Source of the DNA: Pseudanabaena sp. lw0831
GTDB taxonomy: Bacteria; Cyanobacteriota; Cyanobacteriia; Pseudanabaenales; Pseudanabaenaceae
NCBI RefSeq assembly: GCF_016584665.1
Contig: NZ_BBJB01000016.1
Location: forward strand, 1 to 64,000
DNA length: 64,000 nucleotides
Direction of reading: 5' to 3'
Shown here: positions 1 through 64,000 of the stretch, in pieces
Layout of the letters: every line of letters begins with the position of its first letter
Numbering within the stretch: the stretch's first letter is position 1
Position numbers and translations under genes: made by a program
The notes under the pieces: generated by a model
Databases searched by the model: none
Told to the model about the DNA's origin: nothing
Seen by the model: only the letters and a program-made list of their open reading frames with translations

Positions 1-2
1 AT

Positions 3-551
3 AGAGAGAAACAGCAACAACTCACCGAATTGCTTGAACAGGAAATGCAGGGCAAAATCGATTTGCGATATCTTGATGAAAGTGGCTTTTCTTTGACTCC
101 ACCGATTCCCTATGCTTGGCAAGAGAAAGGACTGGGTTTAAGCCTACCCAGTCAACGTAGTAAGCGGTTAAATGTCGTGGGGTTGATGAATCGAAACAAT
201 GACTTATCTGCTTATGTTTTTGAACGTAGTATCACCAGTGCAGTCATTCTCGCTTGTATTGATGACTTTGCTCGCCAATCTACCAAGCCTACTGTGATTG
301 TTATGGATAAAGCCTCTATTCACACCAGTCAAATGATTAATGAAAAACTGGAGGAGTGGAAAAGTCAGCAAGTCGAGATTTTTCTGTTGCCTCCTTATAG
401 TCCCCAGTTAAACTTGATTGAAATTTTATGGCGGTTTATGAAATATGAGTGGATTGAACTAAATGCATATGAATCTTGGGAAAGTTTAGTCTCATATGTT
501 GAAAAAGTTCTTCGAGAGTTTGGTTCAAAATATGTAATTAATTTTGCTTAA
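3..551 (+). CDS. IS630-family transposase, 5'-partial (C-terminal DDE domain)
   Basis: Catalytic domain of an IS630/Tc1-mariner transposase, which cuts and joins DNA at TA targets. The frame stays open to the left edge, so the N-terminal helix-turn-helix half lies outside the window. The DDE triad is visible: D in YLDESGF, D in VMDKASIH and E in LNLIEILWRFMK. The protein ends with YVINFA, as is usual for this family. A TTG at 30 is an internal codon rather than a convincing start. A cas2 scrap begins right after the stop with no recognisable IS end between, so the element may have inserted into, or recombined with, the CRISPR adaptation genes. Confidence 0.88.
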   Translation, partial: REKQQQLTELLEQEMQGKIDLRYLDESGFSLTPPIPYAWQEKGLGLSLPSQRSKRLNVVGLMNRNNDLSAYVFERSITSAVILACIDDFARQSTKPTVIVMDKASIHTSQMINEKLEEWKSQQVEIFLLPPYSPQLNLIEILWRFMKYEWIELNAYESWESLVSYVEKVLREFGSKYVINFA

Positions 552-598
552 CTACTTATATTGCTGATGATAAACGTCACCATCTAGTTTTTACATAA
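552..598 (+). pseudogene. cas2 relic with large internal deletion
   Basis: The codons from 557 read YIADDKRHH, matching the start of the larger cas2 remnant near 2895 (YDIADDKRR). They then join directly to sequence equivalent to the last cas2 codons and the following leader (AGTTTTTACATAATTT from 586). About 230 bp of cas2 are therefore missing. It begins immediately after the upstream stop codon, at the same cas2 position as the larger copy. It cannot encode Cas2. Confidence 0.6.
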
Positions 599-847
599 TT
601 TAATATTATTAAACTAGACAAAAACTTGGTTTAGCAATTATAGTTTTTGCAGCCACCTCCATAGGTGGCAAGAACCTTGAAAACCGCATTATTACGTTGA
701 CCTCTGGAGGTCGCGCTCTCCATAAGGATTTCCGCCTTTACAGTTATAGTCTTATTGCGAATTTAGCAAGCTTATTGACTATGTAAATGACCTATGGAGA
801 TCGACCCTATTAAAAGCTTTACTGTGTAAGCCTCAAAAATATGAGGG
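586..847 (+). promoter_or_regulatory. CRISPR leader 1
   Basis: This 262-bp non-coding sequence directly abuts the first repeat of array 1. It aligns without gaps to the 262 bp before array 2 with about a dozen mismatches by eye. It carries several related palindromic motifs: CCACCTCCATAGGTGG (653-668), GACCTCTGGAGGTC (699-712), TCTCCATAAGG (717-727) and GACCTATGGAGATC near 789. Position and conservation support a leader that promotes array transcription and marks the integration site. The role of the palindromes is inferred. Confidence 0.8.
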
Positions 848-1627
848 CTTTCACCCCAAACACCCCGCAAGGGGACGGAAACAGTAGAATTTGGATTCTT
901 CATAATTTTGTGACTTTGTAACCTTTCACCCCAAACACCCCGCAAGGGGACGGAAACACTTTAGCAGCAAGACTGTCGTGGAAGTGAGCGTATCTTTAGA
1001 CCTTTCACCCCAAACACCCCGCAAGGGGACGGAAACATATCGTTAGCAGTTTCCAACGAGATCTTGTTGTCCAAAGCCTTTCACCCCAAACACCCCGCAA
1101 GGGGACGGAAACGTACAGAACGCATCCCAAAGGCACTTGGCATTCAGGACTTTCACCCCAAACACCCCGCAAGGGGACGGAAACGAAGAAACGCAAAACA
1201 AAGCGTAGAAACAACAGTAGACTTTCACCCCAAACACCCCGCAAGGGGACGGAAACTGACAAGTGGAATCCGAGCGGGATGGCTTCAGTAAGCCCTCCTT
1301 TCACCCCAAACACCCCGTAAGGGGACGGAAACAAGAGTTGAGGAAATCAATCAATTGAGCGAGTTTTTGTCTTTCATGCCAAACACCCCGCAAGGGGACG
1401 GAAACTCTAGCCACGAACAAGCTTGTGCCCTCCAATGCCAGCTTTCATGCCAAACACCCCGCAAGGGGACGGAAACCAAAAAAACCGCACGCCAACATCG
1501 ATCCCAGCGTCGTCTTTCATGCCAAACACCCCGCAAGGGGACGGAAACCTTCGTATTTGATTACATTAAAATCTCTGAAAAAACAGAAGTAACTTTCACC
1601 CCAAACACCCCGCAAGGGGACGGAAAC
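848..1627 (+). CRISPR. CRISPR array 1: 11 repeats of 35 nt, 10 spacers
   Basis: Repeats start at 848, 923, 1002, 1078, 1150, 1222, 1298, 1371, 1442, 1514 and 1593, with spacers of 36-44 nt. Each repeat has a variable 15-nt 5' part, then the hairpin CCCC-GCAA-GGGG, then ACGGAAAC. Cleavage after the stem by Cas6 would leave an 8-nt ACGGAAAC handle, as in type III/I systems. The 5' part is CTTTCACCCCAAACA in repeats 1-7 and 11, and CTTTCATGCCAAACA in repeats 8-10. Repeat 7 has CGTAAG in the loop. Transcription should run rightward from the leader. Apparent frames through the array are artefacts. Confidence 0.98.
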
Positions 1628-1775
1628 GTAAGGGAAAGAGAGAAGAATGAAGATCGAAGAGTAAAGAAAATGCTAAGAAAGAAAAAATTGTAGTAATCCA
1701 ATACAATTAAATGCATAAGTTCGTTCTTCGATCTTCCCTCTTCTGCCTTTAAATTCCCTACTTCCGCCTTTGCCT

Positions 1776-2891
1776 ATGAACTCCCAATGGTCAAACAACA
1801 CCGAACTCGTCGGCATCACCCTGACCCTAAAACCACGCAACGATATTATCCTGCAACCCAACTACACCACAGGACTCCACGCATGGTTTCTGCATCAAGT
1901 CCGCGACAGCAACCCATCCCTCTCCGCCTACCTTCACGACGGACAATCCGAAAAAGCCTTTGCCATCTCACCCCTTAACGGCAAGCTCGAACCTAAAAAC
2001 CAAAACCTCATTGCCAAAGCCGACCATACCTACACATGGACAATCTCAGCCCTGTCTCAACCAGTATGTGATTGGCTAAAAACATGGTGCGATCGCCCAC
2101 CCTCCACACTCGACCTCTATGCAGGTAACTTTGCGATCGCGCAAATAGAAACCACCCTATCGCCCACCACCTACAACAAACTCTGGTCAGCCCCCCTCCC
2201 CCAGCAAGCAAACTTCACCCTCAACTTCCTCAGCCCCACCAGCTTTCGCCAAAAACAACATCACCTCCCATTACCCATCCCCACCAATATTTTCCATAGC
2301 TACCTTCGCCGATGGAACGACTTTGCACCCGAATCTTTCCCTCAAGAAGAATTTCTCCAATGGATCGAACAAATAATCTATGTCACAAATTACGACCTCA
2401 CCTGCACCAAAGTTGCAGTCGCTAAACAAGGCTATGTAACGGGATTTATCGGCAATGTCGAATTTGGCATCGATCGCAAAGCAAGCCAAAACTCAGATTT
2501 TGAGAGACTACTGTATGCACTGATTCAACTCGCACCCTATTGCAGCACAGGACATAAAACAACCTTCGGCTTAGGACAAACTAGACTGATTGGGAAAGAT
2601 GAAATAAGAAACGGGAAGAATGAAAAAGAACCAATCGCAACAACTCCAATTCAAGAACATTTAATGCAGAGAATTGCGGAACTAACCGATCTATTTCTGC
2701 AAACAAAAAAACGACAAGGAGGCGATCGCGCTCAGAACACCGCCACAGTCTGGGCAACGATCTTAGCAAGGTATGAACTAGGCGAAAGTCTCAAAGCGAT
2801 CGCGATCGATCTCGATATGCCCTATGAAACGGTCAGAAAATATGCCCAAGCTGCGCGTAAAGCGATCGGTGCTTTAGAAACAGTTCCATAA
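1776..2891 (+). CDS. cas6: CRISPR pre-crRNA endoribonuclease Cas6 with C-terminal helix-turn-helix
   Basis: Cas6 cuts the CRISPR transcript at the repeat hairpin to release crRNAs. The 371-residue protein has the RAMP C-terminal glycine-rich loop (TGHKTTFGLGQTR, about residues 255-270) and histidines in GLHAWFLHQV (H35, H40) as candidates for the catalytic base. The last 40-50 residues (ARYELGESLKAIAIDLDMPY and onward) look like a DNA-binding helix-turn-helix, an addition to the usual fold. ATG at 1776 is preferred to the in-frame TTG at 1770. It lies on the same strand between the two arrays and could be read from leader 1. No other complete cas gene is nearby. Confidence 0.93.
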   Translation: MNSQWSNNTELVGITLTLKPRNDIILQPNYTTGLHAWFLHQVRDSNPSLSAYLHDGQSEKAFAISPLNGKLEPKNQNLIAKADHTYTWTISALSQPVCDWLKTWCDRPPSTLDLYAGNFAIAQIETTLSPTTYNKLWSAPLPQQANFTLNFLSPTSFRQKQHHLPLPIPTNIFHSYLRRWNDFAPESFPQEEFLQWIEQIIYVTNYDLTCTKVAVAKQGYVTGFIGNVEFGIDRKASQNSDFERLLYALIQLAPYCSTGHKTTFGLGQTRLIGKDEIRNGKNEKEPIATTPIQEHLMQRIAELTDLFLQTKKRQGGDRAQNTATVWATILARYELGESLKAIAIDLDMPYETVRKYAQAARKAIGALETVP

Positions 2892-3152
2892 ATTTACGAT
2901 ATTGCTGACGATAAGCGTCGCCTCAAGTTATCAAATTTTCTTGAGGGGCATGGGCGGCGTGTGCAAGAAAGTGTGTTTGAGTGTTTTATAAGTTTAGATG
3001 ACATGAAAAAACTCCATGTTAAAATTAAAAAACGAGTAAAGCCTGAGACTGATAATGTGCGGATGTACTGGATTCCGTCGGATGCTTTGCCTAAGGCTCT
3101 AACTGTCGGCAGCAATCCGCCAGCACCTCCACCCAGTTTTTACATAATTTAA
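2892..3152 (+). pseudogene. cas2: cas2, N-terminally truncated
   Basis: Cas2 partners Cas1 in spacer integration. This frame reads IYDIADDKRRLKLSNF and then the typical FECFISL and KPETDNVRMYWIP segments, ending PPSFYII. It follows the cas6 stop (TAA at 2889-2891) in the same frame, so the start codon and first beta-strand (about eight residues) are missing and cannot lie upstream. GTG at 2961 would remove the conserved core as well. Its 3' end merges into leader 2. A functional Cas2 is unlikely unless translation starts at ATT 2892 or by readthrough. Confidence 0.8.
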
Positions 3153-3396
3153 TGTTATGAAACTAGACAAAAACTTGGTTTAGCAATTATAGTTTGTGCA
3201 GTCACCTCCATAGGTGGCAAGAACCTTGAAAACCGCATTATTACGTTGACCTATGGAGGTCGCTCTCTCCATAAGGATTTCCGCCTTTACAGTTGTAGTC
3301 TTATTGCGAATTTAGCAAGCTTATTGACCATGTAAATGACCTATGGAGATCGACCCTGCTAAAAGCTTTACTGTGTAAGCCTCAAAAATGTGAGGA
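3135..3396 (+). promoter_or_regulatory. CRISPR leader 2
   Basis: Same length (262 bp) as leader 1 and about 95% identical by eye, ending exactly at the first repeat of array 2. The palindromic motifs recur at the same offsets, including GACCTATGGAGGTC at 3248-3261. The first bases overlap the 3' end of the cas2 remnant, which shows that the duplicated unit included part of cas2. Confidence 0.82.
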
Positions 3397-5253
3397 CTTT
3401 CATGCTTACAACCCCGCAAGGGGACGGAAACTTTATTGCTTTGTTCAGATAGTCGCTTTTTAACAAATAGCTTTCATGCTTACAACCCCGCAAGGGGACG
3501 GAAACTTTTTAAAAGCATACTCACAGGTCAAATACGCGGGATCTGACTGGGAGCTTTCATGCTTACAACCCCGCAAGGGGACGGAAACCTTGGAACCTTC
3601 TGATGAAAGTGGCGTTTTTTTCAAAAAGGTTCTTTCATGCTTACAACCCCGCAAGGGGACGGAAACTGTGCATTACCATCATCACTGACGGTAATTTCAA
3701 CTTCTCTTTCATGCTTACAACCCCGCAAGGGGACGGAAACCTATACTTTTCCCGTCACTTATGATCGTGGCGATTTCCCAGACACTTTCATGCTTACAAC
3801 CCCGCAAGGGGACGGAAACACTGCAATGTCGTTGGCTTGACTAGAATCGATCTTTCCAGCTTTCATGCTTACAACCCCGCAAGGGGACGGAAACCATGCA
3901 GTTTGATTATTAACTTGCACGTCCGCTGGGCTCTTTCATGCTTACAACCCCGCAAGGGGACGGAAACAAATGAATCATTAACGTCTAAACCTTTGTGAGT
4001 AATCGCACTTTCATGCTTACAACCCCGCAAGGGGACGGAAACTTGACTTTGCGGTAGCCGTAACAAGCCCCACAACCAACTTTCATGCTTACAACCCCGC
4101 AAGGGGACGGAAACTCATCTACAGCAACGGATACTTTGGTTCTATCTGACGAATTGCTTTCATGCTTACAACCCCGCAAGGGGACGGAAACTTTTTTGCC
4201 ATGGATTGCCGAAGCATTCTATAATCTACTCCTTTCATGCTTACAACCCCGCAAGGGGACGGAAACTTTCCTCATGGATTCTACCTTTCCATTCCAGTTT
4301 TCTGCATTTCTTTCATGCTTACAACCCCGCAAGGGGACGGAAACTGCATGTTTTGCAGTATAATGAAGTTTTTAAGAGCCTCGTGCTTTCATGCTTAACA
4401 ACCCCGCAAGGGGACGGAAACCCTAAGGAATATTTTTTGTTGAGTGTTCTGTGTGTTCTTTCATGCTTACAACCCCGCAAGGGGACGGAAACTCCTTGTG
4501 GCAAATATCTAGAGCCTCTCTAGCAATGCGTTGCTTTCATGCTTACAACCCCGCAAGGGGACGGAAACCCCCAGCTTTTTCGCCGAGGTCATTGGGTGAA
4601 AGCGTCCCACCACTTTCATGCTTACAACCCCGCAAGGGGACGGAAACCCTTCTGGAGTGATCGTCTGCTGGGCGTTAACAGGGATTCTTTCATGCTTACA
4701 ACCCCGCAAGGGGACGGAAACATTGCAAAAAAGTCTATTTGCGCTTGAACTTTAATTGCCGCTTTCATGCTTACAACCCCGCAAGGGGACGGAAACTATG
4801 CTCCTTCTTCAGCTTTTCCGACAACAATTTGAACAACAGGTCTTTCATGCCTATAACCCCGCAAGGGGACGGAAACATCGTGTCAATCAATTGACCTTTA
4901 TTCATCGTCAGAATCAACTTTCATGCCTATAACCCCGCAAGGGGACGGAAACTGTCACAGCGTAAAACTCTCCGTTCGGAAGTCTTACGACCGAGTTTCA
5001 AACCCATAACCCCGCAAGGGGACGGAAACCCAACTGTTTCTAAATTAAATTTGAACGAAATATTAGCGCCCCGACATTTTCAAACCCATAACTCCACAAG
5101 GGGACGGAAATAAAGCTCGTCGCAAATATCAGCAGACCGAGTATGGTTCGTTTCAAACCCATAACCCCGCAAGGGGCGGAAACATTTGTTTTGCCATAGT
5201 TTTTCTTTTCGTAAGCATCCTTCACGCCTAAAACCCCGCAAGGGGAGGAAAAC
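3397..5253 (+). CRISPR. CRISPR array 2: 25 repeats, 24 spacers, degenerate distal end
   Basis: Repeats start at 3397, 3471, 3554, 3632, 3706, 3785, 3860, 3933, 4008, 4080, 4157, 4232, 4310, 4386, 4458, 4534, 4613, 4687, 4762, 4842, 4918, 4995, 5077, 5150 and about 5220. Spacers are 36-48 nt. The hairpin CCCC-GCAA-GGGG and handle ACGGAAAC match array 1. The 5' part is CTTTCATGCTTACAA in repeats 1-19, CTTTCATGCCTATAA in 20-21, and GTTTCAAACCCATAA or close in 22-24. Repeat 14 has one extra A, repeat 24 lacks one A of the handle, and repeats 23 and 25 are decayed. Decay at the right end agrees with leader 2 being the active end. Confidence 0.98.
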
Positions 5254-5365
5254 TCTTAGGAAAGGCTGAAGAAGGAAGGCGAAAAATGAAGAAAAGATGA
5301 AAATATAGAAATACTAAAATTGTCGCGATCGGAAATATTTTTACTCTTCCGCCTTCACTCTTCCC

Positions 5366-6232
5366 TTACCCCCTTACTGGGCGCATATTATAAGAAATGT
5401 CCACCTCCATAATTGGACAAGAATCAGACTGAATAATATATTCCAAATATCGATTTTGACTAGCACAAGCAATCACCATTCCTGCCGTCATCGACTTCGT
5501 ACCACCCGTATAGTCAGCAATGATTTTTGACTCGCTAATTCCTTTGCTTTCAGCATCAACGTAAATACTTTGAATCAACCTCTGAATATAGTTCGGATCG
5601 TCCACAAACTGCTCAGGTACAAGCAAGCTAACATCAGGAGCATTCTCATTCTTGATAACATAATCACCAAAAAAAATATTTGTCGTCATCAAACATCCCT
5701 CCTGAGCTAACCTTGCCACCAGCAGCTCAGCCTCATCCACCGACTTTTCCGTACAGATCAACCAACAATATTGATAGATTTGATTTTTACCTTCGTCCCA
5801 ATGAAACCGAATCGCCCGTTCTGCGGGAGAATCCCTTTTGGGACTCATGAACGCAATTAAGCCGACATAATCCCTTTTGACAGGTCGAACATTTGCGATC
5901 GCACCACCTTGAGGACTAAAAAACTTACTAAAATACTGACTAACTTTGAAAACAAAATCAGTACCATAAATTATCAAAAGCATCATCACAATGATGAATG
6001 CTAGACCAGTTATTTGAACCGTGCTTTTGTCCTTAATATTCAGAGAGTCCTTGATCAAGTCCGCCCCTGTATTCCACACCAAATCAAATATCCCATTTGC
6101 AATAAACGGTAAAACGATCAGTGCGACCACAATAAACAGGAACAAATTACGACTAGGATCGAAAACAGCACGCTTAAAAGGATTCATCTTCAAAAACTCT
6201 CTAGCAGACAATGTTGTTAGTGTATCCCTCAA
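5366..6232 (-). CDS. Membrane-anchored CARF-domain protein (putative cyclic-oligoadenylate-responsive effector)
   Basis: A 288-residue protein with two predicted membrane helices (about 31-50 FLFIVVALIVLPFIANGIFD; 71-90 TVQITGLAFIIVMMLLIIYG), followed by a cytosolic Rossmann-like CARF domain (about 121-280) carrying the signature DYTGGTKSMTAGM at 240-252. CARF domains bind cyclic oligoadenylates made by Cas10 in type III CRISPR immunity and switch on an attached effector. No nuclease domain is present, so the effector would have to be the membrane part, in the manner of Cam1-like proteins (inference). Start: TTG at 6232 follows a good AAAGGAG seven bases upstream; ATG at 6187 is the alternative. 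It is convergent to array 2. No cas10 lies in the window. Confidence 0.82.
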   Translation of the reverse strand: MRDTLTTLSAREFLKMNPFKRAVFDPSRNLFLFIVVALIVLPFIANGIFDLVWNTGADLIKDSLNIKDKSTVQITGLAFIIVMMLLIIYGTDFVFKVSQYFSKFFSPQGGAIANVRPVKRDYVGLIAFMSPKRDSPAERAIRFHWDEGKNQIYQYCWLICTEKSVDEAELLVARLAQEGCLMTTNIFFGDYVIKNENAPDVSLLVPEQFVDDPNYIQRLIQSIYVDAESKGISESKIIADYTGGTKSMTAGMVIACASQNRYLEYIIQSDSCPIMEVDISYNMRPVRG

Positions 6233-6265
6233 CGGAATACTCCTTTACCAAAGCCTCAAAAAAAT

Positions 6266-6430
6266 CTAGCAGACTAGTAGCTTAATTTCTATCCTCAGAG
6301 GCTTTGTCAAATATTTTAGCGATCGATACAATTCAGACTCATGGGATTGGATCGCAGCGATCGCAGTTTGACTGAGCTTAGGATCGCCATGCACCCACCA
6401 GATCCAGATATGCGTATCTAAAACAATCAT
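6266..6430 (-). pseudogene. Truncated PIN-domain (VapC-like) toxin fragment
   Basis: The frame from ATG at 6430 reads MIVLDTHIWIWWVHGDPKLS, the standard N-terminus of a PIN ribonuclease toxin with its first catalytic Asp. It then becomes unrelated sequence after about residue 30 and stops at 54 residues, against about 125-140 for the family. The later acidic residues are missing, so no activity is expected. Its start overlaps the antitoxin stop (ATGA), as in intact operons. Confidence 0.75.
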
Positions 6431-6636
6431 GCCAATTCCCAATCAGCGAGGGCAACTGGTTCTAGGGGATCGATATATTCCACAGGCAACCCACGCAAGG
6501 GATATTTAGCATCAGTGATTTGAGGCTTGTGCTTAGTTAAGCCAAAGGATTGCAGCAACTTTAGAACCTTGGTCAAATCACTTTCTGACATGGCTTCAAC
6601 TTCTTGGATGATTTGCTGCTTTGTGGTGACAGTCAT
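6427..6636 (-). CDS. DUF2281-like antitoxin of a broken toxin-antitoxin pair
   Basis: A 69-residue protein starting MTVTTKQQIIQEVEAM and ending YIDPLEPVALADWELA, the pattern of small antitoxins paired with PIN toxins. ATG at 6636 is preferred because AAGGAG lies eight bases upstream; a longer frame from 6672 lacks such a site. Its stop overlaps the start of the truncated PIN gene by four bases. With the toxin broken, it may survive as a relic or act in trans on another toxin. Confidence 0.7.
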   Translation of the reverse strand: MTVTTKQQIIQEVEAMSESDLTKVLKLLQSFGLTKHKPQITDAKYPLRGLPVEYIDPLEPVALADWELA

Positions 6637-7270
6637 TGGTTTGTCTCCTTGGTCATTTATGCAATATAGCACTCACAAAATCCTCTCAGTTGTTGGATAT
6701 GCGATCGCCGTTTTGCAACTTTAGTGTTTCTTTTACAGTGCGATCGCAGTGGTGAAACTCAGTCTTTAGAACCAAGGCGATCGCACTGCAAAAGCACATT
6801 CCGAACGCGAAGCAACAATACAGATCGTGAGAGTAGCGATCGCGAAACGAACAAGTTGTAAAAAGCAAAGTCTATTGTTTCTTGAGGCGTGGCTAATCGC
6901 AGATATTAGGCGCTAGTAGAAATACCTGCGATTGACCATGCCGATCTTTTTGGTTCCGTAGCCTAGCATAACGACACATCAGAACATTAGATAGTTTGCG
7001 CACCCCAAAATAGTGTCGATTTTTTTGTGTTTTGTAGGCTTAAATTCTAGTAAATAAGAGAGAATGAATAAAAATCAGCAAAAAACAAAAATAAATAGAC
7101 AATAACAATCAAAATAGAAAGATATTGATTGTTTTGCGATCGCTTAAACCTGAAAATTTGATTACCTCAAAAAAGTTTACCGATCCCTTCCTTTGCTAGA
7201 GCGAACTTACAAAAAGTAGTTAGCTACAACACAGACAAAAAATTAGAATAAACCGATACTAGTTACAAAC

Positions 7271-7318
7271 AAAATGTTAGTAAATAGATAAAGAATAAGT
7301 AGCTTTACCTAACATTTT
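7271..7318. repeat. Imperfect inverted repeat
   Basis: AAAATGTTAGTAAA (7271-7284) faces TTTACCTAACATTTT (7304-7318) with a one-base bulge and a loop of about 20 nt. It could be a structured RNA or an operator; nothing nearby settles this. Confidence 0.5.
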
Positions 7319-7383
7319 AGTTTCGATGATACAACTCATGCATTTTATGTCTCGACTCAAAGTTTTAAAATCTTCTAGTGTTT

Positions 7384-7417
7384 AAGCACCTTAGCAAATT
7401 AGTTAAGGGCGCTTTTT
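7384..7417 (+). terminator. Possible rho-independent terminator
   Basis: AAGCACCTTAGC faces GTTAAGGGCGCTT with small bulges, followed by a short T run. Read on the plus strand, it would end a transcript from the AT-rich region upstream, where no protein gene is visible. Confidence 0.35.
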
Positions 7418-7428
7418 CGTTTCCATAT

Positions 7429-7656
7429 TTATGGAAATAATATAGTCAAAATTAATGCTTGTTTAGTATCTATATCCAGAGTTTGAAAATATTCAATTTT
7501 TTTGCGTTGGCTTGAAATCTCTGCTATCTCCTTAGATACCCTAATTATGATATCGTTATCAATACATTTTTTTATATCATTATAAAGTTCGATCGCCCGC
7601 TCTACAGTCGATCTCCCAAATAGGTTGATTAATTCCGCCTTTAACTTTCGATTCAT
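7429..7656 (-). CDS. Small hypothetical protein
   Basis: A 75-residue frame starting MNRKLKAELINLFGRSTVER, helical and charged, with AGGA about ten bases before the ATG. No family is recognised. The ordinary composition and initiation region make it plausible, but it stands alone in AT-rich DNA and could be chance. Confidence 0.4.
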   Translation of the reverse strand: MNRKLKAELINLFGRSTVERAIELYNDIKKCIDNDIIIRVSKEIAEISSQRKKIEYFQTLDIDTKQALILTILFP

Positions 7657-8182
7657 GAAGAGTAATCCTGTAAGATCAATAAATCGTTACCGTAAGTAAC
7701 CACGATTTTATTGATTTGTCAATTGCTTTTAATCCAACAATTTTGTGTACTCATTAATGGCTAGAAGTGGAATTTATATAAATGGAAATAGCATTTATAT
7801 AAGCCTTACTCGCTTTACAAGCCGCTATTGCAAAAGCTGAATTTAGTATGCTTTAAATAAATCTTAAACAGGCTTTAAATAAACCTTAAACAGGCTTTAA
7901 TTAAACTTTAAACAGACTTTTTTCTCATTCAATATTTCTATCCGACATCACATCTTGGTCAGAGATCTGAAACTAAATCCTCTAGTTTACGTGACATTTT
8001 CTGCGATCGCTATTAACTTCCTCTAGGACAGCGATCGCAATGTCTCTTCAAGCATTAATTGTGATTGAGATCGCATTTACTCACACTCAACATCACAGGA
8101 GCATAGATTCGAGATCGCATCCCCAACCTTGATAGAACGCGATACTAATCCCATAGAGAAAAACGTTCACAGGGCAAAAGCA
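7657..8182. other. Intergenic region with 22-bp tandem repeats
   Basis: No gene is seen. The only structure is the tandem repeat at 7850-7915 and a pair of related segments with TTTATATAA near 7770-7802. HIP1 sites lie at 8000-8040. Confidence 0.6.
7850..7915 (+). repeat. Three tandem 22-bp repeats
   Basis: Units at 7850, 7872 and 7894 follow GCTTTAAATAAAcCTTAAAC plus AG with one to three differences, then a partial fourth unit (ACTTT). The 22-bp period (about two helical turns) puts each copy on the same DNA face, as in protein-binding iterons. Function unknown. Confidence 0.8.
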
Positions 8183-8428
8183 ATGATCCTCAATTCACTA
8201 AACCAAGTTCGCTCGATTGTAATCAACACCATTGTTGGCACTGAACAAGCGATTATCTTTCTAGGCAAAACCTTTGTAGTCGATAAAGCATATAACTCTC
8301 TCAACGAAGCGATCGCAGGATGTAGAAGAGATTTAGATTTGGGCATGGCAGTCTTAATCGCACCAAATGCCAACCAGTTTAGTGTTTGGGTATCAATTCC
8401 TAACGAAATGATTTTGCAAGCTGTCTAA
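8183..8428 (+). CDS. Hypothetical protein
   Basis: An 81-residue protein beginning [19 protein letters not shown] and ending [15 protein letters not shown]. An AGGG about eight bases before ATG 8183 favours this start over the in-frame TTG at 8129. Its stop overlaps the stop of the convergent umuC by two bases. No family is recognised. Confidence 0.5.
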
Positions 8429-9690
8429 ATTTTCACTACCAGCAATTCATCCCAACGGCTCGTATATCTGGGCGATCGCAAATCGCTTCTCATTTTCCAA
8501 TCTTGCCTAATCCCCTCACTGGCAAACCGAATCGTTCCAGAGCCATAGCGTCTATTTAGCGAGTTAATTACTGCCATTAACTTTTCATCGGGCGGATCGA
8601 CTGCGGCTGCTAGCAAATCCAACTGCACCGCATCAACCGAGCTAATATCATTGAGACTAACGCCACATTTTTTATAACTGAATCCTTCGCGAAATAAACT
8701 CGACATACAGAGCTTGGCAAACCGAATCAATACTTGAGAGCTATTCGTTGCCGTCGGCAGAGATACAGATATCGAATTACTATATTGCAAGTCATTGGGT
8801 TTGAATCGGTTGGTTGTTAGAAAAACCCCTAGAACCGAAGTTCTTAATTTCCTATGTCTTAATTTCGCCGCCGCTCTTGCTGCATGGTAGGCGATCGCTT
8901 CTTGCATTTGTTTGAGCGTAGTTACGGGCTGTCCGAACGATCGCGAACATATCATGTTCTTTTGCGGTGGGGCGATCGCTTCCAGTGGCAGACAAGACAA
9001 ACCGCGCAGTTCGTGCATAATCCTGACACCGACAATGCCCATGATTTGTTTTATAAGCGATTCATTCGCATCTCTTAACTGAGCCGCTGTCGTAATGCCA
9101 AGCGATCGCAGTCTTACTCCTAAAAGTTTATTTATTCCCCAAATATCTTCGATTTCTAGATTGTTCAGTACGCGATCGCGAATATCATCAGTCAGTAATT
9201 CGGCAACACCACTTACTGATTTCTTAGCAACTCGATTAGCAGCTTTGGACAAGACCTTGGTTGTGGCAATCCCAATACCAGTCGGAATACCAGTCCACCT
9301 AAGAATTTTCTGCTGCAATTTGGCGCAAAATTCCATCATTCCATCGGTTCCCAAATGCGCGAAGCCCGATAAATCTAAAAAGCATTCATCAATCGAATAA
9401 ATCTCGACTTCTGGTACAGATGCAAAAAGAACATCGTAAACACGATGACTTAGATCTCCGTAGAGTTCGTAGTTTGATGACAGGGCGATCGCTCCAGCAT
9501 TGTGAAGTTGCTGTTTGTGTTTGTGGTAAGGCGCACCCATCGGAATCCCTAGCGCTTTTGCCTCTGGCGATCGCGCCACGATACAGCCATCATTGTTAGA
9601 TAGCACGACCACAGGCTTACCCTCAAGCGATGGGTCGAACACACGCTCACAGCTAACGTAGAAGCAATTACAGTCAACTAGAGCAAACAT
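8425..9690 (-). CDS. umuC: Y-family DNA polymerase V subunit UmuC
   Basis: An error-prone translesion polymerase of 421 residues, full length for UmuC. The catalytic palm motifs are [13 protein letters not shown] (residues 6-18) and [12 protein letters not shown], and the helix-hairpin-helix region reads [17 protein letters not shown]. In the usual arrangement umuD precedes umuC, but only a short unrelated gene fragment lies upstream here, so UmuD must be encoded elsewhere or be absent. No clear LexA box was recognised. Confidence 0.95.
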
Positions 9691-9731
9691 CTTTGATATC
9701 TGTACGAAAATCTTATTCTAGCAAGCTAGGG

Positions 9732-9887
9732 TTAAGGTTGGGTGCGATCGAGATCGATTGAATAGCTAAAAAGCTTAACCTCAACTTCTTTACGTCTAGC
9801 CTTGTCAATGGTTTCTTGCGTCCCCTCAGTGCCATTGACATGAAAAGCAATTAGTTCATCGGCAATATCGATAATTTGGGAAAGTAG
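9732..9887 (-). pseudogene. Gene fragment resembling the C-terminus of a SLOG/DUF2493-like protein
   Basis: The frame reads IADELIAFHVNGTEGTQETI then DKARRKEVEVKLFSY before its stop. ADELIAFxxGxxxGTxxxIDxARxxxIxV is the pattern at the end of Rossmann-like SLOG proteins. There is no start codon: an in-frame stop lies at 9888-9890, next to the hairpin at 9896. It looks like the remains of a gene cut off near the hairpin. Confidence 0.45.
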
Positions 9888-9895
9888 TTATAGCC

Positions 9896-9946
9896 AATCC
9901 AAAAGATGAGAGGCGGCGCGAAGCGCCGCCTCTCATCTTTTGGATT
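9896..9946. repeat. Long hairpin, core GGCGGCGC-GAA-GCGCCGCC
   Basis: Perfect 24-bp arms (AATCCAAAAGATGAGAGGCG outward of the core) around a GAA loop. It lies between the stress-protein gene end and the gene fragment, and is the first member of the dispersed family when reading from the left. Confidence 0.95.
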
Positions 9947-9981
9947 AGCTACAGCTAGTTATACATGCAAGAGATAAAAAG

Positions 9982-10593
9982 TTAGACTTTTTCTTGGAGA
10001 GCGTTGATGCGATGACCAGTATTAATCAAAATCTCTTTAGTTGTAATCACATCCGCATTTTCACCAATTACCACTACCAAAAATTTTCCTGCGGCGATTT
10101 CTGCCTCATATTTACGGGCTTCCGACTCAACAATTCCCGCACTTTTCAAAACTTTAGTCAACCCACCATCTGCTTCGATATCCTGCCAGTTTAGCGATCC
10201 ATAGCCATGAGCAGCATCATGATAATTTTTGCCCAGCACAGAAATCTTGTTTCTACCTATCCCTGCCTCATGAATTTCCGTTGCGACATTCTCTGATTCA
10301 ATACTTGTCGAAAAAACATCAACTATTATGAACTTCTCAACTACAGGAAGATTAGCCTGACTTGTACCACCATCTTCTACATACATCGGCGGTTCGATAG
10401 CATAGTTGTTTATCAACCCTTCTGTATCTACGGTATAACCATCGGCAGTGTGAATGCTGTCAGCATCTTCTGCATTATCAGGAGTACGCTTATAATTGAC
10501 TCCTTCCCGCTCTTTACGGGCTTTGGTCTCTGCGGGAACGATGTTAGGATCGAAAGAATCAGTAGTTGTCTCGGCTTGAACTTCTGTACTCAT
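9982..10593 (-). CDS. General-stress-protein 17M/YflT-domain protein
   Basis: A 203-residue soluble protein. An acidic, probably disordered N-terminal third (residues 1-80) precedes a YflT-like alpha/beta domain from about residue 87 (KFIIVDVFSTSIESENVATE) through GRNKISVLGKN to the end. The domain is known from heat- and stress-induced proteins; its biochemical role is not established. AAGGAG lies seven bases before the ATG. The gene stands alone, with a long hairpin beyond its stop. Confidence 0.75.
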   Translation of the reverse strand: MSTEVQAETTTDSFDPNIVPAETKARKEREGVNYKRTPDNAEDADSIHTADGYTVDTEGLINNYAIEPPMYVEDGGTSQANLPVVEKFIIVDVFSTSIESENVATEIHEAGIGRNKISVLGKNYHDAAHGYGSLNWQDIEADGGLTKVLKSAGIVESEARKYEAEIAAGKFLVVVIGENADVITTKEILINTGHRINALQEKV

Positions 10594-11067
10594 GATGCTC
10601 TCCTTATTAAATTTGAGGACTGTTTACCTGAGTCGAATTTAACAACTCCGTATAAATAGTAATTTTAATAAGTTGGTAATTGATTCTTTGAATGAATTGA
10701 GTGAATTGATTGATTTCAATACAAAACGTAGGAAAAAGAAAGTTGCCTCCTATGAGAGGTGCTTCGACTCCGTTCAGCCAGCGTATAGCAATACAAGAAA
10801 TAGCTACGACAAATTAAAACCCAAATAAATAGAGGCGGCGTTTCGCGCCGCCTCTATTTATTTGGGTTTTATGCCCTAAGCAAAACTTGCATTGCTATGG
10901 ACATTTGGTTGCCCTGCTTCGCGATTCCACAAAGGATTTATCAACTGCGTTCCACGTAACATCAGTTAGTAATACATCTAGTTTTAGTACTTCGGCAGGC
11001 TCAGCAATAGGAAAATCTGATTAATGGATAAAGATTATAATGTTGAAAGACTAGACGACTAAAGCTT
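10594..11067. other. Intergenic region with hairpin and gene scraps
   Basis: It contains the hairpin at 10816-10870 and short frames with no recognised product. A 20-codon frame from an ATG near 10896 may be decayed coding DNA, but I cannot name it. Confidence 0.5.
10816..10870. repeat. Long hairpin, core GGCGGCG-TTTCG-CGCCGCC
   Basis: Perfect 25-bp arms starting AAAACCCAAATAAATAGAGG and ending in the complementary TTTGGGTTTT. Same outer AAAACCCAAA end as several other family members. Confidence 0.95.
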
Positions 11068-11337
11068 ATGACAACTCACGAAGACTTTTTAATTGATTCT
11101 CTTAAAGATCGAGAAGAATCTGCCGCTTATTTAACAGCAGTTTTGGAAGATAAAGATCCTGAACCAGCGCTATTGCCTTTAGGATTGGGTCACGTCGCGG
11201 CTGCACTAGGTAGTGATAGCGATCGCTAATGGGTAAAAGATTTTGTAGCAAATAATAAAAGTCAAACTGTGTATGAGTTTGCACAATACTTAAATAGTTT
11301 GGGACTAAAGCTTCAAATAAACAGTAAAAGTAATTAA
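11068..11337 (+). pseudogene. Addiction-module antidote (HigA-like) pseudogene with internal stop
   Basis: ATG at 11068 opens MTTHEDFLIDSLKDREESAA then YLTAVLEDKDPEPALLPLGL, the standard start of HTH antidote proteins of about 95-100 residues. A TAA at 11227-11229 interrupts it, created where a HIP1 octamer (GCGATCGC) sits. The frame then resumes to YEFAQYLNSLGLKLQI, which matches the family C-terminus. The central HTH appears deleted or altered. A 53-residue truncated product is possible. Confidence 0.65.
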
Positions 11338-11343
11338 ACTTTG

Positions 11344-11544
11344 ATGCAAACTTCCACTAGAACATCAAACATGGAAATAAAATCTGCTAAACCTAAATCA
11401 AAACTCAGATACCTACGCCTGTTATTTTTCATTCCTGCGATCATCGCTTTATTGACTATGGCATATTGTATCTGGCAAATATTTCCTTGGTTTGTGGCTA
11501 TGTCGATCGCAGCCTTTTTCACCCTCATTTACCTTTGCCCATAG
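11344..11544 (+). CDS. Small hypothetical membrane protein
   Basis: 66 residues: a basic N-terminus (SAKPKSKLRYLR), then two adjacent hydrophobic segments (LLFFIPAIIALLTMAYCIW and WFVAMSIAAFFTLIYL). It starts six bases after the antidote pseudogene stop. No family is recognised. The clean two-helix pattern is the main support. Confidence 0.45.
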   Translation: MQTSTRTSNMEIKSAKPKSKLRYLRLLFFIPAIIALLTMAYCIWQIFPWFVAMSIAAFFTLIYLCP

Positions 11545-12687
11545 GGATCGCTTGCCGAAACCCGATACTTGCCTTTATCAGGATATGCGATCGCTTAATT
11601 TATATATGTCATGAATAGGCGATCAGAACTCATCACAACTACTTTTATTTCACTTTACCGCACAATTAATTCCTGACTTGCAAACGCATAATTGTTTGTA
11701 AGGAAAAATCAATTACCCCAATTTTTACCCCGTCACCTAGTTGACAATGCTCAAAAGTCTTACTCTACAAACTTTCCTGCAAATAACGATACTACGCTGA
11801 CATCGTGGCACGAGATAACAGCTTTGATATTTACCAAAAACTTTCTGATGATACGGATTTTGGCAATCTTTTCCGTCAGATAACGTTTAATAATTTTCAT
11901 AAATATCGAAGCGATCAAAGAAATCAAAATATTGAATAATTTACTCATAATGCTGTTTTTGACTATCAAATGACTATCGTTAGCAATATGCTTTTCTGAA
12001 TCTGTTATTGTGTAAGAATTACAGCAATCATAGACATCGACTCATACTCGTTGATATGTCGGTTCGATTCCGACACCTTGGATTACTTATTACAGAGCGA
12101 TCGCCTGTCAATCGAGTTAAGTAAGAAATTTGCTTTAGGGGAAATTGCTTCAATAATGCTAGTAGTGACGGAAGACATTCAGTCAATATTCACAGGGCTT
12201 AAAGATGATCTCGTTGCGTCATTACAATTTTTATTGGGCTATCCGCTTAAAGAGTGTGATCGCACTGATTTGAGATTTTGGTATGTGGGGGCGGGGCAAA
12301 ATGTGGCACAGGCAAAGAATAATTGCCCGATCGCTGTGGGATTTTGAGACTTTTGCCTGGAATAGTGATGATCTGCGATCTCGTTTGGTGCGACTCAATC
12401 AAGAGAATTTGGTGCTTACGAATTGGTTTAAGTTTGCCGAGATTAAGCAAAAAGCAGAAATGAAAGTGATGCTACTAGCGCAAAAAACAACTTTCCTACT
12501 GAGATTTGTTACAAAGCATGGGGGAGCGTCTTAGCGATAAAAGCGCTGATCATGATTCCACCTTGGCGCAGTGTCAATGGTCGGATAGCGATGCAAGTTG
12601 CACTCAAGCAGATATTTGGGTTGTCTAGTTAAATGCATATGATGCTATTTGAGTTACAGTACACTTTTTAAAACTACAGGTCGTTTA
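11545..12687. other. Decayed region without a convincing gene
   Basis: About 1.1 kb with short frames only. One from about 12081 reads LLQSDRLSIELSKKFALGEI and on to a stop at 12347, and the neighbouring frame then reads IARSLWDFETFAWNSDDLRS, suggesting a frameshifted relic of an unrecognised gene. A further scrap ends near 12630 (MIPPWRSVNGRIAMQVALKQ). A tRNA-like T-arm lies near 12058-12074. Confidence 0.45.
12058..12074 (+). other. tRNA-like T-arm fragment
   Basis: GTCGG-TTCGATT-CCGAC is a perfect T-stem and T-loop. A poor anticodon-like arm with CAT precedes it, but no D-arm or matching 5' acceptor is found, so this is at most a tRNA remnant. Confidence 0.3.
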
Positions 12688-14334
12688 CTATTTTAGGATT
12701 ACAACTTCGCCAAGATTGCTTGCGGCTTTAAACTCTTTTCCAAAATCACAAGTTGCTAATTCACCAAGTTGGATATTGCGCTCAAGGTCTGGCAAAGACG
12801 AATTAATTTCTAGAGATCTCAAACAAAGTGAGAGTCGGGTTATTTCAATAGATTCTTCGGCAACATCACAACCAAATAAATTATGTTGCAGGATATGGGT
12901 TATTACAGTTGTTGGTGTTTTGTGAGCGATCGCCTCATCATCAGTAGAGAATTTAGTTAACAGGTAATGGATTCGCTCGTGTTCAGAAAGTAAAAACTCT
13001 AAAGCTGTTACGAGCAATACACCAGCACCACATTTAGGATGTAAGATTTTGATTCTCAACAGACGCTCTTGATATTCTTGGCAGTATGCCAATATGTCTT
13101 GATGATTTTTTGATATAGCTAAATGCTGCTGCAATATGCGAATTACCGACTCACTTTGCAAAATTGCTTTACAAGGTAATTTCGGAATACGGCGCTTACT
13201 AAGGTTACTTAGATCTTTACGATATTGCGATAACTCTCTGATTGATTCATCAAAAAGACAAGTCAGAATATGACGCGTAATATCTTCGCAAAAGTCAAAC
13301 CGAGCTATTTCCTTGATCTGACGACACAACTCATCGCCAACGAATAAAGCCTGATCTAAAATGCGATCGCTTGCAAATAGGCTATATGAATAAGCATTAA
13401 TGGGACTGTGATATTTCGCATTGCCATTTTGTACCCAACTAAATATAGCTTTATAGTTTTCCCAAATCGGTTGCTCAATATATGGGTTTTCAAATTCGTA
13501 AGCGTCTTTAATTAAGTTCTCAGGTAATAGCTGCCGATCTTCACAATAAGCAACAAACAAAATACGGTTTAGAAGTTTTTGGGCTTGATAAATCGCGATC
13601 GCGATCGCATCTTCAGCTTCGATCTGGAGATGATTTTCAGCATTTTCGACAGGATGCGCTAATAGTTGCAACCGATAGCGAAAATCCTTGATTAACTGAC
13701 TGCGGATTTTACAATAGTGACTATAAAAATTTTTGAGAATCTCGGATTCTAGCTGGTGAGACTCTTCCAGCAAATGAGTAGTGCGCGATCGCTCTTCGCT
13801 CTTCGCTATTCCTCTAAGCAAAGTCCGCCGCGACAATAAAAAATAAAAAGCTTTGAGCTGTTCTAAATCCGCTAACGAGTCCCAAGCAAATCTCTGGCAG
13901 AACAAACTCGATACATGGCGATGATAAAGACAAATTTCTCGATAATCTAAGACAATCAACCATTCAGTGGTTTCATGCTCTGGTTCTGGCTTAATAATCG
14001 CCCCTTCCTCCGCAGTGCTAACTCGGATTTCGGCGATCACATTTTCTGAGGTTTCTGTGAAAAAACCTAAAGCAGGGTGTGGATGCAACTCTAATTCCCA
14101 TGCCCCACCGTTGCTCTCAAAGGGAGATTTATAACCCAAAATATCAACAAAAATATCATGCAAAAACTGTGCTTCGGCAAGTAGGTTAGATGGTTCCCCA
14201 TCACTAGCAAAACTCAGCCATTTCTGCACTATTTGAAAGCGATCGACCAAATCCTTGGGGAAGCCAAAGGAACTAATCCGCTTTGCAAGTGGCTTAGGAT
14301 GAAATAGTGAATAGTAAGGCGATCTCTGATTCAT
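12688..14334 (-). CDS. Degraded type IIG restriction-modification (Eco57I-like) protein
   Basis: 548 residues resembling the N-terminal and helical parts of fused restriction-methyltransferases (LYHRHVSSLFCQRFAWDSLA near residues 150-170; FVAYCEDRQLLPENL near 260-275), followed by a methyltransferase start. The SAM-binding motif is HPKCGAGVLLVTALEFLL where DPACGSGxFL is expected. NLFGCDVAEESIEITRLSL matches the next motif, but the protein ends soon after ERNIQLGE and lacks the catalytic NPPY motif and target-recognition domain. It overlaps the upstream DUF3007 gene by four bases (ATGA). Methylation activity is unlikely. Confidence 0.65.
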   Translation of the reverse strand: MNQRSPYYSLFHPKPLAKRISSFGFPKDLVDRFQIVQKWLSFASDGEPSNLLAEAQFLHDIFVDILGYKSPFESNGGAWELELHPHPALGFFTETSENVIAEIRVSTAEEGAIIKPEPEHETTEWLIVLDYREICLYHRHVSSLFCQRFAWDSLADLEQLKAFYFLLSRRTLLRGIAKSEERSRTTHLLEESHQLESEILKNFYSHYCKIRSQLIKDFRYRLQLLAHPVENAENHLQIEAEDAIAIAIYQAQKLLNRILFVAYCEDRQLLPENLIKDAYEFENPYIEQPIWENYKAIFSWVQNGNAKYHSPINAYSYSLFASDRILDQALFVGDELCRQIKEIARFDFCEDITRHILTCLFDESIRELSQYRKDLSNLSKRRIPKLPCKAILQSESVIRILQQHLAISKNHQDILAYCQEYQERLLRIKILHPKCGAGVLLVTALEFLLSEHERIHYLLTKFSTDDEAIAHKTPTTVITHILQHNLFGCDVAEESIEITRLSLCLRSLEINSSLPDLERNIQLGELATCDFGKEFKAASNLGEVVILK

Positions 14335-14672
14335 TCATCTTTGATTGCTTTTTGAGCTGAGCTTTGCGCTAGTTGATTTTCTGCATCTACTTCTGCAAAT
14401 AAACTTTCGCGCTCTTCAGGTGACATTTCTTCTAACTTCTTGGCTAGAACAGCTTTTTTGTAATCATCTAGCTGCTGATTGTAGGTCATAGTTTTTGTCA
14501 CAGCTCGGAATACATAGGTGGAAATCCAAGCTATTAATACCCCTATCAAAACCACTTGACTCCAAACACCTGCATTCGTGGCATCGAGACCAGAGGCGCG
14601 AAACACCCAAAATGCAACTCCACCAAACCCGAAAAAAGCAACCATAATTGCTATGGCATCAATGCGGCGCAT
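14331..14672 (-). CDS. DUF3007 membrane protein
   Basis: A small cyanobacterial/plastid-lineage protein with two membrane helices (AIAIMVAFFGFGGVAFWVF; VVLIGVLIAWISTYVF) and an acidic, Glu-rich C-terminal tail. The family start MRRIDAI favours ATG 14672; an in-frame ATG at 14699 would add nine residues. It lies downstream of ndhL on the same strand, an association common in cyanobacteria, and its stop overlaps the next gene's start. Function unknown, possibly linked to thylakoid complexes. Confidence 0.85.
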   Translation of the reverse strand: MRRIDAIAIMVAFFGFGGVAFWVFRASGLDATNAGVWSQVVLIGVLIAWISTYVFRAVTKTMTYNQQLDDYKKAVLAKKLEEMSPEERESLFAEVDAENQLAQSSAQKAIKDE

Positions 14673-14734
14673 AGTTTTAATCTCAAAAATATTTTTCATT
14701 AAACTGAGCGATTCGTACTCAGTTTAATTTAGGT

Positions 14735-14965
14735 TTAAATTTGCCGCGCTTCAGGACGAAAGTTAAAGAATGGAGAGAGTAACAATAACCCTGGGAAGAA
14801 GAAAAAGGCGAGAAAGCATAAAAACACTCTTTCTAATGAACCTGTTTTGTACCAACGCGCTTTGAAATAAAACAGCACTAATAAGGGGATCACCAGTAAA
14901 TATGCTCCTGCGATCGCGGTATAGACAATTGCAGCCAATATGGGGGCAGAAAGAAGCAAAGACAT
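14735..14965 (-). CDS. ndhL: NAD(P)H-quinone oxidoreductase subunit L (NdhL)
   Basis: A small membrane subunit of the cyanobacterial NDH-1 complex, active in respiration and cyclic electron flow at the thylakoid. The diagnostic C-terminus [20 protein letters not shown] is intact, after the helix [23 protein letters not shown] 14965 gives 76 residues, the usual size; a longer frame reaches 15055. Divergent from rpsJ. Confidence 0.9.
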
Positions 14966-15110
14966 ATTTCTAGATAAAGTTATGTGAATGTATCTATCTA
15001 GCAATTGTAACAGGATCGGAATCGTCAATCCTAAAAAGGTATGGGCAGTCATCAATTCTCATGATGAAACCAATTTTGAGCTTTTTCGCGCCAGCGGCGC
15101 TGAAAACCCC

Positions 15111-15165
15111 AAAATCAGTTTTGAAGGAAGTCCGCCGTCGGCGGATTTCCTTCAAAACTGATTTT
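15111..15165. repeat. Long hairpin, core GTCCGCC-GTC-GGCGGAT
   Basis: Arms of 26 bp (AAAATCAGTTTTGAAGGAAG...) with one mismatch, lying between the divergent ndhL and rpsJ genes. This is an unusual place for a terminator. Confidence 0.9.
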
Positions 15166-15269
15166 TATAATAAGAATTACTAGCATTAAAGCAATTGTTT
15201 GATTTTAGGTTGTTAGGGTGCTAACATGAGAAACGCTGAAAAATTTACCCGAATAAATCCCTAAGAACT

Positions 15270-15584
15270 GTGGCACCTCAACAACAAAAGATTCGGATTC
15301 GTCTCAAAGCTTTCGATCATCGCCTGCTAGACTCATCCTGCGAAAAAATCGTCGAAACTGCTAATCGTACAAACGCGGCTGCCGTTGGCCCTATCCCCCT
15401 GCCAACACGTCGTCGTATCTATTGCGTTCTCAGATCTCCCCATGTAGATAAAGACTCACGCGAACATTTTGAAACCCGCACTCACAGTCGGATTATCGAT
15501 ATTTATCAACCATCTGCAAAAACTATCGATGCACTTATGAAGCTTGATCTAGCTGCTGGTGTGGACATCGAAGTTAAGCTCTAA
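15270..15584 (+). CDS. rpsJ: 30S ribosomal protein S10
   Basis: A ribosomal and antitermination (NusE) protein of 104 residues, full length and highly conserved ([40 protein letters not shown]). It starts at GTG. In most cyanobacteria rpsJ follows fusA/tuf, but here no elongation-factor gene precedes it and it stands alone between two long hairpins. Confidence 0.97.
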
Positions 15585-15613
15585 AGTTCAACTTTGATAG
15601 TTGCAAGATATAT

Positions 15614-15664
15614 AAAACCCAAAAAGGATTGCGGTGCTTTGCGCCGCAATCCTTTTTGGGTTTT
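15614..15664. terminator. Hairpin after rpsJ, core GCGGTGC-TTT-GCGCCGC
   Basis: Arms AAAACCCAAAAAGGATTGCG and complement, with one mismatch near the loop, 30 bp after the rpsJ stop. Confidence 0.9.
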
Positions 15665-15768
15665 GAGGAGATGGGGCGCAAAGCGTCTTATTTCCTTTTT
15701 AGGTTTTGATTTGGTTTACACTGGGTTTGAAGTGTAGGAGCTTCAAAATCTAGCTCTAAGGAATTAAG

Positions 15769-16782
15769 ATGCTGAAAAAGCTAAAGATTAAATACCTTTT
15801 GGCATTCTTGTTGGCGGCGATCGCTACAGTAATGTCGATAGTGCTCGGACATGGTTGGAGTCCTGCTGATGCTCAAAATCAGCCACAAATTCAGGCTCAA
15901 AAACCATCCGCGGAGACAAGTATTAAAACTGTAAGCTTGCAAAATGCGGGCTTACAACTTCAAGAGATTGCTCAAGGAATTTATGCCCTAGTTGCTAGCA
16001 CTGATTTTCCACCTGCAAGTCCTGCGGTAGCGATTTGCAATGGTGGTTTTGTGATTGGTAGTGATGGTGTGTTGGTGATCGATCCGTTCCAAACCCCTGA
16101 ACTAGCAGAACTGATGATCTCCACAGTAAAGTCTTTGACAGATAAGCCGATCAAGTATGTCTTGAATACGCATTATCACTTTGATCACACTGGTGGAAAT
16201 TCAGTTTTTGTGAAGCGTGAAATCCCTGTCCTTGGGCGCGGCGTGATTCGCGAATATATTCAAAGCGGCAAAAATAATACTGGAGGCATTACGCCGCCAA
16301 CGGTGATTATTAATAGTCAAACCGATCTTTGGTTAGGCGATCGCCAAGTGCGAATTGAGCGCGTAGATGGTCATTCGGCAGGAACTGATTTGGTTGCCTA
16401 TGTCCCTGATGCCAAGGTTTTGTTTACGGGAGATATGGTATTTAACAAGCGTATTCCTTACACTGGAGACAGTGATATCCGTCAGTGGCAAGGAAGTCTG
16501 TATCGCTTGGTTGCCACTTATCCCACAGCCAAGGTTGTCCCTGGGCATGGTGATGTTACCGATTTAACAGGCTTACAAGCACAACAAGCTTATTTTAGTT
16601 GGTTAGAACGTACGGCTTTGGAATGGAAAGCGCAGATTTTAACGAAGGAGCAAGTCCTTGAGAAGTTTGCCAAAGTCCCTGATGCTTACAAAGACTACAA
16701 ATTTAAAGCGATATATCCCCTTAATTTAGATTCAGCCTATGAGCAGTTTACTCGTAGCGCCACGATTCCTCTAATTCCTTAG
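15769..16782 (+). CDS. Exported metallo-beta-lactamase-fold hydrolase
   Basis: 337 residues with an N-terminal signal peptide or anchor (LLAFLLAAIATVMSIVLG) and the MBL zinc motif HYHFDHTGG (about residues 126-134), then GHSAGTD, FTGDMVF and PGHGDVTD, which supply the remaining metal ligands. It belongs to the broad glyoxalase-II/quinohaemoprotein-associated MBL group; the substrate is unknown, and location in the periplasm or on the membrane is inferred. GGA lies six bases before the ATG. A hairpin follows the stop directly. Confidence 0.85.
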   Translation: MLKKLKIKYLLAFLLAAIATVMSIVLGHGWSPADAQNQPQIQAQKPSAETSIKTVSLQNAGLQLQEIAQGIYALVASTDFPPASPAVAICNGGFVIGSDGVLVIDPFQTPELAELMISTVKSLTDKPIKYVLNTHYHFDHTGGNSVFVKREIPVLGRGVIREYIQSGKNNTGGITPPTVIINSQTDLWLGDRQVRIERVDGHSAGTDLVAYVPDAKVLFTGDMVFNKRIPYTGDSDIRQWQGSLYRLVATYPTAKVVPGHGDVTDLTGLQAQQAYFSWLERTALEWKAQILTKEQVLEKFAKVPDAYKDYKFKAIYPLNLDSAYEQFTRSATIPLIP

Positions 16783-16791
16783 ATTCACATC

Positions 16792-16826
16792 AAGGAAATG
16801 GCGGTGCTTTGCCCCGCCATTTCCTT
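16792..16826. terminator. Hairpin, core GGCGGTGC-TTT-GCCCCGCC
   Basis: Arms AAGGAAATGGCGG with complement, ten bases after the MBL gene stop and followed by a short T-rich run. Confidence 0.85.
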
Positions 16827-16938
16827 TTGTAAAATATTGCTACACTAAGCCAAAAAACACTTGACACTGAAAAAAAACGATAATAATGAGGAACAGGATA
16901 TTCATTGTTTTTTCCTTTCGGTGTGAGGATTATTTAAG

Positions 16939-18738
16939 TTGGCTGTAAAATCTTGTCGATCTAAGCAAAGCTGTCAGTTGTTACTCCTTAGTACAGTTAT
17001 TTCCTATTCTGCGTTTCTCAGCAACGGCGCTAACGCAGAAACCCAATCAACTCAGGTTAATCTAAGTTCCAAATCTGATTCCAGTCTGATCCATTCGATT
17101 GGCAACGATCCGACGGTTGTGAGTCCATCCCAATCGGTAAGTCAACCGAAGACTGGTGAATCAGCGATTATTCATCAAATTAATCAAGAGCTAGTTTCTA
17201 GCCCTGCTACTAAGAAAGCTGAAGGCGTTAGCTCTGTCTCCCAACTCAGTGATGTACGACCAACTGACTGGGCTTTCACCGCCTTGCAATCTCTGGTAGA
17301 GCGCTATGGTTGTATTGCTGGTTATCCCGATCGCACTTTTCGCGGCAAACAAGCAACTAGTCGCTACGAATTTGCTGCTGGTTTAAACGCTTGCTTGGAT
17401 AAGATCAACGAAATCATCTCCGCAGGTTTAGCCGATAAGGTCAGCAAAGAAGATCTCGCTACTTTACAAAAACTTCAAGAAGAATTTGCTGCGGAACTAG
17501 CAACCCTTCGCGGTCGCGTCGATGCTCTAGATGCTAAGACGACCAAATTAGAAGCACAGCAATTCTCGACAACAACCAAACTTTATGGTCAAGCCATATT
17601 TGGTTTACAAGGACGACTAAATAATACTTCTAATATTCCTAGAACTCTAGGGACTAGAGTTGCCGATCCTGCAACTAACGTTAATTTTGGCTATCTAGCT
17701 CAACTTAGTCTCGTTACACAGTTTCCCGATCGAGGTATTCTGCTAACTAGTTTGCAAGCAGGTAACTTATCAACCGATGCTCCAATTACTAGCTTTGCTG
17801 CACTAAACAATAACTTTACTCGGCTTGGGTATGAAAGCAGTACGGGTAATACCTTTACTCTCAGTGATCTCAACTATCGATTTCTGATTGGCAGTAATCT
17901 TGGCATCATTGTTGGCGCAAGGGGAGTCAATGCGATTAACGTCTTCCGCGGTCCTAATCGAGTTGAAAGTGCAGGAAGCGGTCCTATTTCTTTGTTTGCT
18001 CAGCGAAATCCCGTGATTAGCCTCAACGCGGGACAGGCTGGACTAGGCTTTGACTGGAAAATTGGTAAGGATGTGAGCTTGCAGGGAGTCTACTCAGCAG
18101 GAAATTCCGCTAGTGCATCTGGCGATGGTGGTTTGTTTGGTGGTCCAACTTCAATTGGTGTGCAGTTGGCTGCCAATGTATTTGAGCGAATTGATGTTGC
18201 GCTTTACTACCTCAATTCCTATACTAACAACGGCACATTGAATAGTGCTGTTGGTGACACAATTATTGGCGTTGTTGCTCCAGTTGCATCAAATTTCAGT
18301 ACAAATGCCTTTGGCGGAACAGTGTCATGGCAGCCGACCAGAAACTTCAATCTTGGTGGGTGGGTAGGCTTTACGACATCAAGTATTCGAAATTCTGGGT
18401 TTTCTGGATCGGTTGAGACTTTCAACTGGATGACATTTGCTAATTTTCTTGATATATTCAAAGAAGGTGATCTAATAGGACTATATGTTGGTCAACCTCC
18501 ACGTATCACCAGCAGTAACCTTAGTGGCAATATTAACTTTCCTAGTATTCTGAGCAGTACTGGCGGAGTTCCTAGTTCTCAACCCGCTTCGACTACGCAT
18601 GTCGAAGCATTCTACAGATTTCCTATTTCCAAAAATATTAGTATTACTCCAGGGCTTGTGTTTGTTTTTAGTCCTGGCAACACTGCTACTAGTGACACTG
18701 TCACAATTGGGGTAGTCCGAACAACGTTCACGTTCTAA
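16939..18738 (+). CDS. SLH-domain outer-membrane porin (cyanobacterial iron-uptake porin, OprB-like)
   Basis: 599 residues: a signal peptide ending at about NGANA (35), an S-layer-homology domain at about 100-155 (DVRPTDWAFTALQSLVERYG; FRGKQATSRYEFAAGLNACL) that anchors to peptidoglycan, a coiled coil at about 170-210, and a beta-barrel to the C-terminal VVRTTFTF. It would form an outer-membrane channel for inorganic ions or iron. The start is a TTG, with GAGG twelve bases upstream; no better start exists in frame. Confidence 0.92.
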   Translation: MAVKSCRSKQSCQLLLLSTVISYSAFLSNGANAETQSTQVNLSSKSDSSLIHSIGNDPTVVSPSQSVSQPKTGESAIIHQINQELVSSPATKKAEGVSSVSQLSDVRPTDWAFTALQSLVERYGCIAGYPDRTFRGKQATSRYEFAAGLNACLDKINEIISAGLADKVSKEDLATLQKLQEEFAAELATLRGRVDALDAKTTKLEAQQFSTTTKLYGQAIFGLQGRLNNTSNIPRTLGTRVADPATNVNFGYLAQLSLVTQFPDRGILLTSLQAGNLSTDAPITSFAALNNNFTRLGYESSTGNTFTLSDLNYRFLIGSNLGIIVGARGVNAINVFRGPNRVESAGSGPISLFAQRNPVISLNAGQAGLGFDWKIGKDVSLQGVYSAGNSASASGDGGLFGGPTSIGVQLAANVFERIDVALYYLNSYTNNGTLNSAVGDTIIGVVAPVASNFSTNAFGGTVSWQPTRNFNLGGWVGFTTSSIRNSGFSGSVETFNWMTFANFLDIFKEGDLIGLYVGQPPRITSSNLSGNINFPSILSSTGGVPSSQPASTTHVEAFYRFPISKNISITPGLVFVFSPGNTATSDTVTIGVVRTTFTF

Positions 18739-18764
18739 ATTATTAATTCATGAGGATCATCAAA

Positions 18765-19442
18765 ATGAAATCTATTTTTCGTGTTATTTCTTTCGGGCTG
18801 CCTCTTGCAGCTGCGATCGCGACTATCTCCACTGAAGCTGCTTTTGCTCAACTTACAAGTCTTCCATTTACTGGAACTGTATCTGGAACTGTATTTACCA
18901 ATGGTGCAATTTCTCTTAACAGTTATTCGCTGCTCAGCCCCATTGGCACTATCTCATCAAGTACTGGCACTATAACCAGTCTTACATCATCGAATGCTCC
19001 AAATATTGTTGTGAACTCGATTTTAACTGCGAGCGGCACAACAACAGGTGGCGTTGTATTCAATGATGGTAGAACTGCAAGTTTCATTGCTGCACCAACA
19101 ACCGTTACTAATGCGATTGTTACATCTATTTCTGGTCCTTTAGTAATTGGGATTCCACCAGTTGCTAATACAAACGTAAGTTTGCAGATTAACAGTGGAA
19201 ATATTACTATTCCCGATAGCTCTATTGTTGCTGCTCCTCCCACTCCATTCACCACGCAGACAGTTACAGTTCAAAGTCCTGGAATTGCTAGCGCTCTTGT
19301 GATACTCGATCCTGCCTTTATTGCTGCTAACCCTGGCATTAGTTCGACAATCGTTACGGCTTTTTCTTCTGTAGCATTTCCTGTCAGCCCTGGCACATAT
19401 AGTTCCTCTCTATCTTCAAAAGTATCGCCATTTTTAAACTAA
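18765..19442 (+). CDS. Secreted Ser/Thr-rich protein of unknown function
   Basis: 225 residues: signal peptide MKSIFRVISFGLPLAAAIAT ending near AFAQ, then a Ser/Thr/Ile/Val-rich chain with almost no charged residues (for example GTISSSTGTITSLTSSNAPN), typical of extracellular beta-rich proteins. ATG 18765 is preferred: AGGA lies eight bases before it. It follows the porin by about 25 bp and may share its transcript. Family not recognised. Confidence 0.65.
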   Translation: MKSIFRVISFGLPLAAAIATISTEAAFAQLTSLPFTGTVSGTVFTNGAISLNSYSLLSPIGTISSSTGTITSLTSSNAPNIVVNSILTASGTTTGGVVFNDGRTASFIAAPTTVTNAIVTSISGPLVIGIPPVANTNVSLQINSGNITIPDSSIVAAPPTPFTTQTVTVQSPGIASALVILDPAFIAANPGISSTIVTAFSSVAFPVSPGTYSSSLSSKVSPFLN

Positions 19443-19457
19443 TTAATACTAGGACAA

Positions 19458-19518
19458 AATTGAAACTGAAAAAAGAGTGATAGTGCTTTGCACTATCACT
19501 CTTTTTTCAGTTTCAATT
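19458..19518. terminator. Long hairpin, core GATAGTGC-TTT-GCACTATC
   Basis: A perfect inverted repeat with 29-bp arms (AATTGAAACTGAAAAAAGAG outward), 16 bp after the secreted-protein stop. Confidence 0.95.
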
Positions 19519-19586
19519 ACTGGACTTGTTGAAATAAAGTTAAAATAAGGCATGATCTCTACTCCCTATTTTTTAGTAATGTTGTT

Positions 19587-20480
19587 ATGGTTGCAAATCC
19601 ATTCAAATTCTCTCTCAAATTACCATTACTAATTGGTCTGAGTTTGCTATCGGCGATCGCATCCATAATCTTTGGTGTATCCCGTGCCGATGCATTGCAA
19701 GCAATGCTCAGACCCAATACCCCAAAACTTGGTGATACGGTATCAGTTTGGATCGCGACTGATAAATCTGGGACAACAGCACCAACTGTATCGATGAATA
19801 ATAAGCAGTTTCCTGCGTTTGCGATGTCCCCAAATCGTTGGCGAGCATTTATTCCTACGACTCCACTCGACAAGGCTGGACTAAGACAGGTGGTGGTAAG
19901 CGCCGAGGGTTTACAGCAAACTTTGCCTATGCAATTAGGCGATCGCCAATTTCCTACGCAAAGTATTTGGCTTAATGATTCGGGTAGTGGGTCGGAACCG
20001 ACAGATTATGAATGGGATAAGGTTTCGGCTTTTAAAAAATTAGTTACTCCTCAGAAATTCTGGAATGGCGCTTTTTTAAGACCTAATGATGGTGAGATTA
20101 CGACAGGTTTTGGGGTACAGCGCTATTACAATGGCGAGTTTGCCAATGACTATTACCATCGTGGAGTGGACTATGCAGGCGGCACTGGTTCACCTGTGAT
20201 TGCACCAGCATCTGGCTATATCCGCTTAGTGGGTAATGTATCGCAGGGCTTTCTTCTCCATGGCAATACAATCGGCTTAGATCACGGTCAGGGTGTAGCA
20301 AGTATCTTTTTGCATCTCAGCAAAATCTATGTAAAAGAAGGAGATTTTGTGAAAGCTGGTCAATTAATTGGCGCAGTTGGTGCGACGGGTGCTGTCACTG
20401 GGCCACACTTGCATTGGGGGCTGTATGTGAATGGTGAAGCGATCGATCCTGTCGCTTGGCGATATGAAGGTGTGGAATAG
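19587..20480 (+). CDS. M23 (LytM/NlpD-type) peptidase
   Basis: 297 residues with an N-terminal membrane or signal segment (PLLIGLSLLSAIASIIFG), an immunoglobulin-like region, and a C-terminal M23 domain with zinc motifs HRGVDYAGGTGSPVIAP (about 192-208) and GPHLHWGLYVNG. It would cleave or regulate cleavage of peptidoglycan cross-links in the periplasm. The zinc ligands look intact, so it may be active. Confidence 0.92.
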   Translation: MVANPFKFSLKLPLLIGLSLLSAIASIIFGVSRADALQAMLRPNTPKLGDTVSVWIATDKSGTTAPTVSMNNKQFPAFAMSPNRWRAFIPTTPLDKAGLRQVVVSAEGLQQTLPMQLGDRQFPTQSIWLNDSGSGSEPTDYEWDKVSAFKKLVTPQKFWNGAFLRPNDGEITTGFGVQRYYNGEFANDYYHRGVDYAGGTGSPVIAPASGYIRLVGNVSQGFLLHGNTIGLDHGQGVASIFLHLSKIYVKEGDFVKAGQLIGAVGATGAVTGPHLHWGLYVNGEAIDPVAWRYEGVE

Positions 20481-20489
20481 CTGTCCTGT

Positions 20490-20534
20490 TAAGCTTATAA
20501 AAGAAAGTGCCTTGCACTTTCTTTTATAAGCTTA
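20490..20534. terminator. Hairpin, core AAAGTGC-CTT-GCACTTT
   Basis: Perfect 21-bp arms TAAGCTTATAAAAGAAAGTG plus C, in the 60-bp gap between the M23 peptidase and the TldE/PmbA gene. Confidence 0.92.
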
Positions 20535-20543
20535 GCGATCGCC

Positions 20544-21845
20544 ATGACAATTAATCCTGAACAATTATTAGAACTTGCGCTCAAATCTGGGACTGAAGCT
20601 GCTGAAGTATATGCATCAAGCTCAGTTTCACGCCCAGTATTTTTTGAGGCAAATCGACTGAAGCAGTTAGAGAGTGTTGACTCAGAGGGTGTGGGGCTAC
20701 GGATTTGGAAAGATGGTAGGGTGGGCTTAGCGATCGCTTATGGTGCGGTGGAGCCTAAGGACTTGGTGCAGCAAGCGATCGCTTTGAGTGCCTTGAATGA
20801 ACCTGAAGAAATTTTATTAAGAGCATCAACGGTTGCTGACTATCCAAAACTTTGTGGGCAGGAAGTTAGTGTTGAGAAAATGATTAATTGGGGTAAACAG
20901 GCGATCTCGCAGGTTCTTGATCGTTACCCTGAGGCAGTATGTGGAGCAGATTGGGATTGTGGGCGTGAGACAGTACGAATCCTTAATAGCAAAGGTTTGG
21001 ACTGCGGCTATACCGATATTACGGTGGATGGCTCTTTGAATGCTGAGCTAACGCGGGGAGACGACTTTCTCAATGTTTGGTATGGTCAATCGGAGCGTGA
21101 TAATTTACCGCCTGAAGCGATCGCTAAAAAAGTATTGCAATATCTCGATTGGGCAAAGAAAAATGCACCTGCACCATCGAGCAAGTCGCCTGTGATCTTT
21201 ACGGGCAAGGCGGCGGATTTGTTGTGGGGTGTAGTTGCGATCGCGATGAGTGGGAGACAGGTTCAACAAAAAACAACACCTTGGCTAGACAAAGTTGGAC
21301 AACCCGTAATTTCTGATATTTTTACCGTTACCCAACATCCAGATTTTGGGGTTTATAGTTCACCCTTTGATGATGAAGGTACACCAACGCAGGAAACTGC
21401 TTGGATTGATCATGGAGTTTTACAAGGGTTTTACGGTGATATGCGAACTTGTAAGGAATTGGGAATTGCTGCTACGGGTAACGGCTTTCGCGGAGATTTG
21501 GGCAACTATCCTAGTCCTGGGCTATTTAATTTAGCGATCTCTGCTAGTCAAACCATCCAAGGCGATATTTTGGAACTGGCGGCAACTTTAAAAAATGGCT
21601 TGATCGTCGATCAAGTCTTAGGTGACGATACGGATGTATCAGGAGATTTTTCGATTAATGTCGATTTGGGCTATCGCGTCAAAAACGGCAAAATTATTGG
21701 ACGGGTCAAGGACACGATGCTGTCTGGAAATGTCTATGCTGCACTCAATCATGTCGTGGCGGTAGGTAGCGATCGGCAGTGGCATGGTTCGCTATATGGG
21801 TCTGCCATGATCGTTGAAGGGCTATCGATCACTAGCCGAGACTAA
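20544..21845 (+). CDS. TldD/PmbA-family metalloprotease partner (TldE/PmbA-like)
   Basis: 433 residues of the TldD/TldE family, which processes small peptides and proteins. The C-terminal half carries the family signature (LGDDTDVSGDFSINVDLGYR, VKDTMLSGNVY), but the HExxxH zinc motif of TldD is absent, so this is the TldE/PmbA-type partner. A TldD partner is expected elsewhere in the genome. Confidence 0.88.
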   Translation: MTINPEQLLELALKSGTEAAEVYASSSVSRPVFFEANRLKQLESVDSEGVGLRIWKDGRVGLAIAYGAVEPKDLVQQAIALSALNEPEEILLRASTVADYPKLCGQEVSVEKMINWGKQAISQVLDRYPEAVCGADWDCGRETVRILNSKGLDCGYTDITVDGSLNAELTRGDDFLNVWYGQSERDNLPPEAIAKKVLQYLDWAKKNAPAPSSKSPVIFTGKAADLLWGVVAIAMSGRQVQQKTTPWLDKVGQPVISDIFTVTQHPDFGVYSSPFDDEGTPTQETAWIDHGVLQGFYGDMRTCKELGIAATGNGFRGDLGNYPSPGLFNLAISASQTIQGDILELAATLKNGLIVDQVLGDDTDVSGDFSINVDLGYRVKNGKIIGRVKDTMLSGNVYAALNHVVAVGSDRQWHGSLYGSAMIVEGLSITSRD

Positions 21846-21847
21846 TT

Positions 21848-21894
21848 CCTAGAAGCCTTTGCCAGTTGCGCAGCGACTGGCAAAGGCTTCTAGG
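21848..21894. terminator. Hairpin, core CCAGTTGC-GCA-GCGACTGG
   Basis: Arms CCTAGAAGCCTTTGCCAGT and complement, with one mismatch, two bases after the TldE gene stop. Confidence 0.92.
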
Positions 21895-21974
21895 GTTTTG
21901 TTATTTTTTTGAATGGCAATTGCTATAATGTCTAAGTTACTTGTGTAGCAACTTATCAAAGTACATTTTCTCTT

Positions 21975-22048
<74 letters not shown>

Positions 22049-22083
22049 TCATGAAATGTATACCTATAAGTAGCTAAAACCCC

Positions 22084-22122
22084 AAAATCCATACTGCCCG
22101 CGCAGCGGGCGGTATGGATTTT
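22084..22122. repeat. Hairpin, core GCCCGC-GCA-GCGGGC, after tRNA-Arg
   Basis: Arms AAAATCCATACTGCCCGC with one mismatch. Flanks AAGTAGCTAA (left) and AATTA...TACTTATA (right) form a weaker outer stem like that of the copy at 58537-58640. Confidence 0.9.
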
Positions 22123-22175
22123 GTTTCTGTTTTTTTAATTATGCCGAGGTACTTATACACTTGCATATTAGACAG

Positions 22176-22236
22176 ATCAAAAAAAACAAAAGAGAGTTGC
22201 GGCACTTTACGCCGCAACTCTCTTTTGTTTTTTGAT
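22176..22236. repeat. Long hairpin, core GTTGCGGC-ACTTTAC-GCCGCAAC
   Basis: Arms ATCAAAAAAAACAAAAGAGA(GTTGCGGC) match apart from A/T-run length, in the gap before the hybrid kinase gene. Confidence 0.92.
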
Positions 22237-22309
22237 TTTGTCCTAATTTAAAATTGCTATATATCAAATAAAAGTGTTAGATTTTGATAAACGCAGTCAG
22301 TTTTAAATT

Positions 22310-24019
22310 ATGCAAAAAAATACAAATTTCGTGTTAGTAGTTGATGACGAGATTGAGATTCAAAGACTTTTTAAGCAGCGATTTAAAAAAAGAATTCTAT
22401 CTAAAGAACTAGATTTTATATTTGCTTCAAATGGAATAGAAGCTTTAGAAATCCTGAAAGAAATAAATTATATCTCAATGATCCTTACTGATATTAGGAT
22501 GCCTAAGATGGATGGGCTATCCTTAATTTCAAAATTAATAGAAATCGATCAAAACATAAAAGCAGTAGTGGTTTCAGCCTATGGAGATATGCAAAATATT
22601 CGGATTGCGATGAATTGCGGAGCTTTTGATTTTGTGACTAAACCCATTGATTTTGAGGATTTAGAAATAACAATTGACAGAACATTTGCTTTTGTTTCTC
22701 ATTTGCGGGAACAACAAAAACAACTTGAGGAAACTCTTGCACAGGTGAGGGTACTAGAGCTGAAGGAAATAGCTTTAGCTCATGACAAAGAGCTTGCCGA
22801 ATCAGCAAATCGGGCCAAGAGTGCTTTTTTAGCCAATATGAGTCACGAAATCCGTACACCGATGAATGGGGTAATTGGAATGACGGATTTATTGTCAACC
22901 ACTAATTTGACAGAAGAACAGCGAGATTACGTACAAATCATTCATGATAGTGGTGATTCCCTTTTAACAATTATTGATGACATTCTTGATTTTTCTAAAA
23001 TTGAATCAGGAATGCTAAAAATAGAAGACCGATCGCTGGTTTTGGAAGATATCATCAGGTCTGTCAATGAACTGTTGAGTAAACAAGCAAGCGACAAGAG
23101 TATCAGTATTCAATATTCGATACATCCTGATATCCCTCATAATTTATTAGGTGATGCGGCAAGGATACGTCAAGTTTTAATCAATCTCTTAGGTAATGCG
23201 ATTAAATTTACTCTGCAAGGCAATGTTGCGATCGCTGTCGAGCCTCGGTTAATCGCAAATGGTGATGAATTATGCGAATTAATCTTTGCGGTTGAAGATA
23301 CAGGTATTGGTATTAAAGTTAATCAGTTGAATTTGTTGTTTCAACCATTTACTCAAGCTGATTCTTCCATCAGTCGTCAGTATGGCGGCACAGGACTAGG
23401 GCTTGCCATTAGTAAGCGTTTAGTTGAGTTAATGGGAGGTACTATTTGGGTCGAGAGTCTTGGTCAAATTGGTGGTACTCCTCCTGATCATTGGAAATTT
23501 AATCCTGAAACGACACGTCCTCAAGGCTCTGTATTCTACTTTACTCTCATGCTAGGAACTGCACCGACAGAAGTTTCCACTTCTCCAATATCCAGCAATC
23601 AAACCATCCAAACAATTTTATCTTCTTTAGCTCAAGAAACTACTCCATTAACTAGTTTACAAGTTCTTATTGCTGAAGATAATCTCGTTAATCAAAGAGT
23701 GCTGCAACTATTTCTAGAAAAACTTGGTTATCGTCCGACGATCGCCCAAAATGGCTTTGAAGCTTTAGAGGCAATCAAGCGTCAAACGTATGATGTAATT
23801 TTTATGGATATGCAAATGCCGAAAATGGATGGAATTACTGCTGCTAAACAGATTCGTCAAGATTGGGGTCAACAGCCTTGGATTGTGGCTTTAACTGCTA
23901 ATGCTTTACCAGAAGATCGTCAATTATGCTTAGATGCAGGGATGAACGACTTTATTACTAAGCCAATTCAGATTGAGGATGTTGTAAATATTTTTGCTAG
24001 ATATAGCAATTCAAAATAG
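22310..24019 (+). CDS. Hybrid sensor histidine kinase, REC-HisKA-HATPase-REC
   Basis: 569 residues, soluble, with no sensor membrane segment. N-terminal receiver (VLVVDDEIEIQRLF; phospho-acceptor D in MILTDIRMPKMDG), coiled coil at about 130-160, HisKA box with the H in FLANMSHEIRTPMNGVIGM (about residue 182), ATPase motifs (LINLLGNAIKFT, DTGIGIKV, GGTGLGLAIS), and a C-terminal receiver with D in DVIFMDMQMPKMDG (about 500). All catalytic residues look present. Two receivers imply that an upstream phosphorelay controls it. No cognate output gene is adjacent. Confidence 0.95.
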   Translation: MQKNTNFVLVVDDEIEIQRLFKQRFKKRILSKELDFIFASNGIEALEILKEINYISMILTDIRMPKMDGLSLISKLIEIDQNIKAVVVSAYGDMQNIRIAMNCGAFDFVTKPIDFEDLEITIDRTFAFVSHLREQQKQLEETLAQVRVLELKEIALAHDKELAESANRAKSAFLANMSHEIRTPMNGVIGMTDLLSTTNLTEEQRDYVQIIHDSGDSLLTIIDDILDFSKIESGMLKIEDRSLVLEDIIRSVNELLSKQASDKSISIQYSIHPDIPHNLLGDAARIRQVLINLLGNAIKFTLQGNVAIAVEPRLIANGDELCELIFAVEDTGIGIKVNQLNLLFQPFTQADSSISRQYGGTGLGLAISKRLVELMGGTIWVESLGQIGGTPPDHWKFNPETTRPQGSVFYFTLMLGTAPTEVSTSPISSNQTIQTILSSLAQETTPLTSLQVLIAEDNLVNQRVLQLFLEKLGYRPTIAQNGFEALEAIKRQTYDVIFMDMQMPKMDGITAAKQIRQDWGQQPWIVALTANALPEDRQLCLDAGMNDFITKPIQIEDVVNIFARYSNSK

Positions 24020-24194
24020 TTTTTGGAAGAGAGTACCCTTAAGTTCCCCGCTCGAAAAATCATCGCCTCAAAATCAAAGTTGCAATCTCGCTCGATTATC
24101 GGTAGCATAGGGGATAATAAAAAATGTAATAAAACGCAACAATCAAATATATTTGATTTTATAAAAATAGGAAATTTGAGTAAGGAGTAACACA

Positions 24195-25076
24195 ATGCAG
24201 CAGGGCAAAGCCCTAACTGTTCCAATCGGTGTGATGGGAGCAGCACAGGGATTTAATCCGACGATACTACTGCTACTGGGTTCGATCATTTTAGGAACTG
24301 CATCGACAACAGGGTATTGGATATGGGGCTGGGCGCACTGGCTCGTATTTGTTTGTAATTTTTCGGCGCTCTATGTATTAGGGACAGTAATTCATGATGC
24401 TTGCCATAATGTTGCTCACCCCAATCGCATTGTTAATGCAGCGATCGGACATATTGCAGCAATCTTGCAAGGGTTTGTGTTTCCCGTATTTACTCGAGTC
24501 CACATGCAGCACCACGCCCATGTGAATGACGAAGAAGATGACCCAGACCACTTTGTTTCAACAGGTGGCCCATTGTGGTTGATTGCAGCTCGCTTTTTCT
24601 ATCACGAAGTTTTCTTTTTTCAGCGTCGGCTATGGAGAAATTACGAGCTTTTAGAATGGGCAATAAGCAGGTTGATTGTAGTCGCCACATTGTTTGTGGG
24701 TTATTATTACGGATTTCTCGGCTACATGATGAACTTCTGGTTTGTGCCAGCAGCAGTTATGGGACTTTTGTTAGGCTTATTCTTTGACTATTTGCCCCAT
24801 CGTCCTTTTGTTGAGCGATCGCGCTGGAAAAATGCCAGAGTTTATCCAGGACGATTTTTGAATATCTTGTTATTAGGTCAGAACTATCACTTAGTTCACC
24901 ATCTTTGGCCGAATGTACCTTGGTATTATTACGAGAAAGCTTATTATCAAATGAAGCCTTTGCTCGATGCCAATGGCTCACCTCAGACCCTAGGGATTTT
25001 CAAGATGCCAGATCTAGCTGGTTTTATATACGATGTGTTTTTAGGTATTCGTTTTCACGGGCATAAACACAAATAA
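24195..25076 (+). CDS. crtR: Beta-carotene hydroxylase CrtR
   Basis: A membrane di-iron hydroxylase of the fatty-acid desaturase superfamily that adds 3-hydroxyl groups to carotenoids to make zeaxanthin and related xanthophylls. 293 residues with the three histidine clusters HDACHNVAH (about residues 69-77), HMQHHAH (100-106) and HLVHHLW (235-241), plus DHFVSTGGPLWLIAARFFYH, which is diagnostic for CrtR. A strong GGAG lies seven bases before the ATG. Two hairpins follow. Confidence 0.95.
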   Translation: MQQGKALTVPIGVMGAAQGFNPTILLLLGSIILGTASTTGYWIWGWAHWLVFVCNFSALYVLGTVIHDACHNVAHPNRIVNAAIGHIAAILQGFVFPVFTRVHMQHHAHVNDEEDDPDHFVSTGGPLWLIAARFFYHEVFFFQRRLWRNYELLEWAISRLIVVATLFVGYYYGFLGYMMNFWFVPAAVMGLLLGLFFDYLPHRPFVERSRWKNARVYPGRFLNILLLGQNYHLVHHLWPNVPWYYYEKAYYQMKPLLDANGSPQTLGIFKMPDLAGFIYDVFLGIRFHGHKHK

Positions 25077-25109
25077 AAAGGGTGGCGCTAAGCGCCACCC
25101 TTTTTATTT
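25071..25109. terminator. Hairpin, core GGTGGCGC-TAA-GCGCCACC
   Basis: Perfect 18-bp arms AAATAAAAAGGGTGGCGC that include the crtR stop codon and end in a T-run, so it resembles a true terminator. Confidence 0.93.
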
Positions 25110-25114
25110 AAAAA

Positions 25115-25159
25115 CCAAAAGAGTAAAGGCGGCGCTTAGCGCCGCCTTTACTCTTTTGG
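25115..25159. terminator. Hairpin, core GGCGGCGC-TTA-GCGCCGCC
   Basis: Perfect 21-bp arms CCAAAAGAGTAAAGGCGGCG plus C, directly beside the previous hairpin; the pair separates the convergent crtR and DUF760 genes. Confidence 0.94.
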
Positions 25160-25167
25160 GGCAATAG

Positions 25168-25467
25168 CTATAGGGTTTCTAAGGAATGATCTAGCTGCAT
25201 TCTCGTTTCCATTTGCCGAATGAAGTAACCTGTCATCATCGCGGAGCCAATTAATCCTGCTAAGTTTTCGCGATCAGTGGTGATGCTGACGTTGAAATGC
25301 TGTGGTGGCAATATACCCAGCAAGTTTTGAATATTTTGGTTAATAATTTGTTGCGCTTCAGGGGTGACGGACTGAGCAACTGTGGCTAAGGTTTCAGGTG
25401 ATTGATTTTTGAGATAATCGAGCAAAAGGTTTTTGCTGCTGGAGTTGAGTTCGCCTAGGTTAAACAT
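25168..25467 (-). CDS. DUF760 family protein
   Basis: 99 residues, a conserved cyanobacterial/chloroplast family (VTPEAQQIINQNIQNLLGIL; FNVSITTDRENLAGLIGSAM; TGYFIRQMETRM). Biochemical function is not established. Full length for the family, soluble and helical. Convergent with crtR. Confidence 0.88.
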   Translation of the reverse strand: MFNLGELNSSSKNLLLDYLKNQSPETLATVAQSVTPEAQQIINQNIQNLLGILPPQHFNVSITTDRENLAGLIGSAMMTGYFIRQMETRMQLDHSLETL

Positions 25468-25571
25468 ATGTAGATTCTCTGAATCTTGGATTCGCTAAAA
25501 ACATCTAAATATATTCTTACTGATGTGATCGCCAAGTTTTGAGTAGGAAAACCGTATTTCAACCGAATAAA

Positions 25572-25610
25572 AAAGTTCAAGAGCCTTGCTTTTCAAGGCT
25601 CTTGAACTTT
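25572..25610. terminator. Hairpin after ssb, core GAGCCTTG-CTTTT-CAAGGCTC
   Basis: Perfect 17-bp arms AAAGTTCAAGAGCCTTG, overlapping the ssb stop codon by two bases. Confidence 0.92.
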
Positions 25611-25980
25611 AAAAATCGTCGTCATAGCTGCCGCTACTACTGCTAGCTGCTTCATTGTCTTTGCGAGAACCAAGTAAATCTAGGCGATCAACACGAATTA
25701 CGGGCTTTTGGCGCTCATCACCAGTGGTGCGATCGTTCCAGCGATCAAATTTGAGCGATCCTGATATGCCAATTAAGCTTCCTTTTCTGACAAAGTTTTT
25801 CGCAACTTCGGCAGTTTTGTCCCACATTTCTAAGTCGAACCAATCAGGTGGATCATCGCGATTGCTGGTATTTCGATTAACGGCGATCGTGAAGTTGCAG
25901 ACCACTTTGCCAGACTCAAAGTATTTAACTTCAGGATCACGTCCTGCGCGTCCAACTAGGTGAACTTTGTTTAAGGTCAT
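25609..25980 (-). CDS. ssb: Single-stranded DNA-binding protein
   Basis: An OB-fold protein of 123 residues (MTLNKVHLVGRAGRDPEVKY; WFDLEMWDKTAEVAKNFVRK; GSLIGISGSLKFDRW), followed by a short Ser-rich tail ending in acidic DDDF, the tip that docks replication and repair partners. Complete. Confidence 0.95.
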   Translation of the reverse strand: MTLNKVHLVGRAGRDPEVKYFESGKVVCNFTIAVNRNTSNRDDPPDWFDLEMWDKTAEVAKNFVRKGSLIGISGSLKFDRWNDRTTGDERQKPVIRVDRLDLLGSRKDNEAASSSSGSYDDDF

Positions 25981-26069
25981 AGGACAATTATCAAAAAAGG
26001 TTTAGTCATCTTATCTGGTTTTACAGTAAAAACCAAGATTTAGATGTAGCGCCAGTAATTCTCATTATA

Positions 26070-26124
26070 AAAATTGGTTTTGTTGAAAGTCCGCCGAAGG
26101 CGGACTTTCAACAAAACCAATTTT
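26070..26124. repeat. Long hairpin, core AAGTCCGCC-GAA-GGCGGACTT
   Basis: Perfect 26-bp arms AAAATTGGTTTTGTTGAAAG (GTCCGCC...), located in the gap between the ends of ssb's upstream region and the beta-helix gene. Confidence 0.94.
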
Positions 26125-26162
26125 GGGATTTGCTCCGCATCTAAATCTTGATTTTGCGTCTG

Positions 26163-27824
26163 CTATGGATTGATGGACTCAATTCTGGCTGATAAACCTT
26201 GTTGCGCAAGGCGAGAAACTTGGACTTCAGCGATACGGCGATCGCTATAGGCTCCAATCTGCACCACTAAATAACCATTAAGTCTAGACGGAAAGGAATT
26301 TGGCACAATCTGACGTATTTGGGCAACAGCATTTGCCGAGGACACAGGCACAACCACACGATAGCGTGGTGGGTTTTGGGGCTTAAAACTGGCATTAGCG
26401 AGAGGTGCGATTTGGATCGGTTGATTAACAGGTTCGCCGCTGGGTGGATGCGATCGCACAGGTGGCAAACTAGTGCTAATTTCAGAATTAGCAGGAATCG
26501 GTGCGCTAAAGCTCTTGGGCGTAATTCTGACGATCACAGAAGTAACAGGCTCGTACCAGAAAGGGTTATTTGCTTGATTTCCCTGATTGGCTAAAGATGT
26601 CGAGCGAACCAATGCTGGCGGATTATCAAGATTAGGCGCAAGATTCATGGACTGACTGGTGGAAATCTGTTGTTCTAGTTGTTGGTTGATGTTGGCAAAG
26701 CGATCGTTTTTTGGTGTACTGATTGGCGAAGCTTTACTTACAGCCAAAGCATTTGTAGTTATCGCACTTGCCGAAGGATTATTAACAAATAGATTAGATG
26801 GCGGCCGCACACCCGACAATTGTAAATTTCCCTTCACTCTTTTACTGTCCAATTGATTGCCGTTCACAGCAACAGCATTACGGCTGACATTTTGCAAATC
26901 AACCGTGCCATTTCCCTGAAAAGTATTGTTTCCCTCATCATTAGGTTTGCCCAAATCTGGCATCGCCATGTCAGAAATAGTTAAGCCGTAATTGCGATTA
27001 TTGACGATCGCATTGCCGCGCAAAACTGGTTTAGCATTAGCTTGGATTAAGATTCCATTTTGATTTTGAGTAAAAGTGTTTTCCGTAATTTGCGGCGCAG
27101 CATCTTGACGAATACTCATGCCAAAAGTAGTTTGCTGAAAGAGATTGCCACGAATATCTGGACTAGCTTCACCCTCGATCGCTAAGCCACTTGTACCATT
27201 CCGAAAAAATTGATTTGTAGAGACGATCGCTGTTGATTTGCCTGTGATTAAGCCGCCATCTTGTTTATTATCCAGAAAAGTATTATTGGCGATCGCAGGA
27301 CTAGCATTCTCAATCCACAGTCCATAGCCTCTAGGATTAGGATTGGTCACAGTCACGCCCCGCATTTCTGCGCGATCGCTAACTGCGATCGCCACATTTT
27401 GCGGAAAGCCCGATCCTGTCCGTACGGTTCCTCCACCCAAAATGACGATATCTTTGCCTTTATTAGCTTCATTGCCTCTTAAAGTCACGTCTGATCGCAA
27501 TCGTAAGGGAAACTGCTCACCAGTAGCACTGCTGTAGGTTCCATAGGCTAGCTGAATAATTTGCCCAGTCTGAGCGCGGCTAATGGCATAGGTAATTGTC
27601 TTAAAAGGTGCGATGTTGCTGCCTTGATCAGCGCGATCGCTACCTGTTTGAGGATTTACATAAATAGTAGTTTGGGTAGTCGCTTGTGTGCTTTGAGTTT
27701 CTTGTGATTGGGCGATGACGGGTGTAGCGATCGCTAGACTTTGTGAAAAGATTGCGATCGGAAGCAAATAAATAAGGTTTTGAAAAATAAAGCCTTGAAA
27801 TGTCTTACAGATGCTCATTTTCAT
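26163..27824 (-). CDS. Exported parallel beta-helix (DUF1565) protein with C-terminal SPOR domain
   Basis: 553 residues from ATG 27824. Signal peptide to about PVIAQ, then a DUF1565/right-handed beta-helix repeat region (IYVNPQTGSDRADQGSNIAP; repeated ITENTFTQNQNGI-type turns), a Pro/Ser-rich linker, and a C-terminal SPOR domain (NGYLVVQIGAYSDRRIAEVQ) that binds denuded peptidoglycan. It is likely a cell-wall-associated or secreted protein that recognises polysaccharide; the ligand is unknown. A longer frame from 27878 would put extra residues ahead of the signal peptide. Confidence 0.85.
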   Translation of the reverse strand: MKMSICKTFQGFIFQNLIYLLPIAIFSQSLAIATPVIAQSQETQSTQATTQTTIYVNPQTGSDRADQGSNIAPFKTITYAISRAQTGQIIQLAYGTYSSATGEQFPLRLRSDVTLRGNEANKGKDIVILGGGTVRTGSGFPQNVAIAVSDRAEMRGVTVTNPNPRGYGLWIENASPAIANNTFLDNKQDGGLITGKSTAIVSTNQFFRNGTSGLAIEGEASPDIRGNLFQQTTFGMSIRQDAAPQITENTFTQNQNGILIQANAKPVLRGNAIVNNRNYGLTISDMAMPDLGKPNDEGNNTFQGNGTVDLQNVSRNAVAVNGNQLDSKRVKGNLQLSGVRPPSNLFVNNPSASAITTNALAVSKASPISTPKNDRFANINQQLEQQISTSQSMNLAPNLDNPPALVRSTSLANQGNQANNPFWYEPVTSVIVRITPKSFSAPIPANSEISTSLPPVRSHPPSGEPVNQPIQIAPLANASFKPQNPPRYRVVVPVSSANAVAQIRQIVPNSFPSRLNGYLVVQIGAYSDRRIAEVQVSRLAQQGLSARIESINP

Positions 27825-27970
27825 GTACGAATTGCTTCCCTTAAATTTGCTGAAGTTGCTGAACAGGATAGTGGGCAAGGTGACAGGAAATATTAAATCT
27901 AGATTAAATTTAAAACCAAGTCTTAAGACTCATAAACTACCCTAAGTTCAAAACTATGGCAAGAGCAACA

Positions 27971-28017
27971 AGTCAAAGGATAAAGAAGACGCAAAGCGTC
28001 TTCTTTATCCTTTGACT
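27971..28017. terminator. Hairpin overlapping permease gene end, core GAAGACGC-AAA-GCGTCTTC
   Basis: Perfect 22-bp arms AGTCAAAGGATAAAGAAGAC plus GC. The 3' arm encodes the last codons and stop of the permease gene, so the element contributes coding sequence. Confidence 0.92.
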
Positions 28018-28853
28018 CCAATACTAGCTTCGGTGGGAATGATGTAGCGTTGCAGAAATACAAACACAATAAATACTGGAAGCATCGAAATCGCCGAACC
28101 TGCGGCGATTAAACGCCAATCTTCAGAAAAAGCGCTAGCAAGACTGGCAATCCCACGCGGTAATGTGTAAAGCTCCGCTTTATCAACGATCGCCAATGGC
28201 CATAAAAAATCTCCCCACATTGCCACAAAGGTAAATACAGCAAGAGTTGTGAGGGCAGGGCGTGCCGCAGGCAACATAATGTGCCACCAAATCCCTAAGC
28301 TAGAGCAGCCATCCATTCGCGCCGCTTCTTCCATCTCCTTAGGCACGCTTTGAAAGGCTTGACGAAGTAGAAATATGCCAAAAGCAGAAATTACATAGGG
28401 GAAAATCAAGCCCGCGTAGGTATTTTTGAGATTTAGCTGCACCGCCAAGATATACAAGGGAATCATCGTGATTTGAAACGGAATCATCGTTGTACCCACG
28501 ATCGCCCAAAATATGGGATCGCGTCCTTTAAACTCTAGTCTGGCGAGGGGAAAGGCGGCGAGAGAGCAAAATAGCAAGTTTAAAATGACGGTGATGCTGG
28601 AAACAAAAAAGCTATTCCAGAGATAAAGATCGAAACGGGAATTTTTCCAGACTTTGATGAAGTTATCAAAGGTAGGTTGAGCAGGTAATAGCTGTGGTAC
28701 AGATTGGAAAATATTTTCGCTAGGCGATTTAAAAGCAGTACTGATCAGCCAGAGTAAAGGAAATACCGTTAAAGTTGCGATCGCAATTAAAAGCATAAAT
28801 TGCGGAATATTTTTAAGGAGATTAAATGATGATTTTGGGCTTTTCTTATTCAT
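28005..28853 (-). CDS. Carbohydrate ABC transporter permease (MalG family)
   Basis: Inner-membrane subunit of a sugar importer, 282 residues from ATG 28853, with six hydrophobic helices. The EAA loop that contacts the ATPase reads EEAARMDGCSSLGIWWHIML. Its MalF-type partner lies 2.1 kb upstream on the same strand, with two unrelated genes between. No binding protein or ATPase is in the window. The sugar is unknown. Confidence 0.92.
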   Translation of the reverse strand: MNKKSPKSSFNLLKNIPQFMLLIAIATLTVFPLLWLISTAFKSPSENIFQSVPQLLPAQPTFDNFIKVWKNSRFDLYLWNSFFVSSITVILNLLFCSLAAFPLARLEFKGRDPIFWAIVGTTMIPFQITMIPLYILAVQLNLKNTYAGLIFPYVISAFGIFLLRQAFQSVPKEMEEAARMDGCSSLGIWWHIMLPAARPALTTLAVFTFVAMWGDFLWPLAIVDKAELYTLPRGIASLASAFSEDWRLIAAGSAISMLPVFIVFVFLQRYIIPTEASIGVKG

Positions 28854-28916
28854 GATTAAGGGCAATGTGATTTCATAGTATTTCTAGAGAAAAGCCTTGC
28901 TTTGCGCGGTTCTTCT

Positions 28917-29798
28917 CTAATCAAAGAGTTGTAAATCTTTCAACGTATCAAACAAAATCTTTTTGCGAATAGGAATCATGTCAAACTTTGGATCTTGATT
29001 TGTCATATTCAAAGCATAGAAATAGACATTGTCACCTTTTTCTACATAACCAACGTACCAACCAATATTTTGTAATCCATCAACATTAGTACCCCAGCCT
29101 GTCTTCCCTCTAAGTGTGTAAGTATCTTGACGCTCAATGATCATGATGTCTTTAACCGTTTTGATCACCGTAGAAGAGAAGGGCAAATCTTCTTTATAAA
29201 GTTTGACTAAAAACTTAATCTGCTCCTCAGGTGAAATTCTTAGCTTGCCTTTCAACCAAAAAGTATCAATTTTATCTTCTATATCTTGATTGCCATAACT
29301 AGCAGCTTGAATATACTTGGTCATTCTTTCCTTGCCAATACGCCGCGCTAAGTCTTGATAAAACCAGACTACCGATCGCGTAAATGCAGTTCGCATGGTT
29401 TGGTCTTGATTCCAAGCTGGAAAGGACTGATTACTAACACCATCCCACGGAATTACGGTATTTTCATCAGCGATCGCTTTAGTTTCTAGGGCAACCAATG
29501 AGTTAAAAATTTTAAAGGTAGAAGCTGGAATAAATCGTTTTTGACAGTGCTTTGAGTTGTAGCGAATATAGCGATCGCGTTTCAAATCATATAAAACAAA
29601 ACAACCCTCGGATTTTACTTCTTGGAAGTTTTTCGCAAGATTTCGAGAGAATTGTGATTGAAATATAAGATTAGTTTTGGGCGAAGTATTTTGAGTGTTT
29701 TGCGACAAAATGGGTGGTGCGATTAAAAATAAAGTAATAGTTTGTAAAATATTTGTCAACACGAATAATATTAGAACTTCCCAATTTGTTTTATTCAT
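28917..29798 (-). CDS. Class D beta-lactamase (OXA-like)
   Basis: A secreted serine hydrolase of 293 residues. Signal or anchor VLILFVLTNILQTITLFLIA, then catalytic PASTFK (S about residue 93, K+3), SVVWFYQ (SxV box) and KTGWG (KTG box). Similar beta-lactamases open penicillin-like rings; substrate range cannot be read from sequence. BlaR-type sensors share this fold, but no large extra membrane domain is present. AT-rich relative to its neighbours and sitting inside a sugar-transporter operon, suggesting acquisition. Confidence 0.9.
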   Translation of the reverse strand: MNKTNWEVLILFVLTNILQTITLFLIAPPILSQNTQNTSPKTNLIFQSQFSRNLAKNFQEVKSEGCFVLYDLKRDRYIRYNSKHCQKRFIPASTFKIFNSLVALETKAIADENTVIPWDGVSNQSFPAWNQDQTMRTAFTRSVVWFYQDLARRIGKERMTKYIQAASYGNQDIEDKIDTFWLKGKLRISPEEQIKFLVKLYKEDLPFSSTVIKTVKDIMIIERQDTYTLRGKTGWGTNVDGLQNIGWYVGYVEKGDNVYFYALNMTNQDPKFDMIPIRKKILFDTLKDLQLFD

Positions 29799-29835
29799 AA
29801 AAATAAATATAATATCCCTGAATTATTTATTCCGA

Positions 29836-30891
29836 TTAATTAAGAATTCCCAAATTAAAATCATTCAGATTAGGTCTTTTATAAGCATCAATTTTTATTC
29901 CTAGTTGTTTAAGTATATCCTCAATTTTCTCAACTGCATCACGCTCTGTATCTATGTCATAACGCCGATAAATTTCCACTTCTGGGTTTGTTATATAACC
30001 TTTATTTGGAAAGTTGTTTGGAGCATTATTTGGATGATTCATACATATTTGTCTAGTTTCTCTTAGTTCTAGAAATCTATGCCTCTCTTTCTGTAGTTTT
30101 TTGGCATAACCTTCAATTGCGCGAATATCTGGATCAAGTTTTTGCTTTAAATTTATTATATTTTCATAACCCTCTATTTGCCGTAATCTCAAAAAATTTA
30201 ACTCACTCAATTTCTCTTGAGGAAGTAATGTATTTTTTGAATTTAGTGATGCCAAAAGATTTTTGATCGTGTCTAAGTAAAGCAGGCTAGATAACACATC
30301 GTTAGTCGCAAAATACTCCATTTGAAAACTGAATTTATCATAGATGCTATCTATTTCTAACTTGTATTTTTTTACTTCTTCACCAATTTTATTGTCATCA
30401 GAATTGTCATTTGGATACTGTATAGAAGACATCAATAAACCTTCAATATGAGACAAATAATTTATTACAGTCCCAATTTTAAAAACGAGCAAATTCACTT
30501 GTTTACCTTTTTCTTTTCTAGTTGTCCGCTGTATTTGAAGATTTGCAAATACCTGCCCTAAAATTTGACCACTAACAAAAGTAAAAAGGGTAACTATTGG
30601 AGATAAAAGTGATGATAGTGATGTTTTATTGCCACTTTTGTCATTTAGCAGCAATAGCAAAGATGGAAATACTGACGACAATATAAATTCTGTGAATTTT
30701 GCGGTAATAAAAGGGATACATAAAAAAACAAGTGATGGAATAAGGATGCCTTTTTTGTCATCGATATTTATGAGGTCATCCTTTCCACTGTCACAATTCA
30801 TTTGAAATAATTCGGATTTGTGTATTAACCATATACCTGAGATTCCTAAACTAGAAATAGCAACTAATAATGGAGGCGATAAATTCAACAT
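29836..30891 (-). CDS. Hypothetical membrane protein with coiled-coil domain
   Basis: 351 residues: three hydrophobic segments in the first 120 (LLVAISSLGISGIWLI; GILIPSLVFLCIPFI; SLLSPIVTLFTFVSGQILGQ), then a long helical, charged cytosolic part (EKLSELNFLRLRQIEGYENI; GYAKKLQKERHRFLELRETR). No family is recognised. Markedly AT-rich, like the beta-lactamase gene next to it, and probably part of the same inserted block. Confidence 0.65.
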   Translation of the reverse strand: MLNLSPPLLVAISSLGISGIWLIHKSELFQMNCDSGKDDLINIDDKKGILIPSLVFLCIPFITAKFTEFILSSVFPSLLLLLNDKSGNKTSLSSLLSPIVTLFTFVSGQILGQVFANLQIQRTTRKEKGKQVNLLVFKIGTVINYLSHIEGLLMSSIQYPNDNSDDNKIGEEVKKYKLEIDSIYDKFSFQMEYFATNDVLSSLLYLDTIKNLLASLNSKNTLLPQEKLSELNFLRLRQIEGYENIINLKQKLDPDIRAIEGYAKKLQKERHRFLELRETRQICMNHPNNAPNNFPNKGYITNPEVEIYRRYDIDTERDAVEKIEDILKQLGIKIDAYKRPNLNDFNLGILN

Positions 30892-30946
30892 GATAAATTA
30901 TATGGAATAAAAAAATATAATCATTATTTTAATTATACATTTTTAA

Positions 30947-31867
30947 CTAATTGTTAATCGTTTTTGCAGGATTAATAAATTTAAAAGTTAGAACTGAAAT
31001 AACAAAAATAATTAGAAATAAAAATACTCCGATCGCAGAAGCATATCCCATTTCTAAACTTGTAAAACCTTTATCATACAAATAGTAAACTACGGTTTTT
31101 GTACTATTGGCGGGGCCACCCTGAGACATGATATAAACCTCTTCAAAGACCTTCATTGCCCCAATCGAAGAAATCACGGCTACGAGAATAATATAGGGCT
31201 GCATTAATGGAATTGTCATATCCCAATGCTTCTGCCAGCCATCAGAACCATCGATCGCTGCCGCTTCATATAAATCTGCGGGAATCGCCTGTAAACCTGC
31301 CAGATAAATCACCATGTAGTAACCAACGCCACGCCAAATTACGACCGCAATGATTGCAAAGATGGCAGTTTTAGGATCAGTTAACCAAGGGATTTTGACG
31401 GATTGCCAAGAGATGATGGATAGAAAATAATTTAAGAGCCCATTTTCTGCATAGACCCATTTCCAAGCAATTCCTGCAACCACAACCGAGACAATGACAG
31501 GGAAATAATAAACAGCTCGAAAAAATTTAATACTACGTAATTTTTGATTCACTAATATCGCTAAAGCAAGTGGCAAAATTACGAGACTAGGAACGGCAAA
31601 AACGAGATAGGTTAAAGTATTGCCTAATGTCTTCCAAAAAGTTTGATCTTTCCAGAGATTTAGATAATTCTTCCATCCAATAAATTCAGGACTACCAACA
31701 AAATCATAATTGGTAAAACTTAAATATATTGCTTGGAATACTGGTAAAAAAGAAGTCAAGCAAAGAAATGCTATCGCAGGCAACAGAAATAGATATGGAG
31801 TCCAAGAAAATTTCTTGCCAAAATTTTGCTTTTTGATTTTGAAATTGAGCTTGGCATTCGGCGGCAT
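30947..31867 (-). CDS. Sugar ABC transporter permease (MalF family)
   Basis: 306 residues from ATG 31867 with about six membrane helices; the EAA loop reads YEAAAIDGSDGWQKHWDMTI, and the family segment MSQGGPANSTKTVVYYLYD is present. It pairs with the MalG-type permease at 28005. The two genes normally lie next to each other, so the 2-kb block between them is an interruption. Confidence 0.92.
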   Translation of the reverse strand: MPPNAKLNFKIKKQNFGKKFSWTPYLFLLPAIAFLCLTSFLPVFQAIYLSFTNYDFVGSPEFIGWKNYLNLWKDQTFWKTLGNTLTYLVFAVPSLVILPLALAILVNQKLRSIKFFRAVYYFPVIVSVVVAGIAWKWVYAENGLLNYFLSIISWQSVKIPWLTDPKTAIFAIIAVVIWRGVGYYMVIYLAGLQAIPADLYEAAAIDGSDGWQKHWDMTIPLMQPYIILVAVISSIGAMKVFEEVYIMSQGGPANSTKTVVYYLYDKGFTSLEMGYASAIGVFLFLIIFVISVLTFKFINPAKTINN

Positions 31868-31939
31868 AGAAAATCTCAAAAGTTATGAGCAGTAAATAAA
31901 ATAATGCTCATCATCCTACCAAAATGATTGCCTATCACC

Positions 31940-32281
31940 TTATCTATCTGTATTTTGGTAGCCACGCGCCGTTAGCCATGTATTCAAAGCCTCTTCATCA
32001 GTTTGAGTATCATCTTCAACCACGGTGAGCCGTTTAGATTTGTCTTCTTCGTCAGCTTTCTCCTCAATAGCCTTAGCTTGAGGAGGTTGAGGGTAAAGAT
32101 CTACACCAAGTACTTGATAAATTTGCCATTTTTGTGCGATCGGCAAAGTCTGGATCACAGTCAACAGGACATCAAAGGATACTTGAGTTGCGATCGTGAT
32201 TAGCGCAGATTCATCAAATTTCTGAGGCTGTTGAGATTGCTTAGTCTGCCCTGCAATGATTGGGACTTTTTTACTTTGCAT
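31940..32281 (-). CDS. Small acidic hypothetical protein
   Basis: 113 residues, Gln-rich start (QTKQSQQPQKF), a central helical part (IATQVSFDVLLTVIQTLPIA) and an acidic tail (EEKADEEDKSKRLTVVEDDT). The pattern resembles small cyanobacterial proteins located near toxin-antitoxin genes, but no family is recognised. Confidence 0.55.
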   Translation of the reverse strand: MQSKKVPIIAGQTKQSQQPQKFDESALITIATQVSFDVLLTVIQTLPIAQKWQIYQVLGVDLYPQPPQAKAIEEKADEEDKSKRLTVVEDDTQTDEEALNTWLTARGYQNTDR

Positions 32282-32362
32282 AATTACCTCTTAGTGAGCC
32301 TAATCATTTAGATTATAGCCATACCCCAAAAAGTGAGGGGCAGCGAGAAATAAGGTTTTTGA

Positions 32363-32393
32363 GTTTTCATTTTGCCTACGGCAAAATGAAAAC
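32363..32393. terminator. Short hairpin GTTTTCATTTTGC / GCAAAATGAAAAC
   Basis: Perfect 13-bp arms around CTACG, just after the stop of the GMC oxidoreductase gene. Confidence 0.8.
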
Positions 32394-32395
32394 CG

Positions 32396-33988
32396 CTATA
32401 TTGATAAAGCTAGCTTAATCTTGTCCGCAATACGCAAGCACAATGCAATTATTGTGAGGGTTGGATTTGAGAAGCCACCTGTTGGAAAAACAGAGCTACT
32501 GCCAATGTATAAGTTGTTGTAGCCGTGAACACGACAATCAGCATCAACAACACTAGTCTTAGGATCGTTTCCCATGCGCGTAGTCCCGATATGATGAGCG
32601 CTATCAACATATCCGCCATATTCACCTTTACTTCTACCCCTAATTTGGAGGTTGTCTAAGTCAATATTTGCAACATTCAAAAGCTTCCACTCTTTGGCAA
32701 GAGCATCAACAAATACCTCTATTGATCTGTCTTCCTTCCCAGTCAATTGCCAGTCTAAAACCGATCTTCTCTTTCCTAAGCAGTCAACTTCTCGGCTGAG
32801 GGTAATGCGGCTCTTGGGATTTGGTTCTTGTTCAACGCCCATTCCTATATAGGGCTGGGTACTTCCTATAGAGACGGGTTGCTTCAGAACATAGTAGCTA
32901 TACATAGCAGAGATTAGTCTAACAGGATTTTTAAAAACGGTAAAAGTCTTTTGAGGTAAAGATTTCCAGTCAGTGAAACTCCGTAAGGATTTCAGGATTT
33001 CTTTTGCCGCCATTACTGTAGTATCTTGTTCAGTAGGGTAGTAAACTTCTGCACCAACATGAAGAATTTGGTGCTTCTCTTGAAAGATTTCACTTGGTAC
33101 AATTTTCAAAGCATGTTTAATATTTTTTCTGAACAATCCATTACACCAAGGGTTAAATATATTCCGATTGATTGGAGATATGGGAATACCTACCCCAGGA
33201 TGATCTTGGAAAAAACGACCAACATTGTCATACCGATTACCGATCCCTGCTGTCTCCACAGAATCAGATAGAAGTAGCAGACGTGCTGATTCTATGCCTC
33301 CGCAACAAATTATAAAAAACTTCGCATTAACCTGGATATTTTTCCCAGACATAGAACGAACTAAAACCTTAGAAATGGATGTAGCATCTACTGTCGGCTC
33401 TAGCGATAAAACATTTGCATGGGTAAGCAATGTTATATTTGGGGCGTTTTTTAGTTCGGAATAATATTTTTGAGAAAAGTTTGGAGTGCTTGTGAATTGG
33501 GAGAAATAAGATGTGAAGGTATTTTGATTGTATTTGGGCTGATTTTCAAGAGGCCATGTTGCTAAATCATAAGTAACATGAGGTATCTGCATGACTGTTT
33601 CAGCTCTTTGATAATAGTCTGCCAATTGTTCTTTCGCTATTGGCCAACCACTATAATTAACCCATTCGCGATGATGAAAATCTATATTCCACAATGGAAG
33701 AGCCTGCCCAGCCCAAAGGGTTGTTGTACCTCCTACTATTCTCGCTCTTGCTTGGTGAATACCTCCATGAGCTAGTCCGATGACTTCACTTTGGTAGGGA
33801 TCTTGACTGATTTGCTCATAGTCTTTGCCTCCACCCTCTAGGATCACTACATTTTGTTTTGTATTTATAAATTCTCTGGAGATTGCAATACCAGCCGCAC
33901 CACTACCAATAATGCAAATATCAAAGGATAGAGATGAGTCGGAAGGCAATTCGATTATGTCGAGAATCATTGGGGTGTTCAGTTGCAT
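32396..33988 (-). CDS. GMC-family FAD-dependent oxidoreductase
   Basis: 530 residues from ATG 33988. N-terminal FAD-binding glycine motif DICIIGSGAAGIAISREF, substrate-region signature IVGGTTTLWAGQALPLW, and the C-terminal GMC signature (GTTRMGNDPKTSVVDADCRV; SSVFPTGGFSNPTLTIIALC). It would oxidise an alcohol or sugar; the substrate is unknown. In-frame TTG at 34018 is a less likely start. Confidence 0.9.
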   Translation of the reverse strand: MQLNTPMILDIIELPSDSSLSFDICIIGSGAAGIAISREFINTKQNVVILEGGGKDYEQISQDPYQSEVIGLAHGGIHQARARIVGGTTTLWAGQALPLWNIDFHHREWVNYSGWPIAKEQLADYYQRAETVMQIPHVTYDLATWPLENQPKYNQNTFTSYFSQFTSTPNFSQKYYSELKNAPNITLLTHANVLSLEPTVDATSISKVLVRSMSGKNIQVNAKFFIICCGGIESARLLLLSDSVETAGIGNRYDNVGRFFQDHPGVGIPISPINRNIFNPWCNGLFRKNIKHALKIVPSEIFQEKHQILHVGAEVYYPTEQDTTVMAAKEILKSLRSFTDWKSLPQKTFTVFKNPVRLISAMYSYYVLKQPVSIGSTQPYIGMGVEQEPNPKSRITLSREVDCLGKRRSVLDWQLTGKEDRSIEVFVDALAKEWKLLNVANIDLDNLQIRGRSKGEYGGYVDSAHHIGTTRMGNDPKTSVVDADCRVHGYNNLYIGSSSVFPTGGFSNPTLTIIALCLRIADKIKLALSI

Positions 33989-34144
33989 AAGAGGATAACC
34001 TAGCAAAAAAAATACCAATTAAGTTGATAAATTTCATTGATTCTTAACACTTTGTAATGAATTTGTAATAGCATGGAGGTTGATTTGATCGAGCAATGTC
34101 ATCTGCGTTTACAGCAACTAAATGGCTAGATACAATTAAATATA

Positions 34145-34197
34145 AAACCCCAAAACCTGTGCCGCCCGCTATGCGGGCGGTACAGGTTTTGGGGTTT
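34145..34197. terminator. Long hairpin, core GCCGCCCGC-TAT-GCGGGCGG
   Basis: 25-bp arms AAACCCCAAAACCTGTGCCG (CCCGC) with one mismatch, immediately after the TPR gene stop; shares the AATTAAATATAAAACCCC left flank with the copy at 58537. Confidence 0.93.
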
Positions 34198-34201
34198 GTA
34201 C

Positions 34202-35599
34202 CTAGCTACTTACGCTACATTGAGATGGTGTTTTAGAACTATCGCAATCCATGATTTTTTTAATCAACTTACGCAGTTCCAGAGCTTCTTGGTATGTTGG
34301 CTGTTCTTTCAGTATTTTCTCAACAGCAAAAAGAGATTCACTATAACGCTTTGCCCGATATAAGGTCGCAGCTAAAGCATATTGGGTATCAATTCTTGCA
34401 ATACCTCCCCATAAAGTGTTTGCTTTTAGAGAGCGAGAATAAGCACTGATCGCTTCCGCGTCTTTATTTAGATCGTAGAAAATCACGCCCCGATTGTGCC
34501 AGACTTCAGAGAAGCCGCCAGACAAATCTATAGCCGTTTGGTATGCTTGCAACGCCTCTTCCTTTCGGTTTACTTTCCTAAGCACATTTCCCTTCTTATA
34601 CCAAGAGGCATAGTCATCAGGCTCAATGGAAATAACCCGATCGTAGGCTAATATCGCCTCTGGATAAAGTCCCAAAGCTGTTAATGCATCAGCCTTCCCA
34701 AACCAAGCATTAGTATAATTTGGCTTTTGGGCAACCAATTGATCAAAAGCGATTAACGCTTTTTTATTTTCGCCTTGATCGAGCAATCGAATGCCATCAA
34801 TATAAGCCTCGTAGAAATTTTCACTGCTATTGTCTTCAAGGAGTTTTATCTGAGGGTTGCTGCGCCGAATTTTTTGACCACGCTCAAAAGCTTGAATCGT
34901 ATCTTGATAACTCCCTAGTCTTGATTTTGCCTCAGCTTGACCGTAGTAGACTAAATAGTCTTGAAGGCTGAGTAAGTCTTTAGACGCGATATAAGGAGTA
35001 TTAGGAGAGAGCAAAACAGCGCGACGATAGGCTGATCGGGCTTCTTCATAGCGCTCTAACCGAAACAACGCCAGTCCTCTAAAAAACCAGACAAAGCCAT
35101 AGTTAGGTTTAATCTTTATAGATTGATCTAAAGAAGCGATCGCCTCTTCATAGCGATTGAGATCAACTAATGCTGTGCCGCGATTAAACCACCACAGATA
35201 GTAGTCTTCAGCTTTAACCCGAGGCTCGACGCGATCGACAAAGATCGCACCTGGACTAATTCGTAATGCTTGGTCATAGGAAGCGATCGCCTGATCAAAT
35301 TTTGTAAGTCCAGCCAATGCTAAACCGTGATTGTTCCATAGTTCTGGATCTTTAATTCCGCGTTCATCTTGCAGAGCAATTTCAAAACAATTGAGGGCTT
35401 TTTGAAATCGTTTTTGGCCTAAAAAAATGCTGCCTAGTAGTTTGTAATTACCAGGATGCTTAGGATTTGAGCCAATATTACAAGACTGTGTTTGGCTATA
35501 AGCTGATTGAGCGGTGAATCCAAAAAAAAATTCTAATGTGCAACCTGATAAAATCAAGCAATAAGTTAATGACCGAAGAATTAAAGAGTGAGAAGCCAT
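34202..35599 (-). CDS. Exported tetratricopeptide-repeat protein
   Basis: 465 residues: signal peptide (TYCLILSGCTLEFFFGF, cleaved near QSAYSQ) and about ten TPR units, for example PELWNNHGLALAGLTKFDQA and ASWYKKGNVLRKVNRKEEAL. It is likely a protein-protein scaffold outside the cytoplasm. It begins 57 bp after the pseudokinase-like gene on the same strand, probably in one operon. Confidence 0.85.
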   Translation of the reverse strand: MASHSLILRSLTYCLILSGCTLEFFFGFTAQSAYSQTQSCNIGSNPKHPGNYKLLGSIFLGQKRFQKALNCFEIALQDERGIKDPELWNNHGLALAGLTKFDQAIASYDQALRISPGAIFVDRVEPRVKAEDYYLWWFNRGTALVDLNRYEEAIASLDQSIKIKPNYGFVWFFRGLALFRLERYEEARSAYRRAVLLSPNTPYIASKDLLSLQDYLVYYGQAEAKSRLGSYQDTIQAFERGQKIRRSNPQIKLLEDNSSENFYEAYIDGIRLLDQGENKKALIAFDQLVAQKPNYTNAWFGKADALTALGLYPEAILAYDRVISIEPDDYASWYKKGNVLRKVNRKEEALQAYQTAIDLSGGFSEVWHNRGVIFYDLNKDAEAISAYSRSLKANTLWGGIARIDTQYALAATLYRAKRYSESLFAVEKILKEQPTYQEALELRKLIKKIMDCDSSKTPSQCSVSS

Positions 35600-35656
35600 A
35601 ATTTTTATTGTTTGAGCAGATAAATTTTGATTTAAAGTTTTAGTTTTGTAGAGATT

Positions 35657-37111
35657 CTACTGAGCAACGCGCGGTGCTGGTGGTAGTGGTGGAGATGACT
35701 TTTCAGCAGGAGGGGTATTTTCAGCAGGAGGGGTATATGTTTCAACAGGAGGGGTATATGTTTCAACAGGCACGTTGTTACGGGGAGTATCCACATTCGG
35801 TAAGGGAGATGCGACAGATTGAGATGATGGTGCAACAACAGAATTAGCCAGCTTTTGTTTCGCTTCTTCTACAATTACCTTGCCACGTAACTGCCAATAA
35901 GGAGTCGATGAGAGCCCTTTGACAGTGTCGATCGCGGTTTGCCATTTTTCATCTTTCGTTGCTTTCTCTGCTTTTTGGATAAGGGCGCTGTTTTTCTTGA
36001 TATCTTGCTCCCATTGAGCTAAGAGTTGGTCAGCTTTTGAGCGCATACGACTGTCAAGAGGGATCGCTTGTAACATCGTTTTTGATTCGATCAAATCACC
36101 TGCATTTTCATATTTCTCCTTGGCTAAAGAGATTAATTTGTCTACGTCATCATCAGCCTTTCTCTCCTCGTCAGTAAGTGCGATTTCTTTCGCGATCTCT
36201 TTAGTAAGCGCGATCTCTTTATCCTTTGATTGATTTGCAGCATTGGCAAGTTCTACATTTTGCTTGACAGTATCAGCAGATTTGGACTGCATGTAAAAGT
36301 ATGCTCCAAATGCACTGCTAACAGTAACTCCAATACCTAAAATTATGGCAATTAAGTTTCGTGTCATGTCTTTGGTAGTTGCTTGAGATGGATTTTTAGA
36401 AGCATTTGCTTTTCTGTGAATTTGGGTATTGGAAAAATTTACCTTAAGTTTTTTTGTTTTATGGCTATAATTTAGTTCTGCATTTAATGGTTTTGAAGAA
36501 GGTGATTCAGGCGATAACGGCAATGGCGACGAAGATTGTCTTGATGAGATAACTTTAAGAAGCGTAGGCGACAATAAGAGCGTGCCATAATCACTAGTTA
36601 GAGAAGTGATCGTAGGTTCAGAAGGATTAATAATTGGCTGTAGAGATTTCAGCATTTGTCCTGCATTGACATAGCGCAAGTCAGGTTCAGCTAAGAGAGC
36701 AATATTTAGAATTTGCATAAACTGATCGCTCACAGTGCAAAGCTGTTGCCAATTCCATGTATCATTTTGTGCTTTTAGTGCTTGGGGGGGGAAGCCTGTT
36801 AGCAACACTATGATTACTACACCGAGTGCATAAATATCGGCTGTAGGTGAATCTTGTTGCGTTTGCAGAACTTCTGGGGCTAGGTAAATTGGATTATTTG
36901 TTCCATTGGAATCTAGCAGTATAATCTCCATACGGTTGTAATCATAGGCAACTGTATCTAGAGAGATGGAGCCATGTGATTGTTGGCGATCATGCAGTTC
37001 GCTTAGATGAGGAAGTATTTGCCGCAAGATATCCTTTGCTTCCGCTTCAGAAAGTCCGTGCCCCGAAACAGGGGCAAGTAATGTGCGATAAGTTGAATAT
37101 TGCGTTTGCAT
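35657..37111 (-). CDS. Membrane protein with N-lobe-less pseudokinase domain
   Basis: 484 residues. Residues 1-160 match only the C-lobe of a Ser/Thr kinase: HGSISLDTVAYD sits where HRDxKPxN belongs, LLDSNG where DFG belongs, and YLAPEVLQ and DIYALGVVIIVLLTGF follow. The ATP-binding N-lobe and catalytic Asp are missing, so phosphotransfer is not expected. A membrane helix (LIAIILGIGVTVSSAFGAYF, about 257-276), a Lys/Glu-rich coiled coil and a Pro-rich tail with repeated VETYTPP complete it. It may be a signalling scaffold paired with the TPR protein downstream. Confidence 0.75.
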   Translation of the reverse strand: MQTQYSTYRTLLAPVSGHGLSEAEAKDILRQILPHLSELHDRQQSHGSISLDTVAYDYNRMEIILLDSNGTNNPIYLAPEVLQTQQDSPTADIYALGVVIIVLLTGFPPQALKAQNDTWNWQQLCTVSDQFMQILNIALLAEPDLRYVNAGQMLKSLQPIINPSEPTITSLTSDYGTLLLSPTLLKVISSRQSSSPLPLSPESPSSKPLNAELNYSHKTKKLKVNFSNTQIHRKANASKNPSQATTKDMTRNLIAIILGIGVTVSSAFGAYFYMQSKSADTVKQNVELANAANQSKDKEIALTKEIAKEIALTDEERKADDDVDKLISLAKEKYENAGDLIESKTMLQAIPLDSRMRSKADQLLAQWEQDIKKNSALIQKAEKATKDEKWQTAIDTVKGLSSTPYWQLRGKVIVEEAKQKLANSVVAPSSQSVASPLPNVDTPRNNVPVETYTPPVETYTPPAENTPPAEKSSPPLPPAPRVAQ

Positions 37112-37549
37112 AACTTCATCAACTCCAGTATTTAGACCTGTTGGGATATTAACTCAAAAAGTCTTAAAATCTTCTTGCAATACATGTTTCATAGTTTTTT
37201 CGGAAAACCTGATTAAAATGTATTCTAGGCAAGCTATGTGGCGATTTTAATCATTATATCGCAACAGGTCTAGTAATCATATATAGCTATCTCTAACAGT
37301 ATTTGGACATAAAAACCCAAAAAAGCGCGTGGTGGCAAGCATAGCTACTCGCTTTTTTGGGTTTTCGGTTGGCGAAAGCTATATCCTAAAAGGTCTAATA
37401 ATTATGACTGTAGACGAATATTTCCCTTTTATCAAAACTTAAGCAATTTGGCTCTTTCTTTTCTTGCTTTTGGAGATCGACAAATTGCAAATCATTACCG
37501 ATCGCAAAAAAATGCTCAGCAAAAATATGAATGGTTATAATCTTTGGAC
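37112..37549. other. Intergenic region
   Basis: No gene is supported. It holds the hairpin at 37312-37365 and likely the promoter of the pseudokinase operon. Confidence 0.6.
37312..37365. repeat. Hairpin with decayed core
   Basis: Arms AAAACCCAAAAAAGCG (37312-37327) and CGCTTTTTTGGGTTTT (37350-37365) are perfect, but the 22-bp centre no longer pairs, unlike other family members. Confidence 0.85.
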
Positions 37550-37990
37550 TTAGATGTAATACATCGTTGTGGCGATTTGGCGTTGGCGTTGCCGATCGCA
37601 TAAATCCTTCAGCGTACAGCCATCTAACACATTAGAAGCTGCCTTTTGTGCCGCTTCCCATACTTCATGAATTACCGAAAGAGAAGAGCTTTCATTGCCC
37701 GATTTACTACTTTTTTCCGCGATCGGATCGTAACCTTCAATGCCCCGAATAATTTCTAATAAACTGATTTCCCACGGATCACGAGCAAGGATATATCCCC
37801 CCTTTGCGCCGCGCTGGCTTTTGACTAAGCCCTGCCGTTTTAAAGTTGCTAGCAATTGTTCTAAATAGCGATCGGGAATATTTTGTTGGCTCGCAATTTG
37901 ACGAATCTGGAGAGGCTGATCGATCGCAAAATGATTAGCTAGCTCAAGCATAGCCAAGATTGCATATTCACTCTTTAAAGAAAGTTCCAC
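37550..37990 (-). CDS. Rrf2-family transcriptional regulator
   Basis: 146 residues: winged HTH (SLKSEYAILAMLELANHF; IRQIASQQNIPDRYLEQLLA; GLVKSQRGAKGGYILARDP) and a C-terminal helix. Only two cysteines (DGCTLKDLCDR) occur in the region where IscR has three cluster ligands, so Fe-S binding is uncertain. Target genes unknown; it stands alone. Confidence 0.9.
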   Translation of the reverse strand: MELSLKSEYAILAMLELANHFAIDQPLQIRQIASQQNIPDRYLEQLLATLKRQGLVKSQRGAKGGYILARDPWEISLLEIIRGIEGYDPIAEKSSKSGNESSSLSVIHEVWEAAQKAASNVLDGCTLKDLCDRQRQRQIATTMYYI

Positions 37991-38080
37991 AACAGACCGT
38001 AATTCTTGTTTAAAGACATTTTTCTTAACTGCGTTCTATGATACTACGGTATGGCACTGTAAATTTAGAGCAAATATGCT

Positions 38081-38139
38081 TTAAAACCCAAAAAGGCAAA
38101 GCGCCCGCGTAGCGGGCGCTTTGCCTTTTTGGGTTTTAA
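38081..38139. repeat. Long hairpin, core GCGCCCGC-GTA-GCGGGCGC
   Basis: Perfect 28-bp arms TTAAAACCCAAAAAGGCAAA (GCGCCCGC), close to the end of the SH3-like gene. Confidence 0.95.
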
Positions 38140-38147
38140 GCATTCTT

Positions 38148-38588
38148 TTACTGAAATACTGGTCGGATAAATCGACTATTAGCTCTCACAAAACAAACGC
38201 CTTCTGAGGAATCGCCATCACGAACAGGCATCCAAGGTCTACCATTTTGATCACGCGGATTAATTAAAACTTCATCAGATCCGCCCCGATAGATTTGTAC
38301 TTCTAAAAGATCATCGGCTAAATAAGTGCGTTTTACAGGACTATCTATACTTGGCTCTTGACGACAATTGAGGCTATCAACAACTACTTGCCAGAGCGAA
38401 CCAGTCCCATATCTAGATGCTCTTTGCGCTTGTACGTTAGTTTCATTTCTGGAGTAGTTGCCTTGTCTATCTGGGACAGCAACTTGAGCTTGGACTGCCG
38501 CGGCTGGCAATAATGTCACTGGCAGGACAGCGAGCAGCAGCATAGAATGTTTCAGGGAGATAGAAAAAGTATTTAAAAAAGTATTCAT
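38148..38588 (-). CDS. Exported SH3-like-domain protein
   Basis: 146 residues: a signal peptide (MLLLAVLPVTLLPAAAVQAQ), then a bacterial SH3-type domain (WQVVVDSLNCRQEPSIDSPV; WMPVRDGDSSEGVCFVRANS) with two cysteines that could form a disulphide. Probably periplasmic; ligand unknown. Divergent from xseA with only 32 bp between starts. Confidence 0.75.
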   Translation of the reverse strand: MNTFLNTFSISLKHSMLLLAVLPVTLLPAAAVQAQVAVPDRQGNYSRNETNVQAQRASRYGTGSLWQVVVDSLNCRQEPSIDSPVKRTYLADDLLEVQIYRGGSDEVLINPRDQNGRPWMPVRDGDSSEGVCFVRANSRFIRPVFQ

Positions 38589-38620
38589 ATTATGAGGAGA
38601 TTGCGGGATGAGCAGGATTT

Positions 38621-39835
38621 ATGAACAGTTCTAAAGATGCGATCACTGTAGCTAATTTGACGCAGGCGATTACGCTTTTGTTGCGGGACGAAATTGGCAT
38701 TGTGCGCGTGACAGGAGAAATATCAGGCTTCACGACGGCAACCTCTGGACATCGCTATTTTACCCTTAAGGATGAGTCAGCCCAGATCGATTGCGTGATG
38801 TGGGCAAGTCGCACTTTATCATTTCGACCAAAAAGTGGAATGCAAGTTGTCATCCAAGGTCGGTTAACGGTTTATGCCCCCCGTGGCAAATATCAGATCG
38901 ATTGCGATCGCATGACTGCCGCAGGGCAGGGCGATCTCTATCTTGCCTTTGCTGCACTCAAAGAAGCACTCGCAGAGCGGGGATATTTTGACCCAGAACG
39001 AAAACGTGGTATTCCTGCTTTTCCGCTCAAAATTGGGGTTGTCACTTCACCGACAGGAGCCGTGATTCAGGATATTCTCAGTACATTAAATAGGCGATCG
39101 CCCCATTGCGAGATTTATCTATGTCCCGCGACTGTTCAAGGAGAAAATGCCCCAGAAGAGATTGCGTCAGCCATTAAAGCTTTGCAAAATACCGATGCCG
39201 ATGTGCTAATCGTCGGTCGTGGTGGTGGCTCGATTGAGGATCTTTGGGCGTTTAATACCTTACCTGTTGCTGAAGCAATCTATAATTCGCAAATTCCGAT
39301 TATTTCCGCTGTCGGACATGAAACTGACTTTACGATCGCGGATTTTGTCGCTGATTTACGCGCAGCCACACCAACGGCAGCAGCAGAACTGGTATCTCAA
39401 TATGATCGCGATACCCTATGGCAACAGATTATTGCTTGGGAAAATCGACTAAATCGCTCTGCCCAACTAGCAATCCAGAATTACGATCAACGACTGAATA
39501 CGATTACCAATAGTTATGCTTTGCAGAATTTTAGCGATCGCCTGCATGATCGTGTCCAACAGTTAGATGAAGCCGAACGTGAAGTGCAAAAGTCTCTCGT
39601 TCGTCATTTGCATCAATCCAAAACTAAGCTCGAAGGTATAACTGCCCATCTGCGATCGCTACATCCACTATCACCATTACAAAGAGGTTTTGCTTTGTTG
39701 CGTTCAGGCGATCGCATACTTAGCAATGATGATTCGCTCACTGAATTTGATAAAGTGGAAATCGTGCGACGCGCAGAAATAGCGCATGTCAAGATTGAGA
39801 AAGTAATCGACAAAGTATATGACCGAACAGACTAA
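38621..39835 (+). CDS. xseA: Exodeoxyribonuclease VII large subunit
   Basis: 404 residues: OB-fold N-terminal domain (IVRVTGEISGFTTATSGHRY), catalytic region (GVVTSPTGAVIQDILSTLNR; VGRGGGSIEDLWAFNTLPVA; ISAVGHETDFTIADFVADLR) and a coiled coil. With XseB it degrades single-stranded DNA. AGG lies seven bases before the ATG. It overlaps xseB by 17 bp. Confidence 0.97.
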   Translation: MNSSKDAITVANLTQAITLLLRDEIGIVRVTGEISGFTTATSGHRYFTLKDESAQIDCVMWASRTLSFRPKSGMQVVIQGRLTVYAPRGKYQIDCDRMTAAGQGDLYLAFAALKEALAERGYFDPERKRGIPAFPLKIGVVTSPTGAVIQDILSTLNRRSPHCEIYLCPATVQGENAPEEIASAIKALQNTDADVLIVGRGGGSIEDLWAFNTLPVAEAIYNSQIPIISAVGHETDFTIADFVADLRAATPTAAAELVSQYDRDTLWQQIIAWENRLNRSAQLAIQNYDQRLNTITNSYALQNFSDRLHDRVQQLDEAEREVQKSLVRHLHQSKTKLEGITAHLRSLHPLSPLQRGFALLRSGDRILSNDDSLTEFDKVEIVRRAEIAHVKIEKVIDKVYDRTD

Positions 39836-40049
39836 ATCACCAAAGAAACCAAAAGAACCTAAAGATCTACCCTTTGAAGCCCAAATGCAGCGCCTAGAAG
39901 AAATTGTGGAAATTCTTGACGATGGGGAAACTGCTCTAGATGAGATGCTTGCCCTCTATGAAGAAGGGATGAAGCGATCGCGATATTGCCGTGAATATCT
40001 AGAAAAAGCCGAACAGAAAGTTACTCTAATTCAAAGTCGTACTTCCTAA
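39819..40049 (+). CDS. xseB: Exodeoxyribonuclease VII small subunit
   Basis: 76 residues, the usual size: a basic N-terminus, then FEAQMQRLEEIVEILDDGET and LYEEGMKRSRYCREYLEKAE, the helical hairpin that wraps the large subunit. Translationally coupled to xseA. Confidence 0.95.
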   Translation: MTEQTKSPKKPKEPKDLPFEAQMQRLEEIVEILDDGETALDEMLALYEEGMKRSRYCREYLEKAEQKVTLIQSRTS

Positions 40050-40095
40050 ATTTATCCAAGATTCTCATTAAAAGAATAAGAACCTAATTCCTTTA

Positions 40096-40902
40096 ATGTA
40101 TACTAAAAAAATGTCAAGTAGTAACACTGGTATTGAATGGACTGATAAAACTTGGAATCCCACTACTGGCTGTAGTAAGGTGAGTCCAGGTTGTCGCTAT
40201 TGCTATGCTGAAGCTTTAACAGAGAGATTCTCCCAAACTTTTCCTCAGGGTTTCAAATTAACGTTGTATCCTGAAAGGATCGATCAACCCAGAAAATGGC
40301 GAACTCCTAGTCGAATATTTGTCAACTCTATGAGTGATCTTTTTCATAAAGATGTACCTTTTGAATATTTACAGCAAATATTTACAGTCATGAAAGAGAC
40401 TCCTTGGCATGTTTATCAAATTTTGACTAAACGTGAGCAAAATTTATTAGAGCTTTCATCAAAACTTGAATGGGCTGATAACATATGGGTAGGTGTATCT
40501 GTAGAAAATCAAGACTACGTTCATAGAATAGAAGCTTTGAGACAAGTACCTTCAAAAGTTCGATTTCTTTCTTGTGAACCTTTACTAGGTTCACTTTGTC
40601 TCAATTTAGAAGGTATTGATTGGGTGATTGTTGGTGGTGAATCTGGATATAAGCATCGCCCCATAAAACCAGAATGGGTTAGAGATATCTTACGTCAAAC
40701 GAGAGAAGCTGATGTTGCTTTCTTCTTTAAACAATGGGGTGGTCATCACTCAAAATCTGGCGGTAAGCTTCTTGATGATCGAACTTGGGATGAAATGCCT
40801 AAAGCTTGGTACGACCATATCAGTCAATGGCAATCATTAAAAATGGCAAAGTCTCAAAGGTCTAATCCTTTAAAGAAGGAATGTTTAGCTACAGCTAACT
40901 AA
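40096..40902 (+). CDS. DUF5131 / phage Gp37-Gp68 family (three-Cys-motif) protein
   Basis: 268 residues. The N-terminal Cys cluster TGCSKVSPGCRYCYAEALTE (C-x6-C-x2-C), with WNPTTG before it, defines the family and is suggestive of a radical-SAM-like cluster. VNSMSDLFHKDVP, VYQILTKREQN, VSVENQDYVHRIEAL, FLSCEPLLGS and WVIVGGESG follow. Members occur in phages and bacterial accessory regions next to TcmP; the reaction is not established. Seventeen bases separate it from tcmP, so they are almost certainly co-transcribed. Confidence 0.88.
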   Translation: MYTKKMSSSNTGIEWTDKTWNPTTGCSKVSPGCRYCYAEALTERFSQTFPQGFKLTLYPERIDQPRKWRTPSRIFVNSMSDLFHKDVPFEYLQQIFTVMKETPWHVYQILTKREQNLLELSSKLEWADNIWVGVSVENQDYVHRIEALRQVPSKVRFLSCEPLLGSLCLNLEGIDWVIVGGESGYKHRPIKPEWVRDILRQTREADVAFFFKQWGGHHSKSGGKLLDDRTWDEMPKAWYDHISQWQSLKMAKSQRSNPLKKECLATAN

Positions 40903-40918
40903 AGATGAAAATACAGTT

Positions 40919-41803
40919 ATGAGTAAATTTGGTACTGAAGGTGAAGACATTATTGGGCAATGGTCAGAAGAGAAGCTAGATTTACTGGCTAAATATCTTA
41001 AAGCTTACTCCGATATCATGAATAAGCAAAAAGAAAGTTGGCTAAAAGCTTATTACTATATTGATGCTTTTGCAGGCTCTGTTAGACCTAAAGCCCAAAA
41101 TGACGAACAGCGCTATATTGATGGCTCTCCTTTACGTGCACTTCAGACAGATCCTAAATTTGATGCCTATTGGTTCATGGATCTTAATCCTCAGCGAGTA
41201 GAACGTGTGGAAAATTTACGTGATGAATTTCCAGATCATACTATCTACACTTGTCGGGGGGACTGCAATAATATTCTATGTGATGAGATACTTCCTCAAA
41301 TAACATATTCATCAAATAAACGAGCATTTGTTTTCCTAGATCCATATGGTTTACAAGTTGATTGGGAAACAGTCAAAAAAATAGCCGAAACTCAAACTTG
41401 CGATATATTTGTTAATTTTTCAGTTATGGGTGTTACTCGACTTCTCCCCAGAGAGCAAAATCCAGAACCGAAAGTTATAGAACAGTTGAGTAAAGTAATG
41501 GGTAATACAGATTGGATTAAACAAATTTATCAACCGCCTAAAAGAATGCAGTTGGATTTTTTTGAGGATAATCCTTCAGACCTAATATCTAGCCGTGAGA
41601 CAATAAAGGCTGAGTGGCTAGCTGATCAATATACCGAACAATTAAGATCGCTCTTTAAACATGTTAGTAAGCCTGTACTAATGAGGAATTCAACTAATTC
41701 AGCTTTGTATGCTCTATGTTTAGCAAGCCATAAAGAGATAGCAGTCAAAATTACTAATGACATATTCAAACGCTATGAAAAGCTTAAAGGAATAAGTGGA
41801 TAG
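40919..41803 (+). CDS. tcmP: Three-Cys-motif partner protein TcmP
   Basis: 294 residues, a family named for always pairing with the Cys-motif protein upstream. It reads like a class I methyltransferase-type fold (YYIDAFAGSV, YWFMDLNPQRVERVENL, VFLDPYGLQVDWETVKKIAE), with DPYG in place of a methyltransferase NPPY/DPPY motif. A DNA- or RNA-modification or phage-defence role is inferred, not shown. Full length. Confidence 0.88.
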   Translation: MSKFGTEGEDIIGQWSEEKLDLLAKYLKAYSDIMNKQKESWLKAYYYIDAFAGSVRPKAQNDEQRYIDGSPLRALQTDPKFDAYWFMDLNPQRVERVENLRDEFPDHTIYTCRGDCNNILCDEILPQITYSSNKRAFVFLDPYGLQVDWETVKKIAETQTCDIFVNFSVMGVTRLLPREQNPEPKVIEQLSKVMGNTDWIKQIYQPPKRMQLDFFEDNPSDLISSRETIKAEWLADQYTEQLRSLFKHVSKPVLMRNSTNSALYALCLASHKEIAVKITNDIFKRYEKLKGISG

Positions 41804-41842
41804 TTGTTGCACTACGAGACATTAGAATTGATATTTGTAAAT

Positions 41843-41992
41843 ATGGCTCATAAAGGCAATAAATCTTTTTTACCTAGCAAAGACTGTGTAGTATGCGGTA
41901 AGCCATTTACATGGCGCAAAAAATGGGAAAGGTGTTGGGATGAGGTTAAATATTGTAGCGATCGCTGTCGCAAACAAAATGGGAATAGTTAA
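41843..41992 (+). CDS. DUF2256 small zinc-ribbon protein
   Basis: 49 residues from ATG 41843 with four cysteines ([24 protein letters not shown]), the DUF2256 pattern. The frame extends upstream to a TTG at 41804, but the family start is MAHKGNK. DUF2256 genes often lie near photolyases; here it follows tcmP by 39 bp. Function unknown. Confidence 0.82.
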
Positions 41993-42011
41993 AATAATAA
42001 TTTAAACATTT

Positions 42012-42042
42012 AGGACAGGTGGCGCTTTGCGCCGCCTATCCT
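42012..42042. terminator. Hairpin, core GGTGGCGC-TTT-GCGCCGCC
   Basis: Arms AGGACAGGTGGCGC with two mismatches, 19 bp after the DUF2256 stop. Confidence 0.82.
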
Positions 42043-42088
42043 GATATCTGCAAAGCTATTGAGGACTGGAGATCAATGTCTTAGGGTT

Positions 42089-43906
42089 ATGAAAAAATTT
42101 CTGCTCTCATGCTTATTTTTTGTGGGTTTATTTTGGGCGCTCTCAACCTATCAAGGGTTGGCAGTCCAAGGTAAATATGACTCAATGGTATTGAACTTTC
42201 GTGATAATTTATCCCCTGCTCAAGTCGAGCGCGAACTAAAGGCGATCGCCGCAAAATATGGAATTGAGCCAAAATTTAATAGCCCCTTTTCTAAATCCGA
42301 AAACCTATATGTGGTCAAAGGCGATGCTCAAGTCCTCGAAAAGCTCAAACAGTCAGAAGAACTTCGCAACTTGACCGAATATGTCGAAGCCAATTATGTC
42401 TATTCGATGGAATTTATCGGTGATTCCACTCCCAATGATCCGATGTATAAGGAGCAGTGGAATTTAAAAGCGATCGAAGTGGAAAAGGCTTGGCAAAAAA
42501 CTAAAGGTAAGGGCATCACGGTTGCTGTCATCGATACAGGTGTAAGCAAAGTTGATGACCTCAAAAACACTAATTTTGTCAAAGGATACGACTTTGTTAA
42601 TGATCGCGAAGATGCGAGTGATGACAATGGGCATGGAACTCACGTCGCTGGTACGATCGCCCAATCGACGAATAACAATTTTGGGGTAGCTGGCATTGCC
42701 TACGAAGCGAACATCATGCCGCTCAAAGTGCTGTCAGGTTCAGGTGGTGGCACAGTTTCCGATATTGCTGAAGCGATTATCTTTGCCGCAGACAATGGCG
42801 CAAATGTGATCAATATGAGCCTTGGTGGTGGTGGCGAAAGCAAACTCATGCAAGATGCGATCGACTATGCCTATAAGAAAGGTCTGGTAATTGTAGCGGC
42901 GGCGGGTAATTCTAATCGTAATGCAGCTTTTTATCCAGCCCGCTATCCCAAGGTAATCGCCGTATCAGCTACAGGCTCAACAGGCGAAAAAGCTCCCTAT
43001 TCTAATTACGGTGCTGGTATCGATGTGGCGGCTCCAGGCGGTGCGATCGCAAGGGGTAAAAACGGCGAGAAAGGTGATAATTTGGGTGGTATTTTGCAAA
43101 ATACAATTGATCCGAAAACGAAGCAATCCGTATTTAGTTCTTTTCAAGGAACAAGTATGGCATCTCCTCACGTAGCGGGTGTTGTCGCCTTGATCGAAGC
43201 TTCGGGTGTGAAAGATCCTGAGAAAGTGTTTCAAATTCTCAAACAGTCTTCGCGCAAAGTTACCGATGATACGCTTAACTATTATGGTGCTGGGCATTTG
43301 AATGCGGCTGCCGCCGTCAATCTTGCGTCACAGGGGCAACTGGGAATTCCCGATTTCTTGCGCTGGGCGCGGGACAATGGTTACTTGAGTCCCAGATTTT
43401 GGGTTGATGGCGGTGCGATCGCTTTAATTCCTAAATTGATTATGATGATTGGCTCCTATCTATTGGCATGGCTACTCAATCGCTGGTTCCCTTTCCGTTG
43501 GAATTGGTCATTTACTAATGGCATTTTCTTTGGCGGTGCAGGTTTATTCTTTTTGCGAGGTTTCTATCTATTTGACATTACCCAACTTCCCTTCCGTATT
43601 GCGGGAAGCTCTCTACCTGAATTAGGAAATGCTTTTTCTAATACAAATGCACTGAACCCCATTACCGCAAGTGTAATTTTACCGCTTGGCTTATTGCTGG
43701 TTCTACTCGGACATCCACAATGGAAATGGTTTGCGATTGGTTCAGCGATCGGCACTTCCGCTTGCTTAGCAACTAGTGCGGTACTTGCGCCACAGATGAT
43801 GTGGATTGGTAATGGAAGCCCTGCGATCGCATTTCTCAGCGTCAACTCGCTACTTTGTTTCGGGTTTGCCTATCTATCGATCAAATCAGAGACTTCTAAC
43901 GTGTAA
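42089..43906 (+). CDS. S8 (subtilisin/thermitase) peptidase with C-terminal membrane domain
   Basis: 605 residues from ATG 42089. Signal peptide LLSCLFFVGLFWALSTYQGL, an inhibitor-like prodomain (about 30-110), then the catalytic triad: D in VAVIDTGVSKVDDL, H in DDNGHGTHVAGTIAQ and S in FQGTSMASPHVAGVVALIE. The last 180 residues hold about five hydrophobic segments (IPKLIMMIGSYLLAWLL; GIFFGGAGLFFLRGFYLF; PLGLLLVLLGHPQW), so the protease is tethered in a membrane. In-frame TTG at 42059 is a weaker start. Confidence 0.93.
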   Translation: MKKFLLSCLFFVGLFWALSTYQGLAVQGKYDSMVLNFRDNLSPAQVERELKAIAAKYGIEPKFNSPFSKSENLYVVKGDAQVLEKLKQSEELRNLTEYVEANYVYSMEFIGDSTPNDPMYKEQWNLKAIEVEKAWQKTKGKGITVAVIDTGVSKVDDLKNTNFVKGYDFVNDREDASDDNGHGTHVAGTIAQSTNNNFGVAGIAYEANIMPLKVLSGSGGGTVSDIAEAIIFAADNGANVINMSLGGGGESKLMQDAIDYAYKKGLVIVAAAGNSNRNAAFYPARYPKVIAVSATGSTGEKAPYSNYGAGIDVAAPGGAIARGKNGEKGDNLGGILQNTIDPKTKQSVFSSFQGTSMASPHVAGVVALIEASGVKDPEKVFQILKQSSRKVTDDTLNYYGAGHLNAAAAVNLASQGQLGIPDFLRWARDNGYLSPRFWVDGGAIALIPKLIMMIGSYLLAWLLNRWFPFRWNWSFTNGIFFGGAGLFFLRGFYLFDITQLPFRIAGSSLPELGNAFSNTNALNPITASVILPLGLLLVLLGHPQWKWFAIGSAIGTSACLATSAVLAPQMMWIGNGSPAIAFLSVNSLLCFGFAYLSIKSETSNV

Positions 43907-43944
43907 ACCAAAAGATGGGGCGCGAAGCGCCCCATCTTTTGGTT
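43906..43944. terminator. Hairpin, core GATGGGGCGC-GAA-GCGCCCCATC
   Basis: Perfect 18-bp arms AACCAAAAGATGGGGCGC, starting at the last base of the subtilase stop codon. Confidence 0.95.
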
Positions 43945-43971
43945 CTTTTTGAAAACGGCTATAGCAAGTAT

Positions 43972-44199
43972 ATGAATATCCAAATTGTCGGAACCGTAGA
44001 ATATATCGATATTGGTGCAGGAACTTGGGCGATCGTTACCGATACTGACGAGCAATATGAGATTTGGCAACCTGCGCCTGAAGCGATTTTGCAAGAGGGA
44101 TTGAAAGTTAAGGTTAATGCCAAAGTCCGAGATGATGTTTTCACAATGGCCGCGATCGGTGATGTCTTAGAAATTGAAGATTTTCAAAGATTAGGTTAG
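43972..44199 (+). CDS. Small hypothetical protein (OB-like)
   Basis: 75 residues from ATG 43972: MNIQIVGTVEYIDIGAGTWA then a repeated strand pattern ending MAAIGDVLEIEDFQRLG. It looks like a small beta-barrel. The longer frame from 43915 runs through the hairpin and is unlikely. No family assigned. Confidence 0.6.
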   Translation: MNIQIVGTVEYIDIGAGTWAIVTDTDEQYEIWQPAPEAILQEGLKVKVNAKVRDDVFTMAAIGDVLEIEDFQRLG

Positions 44200-44253
44200 A
44201 CCGCGATTAGAATCATTTATTCTAATTTTGCAAGTAGTTTATGCGAGGTTACA

Positions 44254-44769
44254 ATGTCAAATAGCAACAAGTATCAGAATCTACATCCGCATAACTTGAA
44301 TTTCGCAATCTTGGGCGCGATCGCTTCACTTGCCATGACGCTCTCTGCGGTTGGTATTTGGGAGACGTTACAACCAGTCCAAGCTTTTGAAAATACAAGT
44401 GTCATCACAAAACAAAAGCAGGCTGAAGTAAAGGTTGTTAAAATTGCAGGAACCTATAAAACTGTTTTTACGCCTGAGTTTTTAGCCAATGCAAAAAAAC
44501 AAGGCTTGGCATCAATTTCAGGGCTATGGACAATCAAACCCAATGGCTCATTTGAAGCAATTATCGACGCTACTTCTACTAGCGGCAAAAAGCAGACCAT
44601 CAGGACAACAGGAAGAGTTTCGATCAAGAATGGAAAAGTCTTGTCTCAAGTAGAAACTTTAAATGGCAAAAAACCTGCCAAACTTCCTCCTACTCAGTCT
44701 TATACACTTTTAGCAGATGGAAAAACCTTACAGGCTGACGATCAGCCTGTGAAACTCGTAAAGCAATAA
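44254..44769 (+). CDS. Exported hypothetical protein
   Basis: 171 residues: membrane or signal segment FAILGAIASLAMTLSAVGIW, then a mature part with a lipocalin-like or beta-rich pattern (GLWTIKPNGSFEAIIDATST; SYTLLADGKTLQADDQPVKL). No family recognised; periplasmic location inferred. Confidence 0.6.
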   Translation: MSNSNKYQNLHPHNLNFAILGAIASLAMTLSAVGIWETLQPVQAFENTSVITKQKQAEVKVVKIAGTYKTVFTPEFLANAKKQGLASISGLWTIKPNGSFEAIIDATSTSGKKQTIRTTGRVSIKNGKVLSQVETLNGKKPAKLPPTQSYTLLADGKTLQADDQPVKLVKQ

Positions 44770-44814
44770 ATTTAAAAAAAAATTTATTGGCTTGAATTTG
44801 AGCGCAAAGCGCTC
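44765..44814. terminator. A/T-rich palindrome plus GAGCGC-AAA-GCGCTC stem
   Basis: AATAAATTTAAAAAAAAATTTATT (44765-44788, ends pair over 9-10 bp) overlaps the upstream stop codon and is followed by GAGCGCAAAGCGCTC (44800-44814), a short form of the common core. Confidence 0.6.
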
Positions 44815-44855
44815 CAAGATAGGGCAATTTTCGATCAACGAACCACAATAAATTA

Positions 44856-44886
44856 TTGAAAAGTGTTGCAAATCAACACTTTTCAA
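44856..44886. repeat. Hairpin TTGAAAAGTGTTG / CAACACTTTTCAA
   Basis: Perfect 13-bp arms around CAAAT, between the exported protein gene and mtnA, which converge. Confidence 0.85.
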
Positions 44887-44925
44887 TGGCTTATTGCTTC
44901 GGGGTTAAGCACAAAGCGCTGTAAT

Positions 44926-46014
44926 TTATGGAATCAGATCGAGGAACATGCCTGCGATCGCAGTTTCAGCGGCATCACAAATACCGCGCTCAGTAATCAA
45001 ACCAGTAACGAGTCTGGCAGGAGTGATGTCAAATCCATAATTTAAAGCTGTAGTTTCCAAAGGAGCGACCCGCACTTTGCCAATATTGCCATCATCCTGT
45101 AAACCTTGCATATAGAGCACCTCATCCGCACTACGAGTCTCGATCGCAATCTCTTTGACTCCATCAGCGATTTGCATATCAAAAGTTGAACTAGGCAAAG
45201 CCACATAAAAGGGAACATTATTGTCAAAGGCGGCGAGAGCCTTGAGATATGTGCCGATCTTATTAGCAACATCACCGCTACGGGTAGTGCGATCGGTTCC
45301 CACAATACAAAGATCAACTTTGCCATATTGCATTAGCAATCCGCCCGTGTTGTCGGCAATCAAAGTATGTGGGATATTCGATTGTCCGAGTTCCCATGCT
45401 GTCAAATTTGCACCCTGATTGCGTGGGCGGGTTTCATCAACCCACACATGGATATTCAGCCCGCGATCGCTAGCTTCATAAATTGGCGCTAAGGCACTGC
45501 CGCGATCGACGATCGCTAACCATCCTGCATTGCAATGGGTAAGAATATTTACAGGTTCGCCTTTGGGTTTAGTCTTAGCGATCGCCTCAATCAGTTCGCA
45601 GCCAAATTTGCCAATATTGCGCGTACCAATTACATCTTCATCGGCAATGGCGATCGCTTCTTTAAGGGCAATTTCTACCAAATCCTGATTTGCAGCCGCT
45701 TTTTCTAATACCGCAATCATGCGATCGACTGCCCACATCAGATTTACTGCGGTCGGACGAGCGCGACGGATGATGGCTGAGAGAGCCTTAATCTTTTCGC
45801 GATCGCCTTTACTTTCTCTAGCTGCTAAATACACACCAAAAGCGGCGACATTCCCAATTACGCCAGCACCGCGCACAGTCATATCCTGAATCGCTAGGGT
45901 AGCATCAGCACTAGTTCTCAGGGTCTTAGTTACTGAACGAAAGGGAAGTTGGGTCTGGTCAATCACCACCAGATCGTCATCTTCTAACCAAAATGCTTTA
46001 TAGGTAGAATTCAT
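44926..46014 (-). CDS. mtnA: S-methyl-5-thioribose-1-phosphate isomerase
   Basis: Methionine-salvage enzyme converting 5-methylthioribose-1-phosphate to the ribulose form. 362 residues from ATG 46014, with GAGG seven bases upstream. Motifs: IQDMTVRGAGVIGNVAAFGV, ILTHCNAGWLA (catalytic Cys) and VGTDRTTRSGDVANKIGTYL (catalytic Asp). A longer frame from 46041 lacks support. Stands alone, without other salvage genes. Confidence 0.95.
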   Translation of the reverse strand: MNSTYKAFWLEDDDLVVIDQTQLPFRSVTKTLRTSADATLAIQDMTVRGAGVIGNVAAFGVYLAARESKGDREKIKALSAIIRRARPTAVNLMWAVDRMIAVLEKAAANQDLVEIALKEAIAIADEDVIGTRNIGKFGCELIEAIAKTKPKGEPVNILTHCNAGWLAIVDRGSALAPIYEASDRGLNIHVWVDETRPRNQGANLTAWELGQSNIPHTLIADNTGGLLMQYGKVDLCIVGTDRTTRSGDVANKIGTYLKALAAFDNNVPFYVALPSSTFDMQIADGVKEIAIETRSADEVLYMQGLQDDGNIGKVRVAPLETTALNYGFDITPARLVTGLITERGICDAAETAIAGMFLDLIP

Positions 46015-46134
46015 GATTTCGCCTCGGATATCCTCGGACAATAGCGCTATCTTTCCTAAATAATGCTCTAAGTCTATCCCCAGAGCAAATTTATTCTGTT
46101 ACAAAAAATGGCGGAGCCATTTTGAAAATTGGTA

Positions 46135-46188
46135 TTAAATGGTTTGAGAGATTGTGACGCTTTGGGCACAATCTCTCAAACCATTTAA
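46135..46188. repeat. Long hairpin, core AGATTGTG-ACGCTTTGGG-CACAATCT
   Basis: 22-bp arms TTAAATGGTTTGAGAGATTG plus TG. A smaller stem AAAATGGC-GGA-GCCATTTT lies at 46105-46123, so the mtnA upstream gap holds two. Confidence 0.93.
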
Positions 46189-46198
46189 GATTACTATA

Positions 46199-46591
46199 TT
46201 AAATTACTTGAAACCTAGGATTGTTTTTTAAAGAAGTTGCGTCAAAACATTGCGCCCAACTTAAAAATTTATCATTCATAATTTCGCTTTGCGGATCGAG
46301 CAATAAAGCGAAATAATTTCCTTGTTGTTTGACCACAACCGCAGTGTATTCCTTTCCATGAATTACAGCATGGGTAAAATTTTCTACAGGCAAAGAAGCT
46401 GCTAACAATGACTTTAGTCCTAGAGCTTGGAAAATTGGCTGTACCCAAATGATGCTCTTACTATCATCTACAAGAGTGTAATATTCTTTGGGAAGCCCGC
46501 TCAAGTCAAAAGTTGCGGCTCCTAATGTATAAGCTTCAAATTTAGTTTCTTCTAAGGCTGTCATATTTGTTAAGGCGATTGATTCGCTCAT
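46199..46591 (-). CDS. Hypothetical protein, possibly roadblock-like, next to adenylate cyclase
   Basis: 130 residues from ATG 46591: FEAYTLGAATFDLSGLPKEY, IIWVQPIFQALGLKSLLAAS and YTAVVVKQQGNYFALLLDPQ give an alternating strand/helix pattern that resembles roadblock/LC7 regulatory domains, but this is a weak reading. It lies 54 bp downstream of the adenylate cyclase gene on the same strand, so a partner role is plausible. Confidence 0.6.
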   Translation of the reverse strand: MSESIALTNMTALEETKFEAYTLGAATFDLSGLPKEYYTLVDDSKSIIWVQPIFQALGLKSLLAASLPVENFTHAVIHGKEYTAVVVKQQGNYFALLLDPQSEIMNDKFLSWAQCFDATSLKNNPRFQVI

Positions 46592-46597
46592 TTTAAT

Positions 46598-46654
46598 AAA
46601 GAACCAATTTTTTTGTGGCGCGGCTTCGCAACGCCACAAAAAAATTAGTTCTTT
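46598..46654. terminator. Long hairpin, arms AAAGAACCAATTTTTTTGTG
   Basis: 23-bp arms with one mismatch around a CGGCTTCGCAA centre. It covers the cyclase stop codon and leads into the next gene. Same arm type (TTTTTTGTGGCG) as copies at 49587 and 62588. Confidence 0.9.
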
Positions 46655-48054
46655 AACTTATTAATTAAAAAGTAAGTTTGCATTTCTCCCTTACCTTTAA
46701 TCATAATCTTGCCACGATTAGTAAAGTTATATTTATTTTTTAAAATTGCGTAGGTTGAGTCAGAGACTTGAATATGGTCAGGCATTCCGTGAGACTCCAT
46801 CCTACTAGCGACATTCACTGCATCACCCCACAAATCGTAGATAAATTTCTTGATCCCGATTACCCCAGCCACAACTGGCCCCGTATTTATGCCAACTCGA
46901 ATTTTGAAAGGCTCACCAAGATCGCTAGTAAATTTACCAATCAAATTTTGCATTTCTAAAGCCATATCGGCGATCGCTTCTGCATGATCAGTCCGAAACA
47001 TGGGTAGTCCCCCCACCACCATATAGGCATCACCAATGGTTTTAATCTTTTCTAGACCATATTTTTCCGCCAAACCATCAAATTCAGAAAAGATTTCGTT
47101 AAGCAAGCACACCAATTTAACAGGCGGAACCTTCGCCGATAGCTCTGTAAAACTAACAATATCCGCAAATAAAACTGTAGCTTCGCTAAAGCCATCAGCA
47201 ATAATCTTTTCTCCTAGCTTTAGGCGATCGGCGATCGCATAGGGCAGAATATTTAACAGAAGAGTCTCGGAAGTATCCTTCTCCTGTTGAATCAGTGCTT
47301 CAGCGCGTTTGCGTTCTGAAATCTCTTTGATAATCCGTACATACATCTGATTAAAAGCTGTCATGACATCGCCCACTTCGTCAGTTCGCAATGTCAACAT
47401 TGAATGAAATTGCAAATTCATTTGATCTTGACTGATCGAATCGGTAACTAGTTCTAAATCTTCGCGCAATTTCAAAATTGGTAAAATGACGATCGCCCCC
47501 AAAATCACCAAGGTGCTTGCCGTCACAAATAGGGAAATAATGGCAACTAAACCAATAATCCGCCATACATAATTAACTAGTTCCTGCTTAATAAACTCAA
47601 CATTGTGGCGAATTATTAATACGTATTCACTGCCAAGCTGTTTGCCATTCCATGCAACATCGTAGCGATTGCCATTGGCACTGCGAAACCGAGCGATTGG
47701 CTGATCGCGCACATCGGCAGAGGTTAGGTTTGGGACTTCACCCATTTGAGTAAGGTGTTGACCTTTGGCATTTTCTACCGTCCATCCTGCGACATTCGTT
47801 TCTCGCTTGATTGATTTTGCTAAATCTGTGAATTCAGCCTCTGTTTGCATCGATTTAGAGGTTTGCAAAAAAAATCTTGCTTGAATAGACGAGACATTTT
47901 CTACCTGATCGATCAATTCTTGTTCACGCCGAAAATAAGACGGAACCAGAAGAATCGCCTCGATAACAACAATACTGACAAAGATCCAAAAGGCAATCCG
48001 TCGTGATAGCTTTGCTTTTGCTAAGCTCAGCAGCGCTTGCGATCGCTCTTCCAT
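46645..48054 (-). CDS. Membrane class III adenylate/guanylate cyclase with HAMP domain
   Basis: 469 residues. Two membrane helices (IAFWIFVSIVVIEAILLVPS near 19-38; IIGLVAIISLFVTASTLVIL near 168-187) flank a periplasmic sensor region. HAMP (about 195-250) and coiled coil follow, then the cyclase domain: VLFADIVSFTELSAKVPP with metal-binding Asp, EKIKTIGDAYMVVGG, IRVGINTGPVVAGVIG and YDLWGDAVNVASRME. Catalytic residues appear intact; the KTIGDAY context favours ATP over GTP (inference). Signal sensed is unknown. Confidence 0.93.
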   Translation of the reverse strand: MEERSQALLSLAKAKLSRRIAFWIFVSIVVIEAILLVPSYFRREQELIDQVENVSSIQARFFLQTSKSMQTEAEFTDLAKSIKRETNVAGWTVENAKGQHLTQMGEVPNLTSADVRDQPIARFRSANGNRYDVAWNGKQLGSEYVLIIRHNVEFIKQELVNYVWRIIGLVAIISLFVTASTLVILGAIVILPILKLREDLELVTDSISQDQMNLQFHSMLTLRTDEVGDVMTAFNQMYVRIIKEISERKRAEALIQQEKDTSETLLLNILPYAIADRLKLGEKIIADGFSEATVLFADIVSFTELSAKVPPVKLVCLLNEIFSEFDGLAEKYGLEKIKTIGDAYMVVGGLPMFRTDHAEAIADMALEMQNLIGKFTSDLGEPFKIRVGINTGPVVAGVIGIKKFIYDLWGDAVNVASRMESHGMPDHIQVSDSTYAILKNKYNFTNRGKIMIKGKGEMQTYFLINKLKN

Positions 48055-48128
48055 GAGTGCTCCATGCTACTGACTTTATTCAACTGTAGCAACGTCATCA
48101 TAACAACCGTCATAGTGCTTAAACAAAC

Positions 48129-48154
48129 AAAGGGGGCGCATCGCGCCCCCCTTG
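48129..48154. terminator. Hairpin AAGGGGGCGC / GCGCCCCCCTT
   Basis: Short GC-rich stem right after the der stop codon. Confidence 0.82.
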
Positions 48155-48155
48155 C

Positions 48156-49514
48156 TTATCTCAATGCTGAGTTTTTCGATTTTTCGACTTCGCGATCTTT
48201 TTTGCCGCGCCAGATGAATCGTAATGGTGTACCTTCAAAACCAAGAGTTTTGCGGAACTGATTTTCGATGTAACGCTTGTAGTTATCGTTGAAACGATGC
48301 GGATCGTTGACAAACAGAATTACAGTTGGTGGACTATCAGAAATTTGAGTACAGTAATATACTTTGCCCTGCTTACCGCCGCGACTGGTGGGCGGTGCGT
48401 GCCATGTAACGGCTTCATTAAGAGCTTCATTTAAAATCGCCGTGGGGACGCGGCGTTTATGTTGTTCATATGCTATATCTACACGTTCAAGAATTTGCTC
48501 GACTCTCTGCCCAGTGACCGCACTGACAAAGATAATCGGTGCATATTCCACGAACATCAGGCGGCTTTTCACATCGGCGGTGTAGTCGTAAATGGTATAG
48601 GAATCCTTTTCGATCGCATCCCATTTATTGACCACGATTACGCAAGCTTTGCCTTCGTCATTAATCCGACCTGCTAGCTTTTGATCTTGATCGGTAACGC
48701 CGTCAAGAGCATCGATGATCAGCAAAACTACATCAGAACGTCCGATCGCTTTGAACGCACGGTTAATGCTAAAAAATTCAATGCCATAATCAATATTCTT
48801 TTTACGGCGCACACCCGCAGTATCAATTAAGCGATATTTCTTCCCATCGCGCTCGACCGACATATCAATCGCATCGCGAGTTGTGCCCGATATGGGGCTA
48901 ACAATACTGCGATTTTCGCCGATGAAAGCATTAAGCAAGCTGGATTTACCGACATTAGGACGACCGATAATCGCCACTTTAATTTCGTCGCTTTCTTTAA
49001 CTACTTCTTCGGGTACGGGTAAATGCTTAACTAACTCATCTAATAATTCGCCCGTACCGTTTCCATGAATTCCCGACATTGGGATAGGCTCACCTAAGCC
49101 TAGGTTCCAAAATTCTGCGGCTAGTGATAGTCCAAATTTGGAGCCTTCACATTTATTCACAGCCAATAGCACAGGAATATTTTGCCGACGCAACCAGCCA
49201 CCTAGTTGCTCGTCAGCATCGGTAATCCCGGCCATACCATCAACAACAAAAATCACAGCAGCAGATTCGCGAATGGCAATCTCCGCCTGTTCGCGAATCA
49301 TCGGTAAAAATTCGGTTTCGTCGTCAAATACTAGTCCACCTGTATCAACGACTTGAAATTCATGTGCGCCCCAAAAACATTCGCGATAAACGCGATCGCG
49401 GGTTACACCAGGTTGATCGTAGACGATCGCATATTGCTCTCCCGACAGACGGTTTACGAGCGTAGATTTGCCCACATTGGGGCGACCGACAACGGCAACA
49501 ATCGGTAGCGGCAT
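48156..49514 (-). CDS. der: Ribosome-assembly GTPase Der (EngA)
   Basis: Tandem-GTPase needed for 50S assembly. 452 residues from ATG 49514, with two complete G domains ([31 protein letters not shown]; then [34 protein letters not shown]) and a KH-like C-terminal domain (PRxRxGK-like [15 protein letters not shown]). GTG at 49544 would add ten residues not typical of Der. Confidence 0.97.
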
Positions 49515-49586
49515 GGCTTTACAGTTTTGGAATTCCGAACTCACTATAGTAACTTTAAATTAGTGTAATAGTCAATACAAAACCCA

Positions 49587-49623
49587 ATTTTTTGTGGCGC
49601 GGCGAAGCCGCGCCACAAAAAAT
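49587..49623. repeat. Long hairpin, core GTGGCGCGGC-GAA-GCCGCGCCAC
   Basis: Perfect 17-bp arms ATTTTTTGTGGCGCGGC, upstream of der. Confidence 0.95.
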
Positions 49624-49626
49624 CAA

Positions 49627-49681
49627 CAAAAACCAAAAGAGAGTAGCGGCGCGAAGCGCCGCTACTCTCTTTTGGTTTTTG
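49627..49681. repeat. Long hairpin, core AGCGGCGC-GAA-GCGCCGCT
   Basis: Perfect 26-bp arms CAAAAACCAAAAGAGAGTAG (CGGCGC), three bases from the previous hairpin. Both lie in the divergent der/TIGR02117 promoter gap, so they are not simple terminators. Confidence 0.95.
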
Positions 49682-49733
49682 TTTGGTGTTATTGTACAAA
49701 AGTTAATCAAGAAATGATGACACCAATCTCAAC

Positions 49734-50411
49734 GTGACACGTAAGCAGAAGATCGGCATTTTCCTAGGGATATTACTAGGGTTTTTTATCGCGATCGCCA
49801 GTTACTTTTTCTATTGCCCTAGCCCACCAGCGGGTCTATTTCCCCCTGCATCCAATGTCAAAACACGCACGATTTATTTTGTGCATCATGATTGGCATTC
49901 GGGCTTAGCATGGGCGCAACAAAAGCCAGAAGCCTTCGGTGCAGAAGAATGGAAAAACGCTCCCTATGTAGAAGTCGGTTGGGGCGATCGCCAGTTTTAT
50001 TTTGCCAACGATCAGTCTATTCCCTCGATGCTAAGGGCGGTATTTATTCCATCGGATAGCGTCATGCATGTGGCAAGTTTTGCCGAATCTCCTAATCAGT
50101 TTTTTAAATTTCCTATATTGCCGATAGAGCTATCAGAAGCGGGATTTCAAAATTTATTAGCCTATGTCAAACTGACTTTTGCTGTTAATGAAAAAGGCGA
50201 TCGCTTAGCGACAATTGGAAAAGGACAATATGGAGTTAGCAACTTCTATGCGGCTGTGCCGAGATATTTCTCAGCATTTAACTGTAATACATGGGCGGCT
50301 GAGGCGTTACGCAATGCAGGTGTATCCGTTTGTCCTAATCGCGCTTTGTTAGCTAAAAATCTTAGCGAACAAATCAAATACTTGCAGAATTTAGGTAAGG
50401 GCAATTCATGA
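49734..50411 (+). CDS. TIGR02117/DUF2459 membrane-anchored protein
   Basis: 225 residues starting at GTG. N-terminal anchor IGIFLGILLGFFIAIASYFF, then YFVHHDWHSGLAW, YVEVGWGDRQFYF and FSAFNCNTWAAEALRNAGV. The conserved His and Cys suggest a papain-like or NlpC-like catalytic site (inference). Function unknown. Its 3' end lies in a perfect palindrome shared with the convergent gene. Confidence 0.85.
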   Translation: MTRKQKIGIFLGILLGFFIAIASYFFYCPSPPAGLFPPASNVKTRTIYFVHHDWHSGLAWAQQKPEAFGAEEWKNAPYVEVGWGDRQFYFANDQSIPSMLRAVFIPSDSVMHVASFAESPNQFFKFPILPIELSEAGFQNLLAYVKLTFAVNEKGDRLATIGKGQYGVSNFYAAVPRYFSAFNCNTWAAEALRNAGVSVCPNRALLAKNLSEQIKYLQNLGKGNS

Positions 50412-50430
50412 ATTGCCCTTACCTAAATTC
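50387..50430. terminator. Perfect 44-bp palindrome, core GGCAATTCATGAATTGCC
   Basis: Arms GAATTTAGGTAAGGGCAATT(CA) mirror exactly with no loop. It spans both stop codons of the two convergent genes, so each C-terminus is encoded by the palindrome. Likely a two-way terminator. Confidence 0.96.
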
Positions 50431-51678
50431 TTGTAGAGCCGATCGCAATATTTCCGCAGTTTCATAATTCTGTTGCTGCTCATGGAGTTGGATTGCTTTT
50501 GTGAAGGAGGCGATCGCTTCGAGGAAATAGCCTACTTTCATCAGCACGACACCTAGATTTTGATGTGCCTCGGCATAGTTCGGTTCGAGAGCAATTGCTT
50601 GTTGGTAAGCGGCGATCGCATCGGTAAAACGTCCTGATGTTTTGAGTGCAATTCCGTAATTAAAATATCCTTGGGCGAAATTAGGAGCGATTTGAGTTGC
50701 CTTTTCAAAATATGCGATCGCTTCTTTTTGATGGAGTTCTTGATAGATATTTCCTAAATTGAGATAAGCGGAAAGTTTGACAAGGTTAGGAACATCTAGG
50801 TCAATCACTTGCTCATAGGCATTCTTGGCTAGATCCCAATCTGCATTTTGGTGATAGGCAAGCCCTAAATGGTAATGTAACTCACAGCAAATTAGATTTG
50901 GTTGTTCTGCATCGTCAAGTAAGGCTAATCCCTTTTGTAATAGCTCAATCCCCAAATTGCGATCGCGATCTTGAGGACTACTAATGTACAAAGCACCTAA
51001 TTTGTTGAGCATATAACTATCATTAGGAAATGCTGCCAAATGCTTATGCATCAACTGTTTAGCAAACTCATACTTATGCTTAAGTTGAATCTCGCTATCC
51101 GTATAACCGTAATGCAGTAAAACTGGAACTTCTACATTTAGCACTTGCCAATGAGGTTCTTGCACTTGTAAAGCTACCACCGATTGATCGATGGATTCAT
51201 GATATAGCCCTGTAAATTTAATCGCAGAATGATTGCGAAATAGACGCAGTACTAGGGAATAGGGGGCTTGCTTTGCATCTATTTCCGATCGCAAAAGATT
51301 GACGGCTAAACAATCATCCCGTTGCATCACCTCTTGCAAAGTAGCGATCGCACTTTGTTCCAGAACCTCATCAGCATCAATAACCAAGATCCATTTACCT
51401 TTTGCCTGTGCGATCGCATAATTCCGCGCCTGTGAAAAATCATCACACCACTCAAAATGAAATACTCGCGCCTGATATTTTTTGGCAATGGCAACGGTGC
51501 GATCTCTTGATCCTGTATCGACGACAATGATTTCATCGGCAAGCGATCGTAGGCTCTCTAAGCATTGTGGTAAGCGTTGTTCTTCGTTTTTGACAATTAA
51601 ACAAGCGCTTAAAATGATCGGAGAATGCGATCGGGCAAATCCTTGTTTGTTAGGCTTAGCTGGTTTAGTGCGGGACAT
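50419..51678 (-). CDS. Family 2 glycosyltransferase with C-terminal TPRs
   Basis: 419 residues. GT2 domain at 20-240: LSACLIVKNEEQRLPQCLES, EIIVVDTGSRDRTVAIAKKY, WILVIDADEVLEQ (DxD-type metal site). The C-terminal half holds TPR units (AQGYFNYGIALKTSGRFTDA; AEAHQNLGVVLMKVGYFLEA). This fusion is common in cyanobacteria and is probably cytosolic, acting on cell-surface glycans. Acceptor unknown. Confidence 0.92.
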   Translation of the reverse strand: MSRTKPAKPNKQGFARSHSPIILSACLIVKNEEQRLPQCLESLRSLADEIIVVDTGSRDRTVAIAKKYQARVFHFEWCDDFSQARNYAIAQAKGKWILVIDADEVLEQSAIATLQEVMQRDDCLAVNLLRSEIDAKQAPYSLVLRLFRNHSAIKFTGLYHESIDQSVVALQVQEPHWQVLNVEVPVLLHYGYTDSEIQLKHKYEFAKQLMHKHLAAFPNDSYMLNKLGALYISSPQDRDRNLGIELLQKGLALLDDAEQPNLICCELHYHLGLAYHQNADWDLAKNAYEQVIDLDVPNLVKLSAYLNLGNIYQELHQKEAIAYFEKATQIAPNFAQGYFNYGIALKTSGRFTDAIAAYQQAIALEPNYAEAHQNLGVVLMKVGYFLEAIASFTKAIQLHEQQQNYETAEILRSALQEFR

Positions 51679-51738
51679 TGAGAATCTTGGAGTTTATTTA
51701 TAGGAGTTACGCAAAAATGCCCTGAAAGCCCCATTTTA

Positions 51739-51770
51739 CTGTAGGGGCAATTCATGAACTTCCCCTACAG
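51739..51770. terminator. Hairpin with ATTCATGAA core
   Basis: CTGTAGGGGCAATTCATGAA and CTTCCCCTACAG pair over 12-14 bp with minor mismatch; it overlaps the thyX stop. Confidence 0.85.
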
Positions 51771-52580
51771 CTTATTCCGTTCCAAATCAAATCGATAGGC
51801 TTGAAATCCTGTGAAGTTTGCTCTTTTCTCAGAATTAGGAAGGGCACTTGCTACATGCTCAAAGGGTGACAAGTGAGCGGGTTTAGACGTTAATAGGCGA
51901 TCGTGTAGTTTCACATCATCGGCGAGACTCCGCACACCATCATGATTGAGATAACTGACTCGCGCACAGCGTCCTACCGCCACTTTGACCAATTCGTTAA
52001 TATCGCTAATTTCGTCTATATCTTCTTGTTTAATTAGCGGTAAATGCCATTCACCTGCGGCTAATTGCTGCGGTTGGCTCGCATCATAGGCAGCCTTCAT
52101 TTTATTAGCGAGAGATTGGATTTCAGGCTGAGCGTCAGGATGACAGCGCTGTTCAAAAAAGTTTTGAAATTCTGTCCCCGAACAAATTACTGTAATCGTA
52201 GAGAATGGTTCCAAAAGGCGATTGACTACTTGTTTATGAATTCCAATATCCACTAGTCGCCTTGCATGACGGATCGCATCAAGTCTAGCTTCTTGCCAAA
52301 CTGCTGCTGCTGCTTGCATTTCAGCTTCAGTTACTTCCATTTGGGCAGACATTCCCTTTTGATTTTTCCCCCAATGTAATGGATAAACTTCTTGACTCTC
52401 GACGAGTTTGATCATTTTCTCGACGGGAATGGCGCGACTGCTGCTGCTGTTTTTGCTGAGCATTCGATGGGTCATGAATTCTGAGTGAATCATGCGGTGG
52501 TAGGTCAGCACAAAGGTGGTCAGGCGATCGCCTGTTAAGTTAATGCTGTCAGCGATGATTGCGGCTTGGGGTTGAAACAT
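51765..52580 (-). CDS. thyX: FAD-dependent thymidylate synthase (ThyX), divergent
   Basis: Makes dTMP from dUMP with FAD. 271 residues. The region matching the ThyX motif RHRxxSxNExSxR reads THRMLSKNSSSSRAIPVEKM, so the first Arg and the NE Glu differ. The C-terminal HLSPFEHVASAL and GFQAYR agree with the family. This divergent type is also found in phages. Whether it is the cell's only thymidylate synthase cannot be told here. Confidence 0.8.
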   Translation of the reverse strand: MFQPQAAIIADSINLTGDRLTTFVLTYHRMIHSEFMTHRMLSKNSSSSRAIPVEKMIKLVESQEVYPLHWGKNQKGMSAQMEVTEAEMQAAAAVWQEARLDAIRHARRLVDIGIHKQVVNRLLEPFSTITVICSGTEFQNFFEQRCHPDAQPEIQSLANKMKAAYDASQPQQLAAGEWHLPLIKQEDIDEISDINELVKVAVGRCARVSYLNHDGVRSLADDVKLHDRLLTSKPAHLSPFEHVASALPNSEKRANFTGFQAYRFDLERNKL

Positions 52581-52667
52581 GATGCTTAATTCTTAATTCA
52601 TATAAGATTGTAGTCTATGTGGAATTGCTGCTAGCAATTAGCTTTTAGCGGTTAGCTTTTGCATTCC

Positions 52668-52780
52668 GCGATCGCACCAATCGCACTATCGAAGACATTG
52701 ATGAGACTGTGCTCAACACTGCTCAAATGAAAGCGATCGCATCGTGTGATCTGCTAATCATGGAGGGTCAACAATCTCTA
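52668..52780 (+). pseudogene. Helicase/methylase gene scrap
   Basis: The plus-strand frame reads TIEDIDETVLNTAQMKAIAS then CDLLIMEGQQSLF. The pattern EDIDExxLxxAxxKAxASGxxLIxE occurs in large SNF2-like helicase/N6-methylase proteins of plasmids and phages. No start or other domain is present. Weak recognition from a short segment. Confidence 0.4.
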
Positions 52781-53530
52781 TTCTCGATCTACATTTACAA
52801 AGTTGTAGGGAGCGGTGAAATCGTTGTAGCGGATTCTGAGGCGATTCTCAAATTGGAGATCTAGAGCTTCAACAGCGGCGGCAAATTCAGGTTCCTTATC
52901 CCAATCAATTAAGAAAGAACCGTTGTAAATCATACTTTCTGTGAGTAATTCACCTTCAGCGTAATCATCGGATAGCGGCTTGAGTGTATCCACAAAAGTA
53001 TCGATGATAATTTGTTGACGTTGCTCGATCGCAGATTCTAGTTCTTGCCCGATCGCGATCGCTTCATCCATACTCAGCACCTTCCCAACTAAAGCTTCAC
53101 GCCTTTGTTGCAAGCCTTTATTTTCAGCTACAGCGAGATTTAACTCTTCCGTTTGATTCCAAAATAGTTTGACACTGACTTCTCGTTTTCCGATTAAGTT
53201 ATCGATCAGTTCTGTAAGTTTTGCCTCGTAAGGAATTAGCAAATCTTTTTCTACCTCTTCCCATTCTTCAACCACTAGTCCAAACTGCAAAGGCAAAGGC
53301 ACAGCTTTATGTGGATCGATCGCCTTCATCAGTGATTCTAAAACAGTTTCGTGGGTAATTAGGTTAGCGCGGCTGGCGAGATATCGCTCCTGTTGAGATT
53401 CACTGTAGACGATCGCAAAAGGAGGGAGCGGGTGAAACTGCACGGGCTGAGCATTCATGCCTTTGAGATCGAGATCTTTAACTAGCTCAATATGATCGGC
53501 TTGCAAAATTGCGTACAGGTAAAGGCTCAT
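52778..53530 (-). CDS. Gas vesicle protein GvpL/GvpF family
   Basis: 250 residues: N-terminal YLYAILQADHIELV, LPPFAIVYSESQQERYLASR, THETVLESLMKAIDPHKAVP, LQFGLVVEEWEEVEKDLLI and the C-terminal helical half, all typical of GvpF/L. These assist assembly of the GvpA shell. No gvpA or other gvp gene is in the window, so this is an orphan or a distant part of the gvp set. Confidence 0.9.
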   Translation of the reverse strand: MSLYLYAILQADHIELVKDLDLKGMNAQPVQFHPLPPFAIVYSESQQERYLASRANLITHETVLESLMKAIDPHKAVPLPLQFGLVVEEWEEVEKDLLIPYEAKLTELIDNLIGKREVSVKLFWNQTEELNLAVAENKGLQQRREALVGKVLSMDEAIAIGQELESAIEQRQQIIIDTFVDTLKPLSDDYAEGELLTESMIYNGSFLIDWDKEPEFAAAVEALDLQFENRLRIRYNDFTAPYNFVNVDRE

Positions 53531-53550
53531 AGTAATTAATGGTTTAGCTA

Positions 53551-53591
53551 ATTTAATGTGAAGTGACGCGAAACGTCACTTCACATTAAAT
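53551..53591. terminator. Hairpin, core GTGACG-CGAAA-CGTCAC
   Basis: Perfect 18-bp arms ATTTAATGTGAAGTGACG; the right arm encodes the last two codons and stop of the metallophosphoesterase. Confidence 0.95.
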
Positions 53592-54536
53592 GGTTTTAGT
53601 GATTATGGCGCGATCAAAAACTTTGCCATCGGTGGCGATCGCTTTGGTGATAATTTTATCTTGATAGACATCAAAAGTCATAAAGCTAAACTGCGCACTT
53701 ACAAAAGCGGTTTGAGGTGATTTACCAAATCTATATAATGGTGCGCCACCGCCGCCATTGACAATATAGGTCGTGCCATCAAGGGGGATAGATCGCTCAT
53801 AGCCATGATCATGTCCACAAAGATATAGAGGCACTTTATGTTTGGCAAATATTGGGGCGAGCTTAGAGGTTAATTCGGGGTTGCTGCCATGTCTACCCGA
53901 CGAGTAGAGTGGATGATGCCCATAAACAATTTTCCAAGGGGCAGTGCTTTTTGCTAGTTGCTGATCGAGCCATTCTAGTTGTGCTTCCCAAGGGGCATTG
54001 CTATTGGTGTCAATGGCAAAAAACTCCACTGTTCCTATGTTGACCTCACCTTTTGTAAATGAATAATAGCGATCGCTCATATTAAAAGGCTTGTAATTAA
54101 TCTGATCGAGTCCATTGTTCGATTTGATAATGTCGTGATTTCCCAATACTGCATAAAATTTCACATTCTCTTTGAGCAATGGGGCATATGGTTCTTCAAA
54201 ATATGCTTTTGCTAAGCTAATTTCACCATAGGAATAAATGTTGTCGCCAGCCATCAGTACGAAGGGATAAGGCTTTTGCTGATAGGTTTCCCACATAGAC
54301 TTAGCGACAGCCATCTGGTCAGGACTACCAAATCCGTTATCTGCGATCGCGGCAAATCTCACTAATGGTTTTTCGCTGGGTTCAGTAAAAGTAGGATTAC
54401 TTTCGGGAGGATTATTGGCTGGAGACTTGGCTAAAACTGGCTCGTATTGGTTTTTCGATTTGGCGATCGCCGCATAAATCAACGAGCCAATTACAGGTAC
54501 ACCCAATAATGTCAGTAACAGTTGACGACGTTTCAT
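53586..54536 (-). CDS. Exported metallophosphoesterase (purple-acid-phosphatase-like)
   Basis: 316 residues. N-terminal KRRQLLLTLLGVPVIGSLIY resembles a lipoprotein or Tat-like leader. Metal-ligand motifs: AAIADNGFG, VLMAGDNIYSYG, VLGNHDIIK, VYGHHPLYSSGRHG and YLCGHDHGYERS. It would hydrolyse phosphate esters outside the cytoplasm. Alone between convergent/divergent neighbours. Confidence 0.9.
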   Translation of the reverse strand: MKRRQLLLTLLGVPVIGSLIYAAIAKSKNQYEPVLAKSPANNPPESNPTFTEPSEKPLVRFAAIADNGFGSPDQMAVAKSMWETYQQKPYPFVLMAGDNIYSYGEISLAKAYFEEPYAPLLKENVKFYAVLGNHDIIKSNNGLDQINYKPFNMSDRYYSFTKGEVNIGTVEFFAIDTNSNAPWEAQLEWLDQQLAKSTAPWKIVYGHHPLYSSGRHGSNPELTSKLAPIFAKHKVPLYLCGHDHGYERSIPLDGTTYIVNGGGGAPLYRFGKSPQTAFVSAQFSFMTFDVYQDKIITKAIATDGKVFDRAIITKTI

Positions 54537-54625
54537 AAATTATCTGCGGATATCATGCGAATTTACTATATCAATAAACCTAATAATTAGCTGTAGTAAG
54601 CCATGCCCGATCTATAAACTCTATA

Positions 54626-54677
54626 GCAGATCAAACCGTAGGGGTAATTCATGAATTACCTCTACGGCTTGATCTGC
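54626..54677. repeat. Long hairpin with GGTAATTCATGAATTACC core
   Basis: 26-bp arms GCAGATCAAACCGTAGGGGT (AATTCA) with two mismatches and no loop, in the gap before rlmN. Confidence 0.93.
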
Positions 54678-54735
54678 TGCAACGATTCTAACTTTTTGAT
54701 AAAATTAATATACCCGTCCCATTTTCTACCTTGTC

Positions 54736-55806
54736 ATGACTGTTAATACGCTGCCAAATTCCGCTTCTAAAGTCCTACCACTACTGGGGCGATCGCAATC
54801 TGAACTGACCGAATGGGTGGTATCGCAAGGGCAACCAAGCTATCGGGGTAAACAGCTCCATGACTGGCTATATAACAAGGGCGCACGAAGTTTAGAAGAT
54901 ATTACGGTGTTTCCGAAGGGCTGGCGCGAAGAATTTGCCCAGAATCCGACTGTGGAAATTGGGCGATCGCAGATCCATCTCCACAAAACAACTCGCGATG
55001 GTACTGAGAAATTTCTGCTAAAGTTAGCCGATGGCGAAATTGTCGAAACAGTTGGCATCCCCACCAGTAAGCGCTTAACTGTGTGTGTCTCGACTCAAGT
55101 CGGCTGTCCTATGGCTTGCGATTTTTGTGCCACAGGTAAAGGCGGATTTCGGCGCAACTTGGCAAAGCATGAAATTATCGATCAAGTGCTGACTGTTCAG
55201 GAAGTAATGCAGCAGCGCGTCAGCCATATCGTATTTATGGGCATGGGCGAGCCGTTGCTCAATTATGAGAATCTAGTCGGTGCGATCGCTGTGATTAATA
55301 AAGACATCGGCATCGGTCAGCGCAATATCACCGTCTCCACCGTCGGCATTCCCAACCAAATCCCCCGCTTTGCTGAAGAGCATCTGCAAGTTACTCTCGC
55401 TGTCAGTCTTCATGCGCCGACTCAAGAAGTTCGCGCCCAAGTAATTCCTTCCGCCGATCGCTATCCATTGATTGCCTTGATGGATGACTGCCGCGAATAT
55501 GTAGAAATCACAGGTAGGAGAATTAGTTTTGAATATACATTGCTGGCAGGTGTCAATGATGCACCTGAACAAGCTGAGGAACTAGCATATCTAATTCGTG
55601 GTTTCCAAAGTCATGTTAATTTGATTCCCTACAATACTGTCAGTGACGCTGATTACAAGCGCCCAACCGAAAGAGCAATTCAAGCTTTTGTGCAGGTTCT
55701 GGAACATTATAAAGTTGCGGTGAGTGTGCGACGCACAAGAGGGCTTGAAGCAGATGCGGCTTGTGGTCAACTAAGAGGACAACATGAAAAGGCGTTAGCC
55801 AAATAA
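54736..55806 (+). CDS. rlmN: 23S rRNA (adenine-2503-C2)-methyltransferase RlmN
   Basis: A radical-SAM enzyme methylating A2503 of 23S rRNA (and A37 of some tRNAs). 356 residues: N-terminal accessory domain ([20 protein letters not shown]), CxxxCxxC cluster motif in [34 protein letters not shown], and the C-terminal Cys in [17 protein letters not shown]. All key Cys are present. Confidence 0.96.
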
Positions 55807-55855
55807 GATTATTTTTGAGAATGTTGCTTCGCGACATTCTCAAAAATAATCTTAT
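55803..55855. terminator. Two-way hairpin between rlmN and thiL
   Basis: 25-bp arms ATAAGATTATTTTTGAGAAT (GTTGC) with one mismatch around a TTC loop. It covers both stop codons of this convergent pair. Confidence 0.95.
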
Positions 55856-56865
55856 GGTTTGAAATGTTGAAAAGCCGATCGCATTTCTAGCCCGTCAATT
55901 CGATCTCCATCGATAATCTCACCGATAATCACTGCGCCAGATAATTGATTTACAAACTTCTCGGCTAAAGACAAAGGCATACATAACACCAGTTCAAAAT
56001 CTTCACCGCCATACAACACCCAATCTAAGGCGAGATCGCCTGCCAAAGCCCTTACAGCTCGGTGAATTGGTAGCGATCGCCAATAGAGCTTTGCCCCAAC
56101 TTTACTAGCACGACAAATTTGCGCGATCGCATCGGCTAATCCATCACTACTGTCCATTCCTGAAACAGGAAAATCAGTTGGGTGATTTTGTTGGTTGAAA
56201 ATTTTATGTAAAATCGCGATCGCATCAAAACGGGGAATCGGTCGTTGATGGTAATCACAGATTGCTTGAACTAAATCTTCTCCCGACAGAATCAGATTCC
56301 CAATTTTCATCGGAGCTAATAACTTCTCTTTTAATTCATTGTTAAATAGAAGCTCCAACCCAGCCTTTGAGAGTCCATGCAAACCCGTCATCACGATCAC
56401 ATCCCCAACTCGCGCCGTATGCCTCTGAATGACTTGAGTTTTCGGTACTTGACCAAAGGCAGTTACTGATAAAGTCCGTACAGGCGATCTCACCGTATCG
56501 CCGCCCACCAATTCTGTGCCATAGGTTTGTAAACATTCACTAAAGCCACGATATACACTTTCAATCCAAGCAATCTCGGTATCATGGGGTAATCCCACCG
56601 ACATGACCAAACCCCAAGGCTTAGCCCCCATCGCGGCAAGATCAGATAAGTTCACAGCGGCAGCACGCCAACCAACATCTTCAGGACTAGTGGTGCGATC
56701 GCTAAAATGCACACCATCGATCAACATATCTGTCGTTACTACCATTTGGCGATCGGGCAAGGTTGCTCCCATGGGCGCTGCGTCATCCCCAACTACCTCG
56801 CTGCAATATTGCCGAAATATCTTCAGCAACCCTTGCTCACCAACATTTCTAACTGTTTTTGTCAT
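55852..56865 (-). CDS. thiL: Thiamine-monophosphate kinase
   Basis: Last step to thiamine pyrophosphate. 337 residues: GDDAAPMG, VTTDMLIDGVHFSDRTTSPE, GWRAAAVNLSDLAAMGAKPW and SGMDSSDGLADAIAQICRAS are family signatures with the Mg/ATP-binding Asp residues. Complete. No thiamine riboswitch is expected for thiL, and none is seen. Confidence 0.96.
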   Translation of the reverse strand: MTKTVRNVGEQGLLKIFRQYCSEVVGDDAAPMGATLPDRQMVVTTDMLIDGVHFSDRTTSPEDVGWRAAAVNLSDLAAMGAKPWGLVMSVGLPHDTEIAWIESVYRGFSECLQTYGTELVGGDTVRSPVRTLSVTAFGQVPKTQVIQRHTARVGDVIVMTGLHGLSKAGLELLFNNELKEKLLAPMKIGNLILSGEDLVQAICDYHQRPIPRFDAIAILHKIFNQQNHPTDFPVSGMDSSDGLADAIAQICRASKVGAKLYWRSLPIHRAVRALAGDLALDWVLYGGEDFELVLCMPLSLAEKFVNQLSGAVIIGEIIDGDRIDGLEMRSAFQHFKP

Positions 56866-56880
56866 TTATACGTAGTATAA

Positions 56881-56909
56881 GGACGTGCGGCTCTTCGCGC
56901 CGCACATCC
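56881..56909. terminator. Hairpin GTGCGGC / GCCGCAC
   Basis: GGACGTGCGGC and GCCGCACATCC pair with one mismatch around a short loop, beside the DUF6887 stop. Confidence 0.85.
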
Positions 56910-56910
56910 T

Positions 56911-57117
56911 TTAGAGAGAATTCTCTAGTTTTTGCTTAATTAAACGATCAATCTCTTGAAACTCAGTTGCCGACTGCGGCATGGCAAATGTCTCTGAGGA
57001 AGCTTTTGGCGTGAAGCGATCTACAAATATACTGAACGCATCTTTATCAGTAGGATGACCAATAACATAAGCGCGTAACTCTTTCTTAGTCATTGTGTTG
57101 AAATCAAGCTTGATCAC
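56911..57117 (-). CDS. DUF6887 family protein
   Basis: 68 residues from GTG 57117 (MIKLDFNTMTKKELRAYVIG, then HPTDKDAFSIFVDR). GGAGG lies five bases before this GTG. The GTG overlaps the stop of the DUF6888 gene (GTGA), fixing the start and implying coupled translation. Pairs of DUF6887 and DUF6888 genes are common in cyanobacteria; function unknown, though the size and coupling recall toxin-antitoxin modules. Confidence 0.8.
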   Translation of the reverse strand: MIKLDFNTMTKKELRAYVIGHPTDKDAFSIFVDRFTPKASSETFAMPQSATEFQEIDRLIKQKLENSL

Positions 57118-57287
57118 AAAAACCTCCAAAGCCCATTACGATAAATCTCTATTTCTATATTATCTCCAGCAAGTATAAATACGTTGCCTGTTCGCTCATC
57201 TAGTCGGACTAAAAAAATGGGAGTAAAAGTGCTTGTCAATGATTGACATAACATGACGCACATAATGCCTTGATTGGAAGTAGGCAA
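57114..57287 (-). CDS. DUF6888 family protein
   Basis: 57 residues from TTG 57287: MPTSNQGIMCVMLCQSLTST, then FTPIFLVRLDERTGNVFILA and IEIEIYRNGLWRFL, the DUF6888 pattern. It is easily missed because it is short and lacks ATG at the family start; ATGs at 57263 and 57254 are alternatives. It overlaps DUF6887 by four bases. Confidence 0.75.
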   Translation of the reverse strand: MPTSNQGIMCVMLCQSLTSTFTPIFLVRLDERTGNVFILAGDNIEIEIYRNGLWRFL

Positions 57288-57354
57288 AATTGTTAAACCT
57301 CATAGAATTTAATGCCATACAACAGGGTGGGCATTGCCCACCCTACTACAAATA

Positions 57355-58413
57355 CTATGGATAGAAAGTGAGCTTTGGCAGAGCCAATGACTCTTCCCAA
57401 CCCATCATGATATTCATGCATTGCAATGCTTGGGCGGCTTGACCTTTCATTAGATTATCGATCGCAGAAACTACAATTACTCGACCCGTGCGTTCATCGA
57501 CTTCTACGCCGAGATAGCAAAGATTTGTCCCTAAAGCCCATTTGGTTTGCGGGAAGATATTTTTGGGTAAAACCTGCACCCATTCTGAATTACGGTAAAA
57601 AGATTTATAGATAGTAAGAATATCGTCCTTCACCAAACCGGGGTCGCGTAAGTTGGCATATACAGTCGAAAGAATGCCGCGAATCATCGGAATTAGATGC
57701 GGTGTGAATTGAACTAGCACCTCTTGCCCCGCCATATCACTACAGATCTGTTCGATTTCAGGGGTATGTCGGTGACTAGCAATGCCATAGGCGGCAAGAG
57801 AGCCATCCGCTTCGGCTAGTAATAAATTAGTTTTAGGCTGACGACCACCGCCCGATGTCCCAGACTTAGCATCAATGATGATCGTACTCGGATCAACTAG
57901 ACCCTGCTTCAGCAAAGGCTGTAAAGCTAACAAACTAGCAGTTGGATAGCAACCCGCACAGCCAACTAGGTCAGCAGTAGCAATGCGATCGCGATAAATT
58001 TCTGGCAATCCATAAACTGCCTTGGCATTAACCTCAGCATCAGTCCGCGCCTCCTTGTACCAAGATTCATAAACTTGTAGATCAGTGAAGCGATAATCTG
58101 CGGATAGGTCGAGGACTTTGCAGCCCTTAGCTAATAGGCGTGGCGCGATTTTACTGGCTAAACCATTTGGTAATGACAAGAAAACAATCTTGCAACGATC
58201 TGCGATCGCCTCAGGCTCAAGGTTCTCGATGGGCAAGTTAACTGCATGGGCGATATGCGGATATAGATCGGCAAAATTTTGACCTACAGAACCACTCCCA
58301 CCCATATAAGTAATGTTTACCAATGGATGCTCTAGGAGCAGTCTGACCAATTGGATGCCCCCATAACCCGAAGCGCCAATAATACCTACGGGGACTCGAT
58401 CCTGTGCGCTCAT
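57355..58413 (-). CDS. argC: N-acetyl-gamma-glutamyl-phosphate reductase
   Basis: Third step of arginine synthesis, NADPH-dependent. 352 residues: [20 protein letters not shown] (cofactor loop), [28 protein letters not shown] with the catalytic Cys, KSGTSGGGR, and HRHTPEIEQ with the catalytic His. Complete; no other arg gene adjacent. Confidence 0.96.
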
Positions 58414-58536
58414 ACCCTTACTCCATCAAAAATATTGCAAATGCTTTTCGCGTTTGGGGTAACAACTTAGCATAAGCCAAGCCTTATCCCAAACTAATGT
58501 CCAAATTAATGCTTGACACCAGAATATATGACGATA

Positions 58537-58640
58537 AGTAGCTAAGCAAAATTAAATATAAAACCCCAAAATCTATACCGCCCGCGTGGCGGGCAGTATA
58601 GATTTTGGCTCTGATTTTTTAATTTTGCTTAGTTACTTAA
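58537..58640. repeat. Composite nested hairpin, possible MITE
   Basis: Inner arms CCAAAATCTATACCGCCCGC (58566-58585) and complement to 58608 with one mismatch. Outer arms AAGTAGCTAAGCAAAATTAA and TTAATTTTGCTTAGTTACTT flank it. Left flank AATTAAATATAAAACCCC recurs at 34130-34152. Confidence 0.85.
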
Positions 58641-58799
58641 TTTACTCTGTTAATAATGATTAATCACAATAAACGCAAAGTCTATTTTATTTGGAAACAT
58701 TAGAAACATTTGATGTACATTTTGCTTTATTGAGCCTTTGGACAATGTTGTACCTCTTAACAAATCGAAAACCTCACAACTGTCTTAGGAGCGCAAATT

Positions 58800-58827
58800 A
58801 AATAAAACCCAATATTGGGTTTTATTT
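58800..58827. repeat. Perfect 28-bp palindrome
   Basis: AAATAAAACCCAAT mirrored by ATTGGGTTTTATTT, with the same AAAACCCAA end as the larger hairpins but no GC core. Confidence 0.9.
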
Positions 58828-59356
58828 ATTGCAAGTTATTTAAATTACGATCCTTAGAAAGGCTATGACATTTATAGATCTTAGAATCTATAAATCACCT
58901 ATATGGGGGAAGAAATATAACTTTAATTAGTATGAGTTTTTAAGAAAAAGACGATTAGAACTATTCTCTCATTGCTTATTTTCAAAGATGGCACTGTCTA
59001 GGATCGGACAAAATAATCTTGATTCAGATGTGAGTGGCAATTAATTTGAAAACAGCTATCTGAATTCTTGTTAAAATATTCGGGCTAATAGATAAGTCAA
59101 ATCTTATAGGTATTTATTTCGTGTTTCCATATATTTGCCAAAATACCATGAAATTACTAAGTATATTTTTTCAAATTCGATAAAGAATTTAAAAAATATT
59201 TGAAAATATCATCGAATATTTTGTCCAACCTGTTTAAAAATGTACGACAATAAGAAAGCAATTCAATGTGGGTTAAAATCCAACGGTTTGCTAATTTTTC
59301 TTCTATTTTTAGAGATAAATTTTCAATTTTGAAATCTTGAAATTTCTGATAATCCT

Positions 59357-59749
59357 ATGACAGACACTGTAACTTCTCCTTTAACAGGAAAGGCGCTTCT
59401 TCAAAAAGCAAAAGAGCTAAATAACTTGCCTAAGCGCGAGCAAGCTAAAAAATGCGGGTATTTCACTCGTGGGAAAGATGGAGTAGATCGCGTTAATTTG
59501 ACAGAGTTTTATGAAGCAGTGCTTGCTGCTAGAGGATTTGCAATTAATCCTGAACAGAATAAGGATGGACGCGGTCGCGAACCTACGTTTCGAGTTAGCG
59601 TTCATAAAAATGGGCAAATCGTGATTGGTTCTACCTATACAAGATCGATGGGTTTGAATGAAGGTGACGAGTTTGAAATTAAGCTTGGATACAAGCACAT
59701 TCATCTAATCCAGTTGAGTAATGAGCAATCGGAAGATAAGGCAGAGTAA
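59357..59749 (+). CDS. cyAbrB-type transcriptional regulator
   Basis: 130 residues: N-terminal region LTGKALLQKAKELNNLPKRE and KKCGYFTRGKDGVDRV, and the C-terminal AbrB-like DNA-binding swapped-hairpin (VHKNGQIVIGSTYTRSMGLN, EGDEFEIKLGYKHIHL). CyAbrB proteins bind DNA broadly and affect nitrogen, carbon and bicarbonate-related genes; in this clade AbrB is C-terminal. Confidence 0.92.
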   Translation: MTDTVTSPLTGKALLQKAKELNNLPKREQAKKCGYFTRGKDGVDRVNLTEFYEAVLAARGFAINPEQNKDGRGREPTFRVSVHKNGQIVIGSTYTRSMGLNEGDEFEIKLGYKHIHLIQLSNEQSEDKAE

Positions 59750-59977
59750 GTAAATATACATATTAAGTCTCTGTTAGAGAAGATCAAGATTAAAAGTTAA
59801 TTGTCAAAAGTAAAATTTTAGGCGACAAGTTATATTTAGGTCTCGACTATACAGATGATTTGATCGGCAAATTTGAGCGAGAAGATTAATACTGCTTTGT
59901 GGGGGAGTGTTTGATTTTCTCGCTGTTTTTATGCTCTGTGAGTTTCGATGTGATTCTGATTTCTAGGGTTTCTTTTT

Positions 59978-60772
59978 ATGCAACTAGTAGACACACATGT
60001 ACATATTAACTTCAAGGATTTTCAACCCGATCTTGAGGCAGTTCGCGATCGCTGGCTAAGTAATGGTGTAACTCGACTAGTGCATTCTTGTGTTAGTCCC
60101 GATGAATTTACGCAAATTCAAGCGATCGCCGATCAATTTCCTGAGGTAAGTTTTGCAGTTGGTTTACATCCCCTAGACAAAAACTTAAATACGACAGGTT
60201 GGAATCCTGAAATTGGCGATCGCATCAAGTCTTTAGCAACTAGCGATCGCCGTGTTGTTGCGATCGGCGAAACGGGTTTAGATTTTTTTAAATCTGACAA
60301 TAAAAAGGCTCAGATTGAAGCTTTTAAATCACAACTTCGCACGGCGCGATCTCTAAACTTGCCAGTCATTATTCATTCTCGCGAAGCCTCGGCTGCTACC
60401 CGTCAAGTCTTGCAAGAAATCAATGCAGAATCACCTCAGCAGCCTATTCGCGGCGTGATGCATTGCTGGGCTGGTAATCCTGAAGAGACGCAATGGTTTG
60501 TTGATTTGGGGATGTATATCAGCTTTAGTGGTGTGGTCACTTTTAAGAATGCTCATGATTTGCATGAGTCCGCCAAAATTGTGCCAAGCGATCGCATCTT
60601 AGTGGAGACCGATTGTCCATTTCTCGCGCCAGTTCCGAAACGCGGCAAGCGCAACGAACCAGCCTATGTGCTGCATGTAGCTGAGAGTGTTGCTAAGTTA
60701 AGGGAAGTGGAGTTAGCGACGCTAGCTTTAGAAACTACTAACAATGCTTTTAAGCTGTTTTCGCTATCCTAA
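59978..60772 (+). CDS. TatD-family metal-dependent hydrolase (DNase)
   Basis: 264 residues of the amidohydrolase-type TIM barrel: [11 protein letters not shown] (metal ligands H-x-H), [48 protein letters not shown] and [20 protein letters not shown]. Known members cut 3' DNA or D-aminoacyl substrates. Complete. Confidence 0.93.
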
Positions 60773-60784
60773 AAAAATGCCCTT

Positions 60785-60821
60785 AAAAACAGAGGAGGTG
60801 CTTTGAGCCTCCTCTGTTTTT
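60785..60821. terminator. Hairpin, arms AAAAACAGAGGAGG
   Basis: Perfect 14-bp arms around TGCTTTGAG, 13 bp after the tatD stop. Confidence 0.9.
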
Positions 60822-60845
60822 GAGTGATTAAGATAAAATTATTTT

Positions 60846-61991
60846 ATGCAAATTTACCTAGATCATGCTGCAACAACTCCTACACGACCAGAAGTCATCG
60901 ACTTGATGGCGGACGTGTTGCGATCGCAATGGGGAAATCCTTCTAGCCTGCATTGGTGGGGCGAACGTGCAACTATGGCGATTGAGCGATCGCGCTTGCA
61001 AGTAGCAAGTTTGCTCAATGCAGATCCTGAAGGGATTATTTTCACGTCAGGCGGCACAGAGTCAGACAATATGGTGATCATGGGAATTGCAAGGCAATAC
61101 CGCACACCGCAGCATATGATTATTTCCTCGGTTGAGCATTCGGCAGTGCACTTGCCAGCCCATTATCTCGAACAACATGGCTGGGAAATTACGCGATTAC
61201 CTGTTAATCAACAAGGCTGGGTAGAACCGCAGGATCTCGCCCGATCGCTACGTCCTAATACCGTACTTGTCTCTATCATCACTGCCCAAAATGAAGTGGG
61301 GACGATTCAACCGATTGAGAAACTAGGACAAATTTGTCGTAATGCTGATGTCCTATTCCACACCGATGCGGTGCAAGCGATCGGCAAGATGCCCATGGAT
61401 GTGCAAACTTTACCAATTGATTTGCTCTCACTTTCGGCACATAAGTTTTATGGAACTCAAGGAATCGGGGCGCTATATATTAATCCTCTGACGACTAAGC
61501 AGAGATCGCTAATCCCGTTAATTCAAGGCGGCGGACAAGAACGAGGCTACCGTTCAGGCACTCAGGCAGTCGCCGCGATCGCAGGTTTCGGTCTAGCTGC
61601 CGAGCTTGCCGAAAAGGAATTACCGTTAGAATCTTTACGTTTAACCAAGTTGCGCGATCGCCTATACGCATTACTTGCGGATATTCCCGATCTGATTCCC
61701 ACAGGTATAATGGGAATCGACAGATTACCTAACCACCTCAGCTTTTATCATCGATATATCGATGGTCGCCACCTTGTGCGCGAAATGAATTTTGCTGGTA
61801 TTGCCATCAGCTCTGGCTCGGCATGTAGTAGCGGGGCGATCGAGCCAAGTTCGATCCTGTTAGAAATGGGCTATTCGCAAACAGAAGCCCGAAATAGTAT
61901 TCGCCTTACACTGGGCAAATCCAACAATGAAGCTGATATTGAATGGACATCTTTGGCACTTCACCAAATTCTTAGCCTCGAAAACCCGTAG
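60846..61991 (+). CDS. Cysteine desulfurase (NifS/IscS-like)
   Basis: PLP enzyme that releases sulfur from cysteine for Fe-S clusters and tRNA thiolation. 381 residues: YLDHAATTPTRPEVIDLMAD, SGGTESDNMV, SAHKFYGTQGIGALYI with the PLP Lys, RSGTQAVAAIAGF, and SSGSACSSGAIEPSS with the active Cys. Group I (IscS/NifS) type. Monocistronic, by its flanking hairpins. Confidence 0.94.
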   Translation: MQIYLDHAATTPTRPEVIDLMADVLRSQWGNPSSLHWWGERATMAIERSRLQVASLLNADPEGIIFTSGGTESDNMVIMGIARQYRTPQHMIISSVEHSAVHLPAHYLEQHGWEITRLPVNQQGWVEPQDLARSLRPNTVLVSIITAQNEVGTIQPIEKLGQICRNADVLFHTDAVQAIGKMPMDVQTLPIDLLSLSAHKFYGTQGIGALYINPLTTKQRSLIPLIQGGGQERGYRSGTQAVAAIAGFGLAAELAEKELPLESLRLTKLRDRLYALLADIPDLIPTGIMGIDRLPNHLSFYHRYIDGRHLVREMNFAGIAISSGSACSSGAIEPSSILLEMGYSQTEARNSIRLTLGKSNNEADIEWTSLALHQILSLENP

Positions 61992-62022
61992 TTGCCATTC
62001 ATGAATGGCAACTACGGGTTTT
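61981..62022. terminator. Perfect 42-bp palindrome with ATTCATGAAT core
   Basis: Arms AAAACCCGTAGTTGCCATTC(A) mirror without loop and include the desulfurase stop codon. A second stem CGCGAAAC...GTTTCGCG follows at about 62024-62050. Confidence 0.96.
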
Positions 62023-62063
62023 CGCGAAACTTTAATTTTAAGGTTTCGCGAAGCGTCGCATTT

Positions 62064-62453
62064 TTACGGCACGACTAATACAGGACAAGGCGAAAGATTA
62101 ATCACTTTTTGGCTGACACTGCTACCGTCAGGATGCTCTTCGGTCAGGCTCATTCCCCTTGAACCCATCACAATTAAGTCAGCATTAATTTCATCGGCAA
62201 AATCACAAATCACAAAAGCAGTTTTACCCTCAGCTATTTTGGTCTTAACCACAATGCCCACTTCCGCAAAGTAAGCCTCTATTTCTTTAATCAATTCTTG
62301 AGAAGATTCGCGATCGCTATCAGTGGCCTCAGGATCAGCAACCGATAGCACATATAGCTGCGCTTGATATTTTTGAATCAGATCGATCGCTACAGCCACA
62401 GCTTGGCGGGTTTCTTGACTTCTGTTTAAAGGAAATAAAACAGTTTTAAACAT
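62064..62453 (-). CDS. Universal stress protein (UspA family)
   Basis: 129 residues: VLFPLNRSQETRQAVAVAID, then the C-terminal ATP-binding signature DLIVMGSRGMSLTEEHPDGS followed by VSQKVINLSPCPVLVV. The G-2x-G-9x-G(S/T)-type loop is G-SRG-...-DGSSVSQ, so ATP binding is plausible. Soluble. Confidence 0.9.
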   Translation of the reverse strand: MFKTVLFPLNRSQETRQAVAVAIDLIQKYQAQLYVLSVADPEATDSDRESSQELIKEIEAYFAEVGIVVKTKIAEGKTAFVICDFADEINADLIVMGSRGMSLTEEHPDGSSVSQKVINLSPCPVLVVP

Positions 62454-62805
62454 AATTCCTACCTAGCACTGCAATTCGGATATTAGATTACGAATTCAAG
62501 AATTTTTTGTTTTCTTGACTCTATTTTAATAATTAAAAGTGCCTAACAATCCTTAAATTTCTTAATTTTTAACATGCGTTCAACCCTAAAAGAACAAATT
62601 TTTTGTGGCATGGCGAACCTATGTCACAAAAAATTTGTTCTTTATTTTACTGCGATCTCACATAAGGGTAACCAGAGGTACTTGCAAAGCGCATATCTTC
62701 ATTTTTTGCAGCGATCATACTTAACAAACGGCAGACCATACTACATCAGTGCTAACATTGCGTGATATATAACGAGAAAAAAGTCAAAACGGAAGTAGAT
62801 TATAG
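62454..62805. other. pnp upstream region
   Basis: AT-rich, with the hairpin at 62588-62643; probably contains promoters for usp and pnp. No gene seen. Confidence 0.6.
62588..62643. repeat. Long hairpin, arms AAAGAACAAATTTTTTGTG
   Basis: About 22-bp arms with one mismatch and a partly unpaired centre (GCATGGCGAACCTATG); same arm type as 46598 and 49587. Confidence 0.9.
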
Positions 62806-64000
62806 ATGGAAGCCGTAACAAAAATTATCCCTTTTTATGGCAGGGAAATTAAATTAAGAATTGGCACGTTTGCACCCCAAGCTGGCGGCTCAGTATTAGT
62901 CCAGTGTGGAGAGACAGCAATATTAGTGACAGCGACCAGAGGTCCTGCTCGTGACGGTGTTGATTTTGTGCCACTGCTTGTTGATTATGAAGAACGCCTA
63001 TATGCAGCAGGGCGTATTCCTGGTGGTTTCTTACGTCGTGAAGGTCGTCCCCCCGAAAAAGCAACTCTCACTTGCCGCTTGATCGATCGCCCCATGCGTC
63101 CTTTGTTCCCCAATTGGTTGCGTGATGATGTGCAGATCGTCGCTACAACCATGGCGATCGACGAAAAAGTTCCACCTGACGTTTTAGCAGTGACTGGTGC
63201 ATCGATTGCAGCACTAATCGCGGGATTACCATTCATGGGGCCAATGGCTGGCGTTCGTGTTGGTCTAGTTGGCGATGAATTTATCATTAATCCCACCTAT
63301 GCAGAAGTTGAAGCAGGGGATCTGGATCTGGTAGTTGCAGGTACTGCCGAAGGGATCATTATGGTTGAAGCAGGCGCAAACCAATTGCCAGAAGCCGACA
63401 TGATCGAAGCGATCGACTTTGGTTATGAAGCCGTACTCGAACTAATCAAAGCTCAAATTGATTTGCTACAAGAGTTAGGGATTGCACTGCCAGAAATCGT
63501 CAATCCCGAAACCGATTCCACCTTGGAAAACTTTATTGCCAATACGGTCAAAGATAAAGTTGCTCAAGTTGTAGCAAGTTGTGAGAAAGATCGCAATGTG
63601 CGCGATGCCAACCTTGATGCTATTAAGGCTGAGCTTTTAGCTGCGATCGCAGCTTTGCCCGATGAAGATCCTGTGAAGCTGGTTGCTGATAAAAAAGTGA
63701 TTAGTGCTACTTACAAGGAACTCACCAAAAAGCTGATGCGCTTGCAGGTAATTGAGCAGAGCGTTCGCATTGACGGTCGTAAACTTGACGAAGTGCGCCC
63801 TATCTGGACAGAAGTGGGTGTGATTCCTCGCGTGCATGGTAGCGGTTTATTTAATCGTGGCTTGACCCAAGTCTTGACGATCGCAACCCTTGGCACACCT
63901 GGTGATGCACAGGAAATGGACGATTTGCATCCTGACGCGAAAAAGCGTTATATGCACCACTACAATTTCCCGCCCTACTCGGTTGGTGAAGCTAGACCAA
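62806..64000 (+). CDS. pnp: Polyribonucleotide nucleotidyltransferase (PNPase), 3'-partial
   Basis: Phosphorolytic 3'-5' RNA-decay enzyme. ATG 62806 opens [20 protein letters not shown]; the first RNase-PH domain ([52 protein letters not shown]), the all-helical domain and the start of the second RNase-PH domain ([20 protein letters not shown]) are read without interruption to the window edge (about 398 of some 715 residues). GGAAG lies about ten bases before the ATG. Confidence 0.96.

What the first reader, a model, noticed from the sequence alone, without database searches (positions are those of the whole stretch)
2760..2891. Cas6 carrying a C-terminal helix-turn-helix
The end of Cas6 (GESLKAIAIDLDMPYETVRK) has the spacing of a DNA-binding HTH after the RAMP glycine loop, which is where standard Cas6 proteins end. 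A processing nuclease that also binds DNA could regulate leader transcription or couple processing to it.
Basis: partly seen in the sequence, partly recalled or inferred. Interest (0 to 1): 0.5.

Follow-up and report, generated by a model that had tools for sequence, protein, structure and literature searches.

The report
Cas6 nuclease with DNA-binding-type tail
In many cyanobacteria an enzyme that cuts CRISPR RNA carries an extra gene-regulator-like domain, and about half of the gene copies examined have a lone copy of the CRISPR-repeat core in front of them, suggesting that the enzyme may control its own production.

Summary
Window 1776-2891 encodes a Cas6 whose RAMP core ends at about residue 275. 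A poorly conserved linker follows, then a four-helix domain (residues 292-368) predicted as a separate sigma-region-4/LuxR-type HTH. This is a widespread cyanobacterial subfamily: 102 of 388 genomes match the tail, and 125 of 126 deduplicated close-core frames carry it, the other being frameshifted. The tail is better conserved than the core. It tracks one repeat type (CCCC-N4-GGGG-A..GAAAC): 81 of 99 genomes with the tail, 17 of 289 without.

New here: upstream of tailed cas6 genes often lies a solitary TCCCC-N4-GGGGA element, the repeat core with a free loop. It is in 53 of 107 distinct upstream regions away from arrays, against 0 of 40 tail-less cas6 and 2 of 812 other genes. It was in none of 20 leaders.

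Best reading (about 0.5): an autoregulatory Cas6 that binds repeat-like DNA at its own promoter. An RNA hairpin in the mRNA is the main rival. The window's own genus lacks the solitary element although its HTH is conserved. The core function is known: cas6-2a of Synechocystis 6803 appears to be a member and matures CRISPR2 RNA.

The parts
1776..2891 (+). Cas6 with C-terminal HTH domain (371 aa from ATG; the ORF from TTG 1770 has 373)
   Evidence: TIGR01877 E 7.4e-22, PF10040 E 1.9e-20 and PF19308; AF2 model
1797..2600 (+). Cas6 double-RAMP core, about residues 8-275
   Evidence: VIA-align Z 23.3, rmsd 2.6, 240 aligned to 4c9d_B over model residues 8-272
1935..1937 (+). His54, invariant in 44 of 44; aligns with the His of Thermus Cas6B that I recall as catalytic His42
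2601..2648 (+). linker, residues 276-291, low pLDDT, 22% mean identity among 44 sequences
2649..2879 (+). four-helix HTH domain, residues 292-368; basic loop KKRQGGDR 311-318
2790..2879 (+). HTH proper: helix 339-346, turn, putative recognition helix 350-368
   Evidence: sigma-4/LuxR structures among the matches
848..1627 (+). CRISPR array 1, 11 repeats; last repeat ends 148 nt before the cas6 ATG
580..847 (+). leader 1
   Evidence: 93% match to leader 2 (family D6)
3129..3396 (+). leader 2
3397..5029 (+). CRISPR array 2, 22 exact-core repeats, diverged copies beyond
2892..3152 (+). cas2 lacking its first residues, in frame behind the Cas6 stop codon
   Evidence: TIGR01573 E 5.2e-14 from model position 6; not seen behind cas6 in the relatives printed

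Best explanation
A bifunctional Cas6. The RAMP core matures crRNA from arrays with CCCC-N4-GGGG-A..GAAAC repeats. A flexibly linked sigma-4/LuxR-like HTH binds the DNA form of the same core motif. In many lineages this makes cas6-HTH autoregulatory: a lone TCCCC-N4-GGGGA palindrome upstream of its gene overlaps the -35/-10 region or the start site, so bound Cas6 would block or tune transcription. Repeat DNA and pre-crRNA would compete for the protein and match its amount to the CRISPR load. Shown by computation: the predicted fold, linkage, conservation, repeat association and upstream element. Inferred: DNA binding by the HTH, promoter position, repression and titration. In the window's own genus the solitary site is missing, so there the arrays' repeats would be the only such DNA sites.
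For: HTH domain. Linkage: after deduplication, 125 frames with >=40% core identity have the tail and 1 lacks it (frameshifted L041); 21 frames under 35% identity lack it (undeduplicated 150, 6 and 21, five of the 6 being window copies cut by locus ends). Constraint: 44 sequences, mean identity HTH 66%, core 58%, linker 22%; in 10 Pseudanabaena genes pN/pS HTH 0.16, core 0.26. Repeat type: 81 both, 18 tail only, 17 motif only, 272 neither of 388 genomes; within the genus 9/3/1/13. Element: exact CCCC-N4-GGGG in 66 of 126 deduplicated upstream regions, 53 of 107 away from arrays; first set 43 of 75 versus 2 of 812 control genes; tail-less Cas6 0 of 40. In the 53 solitary sites T at -1 52/53 and A at +1 53/53, while 31 array consensuses have T 17, A 14 at -1; loop GCAA 6/53 versus 26/31 in arrays. 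TANNNT peaks 12 nt (17), 7 nt (11) and 8 nt (7) behind the site, smaller counts elsewhere downstream.
Against: No binding data. Structure matches are modest (VIA Z 6-7, Foldseek best E 0.28), a level common for small helical domains. Of 11 Pseudanabaena-like upstream regions only the window's has the core, and that is the last repeats of its array, although the genus keeps the HTH. Of six plasmid copies examined, two have an exact core within 200 nt and both are array repeats; the other four, Synechocystis 6803 included, have none. 60 of 126 upstream regions have no exact site. The conserved A..GAAA flank and constant orientation are what an RNA repeat or a retained terminal repeat would also show. 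In 4 of 53 the -10-like box is upstream of the site, 17 of 53 fit no simple promoter spacing, and a TANNNT also abuts the site upstream in 16 of 53. A genome-wide search with the -10 spacing found 36 places, 9 of them upstream of cas6-HTH, against 17 for the reversed control pattern.
Confidence: 0.5

Rival explanations
1. RNA-level autoregulation: the upstream element is a hairpin in the cas6 mRNA leader that the Cas6 core binds or cuts like a repeat; the HTH has another job.
For: The element keeps the handle-like A..GAAA flank (+5 A 44/53, +6 A 47/53) and one orientation, and three examples fold as RNA hairpins; in 4 of 53 loci a TAAAAT box lies upstream of it.
Against: In 32 of 53 loci a -10-like hexamer stands 7-12 nt downstream of the element, which, if real, leaves the element outside the mRNA; loops are free; tail-less Cas6 have no such element (0/40), though many of those genes may lie inside operons and several are close relatives.
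Confidence: 0.22
2. The HTH is an RNA-binding or docking module (clamping the short 4-bp repeat stem, or attaching Cas6 to a type III-D effector), and the upstream element is a remnant of the terminal repeat of an array that once preceded cas6.
For: In array-adjacent loci the last repeat itself sits at the same position (e.g. L072, L081, L082); the repeat stem folds as 4 bp; the window genome has type III-D genes on the contig of another array of this repeat.
Against: A relic should lose stem and loop alike and keep the arrays' mixed base at -1; instead the loop differs from GCAA in 47 of 53 while T..A around the core is nearly fixed. The stems were selected by the search itself; of the 60 regions without an exact core 11 have a one-mismatch form.
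Confidence: 0.16
3. Array binding as in archaeal Cbp1: the HTH coats repeat DNA within arrays and suppresses cryptic promoters or aids long transcription, without autoregulation.
For: Each repeat holds the core; the HTH is conserved in Pseudanabaena, which lacks the solitary site; sub-threshold NCBIfam HTH_Cbp1 match (E 0.08).
Against: Array repeats are not fixed for the symmetric T..A core (17 T, 14 A); does not explain the upstream element.
Confidence: 0.1

Closest known systems
Cas6-2a (slr7068) of Synechocystis sp. PCC 6803
   Same: pSYSA cas6 at 62908-64011 (SGL_RS00950; equated with slr7068 by its place, not by a tag in the call): 39.5% identity over residues 8-368, ends in the same HTH; CRISPR2 repeats have the TCCCC-N4-GGGGA-CTGAAAC core (PMC3575380 section 5)
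   Different: Published as a processing nuclease; HTH, helix-turn-helix and DNA-binding do not occur in that paper's main text; no exact upstream element
Thermus Cas6A/Cas6B (4c8y, 4c9d)
   Same: RAMP core, Z 22-23; His54 aligned
   Different: They end where this protein's linker begins; no HTH
Sigma factor region 4 / LuxR-type HTH (5fgm, 2h27, 6jhe, 3hug)
   Same: Among the best fold matches and the best profile match of the tail
   Different: Here fused to a nuclease; no other sigma regions
Cbp1 of Sulfolobales
   Same: HTH protein that binds CRISPR-repeat DNA (PMC10883916, abstract and passages)
   Different: Three HTHs, archaeal; no nuclease domain that I recall
Solitary repeat units / Racrs
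   Same: A lone repeat-like unit (PMC10651486, abstract and passages)
   Different: Those are encoded by viruses and plasmids and inhibit CRISPR-Cas; here the unit lies before the host's own cas6

Membership tests
Cas6 endoribonuclease | Cas6 profile match above curated cut-off | tested here: met
   TIGR01877 78.8 bits versus 58.65; PF10040 73.8 bits versus 25 for the window, and matched by 44 of 44 scanned
Cas6 endoribonuclease | double-RAMP fold with glycine-rich loop and catalytic His | tested here: met
   Z 23.3 to 4c9d_B; G259, G265, G267 and H54 invariant. That H54 is catalytic is by alignment with a recalled residue; 259-263 has pLDDT below 50
Cas6 endoribonuclease | cleaves its repeat RNA | not testable with these tools
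   For the relative cas6-2a, knock-out and complementation support it (PMC3575380 passages)
Sigma-4/LuxR-type HTH domain | profile match at curated cut-off | tested here: inconclusive
   window 24.2-24.3 bits versus 25.7; 28 of 30 tails at E<=0.01
Sigma-4/LuxR-type HTH domain | helical bundle with HTH at fold level | tested here: met
   5fgm Z 6.8 (59 aligned, rmsd 2.5), 6jhe Z 6.1 (52, 1.9); modest values, with unrelated cyclins at 6.1-6.4 in the same list
Sigma-4/LuxR-type HTH domain | binds DNA | not testable with these tools
   no binding assay
Cbp1 | three tandem HTH domains (PMC10883916 passages) | tested here: not met
   one HTH only; NCBIfam HTH_Cbp1 12.9 bits versus 140
Type III-D CRISPR-Cas component | located with or serving a III-D effector | tested here: inconclusive
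   same genome: Csx10 TIGR02674 408 bits on the contig of another array with this repeat (L168). Beside the window gene none was found among the six window ORFs scanned; the rest of the window was not scanned

The most novel reading that the evidence does not exclude
Cas6-HTH is a self-titrating transcription factor-nuclease: one protein reads the same palindrome as DNA (HTH, at its own promoter) and as RNA hairpin (RAMP core, in pre-crRNA), so CRISPR transcript load sets Cas6 supply.
Probability: 0.35. Interest if true: 0.85.

Novelty: new variant of a known kind. Interest (0 to 1): 0.62.

Why it matters
How arrays and effectors share and regulate a Cas6 is, to my knowledge, poorly understood. 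A processing enzyme with its own HTH and a repeat-like site before its gene gives a concrete, testable circuit, with a knock-out already described in Synechocystis 6803 (PMC3575380), and it would make Cas6 the first crRNA nuclease known to me with a built-in DNA-binding domain.

Tried and rejected
Leader as target: a box ACCT[TA]GA is in 17 of 20 leaders but in 5 of 161 cas6-HTH upstream regions, and the CCCC-N4-GGGG element is in 0 of 20 leaders, so leaders and cas6 upstream regions do not share a site. Regulon: the pattern with -10 spacing has 36 places in 26 of 388 genomes; the reversed control pattern has 17 (my sum of the control columns). Comparing coordinates, 9 of the 36 lie just upstream of cas6-HTH; several are array repeats; the rest look like chance or are unexplained (L193 and L205 not followed up). 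G-U against mismatch substitutions in degenerate sites (by eye) were about even and do not decide RNA versus DNA. Strict repeat-HTH coupling was rejected: 17 of 388 genomes have the repeat without a tailed Cas6; profile A1 finds shorter Cas6 in 9 of these and nothing in 8. Cas6-Cas2 readthrough was considered and rejected as a conserved feature. Plasmid and phage collections: 46 plasmid records match, 16 of them over at least 80% of the query; one phage record matches in part. Papers: ten searches, of which I saw titles and abstract starts, and passages of six papers; in what I saw none names an HTH on Cas6 or the upstream element. Most subscription papers are not held, and Reimann et al. 2020 on the two Cas6 of Anabaena 7120 was not held (seen only as a reference title).

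Full report
CHECK. The window ORF at 1776-2891 (ATG; the TTG at 1770 gives 373 aa) is Cas6: TIGR01877 78.8 bits and PF10040 and PF19308 above their cut-offs. Its AlphaFold2 core aligns with Thermus Cas6 (4c9d_B Z 23.3, rmsd 2.6, 240 residues, model residues 8-272). His54 is invariant in 44 sequences and aligns with the His of Thermus Cas6B that I recall as catalytic. The Thermus chains end at model residues 272-274. Beyond lie a low-confidence stretch (10-residue block means 61, 65 and 51 over residues 261-290, so the end of the core is included; below 50 at 259-263 and 280-283) and four helices at 292-310, 317-334, 339-346 and 350-368. Modelled alone, the tail has pLDDT 88 and pTM 0.77.

WHAT THE TAIL IS. 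The isolated tail matches Sigma70_r4_2 at E 2.7e-5, just below Pfam's cut-off; 28 of 30 tails scanned one by one, the window's included, match it at E<=0.01. A profile of 30 tails has the -35-binding domain of sigma factor SigL as its best PDB match (E 0.0085). Structure comparison lists sigma region 4 and LuxR-type domains among the best rows (5fgm Z 6.8, 2h27 Z 6.5, 6jhe Z 6.1), below an archaeal transcription factor (7.3) and DeoR (7.1), together with unrelated cyclins (6.1-6.4). The values are modest. Sequence and fold together make an HTH of the sigma-4/LuxR kind very likely; DNA binding itself is not shown.

DISTRIBUTION. In the genus, 12 of 26 genomes match the tail (in L013 only the tail frame is seen). 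In a sample of 388 genomes of the class, 102 match the 88-residue tail at E<=0.001, 99 of them at E<=1e-10. A scan of named genomes gave 214 relatives, of which the best 80 were kept; in the listing all 80 loci have a long Cas6 frame ending in the HTH (by eye; the 80 were ranked by similarity to the query). Among deduplicated frames in hand whose core aligns over 200 or more residues, 125 with at least 40% identity carry the tail, one (L041, frameshifted, tail in the next frame) does not, and 21 below 35% identity lack it. The undeduplicated count was 150, 6 and 21, five of the 6 being window copies cut by locus ends. The tail marks one Cas6 clade. It is more constrained than the core: mean pairwise identity 66% against 58%, linker 22% (44 sequences); pN/pS 0.16 against 0.26 in ten Pseudanabaena genes, 45 pairs, near-identical genes not removed.

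REPEAT TYPE. Genomes with at least three copies of CCCCNNNNGGGGANNGAAAC: 81 of 99 with a tailed Cas6, 17 of 289 without; within the genus 9 of 12 and 1 of 14 (not corrected for relatedness). Of the 17 exceptions, 9 have shorter Cas6 frames by the full profile and 8 have no match. In the window genome this repeat core occurs on three contigs, one of them with two copies only; the contig of the second array carries type III-D genes (Csx10 408 bits, Csx7 248 bits).

THE UPSTREAM ELEMENT. Looking for a possible operator, I found a lone repeat-like unit upstream of tailed cas6 genes. In the first 75 loci, 43 have exact CCCC-N4-GGGG within 200 nt; 13 of the 75 are array-adjacent, leaving 30 of 62. 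Of 812 other genes in the same loci (array-adjacent ones excluded), 2 have it. Adding genomes gave 161 genes in 126 upstream clusters: 66 of 126 have it within 300 nt of the codon for Trp5, and 53 of 107 away from arrays. Of 40 tail-less Cas6 genes, none has it within 300 nt; these were freed of identical upstream regions only, and many are Pseudanabaena. Among the 60 clusters without an exact match, 11 have a form with one mismatch in ten fixed positions (shuffle mean 0.06).

ITS ANATOMY. In the 53 solitary sites the base before CCCC is T in 52 and the base after GGGG is A in 53, a ten-base symmetric core. In 31 array consensuses (not deduplicated) the base before CCCC is T in 17 and A in 14. 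The loop is GCAA in 6 of 53 solitary sites but 26 of 31 arrays. Downstream A at +5 and +6 are kept in 44 and 47 of 53. A TANNNT hexamer stands 12 nt behind GGGG in 17, 7 nt in 11, 8 nt in 7 and 2 nt in 6 of 53; upstream the mean is about one per offset, with 16 at the position abutting CCCC. By a simple rule 19 loci have spacing 11-12, 13 have 7-9, 4 have TAAAAT upstream of the element, and 17 fit none. In the first set, of the 32 loci (array-adjacent ones included) with a TANAAT 9-26 nt behind the core, 29 had spacing 11 or 12. If the hexamer is the -10 box, the palindrome covers the -35 region in Nostoc-like loci and the start site in Fischerella-like loci. Both are where a repressor would sit; this placement is inferred.

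MECHANISM. My preferred account is autoregulation by the HTH acting on DNA, with repeat RNA as competitor. The RNA-hairpin account stays open because the A..GAAA flank and the orientation are kept. The window itself does not show the solitary element: its gene follows array 1, whose last repeat ends 148 nt before the ATG, and the ten other Pseudanabaena-like upstream regions (some of them the same or near-identical genomes) have no such core within 300 nt. So in this genus the tail must have another target or use; repeat DNA of the arrays is the obvious candidate. Of six plasmid copies looked at, two have an exact core within 200 nt, both array repeats, and four have none.

KNOWN BIOLOGY. The pSYSA cas6 of Synechocystis 6803 at 62908-64011 belongs here (39.5% identity over residues 8-368; the tail is present). 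I equate it with slr7068 (cas6-2a) by its place. In PMC3575380 (section 5 and passages) the cas6-2a knock-out did not process CRISPR2 precursors below 200 nt and accumulated longer ones in very abundant amounts; a C-terminally FLAG-tagged copy restored the pattern. Precursor abundance fits loss of processing, and would also fit loss of repression, but does not show it. Anabaena 7120 arrays were assigned to type III-D and I-D by Cas6 specificity (passage in PMC9938897). Cbp1 is a precedent for an HTH protein on repeat DNA (PMC10883916 abstract and passages). In the listings and passages I saw nothing describes an HTH on Cas6 or the upstream element; the library is incomplete.

VERDICT.

Noticed in passing
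window 2892-3152: cas2 without its first residues and without an ATG, in the same frame directly behind the Cas6 stop codon; not seen behind cas6 in the seven Pseudanabaena loci L059-L065.
   Followed up: partly
window 30-879 and 3129-3428: IS630 transposase end followed by a cas2 remnant; the cas2-end/leader segment is duplicated at 93% identity ahead of both arrays.
   Followed up: partly
leaders in window 580-847, 3129-3396 and 18 leaders of relatives: 17 of 20 leaders share an ACCT[TA]GA box; by eye many carry leader-specific inverted or direct boxes around it.
   Followed up: partly
window 5366-6232 (-): CARF-type protein (TIGR02710 E 5.5e-7, below cut-off) with a hydrophobic stretch near its N-terminus, beside array 2.
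   Followed up: no
window 9896-9946 and 10818-10868: Two GC-rich 51-base palindromic elements, 73% alike.
   Followed up: no
L041: Cas6-HTH gene split by a frameshift, core and tail in different frames.
   Followed up: no
L193 (G335:C63:331) and L205 (G349:C11:1938877): Element-plus-hexamer matches not placed next to a cas6-HTH hit.
   Followed up: no
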